A stretch of DNA of 10,981 nt from an uncultured Bacilli bacterium (GTDB taxonomy: Bacteria; Bacillota_I; Bacilli_A; RF39; UBA660): positions 1-10,981 of the forward strand of contig CANQUW010000029.1 in NCBI GenBank assembly GCA_947627145.1, in the 5' to 3' direction. Under the pieces are notes generated by a model, which was given only the letters and a program-made list of their open reading frames with translations, had not been told where the DNA came from and ran no database searches. Numbering within the stretch: position 1 is the stretch's first letter; the number at the start of each line of letters is the position of its first letter. Below, piece by piece: positions 1-10,981 of this stretch. Made by a program: the position numbers and the translations under genes.

Positions 1-241
1 TAGTCATATAAACAACCGCACCATCTTTTTCTAAAATCTTTTTTAATACTTTAGATATCTCTAAGTTAATATCTTTTTCATAAATATCTCCATACCAAGT
101 ACCACTATCGCGACCACCGTGTCCGGGATCAAGCGAAATCACGACACCATCCAAACTAACAGTCTTAGCCTCTATAAACTGTAATGTAAAAACCGACAGT
201 AGTAACATTATCAAAATAAAAGTCTTGTATTGTCGTAACAC
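1..241 (-). CDS. N-acetylmuramoyl-L-alanine amidase (Amidase_3), N-terminal part only
   Basis: Exported zinc amidase that cuts the bond between N-acetylmuramic acid and the L-Ala of the peptide stem in peptidoglycan. About 80 codons are present; the C-terminus lies beyond base 1. Residues about 7-23 form a hydrophobic signal segment followed by IEA-KT, a plausible signal peptidase I site. LDPGHGGRDSGT follows (His41 is the first zinc ligand), and Glu55 in YEKDINLEI is the second, the usual Amidase_3 pattern. Three in-frame starts exist: GTG at 250, ATG at 247 and GTG at 241. I chose GTG 241 because the Shine-Dalgarno AGGTGAT (252-246) overlaps the other two and leaves an 8-base gap from AGG to this one. 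ATG 247 is the alternative. Codons such as CCC, CGC and GCG make it richer in G+C than its neighbours. It lies downstream of the Nudix gene at 288-785 in the same direction. The family call is firm; the exact subfamily (CwlD-like or other) is not. Confidence 0.88.
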   Translation of the reverse strand, partial: MLRQYKTFILIMLLLSVFTLQFIEAKTVSLDGVVISLDPGHGGRDSGTWYGDIYEKDINLEISKVLKKILEKDGAVVYMT

Positions 242-281
242 ACTCATCACCTAATAAAGTGTATGCAAATATACAAGACTT
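220..281 (-). repeat. 11-bp inverted repeat flanking the amidase translation start
   Basis: Bases 220-230 (AAGTCTTGTAT) and 271-281 (ATACAAGACTT) are perfect reverse complements separated by 40 bases. In the amidase mRNA the left arm lies in the leader just after the upstream Nudix stop codon (288) and the right arm lies inside the first codons. The loop therefore contains the AGGTGAT ribosome binding site and all three candidate start codons. A smaller nested stem (ACACT pairing with AGTGT) closes more tightly around the ribosome binding site. This could be an RNA structure controlling amidase translation, or a chance or mobile-element relic. The pairing is seen directly; the role is inferred. 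Confidence 0.5.
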
Positions 282-287
282 AATATA

Positions 288-785
288 CTAATCATATTTT
301 CTATCATTAATTATTTCATATTTTAAAGTATTTTCATCAATTAATCTTTTAGCTACTTCTGGTAAAATAATACTATCTCTTGCAACATTTTTAGAAATCC
401 AATGTAAAGTAGTATCACTTTTATCACTCATAACAAAAGATTTATCTTGGTTAATAACACTATCTTTTTTCAATATGATTTTATAAATAAATAATATAGT
501 TTGTACTTTATGAATAACATTATCATCATCTTTATAATCGAAAAAATTTTCAGCTATTTCCAAAACCTCATAATCATCATTTACAATATCATAATTAATT
601 TCTTCTAAAATTTCTCTTCTTATAGCTTCTTTTGTAGTTTCCATAAATCTAACTCTACCACCTACAAGAGTAAAATGATTATCACCTGGCATTTTTTGAA
701 ACAAAAAATTATCACCAAACTTTATTACTGCAGCAACCCTATAATTAAACAAATCTTTTCCTTCTTTAAACTTTATATCTCTCAT
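288..785 (-). CDS. Nudix hydrolase with atypical Nudix box
   Basis: A 165-residue cytosolic Nudix-fold pyrophosphohydrolase. Such enzymes cleave nucleoside diphosphates linked to another moiety, using Mg2+ held by the Nudix-box glutamates. The box spans residues 43-65: Gly43, five residues, Glu49, seven residues, then R57-E58-I-L-E61-E62. All catalytic acidic residues are present, but the Gly expected after EEx is Asn64. The C-terminal Trp-Ile followed by ILPEVAKRLID is the usual tail of the fold. Start is ATG at 785, preceded by AAAGGAG (797-791) with a 5-base gap, an excellent ribosome binding site. The gene follows the HD gene at 979 after 193 AT-rich bases in which I could not assign a convincing promoter. 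The amidase follows downstream. The substrate cannot be inferred: the family includes NTP, NDP-sugar, dinucleotide and RNA-cap hydrolases. Sequence is Lys/Asn/Asp/Ile-rich. Confidence 0.9.
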   Translation of the reverse strand: MRDIKFKEGKDLFNYRVAAVIKFGDNFLFQKMPGDNHFTLVGGRVRFMETTKEAIRREILEEINYDIVNDDYEVLEIAENFFDYKDDDNVIHKVQTILFIYKIILKKDSVINQDKSFVMSDKSDTTLHWISKNVARDSIILPEVAKRLIDENTLKYEIINDRKYD

Positions 786-978
786 TTTTTCTCCTTTATA
801 TGCTTGTAATTCATTTCTTCAATTGTCCAAATGTAAAACAATATAATATCTATTGAAATATTATTATTATCACATTTTATAACTATATTCTTTGCAACAA
901 TAGTATTTTTATAATTTCAACAAATATCTAACTCTATTAATTTTTGTTTTTTATCAAAATGATACTATTTAACATTTA

Positions 979-1644
979 TTAAATTATGTCATTGTATTGT
1001 ACTTCTATATTATTAATTAAGAAAATATAGTTTTTATGTAAATACTTTGCTATTTTTTTTGGGATAGTAATTGCTTTTTTCCAATTAGCCAATATTTTCA
1101 AATCAAAATTATCATCAGTTTTGTAATTAACAATTAAATTTTCATCATTAATTGTAATATTAACTTCTTTTATCTTTTGAAATTCTCTATTAATCGTATC
1201 TTGAATACTAGAGTTAATAGTTCTGTGATAGGTTACATCTAATTTATCAGCTAATGTTAAAGCCAGACCAACTAATGACTGTATATCATCACCTTTTGAA
1301 TGATCATAAATTGCTTGTCTTACAATCTCTGTTTCTTCATTTGTTATATCATTTTTATTAATAAATTTATCAAACAGCTTACTACTTTCAATTGCATGAT
1401 TACTTTTGTCCCCTTTACTTAATCCTATATCATGTAACAATGCACAAACCATTCCTAATTCTATTGTTCTTTTGTCAGCATTTAATTGAACTAAAATTTG
1501 TTTGACATAGTTTGCTACTCTTTTACAATGACCTAATCCATGTTCCCAATCCCATTTTCCATCAGTAATAAATTTTGTATTTTCTATTTTTTTTATTATG
1601 TTTAAATACTCACTATTATTTAATACTTTATTATATAAATCCAT
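979..1644 (-). CDS. HD-domain metal-dependent phosphohydrolase
   Basis: A 221-residue cytosolic HD-superfamily protein. These enzymes use one or two divalent metals to hydrolyse phosphomonoesters or phosphodiesters, often of nucleotides. The metal-binding set is complete: His39 in HGLGHCKR, the His71-Asp72 doublet in ALLHDIG, His83, His115 in YDHSKGDD, and Asp133 in LADKLD. Residues about 140-221 form a smaller C-terminal extension without a motif I recognise. Start is ATG at 1644 with a modest GGTGA ribosome binding site (1655-1651, 6-base gap). A 110-base AT-rich gap separates it from the Nudix gene at 1755-2171 upstream, so it may share that transcript or have its own weak promoter; I could not place one. 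No RelA/SpoT synthetase domain or cyclic-di-GMP GYP signature is visible. The substrate is unknown. Confidence 0.87.
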   Translation of the reverse strand: MDLYNKVLNNSEYLNIIKKIENTKFITDGKWDWEHGLGHCKRVANYVKQILVQLNADKRTIELGMVCALLHDIGLSKGDKSNHAIESSKLFDKFINKNDITNEETEIVRQAIYDHSKGDDIQSLVGLALTLADKLDVTYHRTINSSIQDTINREFQKIKEVNITINDENLIVNYKTDDNFDLKILANWKKAITIPKKIAKYLHKNYIFLINNIEVQYNDII

Positions 1645-1732
1645 TATTATTCACCATTATAATTTTAACATATATTTGCATAAATATATATATAGTTTTT
1701 TTACTACTTAATTTAATTGCAATAAATTACAT

Positions 1733-1756
1733 AATTAATAAAATGTTTTATCAATT
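1733..1756 (-). terminator. AT-only hairpin at the 3' end of the Nudix pair, weak terminator or RNA stabiliser
   Basis: Directly overlapping the stop codon of the 1755-2171 gene, the minus-strand RNA can form AATTGATAAAA pairing with UUUUAUUAAUU. This is 11 pairs with one G-U wobble around a very short CA turn. The wobble pairs only in the minus-strand RNA; on the plus strand it would be A opposite C, which hints that the structure belongs to the minus transcript. There is no clean U-tract after it, so intrinsic termination would be inefficient and read-through into the HD gene is likely. Confidence 0.3.
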
Positions 1757-2171
1757 AACTTTTAATATTCTTAACTTCCAACACCTTATCAAAGAATATT
1801 TTAAATGATTCAGGAAAAGTTAAATTATCTGGTAATCTATCGGATAATAATATTTTAGACATTTCAAACTCTTCTGGTAAATTTCCTAATTCTTCTATTT
1901 CGCAATAACACAATAATCCAAAAGTACTTATCTTATATACACAAACTGGCTCTAATTTAATTTTAGTAGCACCCGTCTCTTCATACATCTCACGTTTTGC
2001 AGCTTCTTTCCAACTTTCGCCCTCTTCGATATGTCCACCTGGTATTTCCCAACCTTTTCTTTTTTTATTATATGAAAAAACAAACTTATCTTTATATCTA
2101 CTAACACATACAACTCTAGTATAATCTTTTTCTAAACAATATCCAAGTTCATAAGTTTTAACTGATAACAT
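1755..2171 (-). CDS. Nudix hydrolase, canonical box (possibly YtkD/MutT-like)
   Basis: A 138-residue cytosolic Nudix pyrophosphohydrolase. WEIPGGHIEEGES leads into a fully canonical Nudix box: Gly46, five residues, Glu52, seven residues, R60-E61-M-Y-E64-E65-T-G67. The IPGG lead and the late LPDNLTFPESFKIF segment resemble Bacillus YtkD-type 8-oxo-dGTP or RNA 5'-pyrophosphate hydrolases, but this resemblance is from memory and weak. Start is ATG at 2171 with GGAGGA (2182-2177) and a 5-base gap, a near-ideal ribosome binding site. It lies 27 bases downstream of another Nudix gene (2199-2630) with no room for a promoter, so the two are almost certainly one operon. Despite sharing a fold, the two proteins differ outside the box, so they are not a recent tandem duplication. 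The last bases of the coding region run into a hairpin. Confidence 0.92.
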   Translation of the reverse strand: MLSVKTYELGYCLEKDYTRVVCVSRYKDKFVFSYNKKRKGWEIPGGHIEEGESWKEAAKREMYEETGATKIKLEPVCVYKISTFGLLCYCEIEELGNLPEEFEMSKILLSDRLPDNLTFPESFKIFFDKVLEVKNIKS

Positions 2172-2198
2172 AATAATCCTCCATTTTTTAACTTATAT

Positions 2199-2630
2199 TT
2201 AAATTAATTCTTTTAATTTTAAAGCATCATAAGTAAGTGGACTAACATCATCCTTTTCTATATCATTTAAAGGACACCAAACAGCTCCTAAAGAGTCAAG
2301 ACCATCCGCATCACTCTTAATATCTCCATCTTCTACTTCTACATCATAAATAATTCCTATATGATGCATATGTTCTGTTACATTAAGATAAGGATTGTCC
2401 CAATCAACCACTACACTATTAGCGTCTATTATTTTACAATTCTTAACCTTCATACCAGTCTCTTCTAAAATTTCTCTTTTTAACGTATCAATCGGTTTCT
2501 CTCCATGCTCTATACTACCTCCAGGTAAATCATATTTTAAAGTATAAGCACCTCTAGACTTTTTTATGAGAAGTACTTTATCTCCTTTAACAACAACTCC
2601 ATAAACTCCCAAATGTCTCGTATTTTTCAT
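2199..2630 (-). CDS. Nudix hydrolase, canonical box (MutT-like), first gene of the Nudix operon
   Basis: A 143-residue cytosolic Nudix pyrophosphohydrolase. The N-terminal GVYGVVVKGDKVLLIKK strand pair is typical of MutT-like proteins. YDLPGGSIEHGE leads into the box: Gly38, five residues, Glu44, seven residues, R52-E53-I-L-E56-E57-T-G59. The C-terminal Trp with CPLNDIEKDDVSPLTYDAL matches the usual final helix of the fold. Start is ATG at 2630. The ribosome binding site is AAGGAGA (2647-2641) at a rather long 10-base gap. A TTGATT-17-TATAAT promoter lies just upstream, so this is the first gene of the transcript, with the 1755-2171 Nudix gene next after 27 bases. Expression is divergent from the 490-residue gene at 2798. 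The substrate is not deducible from motifs. Confidence 0.93.
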   Translation of the reverse strand: MKNTRHLGVYGVVVKGDKVLLIKKSRGAYTLKYDLPGGSIEHGEKPIDTLKREILEETGMKVKNCKIIDANSVVVDWDNPYLNVTEHMHHIGIIYDVEVEDGDIKSDADGLDSLGAVWCPLNDIEKDDVSPLTYDALKLKELI

Positions 2631-2660
2631 TTTTCTTTTCTCTCCTTAACACTTAATTAA

Positions 2661-2689
2661 ATTATAAACTATCTTATTAATATAATCAA
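2661..2689 (-). promoter_or_regulatory. Promoter of the Nudix operon
   Basis: On the minus strand, TTGATT (2689-2684), a 17-base spacer and a perfect TATAAT (2666-2661) match the sigma-A consensus. The start of the first Nudix gene lies 30 bases downstream of the -10 box, leaving a short leader that holds the AAGGAGA ribosome binding site. Confidence 0.75.
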
Positions 2690-2726
2690 TAAATCATATA
2701 TAACATTTATTGTAGTTTCTATTAAC

Positions 2727-2755
2727 TTTAAAAAAACATTGTTTTATGCTACAAT
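2727..2755 (+). promoter_or_regulatory. Extended -10 promoter of the 490-residue gene, with a spacer palindrome
   Basis: TGCTACAAT (2747-2755) is an extended -10 element, with TTTAAA (2727-2732) as a poor -35 box 17 bases upstream. The spacer contains the odd palindrome AAAACA-T-TGTTTT (2733-2745), a possible operator. The start codon at 2798 is 42 bases beyond the -10 box. Confidence 0.6.
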
Positions 2756-2797
2756 ATAACCCAAAAGAACAGAGCAAACAGAAAGGATTATATTAAT

Positions 2798-4270
2798 ATG
2801 GATACAATATTTTTAGAGTATTTAAAAAGTAAAATAGATATCACCAACAAAACAGACGAAAGAAAAATCTATAATATATTTGAAGAATACTGCACCATTA
2901 TTGAAAATACATATAATTATATTCAAAAAGAATATTATGAAAACATTAGTGACATCACAAAAGAAAAACAAAAACATTATTTAGAAAAAGAAATGATGGA
3001 TGTAATTATAGAGACTGAACCAGATTATTCATATCAAACAGAAAATTCAAAAAAATGGTATAGATTTTTTATTGACAAAAATCAAATTATTTCAAGAATA
3101 AGAACTTATATATATTATCTATCTGAAAAAGATAAAATGAAAAGTCATGAAGATTTTTTTCTTAATGAACAATTACGTATCTCACAAAATATATCAACAA
3201 CCAACAGAATTAAAGAAATAAAATCTAAAAATCGAAGAAAAATAAAAAAAGATAATAAAATAATTACTATGGTATTAGATGAACTAATAACAAAAAAACT
3301 ACAACTACAATCCAAATTAAATAAACAAGATATATTTAAAAGTAATATATGGAAAAATAATCTTAAAGATACATTTTTTTATAATGAAAATAAAATCAGC
3401 ATAGACAGATTAATTAATATATATTTATCCACTATAAAAAAGTTACATAAAGGATATTTAGATAATAGAATTTTTTATAAAAATAATAAAGAAATATTAA
3501 GAGAAAAAGAAAAAGAATTTTTAAAACAGACATATACAAAGAAAATCATTCTAGACAATAAAGTTAATTTAAGATTCTTTTTAAAACACAATAATCATAA
3601 TTTAGAAAAAGAAAATTTAACAAGAAATGATATAGTAATAATATTAGAATATTGTGGAATGATTTATTTTGGAGAAATTCCAAATAAGAAAAAGTTTTTA
3701 TCCTACAAAACAAATATAAAAAGTATTAAAAATATATTTGATGATTTACAAATGGAAAATAAGCAAAATATTGATGATTATCTAATAATTAAAAAGTTAG
3801 AAGAAGAAAAAAAGCAAAGACAAATACAAAATGCAAATAAAAGAATAGAAGAAATAACTTATGAGTTAGCTACTTTAAAAAAGGAAAGATCAATTTTATT
3901 AAATAAAAAAGTAGAAGATAAAATTAAAATAGATGAAAAAGATTTATTTGAAGAAAGAAATGGTATTAAATACATAAAAGATAAATATACAAATAACGAA
4001 ATATTAAAAATTTTAGATTTATTTCTTATATCATTTGATAATGTGGATATAAGAAATATAGATTTTAGAGGGTGTAATGCTTTTCGTTTAAATCCACAAA
4101 CAGTTTATAATAAAGATTTAACTAATACAAAATTTGACTTAAATGATGGTATATTTTTAAGTACTACTGATTTTACAGATGTAAACGTTTCTAACATGAC
4201 AGTTGAAAACTCAGAATTTTCTCTAGTATCATTTACAGGTTCAAAAGGAAAAGTAAAAAAAATAACTTAA
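2798..4270 (+). CDS. Unknown protein with coiled coil and C-terminal pentapeptide-like segment
   Basis: A 490-residue protein I do not recognise as a whole. It is extremely rich in Lys, Asn, Ile, Glu and Asp, with no signal peptide or membrane segment, so it is probably cytosolic. Residues 1-325 look mostly helical. Residues about 330-370 (LEEEKKQRQIQNANKRIEE onward) are a charged coiled coil. Residues about 413-479 carry a run of spaced Phe/Leu/Ile positions (DIRNIDFRGCNAFRL, later TTDFTDVNVSNM) like a degenerate pentapeptide-repeat beta-helix. Its Gly425-Cys426-Asn427 resembles a segment of the 1002-residue protein at 7865-10873. Start is ATG at 2798 with AAAGGA (2782-2787), 10-base gap, behind an extended -10 promoter. 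It appears to be a single-gene unit: the next gene on the strand has its own promoter. Very A-rich coding sequence suggests acquired or fast-evolving DNA. No catalytic motif was seen; a scaffold or host/phage-interaction role is only a guess. Confidence 0.85.
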   Translation: MDTIFLEYLKSKIDITNKTDERKIYNIFEEYCTIIENTYNYIQKEYYENISDITKEKQKHYLEKEMMDVIIETEPDYSYQTENSKKWYRFFIDKNQIISRIRTYIYYLSEKDKMKSHEDFFLNEQLRISQNISTTNRIKEIKSKNRRKIKKDNKIITMVLDELITKKLQLQSKLNKQDIFKSNIWKNNLKDTFFYNENKISIDRLINIYLSTIKKLHKGYLDNRIFYKNNKEILREKEKEFLKQTYTKKIILDNKVNLRFFLKHNNHNLEKENLTRNDIVIILEYCGMIYFGEIPNKKKFLSYKTNIKSIKNIFDDLQMENKQNIDDYLIIKKLEEEKKQRQIQNANKRIEEITYELATLKKERSILLNKKVEDKIKIDEKDLFEERNGIKYIKDKYTNNEILKILDLFLISFDNVDIRNIDFRGCNAFRLNPQTVYNKDLTNTKFDLNDGIFLSTTDFTDVNVSNMTVENSEFSLVSFTGSKGKVKKIT

Positions 4271-4278
4271 AGATTAAA

Positions 4279-4295
4279 TTTTATACATTATAAAA
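4279..4295 (+). terminator. Weak AT-only hairpin after the 490-residue gene
   Basis: TTTTATA-CAT-TATAAAA is a perfect 7-bp inverted repeat 9 bases after the stop codon, followed by ACTTTTTA. The stem has no G-C pair and the loop is only three bases, so termination is likely inefficient. It is the only candidate between this gene and the promoter of the next one. Confidence 0.28.
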
Positions 4296-4310
4296 ACTTT
4301 TTACAATTCA

Positions 4311-4339
4311 TTTATTATTAAATTAAATTTTGTTATAAT
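4311..4339 (+). promoter_or_regulatory. Extended -10 promoter of the metallophosphoesterase gene
   Basis: TGTTATAAT (4331-4339) is a perfect extended -10 element. TTTATT (4311-4316) is a partial -35 box at a 17-base spacing. The ribosome binding site GGGAGG (4348-4353) and ATG at 4361 follow closely. Confidence 0.7.
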
Positions 4340-4360
4340 ATAAGAAAGGGAGGATAAACA

Positions 4361-5257
4361 ATGGAAGGAAATAAACAAAGACAAATAGCAATTTTTACAG
4401 ATGCTCATGCTCTTAAAGAACCAGTTGAAGCTGTTCTAGAAGATATAAAACAAAGAGGAATAACAGAAATATATTCTTTAGGAGATAATATTGGAGTAGG
4501 TCCAAATCCTAGTGAAGTACTAGACTTATTAGAAGAAAATAATGTAAAATCACTAGCAGGAAACTCTGAAGAATATGTAACTTTAGGAACAGAACCTTTT
4601 GAATATTATTTTGATGCTCTCAAAGATCAAAGTCAATTATGGACTTTATCTAAATTAAATGAACATCAAAAAGGAGTAATATCATTATATCCACATTCAA
4701 TAGAACTTCTACTAGGAGGAAAAAAATTAGCTTTATGCCATTTTGCAAACGATGTTAGATCAGATTTTGCAGTTAACAGCACCTTCTCTTACCAAAATGC
4801 TATAAAAAGAAAAAAGAAAGCTTATAAACAATTTTTATACACTAATAGCACAGAACAAATTGACCTACTAGAAAGAATGGTAAAATTCTATGGAAAAGAT
4901 AGTCCTATGGCAAAAGGAGCACTATCAAGTTTAGAAGATCCTTTATTTAAGGGACAAACAATTGATAAATTTGATGCAATTATTCAAGGACATGTACATT
5001 GGAAAATATATGAAAAAACAAAAAAGACAGATTTTTATTCCATTAGAGCGGTAGGAATGGCTTATAAAAAAGACCCAATAGATACTGCATCTTATGTTAT
5101 ATTAACAGAAAAAAAAGATAAAAAAGGATTTAATTTAGACGAAGTATTAGTTAAGTTTGATCGTGAAAAAATGATATCAAGTATCTTAAATAGTGATAAT
5201 CCTGATACCACAATACGTAAATTTGTAGAACTAAACAACACACATAAAACTTTATAA
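4361..5257 (+). CDS. Calcineurin-like metallophosphoesterase
   Basis: A 298-residue cytosolic metallophosphoesterase of the large family that includes YfcE-type phosphodiesterases and serine/threonine phosphatases. All five metal-site blocks are visible: Asp14-x-His16 (TDAH), Gly41-Asp42-Asn43 in SLGDNIGVGPNP, Gly67-Asn68 in AGNSEEY, His127 in LCHF, and Gly209-His-Val-His212. The GDNxGxGPNPxEVLDLL form is typical of a bacterial subgroup annotated only as metallophosphoesterase. The third block reads GNSEE rather than the common GNHD or GNxD. An insert of about 80 residues (130-208), rich in Lys and helix-forming, makes it longer than the roughly 160-180 residues of YfcE. Start is ATG at 4361 with GGGAGG and a 7-base gap. 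It has its own promoter upstream and a strong terminator downstream, so it is monocistronic. The substrate is unknown. Confidence 0.9.
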   Translation: MEGNKQRQIAIFTDAHALKEPVEAVLEDIKQRGITEIYSLGDNIGVGPNPSEVLDLLEENNVKSLAGNSEEYVTLGTEPFEYYFDALKDQSQLWTLSKLNEHQKGVISLYPHSIELLLGGKKLALCHFANDVRSDFAVNSTFSYQNAIKRKKKAYKQFLYTNSTEQIDLLERMVKFYGKDSPMAKGALSSLEDPLFKGQTIDKFDAIIQGHVHWKIYEKTKKTDFYSIRAVGMAYKKDPIDTASYVILTEKKDKKGFNLDEVLVKFDREKMISSILNSDNPDTTIRKFVELNNTHKTL

Positions 5258-5265
5258 TAGCAAAG

Positions 5266-5292
5266 AAAGAACCCGACGGTTCTTTTATTTTT
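5266..5292 (+). terminator. Strong intrinsic terminator of the metallophosphoesterase gene
   Basis: AAAGAACC-CGAC-GGTTCTTT is a perfect 8-bp stem with a 4-base loop starting 9 bases after the TAA at 5257, followed by TATTTTT. It lies in the 47-base space between converging genes. Read from the copA side the hairpin is the same but the tail is CTTTGC, so it should work less well in that direction. Confidence 0.88.
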
Positions 5293-5304
5293 ATAAATAA
5301 TTAC

Positions 5305-7485
5305 TTATCTCCTAAGTCTCAAAGAATTTAGTACAACACAAAGACTACTAAAAGTCATAGAAACAGAAGCAATCATTGGATTCATAACAATTCCAAATCC
5401 ACTAAATATACCCATTGCAATAGGAATCATACAAGTATTATAGAAAAACGCCCAAAACAAATTTTGTTTTATAATTCTAATAGTTTTTTTACTAATAGAA
5501 ATAAGTAAAGGAATCTTTTCTAAATCATCATTCATTAAAATAACAGATGAAGAATTAGCAGCTATATCAGTACCACTATTAAAACTAATACCAACATCTG
5601 CACTTGTAAGACTAACTGCATCATTAATTCCATCCCCCACCATTGCAACCTTATGTCCTTCTTCCATATAATTTCTTATTACTTTATCTTTTTCTTTTGG
5701 TAAAACATCACTAACAACATTATCTATTCCTAAATCATCTGCAATAATTGATGCTGTCTTTTTATTATCCCCTGTAAGCATAATAACTTCTTTATCCATC
5801 TTTTTAAGTTTAGACACAACTTCTCTACTACTCTCTCTAACAATATCACGAACACCAATAAGTCCAAGTACTTCACTATCATTACTAACATAAACTATAC
5901 TATTACCATTTTTACTTAAATCTGTCTCATCACTTCCATGACCACTATTTATATTTAACTTCTTAAGTAATTTTCCATTACCAACATAATATTTATTACC
6001 ATTAATTATACCCTCTACTCCAAAGCCAGGTTCTTCTTTAAATGACGTAACATCCAAATTACCTTTACCCTTAAAAGCATTAGCAATTGGATGAGTAGAT
6101 TTACCCTCAATACTAGAGACTATTTTTAAAAGTTCTTCGCGACTAAAATTACTATAATTAAAAATCTTAGAAACTTGCAACTTACCATAAGTAAGAGTAC
6201 CTGTCTTATCAAATACAAATATATCTACTTTACCAACATTTTCAAGTGTCTTACTATCTTTAACTAAAATTCCACCTTTTGCACACTTACCTTCACTAAT
6301 AACAACAGCAAGAGGAGTAGCAAGACCTAAAGCACAAGGACATGCAACAACAAGTACTGAAACAAAAGTAGTAATAGATGTACTCATATCAACCCCTAAA
6401 AGTAAATAAAATACAAGAGTAAAAATAGCAATCATCATAATACCAGGAACAAAATATCCACAAACTTTATCAGCAAGTCTTGCAATAGGAGCTTTAGTAT
6501 TACTAGCTTCTCTTACTAATTTTACAATTTCAGATATAGTAGAGTTTTTTCCTATTCTTTCTGCTTTATACAAAACAACTCCACTACCATTCATACTTCC
6601 AGCAATTACCTTAGAACCTTTACTTTTTTTACTAGGTACACTTTCTCCAGTAATAAATGCCTCATCAAAGAAAGATTCTCCCTCAACAACTTCTCCATCT
6701 ACAGCAACTTTCATACCAGGTTTAACTATTAATATATCTCCCTTTTTAACTTCATCAATAGTTACTTCCCTCTCTTTATCACCATCTTTTATTAATGCTG
6801 TTTTAGGAGTAATCTGTACAAGATCCTTAATAGCATCTTTAGTCTTCTCCTTATTTTTACCATCGATATATCTACCTAATTTAACAAAAAATATAATTAC
6901 GGCACAAGATTCAAAATATAAATTATGAACATAATGCATATCACCATTAAAAATCATAATCATACTATATAAACTATATAAAAAACTAGATATAACGCCT
7001 AAACTTACCAAAGTATCCATATTAGGCATTCTATGAATTAAATTTTTAAAACCACTTTTAAATATATCAAAACCAAACACTAAAAAAGGTATTACAAGTA
7101 TAAAAAGTAAAACAGAGTAATTAACAGGATATTCCATAGATAAAAATGGTATAGAAGGAAACCCAATCATAGGAGCCATAGAAATATATAAAACAATAAC
7201 AGTAAGAGCACCATAAAAAATCAAATATTTTTTATCTTTATCATTAGAGTCATCATCTATTGTATCATCTACTGCTTCTCCTAAACTTTTAAAACCAGCT
7301 TCACTAACAAATCTATCTAAATCATCAATTGTAAGAATACTATCATCATACTCTATACTTGCTTCCTCCAAAACTAAATTAACACTTGCACTTTTAATTC
7401 CCTCTTGTTTATTTAAATATTTCTCTAAACCAGATGAACATCCACTACAACTCATACCATCAATTTTTAAAATTATCTTTTTCAT
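5305..7485 (-). CDS. copA: Copper-exporting P1B-type ATPase CopA
   Basis: Membrane pump that uses ATP to export Cu(I) from the cytosol. With the start chosen here it has 726 residues: one N-terminal heavy-metal domain with GMSCSGC (Cys13, Cys16), then eight predicted membrane segments in the P1B arrangement. The actuator loop has T279-G-E281; the transport site is C382-P-C384. The ATP-binding domain has the phosphorylated Asp426 in DKTGTLT, the His465-Pro466 dipeptide and G617-D-G-I-N-D. Tyr682-Asn683 in segment 7 and MTFSS (710-714) in segment 8 are the Cu(I)-specific marks, as opposed to Zn or Cd pumps. The first possible ATG (7494) directly abuts the ribosome binding site TAGGAG (7500-7495). 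The ATG at 7485 leaves a 9-base gap and gives MKKIILKIDGMSC, so I start there. The gene follows csoR by 12 bases in the same operon. No copZ chaperone lies between them. Confidence 0.96.
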   Translation of the reverse strand: MKKIILKIDGMSCSGCSSGLEKYLNKQEGIKSASVNLVLEEASIEYDDSILTIDDLDRFVSEAGFKSLGEAVDDTIDDDSNDKDKKYLIFYGALTVIVLYISMAPMIGFPSIPFLSMEYPVNYSVLLFILVIPFLVFGFDIFKSGFKNLIHRMPNMDTLVSLGVISSFLYSLYSMIMIFNGDMHYVHNLYFESCAVIIFFVKLGRYIDGKNKEKTKDAIKDLVQITPKTALIKDGDKEREVTIDEVKKGDILIVKPGMKVAVDGEVVEGESFFDEAFITGESVPSKKSKGSKVIAGSMNGSGVVLYKAERIGKNSTISEIVKLVREASNTKAPIARLADKVCGYFVPGIMMIAIFTLVFYLLLGVDMSTSITTFVSVLVVACPCALGLATPLAVVISEGKCAKGGILVKDSKTLENVGKVDIFVFDKTGTLTYGKLQVSKIFNYSNFSREELLKIVSSIEGKSTHPIANAFKGKGNLDVTSFKEEPGFGVEGIINGNKYYVGNGKLLKKLNINSGHGSDETDLSKNGNSIVYVSNDSEVLGLIGVRDIVRESSREVVSKLKKMDKEVIMLTGDNKKTASIIADDLGIDNVVSDVLPKEKDKVIRNYMEEGHKVAMVGDGINDAVSLTSADVGISFNSGTDIAANSSSVILMNDDLEKIPLLISISKKTIRIIKQNLFWAFFYNTCMIPIAMGIFSGFGIVMNPMIASVSMTFSSLCVVLNSLRLRR

Positions 7486-7494
7486 AAATTTCAT

Positions 7495-7500
7495 CTCCTA
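7495..7500 (-). promoter_or_regulatory. copA ribosome binding site overlapping the csoR stop codon
   Basis: TAGGAG serves two purposes: its first three bases are the TAG stop of csoR and AGGAG is the copA Shine-Dalgarno sequence. A ribosome finishing csoR is placed at the copA start, suggesting translational coupling. Spacing is 0 to the ATG at 7494 but 9 to the ATG at 7485, which decides the copA start. Confidence 0.8.
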
Positions 7501-7773
7501 ATTAATTTTTTTAATAAATTCCATAAACTCATCAATTATCTCTAATTTATCTTCTTTAATATCTCTAACTACACAAGTAGATAAATGATTTTTTAAAAGT
7601 TCATTTTCTACTCCTTTTAAAGACTTAATAACAGCAGTTATTTGAATTAAAATATCATTACAATACCTATCCTCTTCTATCATACCACGAATACCTCTAA
7701 CCTGTCCTTCAATTGTTTTAAGTCTAGTATCAAAATATTTCTTCTCACTAATATCTCTATGTTTTTCTTTCAT
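7498..7773 (-). CDS. csoR: Copper-sensing repressor CsoR
   Basis: Cytosolic Cu(I)-responsive repressor of the CsoR/RcnR all-helical family (DUF156). Apo-protein binds the operator; Cu(I) binding releases it and turns on copper export. The protein has 91 residues, the usual length. The ligand set Cys38, His63 and Cys67 has the 25 and 4 spacing of the copper-type C-H-C site. RLKTIEGQVRGIRGMIEEDRYC is the family signature, allowing for small variations. Start is ATG at 7773, with GAGGTG (7786-7781) and a 7-base gap. A longer frame reaches back to an ATG at 7821, but those codons cover the promoter and operator, so that start is rejected. It is the first gene of the csoR-copA operon and controls its own promoter through the palindrome at 7801-7813. 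A nickel, formaldehyde or persulfide sensor is unlikely given the ligands and the copA partner. Confidence 0.95.
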   Translation of the reverse strand: MKEKHRDISEKKYFDTRLKTIEGQVRGIRGMIEEDRYCNDILIQITAVIKSLKGVENELLKNHLSTCVVRDIKEDKLEIIDEFMEFIKKIN

Positions 7774-7792
7774 ATAAAAACACCTCAAAATA

Positions 7793-7821
7793 ATTATACC
7801 ACCCCCTGGGGGTCTAGTCAA
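7793..7821 (-). promoter_or_regulatory. csoR-copA promoter
   Basis: TTGACT (7821-7816), exactly 17 bases of spacer and a perfect TATAAT (7798-7793) form a near-consensus sigma-A promoter, the strongest in the window. The CsoR operator occupies most of the spacer, so repressor binding would physically block RNA polymerase. Confidence 0.92.
7801..7813. promoter_or_regulatory. CsoR operator palindrome
   Basis: ACCCCC-T-GGGGGT is a perfect 6+1+6 inverted repeat and matches the GC-tract operators known for CsoR repressors. It is strikingly G+C-rich in an AT-rich setting and sits between the -35 and -10 boxes of the csoR-copA promoter. Confidence 0.92.
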
Positions 7822-7831
7822 TTATATTGCT

Positions 7832-7862
7832 AAAAAAATGAATATACCAAAAGGCAATCCAT
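7832..7862 (-). terminator. Intrinsic terminator of the 1002-residue gene
   Basis: Three bases past the stop codon, minus-strand ATGGATTGCC (7862-7853), loop TTTT and GGTATATTCAT (7848-7838) form about ten pairs with two G-U wobbles and one bulge, followed by an uninterrupted U-tract (to 7832). It separates this transcript from the csoR promoter, whose -35 box begins 11 bases later. Confidence 0.75.
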
Positions 7863-7864
7863 TT

Positions 7865-10800
7865 TTATTTAACATTACTACTAACTGTACTTTTATTAAC
7901 ATTAACACTATCTAAATATTTTTTAAGAATATTCTTAATATTCTCATAATTATTACTATCTATATTATCTATATAATTAATATAAGGATATTCACTTTTC
8001 TTTAATAAATCAAAATCCTCACCAAAACTAAAAACATAATATAAATCTTTAAATTCTGAAAAATTATGACCATCTGCAGCATTTAAAAATTCACGTGAAA
8101 AATCAACAAAACTACCACCATTTTGTAAAATCATATCTTCAATTGCCTCTTCTTTAAGTCCTGAATCTTTAAGAATTTCTTTTCCAACCAAAATATTAGA
8201 AATAACATCCATATATTTTGATGAATCCTGCATTCTAATAGAATTAAGTCTATCTCTTAAAGCCATATCGTTAGAATAAACTATTCTATCTTTTCTACTA
8301 TCAAAAGTAATATTAATATCAACCAAATCTCCTAAAACATCTACATCTTTTAATACAAGTTTATCATCTTCTAATAAAACATCTTCTTTACCAAAACTTT
8401 TAACTAAATTATCTTTTATTGCAGTAAAATTATCCTTATTTAATATAATTTCTTTATCAAATCTTAACACAAAATTAAAATTTTTATCTTTAAAAGTATT
8501 AGTACCTCTACCAGTAGAACCAATATTTATAAATTCAACACTACCTTTTCTTATATCTCCATCTATCATAGTTTTAATATCTAATCCAAATGAAGAACAA
8601 ACATCCCTAACTGTATTATTAATAAAATTATTCTTTTCACTAGCATATTTTATATTATCATTAATCTTATCATTATAATATAAAACATCCTCATTAACTA
8701 AATTAGAAGAAAACTTAAAATCTGGATATCCATAATAACTAAGTCCATAAAGTTTTTCTTTCATCTTATCATAATCTTCTGGAGTAAATACAACTGTACC
8801 ATATTTATCTACAATAGGAATATAAAATCCATTTTTAACAATCTCCATACTAATAATTTTCGATACTTCATCAAAGTTTTCTCTCATTATAGCATCTATT
8901 TCACATGATGCAACACCACCACGAATAGCATAACCATTACCTGTATAAAAACTTTCTAACTTATTAGTTCTAAATTGTTTTTTAGATGAATCTAAAAAGA
9001 GTATATCTTCACCACTATCTGCTCTAGTAGTAATAAACCTATCATCATTTCTAAATAATAAGAAAGTATCTCCATAACCTGAAGCCTCAGTATTTGAAAC
9101 AGTATCCCAAAGTGTAACACCTTTTCTAAATACTTTACTTACATCAGTATCAAGAGGAGTAAAGTCTCTTGAAGCATTCACACCCAAAAAATCAACAGCA
9201 ACGCTACCATTTTGTAAAATATCAGGTAAAAACTTATAACTATCTATTCCCTTTACAAAATCCCCAGTTTGCAAAATAAAATCTTTTTTTGAGTTTTCTC
9301 TATTTCTTTTATCAGCACTTACTTTCTTTAAATCAATATAACTAACTAACTCGTCTACCGTTTCAATACCTGCAAAATAAGCAAAACATCTAACAATCCT
9401 ATCTGGTAAATCATCTACTATTTTACCATTCTCTGAAAATAATTTTTTTAATATTTCTATATCTTTTATATTATCATTACTAGAAATAAAATTATCACTT
9501 TTTCCTTTTAAAGTATTATTATAAAGTACAGAAAGTCTATCACAATACATATCTAAAATTCTTTTTTCAAAGAAATTAAGTTCATCATACTCTACTTCCT
9601 TATTACTAACCTTTTTTAATAAATTATCCCCTTGTTTAATGTTATATACATAATTTTTTAAAGACCTATTATTAGAACCCATACTAGCTTTTAATAAATC
9701 TGCAAAAAGTATAGCTCTCTTACCTCTATTAGAGCATTTCTTCAAAACAGGAGATATCATAGATCTATCTGAAAAATCAAAATCTTTAAAATTAGGATGC
9801 ATCATCTCAAACATCGAAAAAACTTCTCCTACATAAGGAAGACTACTCCTTAAAAACATATTCTCTATTTTTTCAAGTTCTAAAAAAGGTTCATCTAAAT
9901 CAAGTAACTGTGTAATAAGAGCATCTTTCACTTTAACAATTTCACTTGAATTAGAATAAGTCATTCTATTATATAATTCTAGTATCAAATTTATTTTATC
10001 AATATCAACAACATCTTTTAAAGAAATATAGTTAATAATATTATTTTTAAGTATAGAACCATCTATTCCATAAATAATATTTAATATCTTAAGTCTATTA
10101 CTTATATCATCTTCATTACTTTTAAATGATATATCTTCTAAAAATTCGAAATCTCTAAATTTATAATTAATAAGAATATCACATAAAATTTCTTCAGCAT
10201 CCTCATAAGATAAATTACTTTGACTAGTATAAAACATATTTCTTAAAGCCGCTCTTAAATCACTTGATTTAAAAATATTAGGATATTCATAAATCATCTG
10301 AAAAGTATTATCTTTACCAAAAGTCTTAAACAACTTTTCAACAACCATAACATCACTACTATATACAAATCTTTTACTATCATTTATATATTTCTTTAAT
10401 TCAGGATAAGATATTAAATCATCTATAGTAATCTTATATTCATAAAAACGTTCTCTTAAAGATTTAGGAAAAGACTTATCTAAAAAAAGTTCAGTATTAT
10501 TACTCACAAAAGATGGAGTAAAAGAATCCTCATCATAATACAAACTATCTACATTTACTACATTACAACCTTCTAAATTAAGTTTTCTATTATTAAGAGA
10601 AATATTTAATATTTTAAAATCTAAATTAGCATGTGTCTTTGAAAAATCTAAAACTCCATTATCAAAATAAAATTTCATATTAGCCCATTCTTCAAATGGT
10701 ACAAGACTTAAATCATTTGATAATAATTCTCTTTGTAATAAAATTGCTTCTTTCTTTGTATCATCAGCCCTAAAAAAATCATTACTTTGAATAAGAATTT

Positions 10801-10873
10801 TATATTGTTTTGATAAATCTTGTAATTGATTTTTAAATTTTCTAAACTCTAAAATATCTAATTTACTATCCAT
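7865..10873 (-). CDS. Large unknown protein with degenerate nucleotidyltransferase-like C-terminal domain
   Basis: A 1002-residue protein with no signal peptide or membrane segment, presumably cytosolic. Residues 1-60 look helical. Residues about 65-130 include FSKTHANLDF and LEGCNVVNVD (Gly102-Cys-Asn104), a segment echoed in the 490-residue protein at 2798-4270. Residues about 140-540 are mainly helical with no motif I know. Residues about 545-735 form a mixed domain containing LPDILQNGS, TPLDTD (572-577), ASGYGD (597-602) and IRGGVASCEID (650-660); an ADP-ribosyltransferase-like fold is a low-confidence guess. Residues about 780-900 start with IGSTGRGT (Gly785-Ser786), the helix-turn typical of polymerase-beta-type nucleotidyltransferases. 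The expected Asp-x-Asp is Asn798-Phe-Asn800, while VDINITF (Asp852) sits where the third carboxylate would be. Start is ATG at 10873 with AAGGA, 9-base gap. It has its own promoter and terminator, so it is a one-gene unit. Function unknown. Confidence 0.85.
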   Translation of the reverse strand: MDSKLDILEFRKFKNQLQDLSKQYKILIQSNDFFRADDTKKEAILLQRELLSNDLSLVPFEEWANMKFYFDNGVLDFSKTHANLDFKILNISLNNRKLNLEGCNVVNVDSLYYDEDSFTPSFVSNNTELFLDKSFPKSLRERFYEYKITIDDLISYPELKKYINDSKRFVYSSDVMVVEKLFKTFGKDNTFQMIYEYPNIFKSSDLRAALRNMFYTSQSNLSYEDAEEILCDILINYKFRDFEFLEDISFKSNEDDISNRLKILNIIYGIDGSILKNNIINYISLKDVVDIDKINLILELYNRMTYSNSSEIVKVKDALITQLLDLDEPFLELEKIENMFLRSSLPYVGEVFSMFEMMHPNFKDFDFSDRSMISPVLKKCSNRGKRAILFADLLKASMGSNNRSLKNYVYNIKQGDNLLKKVSNKEVEYDELNFFEKRILDMYCDRLSVLYNNTLKGKSDNFISSNDNIKDIEILKKLFSENGKIVDDLPDRIVRCFAYFAGIETVDELVSYIDLKKVSADKRNRENSKKDFILQTGDFVKGIDSYKFLPDILQNGSVAVDFLGVNASRDFTPLDTDVSKVFRKGVTLWDTVSNTEASGYGDTFLLFRNDDRFITTRADSGEDILFLDSSKKQFRTNKLESFYTGNGYAIRGGVASCEIDAIMRENFDEVSKIISMEIVKNGFYIPIVDKYGTVVFTPEDYDKMKEKLYGLSYYGYPDFKFSSNLVNEDVLYYNDKINDNIKYASEKNNFINNTVRDVCSSFGLDIKTMIDGDIRKGSVEFINIGSTGRGTNTFKDKNFNFVLRFDKEIILNKDNFTAIKDNLVKSFGKEDVLLEDDKLVLKDVDVLGDLVDINITFDSRKDRIVYSNDMALRDRLNSIRMQDSSKYMDVISNILVGKEILKDSGLKEEAIEDMILQNGGSFVDFSREFLNAADGHNFSEFKDLYYVFSFGEDFDLLKKSEYPYINYIDNIDSNNYENIKNILKKYLDSVNVNKSTVSSNVK

Positions 10874-10897
10874 TTATATCATTCCTTCTACAAAATA

Positions 10898-10926
10898 ATA
10901 ATATCAAAAAGAACTTCTTTAGTCAA
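10898..10926 (-). promoter_or_regulatory. Promoter of the 1002-residue gene, with a spacer palindrome
   Basis: TTGACT (10926-10921), a 17-base spacer and TATTAT (10903-10898), with TG one base before the -10 box, form a strong extended promoter. The spacer holds the odd palindrome AAAGAA-C-TTCTTT (10908-10920), which could be an operator. The gene starts 24 bases after the -10 box. The remaining bases to 10981 are AT-rich and show no gene. Confidence 0.75.
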
Positions 10927-10981
10927 AACAATTAACATTAGCCTATACACATTATATACACAAACATACTATATTTCAGGT

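What the first reader, a model, noticed from the sequence alone, without database searches (positions are those of the whole stretch)
7865..10873. 1002-residue protein with a nucleotidyltransferase fold whose Asp-x-Asp reads Asn-Phe-Asn
The sequence shows IGSTGRGT followed by DKNFNFVLRFD and later VDINITF. Polymerase-beta-type nucleotidyltransferases have a Gly-Ser turn, then Asp-x-Asp, then a third Asp in a following strand. Here both metal-binding Asp codons are AAT (8482-8480 and 8476-8474), each one G-to-A change from GAT, while the rest of the pattern is kept. The domain may be a pseudoenzyme that binds nucleotide or RNA without catalysis, fused to about 780 residues of unrecognised sequence. 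It has its own strong promoter and terminator and no obvious neighbour partner. This is the best candidate in the window for something undescribed.
Basis: partly seen in the sequence, partly recalled or inferred. Interest (0 to 1): 0.72.

Follow-up and report, generated by a model that had tools for sequence, protein, structure and literature searches.

The report
Dead nucleotidyltransferase fused to ADP-ribosyltransferase fold
A long, unannotated bacterial protein belongs to a large unnamed family that joins two predicted enzyme folds, and in this one copy all three metal-holding aspartates of the second enzyme have become asparagines, so that half has probably turned into a non-catalytic scaffold while the first half looks intact.

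The parts
7865..10873 (-). 1002-aa ORF: N-terminal domain, helical region, ART fold, pseudo-nucleotidyltransferase
   Evidence: no Pfam family at E<=1, no PADLOC family at E<=1, no NCBIfam match at its cut-off; model pLDDT 81.3, pTM 0.70
10409..10873 (-). residues 1-155: N-terminal domain, shared with other large Bacilli proteins, three of which were read and have a different C-terminus
9290..10408 (-). residues 156-528: helical region (205-228 and 237-239 at pLDDT below 50), with a recurrent family pattern like P..LR..FY...IT...L..PE seen by eye
8702..9286 (-). residues 530-724: predicted ADP-ribosyltransferase fold, most family-invariant residues kept
   Evidence: conservation
9251..9253 (-). 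K541 of the F-x-K-G-I strand, kept
9143..9160 (-). T572-D577, TPLDTD signature of the ART domain, kept
8954..8956 (-). E640, invariant Glu of the ART domain (candidate catalytic Glu), kept
   Evidence: the catalytic role is inferred
7874..8701 (-). residues 725-1000: nucleotidyltransferase fold
8501..8521 (-). GSTGRGT (residues 785-791), kept
8480..8482 (-). N798, Asp in all homologues examined that cover it
8474..8476 (-). N800, Asp in all homologues examined that cover it
8312..8314 (-). N854, position of the third metal Asp; Asp in all homologues examined that cover it but one (Glu in P0189)
8132..8161 (-). residues 905-914, degenerate form of the family's GGLGGVGxENW motif; the YKP loop before it is missing
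10898..10926 (-). promoter-like site TTGACT-17-TATTAT with TG
   Evidence: consensus match only

Best explanation
The ORF encodes a member of an unnamed family of large, patchily distributed proteins of uncultured Bacilli (and of Clostridia and Patescibacteria) built as a helical N-terminal part, an ADP-ribosyltransferase-fold domain and a C-terminal nucleotidyltransferase. Shown by sequence: in this copy the three metal-ligand Asp positions are Asn, the conserved C-terminal loop of the domain is shortened and altered, the ART domain keeps most family-invariant residues, and the frame is open. Shown by predicted structure only: the two folds. Inferred: the NTase half cannot transfer nucleotides and persists as a scaffold, regulatory or nucleic-acid-binding domain for the ART half; the ART half uses NAD+ to modify a target, perhaps a nucleic acid, since its nearest structural neighbours (Tpt1/KptA, DarT) do.
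Against: No close relative was found (best 46% over 705 columns), so selection on the dead domain cannot be measured, and the state rests on one contig. Overall the NTase is not much more diverged relative to the ART than in some other members (rank 6 of 64). The ART domain also lost residues common in the family (K560V, E561D, H647G, G649A, T652G), so it might be impaired too. Neither fold has a Foldseek PDB match at E<=0.001 (best 0.011 for the NTase; 0.036 for the ART), and the ART profile has no sequence match in the PDB.
Confidence: 0.6

Rival explanations
1. Nucleotide- or RNA-sensing pseudoenzyme: the domain still binds NTP or RNA through GSTGRGT and uses it to switch the ART.
For: G785, S786, T787, R789, N792, D806, K898 kept. 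The structural neighbours NF90-NF45 are pseudo-NTases (PMC11952958, passage) and are solved with UTP, ATP and CTP, and a CdnD D62N/D64N mutant is solved with ATP (entry titles), so loss of Asp need not abolish binding.
Against: The loop YKP...GGLGGVGxENW, conserved in nearly all relatives, is missing or changed here.
Confidence: 0.3
2. Decaying gene: the protein lost its function and the intact frame is residual.
For: Long end branch of 1.0 against a median of 0.39; 13 of 69 conserved columns lost, more than any other well-covered row.
Against: 1002 codons open at 24% GC with strong codon-position structure; 56 of 69 near-invariant columns kept, 29 of 31 in 530-776.
Confidence: 0.12
3. Inhibitor or decoy: the copy pairs with an active family member elsewhere in the same genome.
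For: Some genomes hold two or more copies (G003, G013, G016 and G022 of the 29 searched); NF45-NF90 are paired pseudo-NTases.
Against: No direct evidence: no whole genome is held for the window, and no second copy lies on the 11-kb contig.
Confidence: 0.15
4. Sequencing or assembly artefact in the Asp codons.
For: Only one contig holds the protein.
Against: Three separate G-to-A changes at exactly the three metal positions in a background of about 60% divergence, with a coordinated loop loss.
Confidence: 0.02

Closest known systems
NF45/NF90 DZF domains (animal pseudo-nucleotidyltransferases)
   Different: Eukaryotic, heterodimeric, NF90 with dsRNA-binding domains; no ART domain
OASL (OAS-like protein with inactive NTase domain)
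   Same: Inactive member of an otherwise active OAS-type family (PMC4351405, passage)
   Different: Vertebrate, with other attached domains (recalled)
CD-NTases (CdnC, CdnD, CdnE) and class I CCA-adding enzymes
   Same: NTase fold and aligned GS...TN...DxD; CdnE 6e0m is the best sequence match of the NTase profile, E 0.085; two of five family proteins weakly match PADLOC's oligonucleotide cyclase, E 0.02-0.03
   Different: Smaller active enzymes, not fused to an ART (recalled); the window lacks the Asp residues
Tpt1/KptA RNA 2'-phosphotransferase
   Different: No sequence match; only the second half of the longer Tpt1 chains is aligned, the other being an RNA lobe (recalled)
DarT DNA ADP-ribosyltransferase
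   Different: DarT is paired with DarG; no partner gene is conserved in the Bacilli loci here
Polyvalent proteins of phages and conjugative elements
   Same: Described as carrying ART and Pol-beta NTase domains among others in long polypeptides (PMC5512222, passage)
   Different: No match of the window protein in the phage or plasmid collections, and no relative among the viral contigs by the one pattern scan; ART then NTase order in all family members aligned

Membership tests
Pol-beta/OAS-type nucleotidyltransferase superfamily (fold) | NTase palm plus helical domain | tested here: met
Pol-beta/OAS-type nucleotidyltransferase superfamily (active enzyme) | GS motif, DxD and third Asp | tested here: not met
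   GS kept; N798, N800, N854 in place of D, D, D
Pseudo-nucleotidyltransferases (works like NF45/NF90, OASL) | NTase fold without the metal-binding Asp residues | tested here: met
   As the two rows above; absence of activity not measured
CD-NTase / CBASS | CD-NTase sequence family and CBASS effector neighbours | tested here: inconclusive
   Profile match to CdnE E 0.085 only; no PADLOC family for the window protein; window neighbours are Nudix, HD and phosphoesterase proteins, a metal-sensitive repressor and a metal P-type ATPase
ADP-ribosyltransferase superfamily | ART fold | tested here: met
ADP-ribosyltransferase superfamily | NAD+-dependent transfer | not testable with these tools
   Needs an assay
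Tpt1/KptA or DarT family proper | Family sequence profile | tested here: inconclusive
   No Pfam family and no NCBIfam match at its cut-off for the window protein; profile A2 finds no PDB sequence at E<=5

The most novel reading that the evidence does not exclude
A previously unnamed ART-NTase fusion family exists across Bacilli, Clostridia and Patescibacteria in which the two enzymes act on one target (for example nucleotidylation and ADP-ribosylation of the same RNA end), and the window protein is a derived branch in which the NTase has become a guide or sensor domain steering an active nucleic-acid ADP-ribosyltransferase.
Probability: 0.25. Interest if true: 0.75.

Novelty: new variant of a known kind. 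Interest (0 to 1): 0.52.

Why it matters
It points to a large family (751 hits in one search) that pairs an ADP-ribosyltransferase fold with a CD-NTase-like fold; the 120 listed members carry no precomputed Pfam domain, and only a few short relatives reach a Pfam cut-off. The window copy is a natural catalytic knock-out: the same Asp-to-Asn change that laboratories engineer (CdnD D62N/D64N, entry title), with the partner domain kept. That allows a direct test of which half of the protein does the work and what the NTase half contributes without catalysis.

Tried and rejected
Tried without result: Pfam, PADLOC and NCBIfam on the window protein; PDB by sequence with the protein (two weak unrelated hits), with profile A1 (one weak unrelated hit) and with A2 (none); plasmids and phages by tblastn and viral contigs by one pattern scan (no relative); viral structure library (none at E<=0.001); Rfam at gathering thresholds (none). 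Neighbours: no partner is shared by more than 8 of 77 loci; 84 of the 115 direct neighbours of 100-900 aa were scanned (the rest left out by me, mainly near-duplicates): 121 Pfam families matched, of which the 25 shown are largely housekeeping, with two resolvases, one integrase and one T4SS coupling protein; the 25 shown of 43 PADLOC families each match one or two of the 84. Two genome searches with overlapping sets (395 and 385 genomes, at most two candidates a genome scored in most rows, so tallies are lower bounds) gave no closer relative; the 20 NTase-bearing frames I checked from them all keep the Asp residues.

Rejected: D852 as the third metal Asp (variable column). HEPN reading of the C-terminal part: Pfam HEPN_RiboL-PSP matches P0138 and P0140 just above its cut-off and P0136 below it, but in the NTase helical half; not pursued. 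An NTase-wide rate increase was looked for and is weak (rank 6 of 64, one row without a value).

Limits: only 120 of 751 homologues are listed, and candidates are limited to 0.55-1.75 times the query's length. The 112 frames count many genes twice, because loci L078-L106 re-cover genes. L048, L066, L069, L071 and L076 are partial or broken in frame; they were kept, with gaps set aside; one misaligned partial frame of L071 shows 18 of 30 columns lost and is not compared. The tree placement next to P0023, P0005 and L018 has support 89-92, below the 95 mark, and the window row has an unusual letter make-up. No paper describing this fusion was found in the searches, which cover open-licence papers only. 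Papers were seen as passages or as listings, none in full.

Full report
What is there. The reading frame 7865-10873 on the minus strand is open over 1002 codons, 24% GC with codon-position GC of 36/26/10%.

Relatives. A protein search gave 751 hits at E<=0.001 among 7995 scored candidates; 120 are listed, 925-1751 aa long (the search admits no more than 1.75 times the query's length), 34-42% identical over 70-90% of the query apart from the query itself, without precomputed Pfam domains. The alignments cover mostly residues ~198-1000. A genome scan gave 93 stretches encoding a relative and 77 loci kept: mainly uncultured Bacilli, also Clostridia, Saccharibacteria, Uhrbacteria and other Patescibacteria. 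Its patterns, SDxTPLDTD and NGFYIP, lie in the ART region, so the sample is not biased towards DxD. The family looks accessory: 7 of 395 genomes drawn from one class and 41 of 385 drawn from one order, overlapping sets, have any match, some to the N-terminal part only; these are lower bounds.

The motif. All 119 listed homologues read G-D-F-D at 797-800 and D-x-D at 852/854, where the window reads K-N-F-N and D-I-N. Of 112 locus frames, 106 cover 798/800 and all have D, D; column 852 is D, E, N, Q, K or S, while column 854 is D in every frame with a residue there (many genes counted twice). Of 80 short relatives, 69 cover 798/800 and all have D, D; at 854, 76 have D, one (P0189) has E and three have a gap. 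A further 20 of 20 frames, partly the same genes, have D at all three. So 854 is most likely the third metal position, and it too is Asn here. The window also lacks the YKP loop and has GLKEEAIEDM for GGLGGVGxENW.

Specificity of the loss. Of 69 columns conserved at >=97%, the window keeps 56. Residues 330-776 keep 37 of 40, residues 776-1002 keep 19 of 29 (Fisher p 0.010). Of nine conserved Asp columns only the three metal ones changed, all to Asn. The next most divergent well-covered row, L061, lost 10 of 69 and keeps DDD. Against a simple story, overall NTase divergence relative to the ART is only sixth of 64. The tree places the window among Bacilli members with an end branch of 1.0 against a median of 0.39, so the loss is derived and may be old; the forks next to it have support 89-92, not decisive.

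How it most likely works. The family probably couples NAD+-dependent modification with nucleotidyl transfer. In the window copy the second activity is very likely gone while the first domain is conserved; the remnant NTase most likely holds, regulates or guides the ART. Pseudo-NTases that keep a binding role are known: NF45/NF90 DZF domains, whose presence raises dsRNA affinity more than tenfold in the complex (PMC11952958, passage), and OASL, described with dsRNA binding and an inactive NTase domain (PMC4351405, passage).

Context. Other window genes are three Nudix proteins, an HD protein, a 490-aa protein, a phosphoesterase, and a metal-sensitive repressor next to a metal P-type ATPase (CsoR and copper by recall); nothing suggests a partner. 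The P-type ATPase is 66% identical to that of genome G389, the best of the matches listed from 193 genomes, and G389 itself has a DxD-bearing ART-NTase.

Noticed in passing
L122:2632-7683 (-), L123:1299-6281 (+), L124:175-4872 (+): Large Bacilli proteins share the window protein's N-terminal region (and similar helical repeats by eye) but end in a different C-terminal part, with no ART or NTase profile match; a TDCC...CMEH pattern resembles PcfJ by recall only, with no Pfam match at its cut-off. The architecture looks modular, with an exchangeable C-terminal enzyme.
   Followed up: partly
L045, L046, L047, L054, L055, L066, L069, L072: A ~152-aa protein is encoded just downstream of the family gene in 8 of 77 loci, all labelled Clostridia or Clostridium; a possible partner.
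   Followed up: no
L031; L072; G022:C6: Tandem copies of the ART-NTase gene, up to three in a row.
   Followed up: no
P0138 347-471, P0140 406-530: Pfam HEPN_RiboL-PSP scores just above its cut-off on the helical half of the NTase, hinting at a relation between this HEPN family and NTase helical domains.
   Followed up: no
G614:C12 (5105-aa frame), G441:C32 (6816-aa frame): Very long open frames that match the ART-NTase part; not read further beyond L139.
   Followed up: no
window 2798-4270 (+): 490-aa protein with a weak pentapeptide-repeat-like C-terminus and no Pfam family above its cut-off.
   Followed up: no
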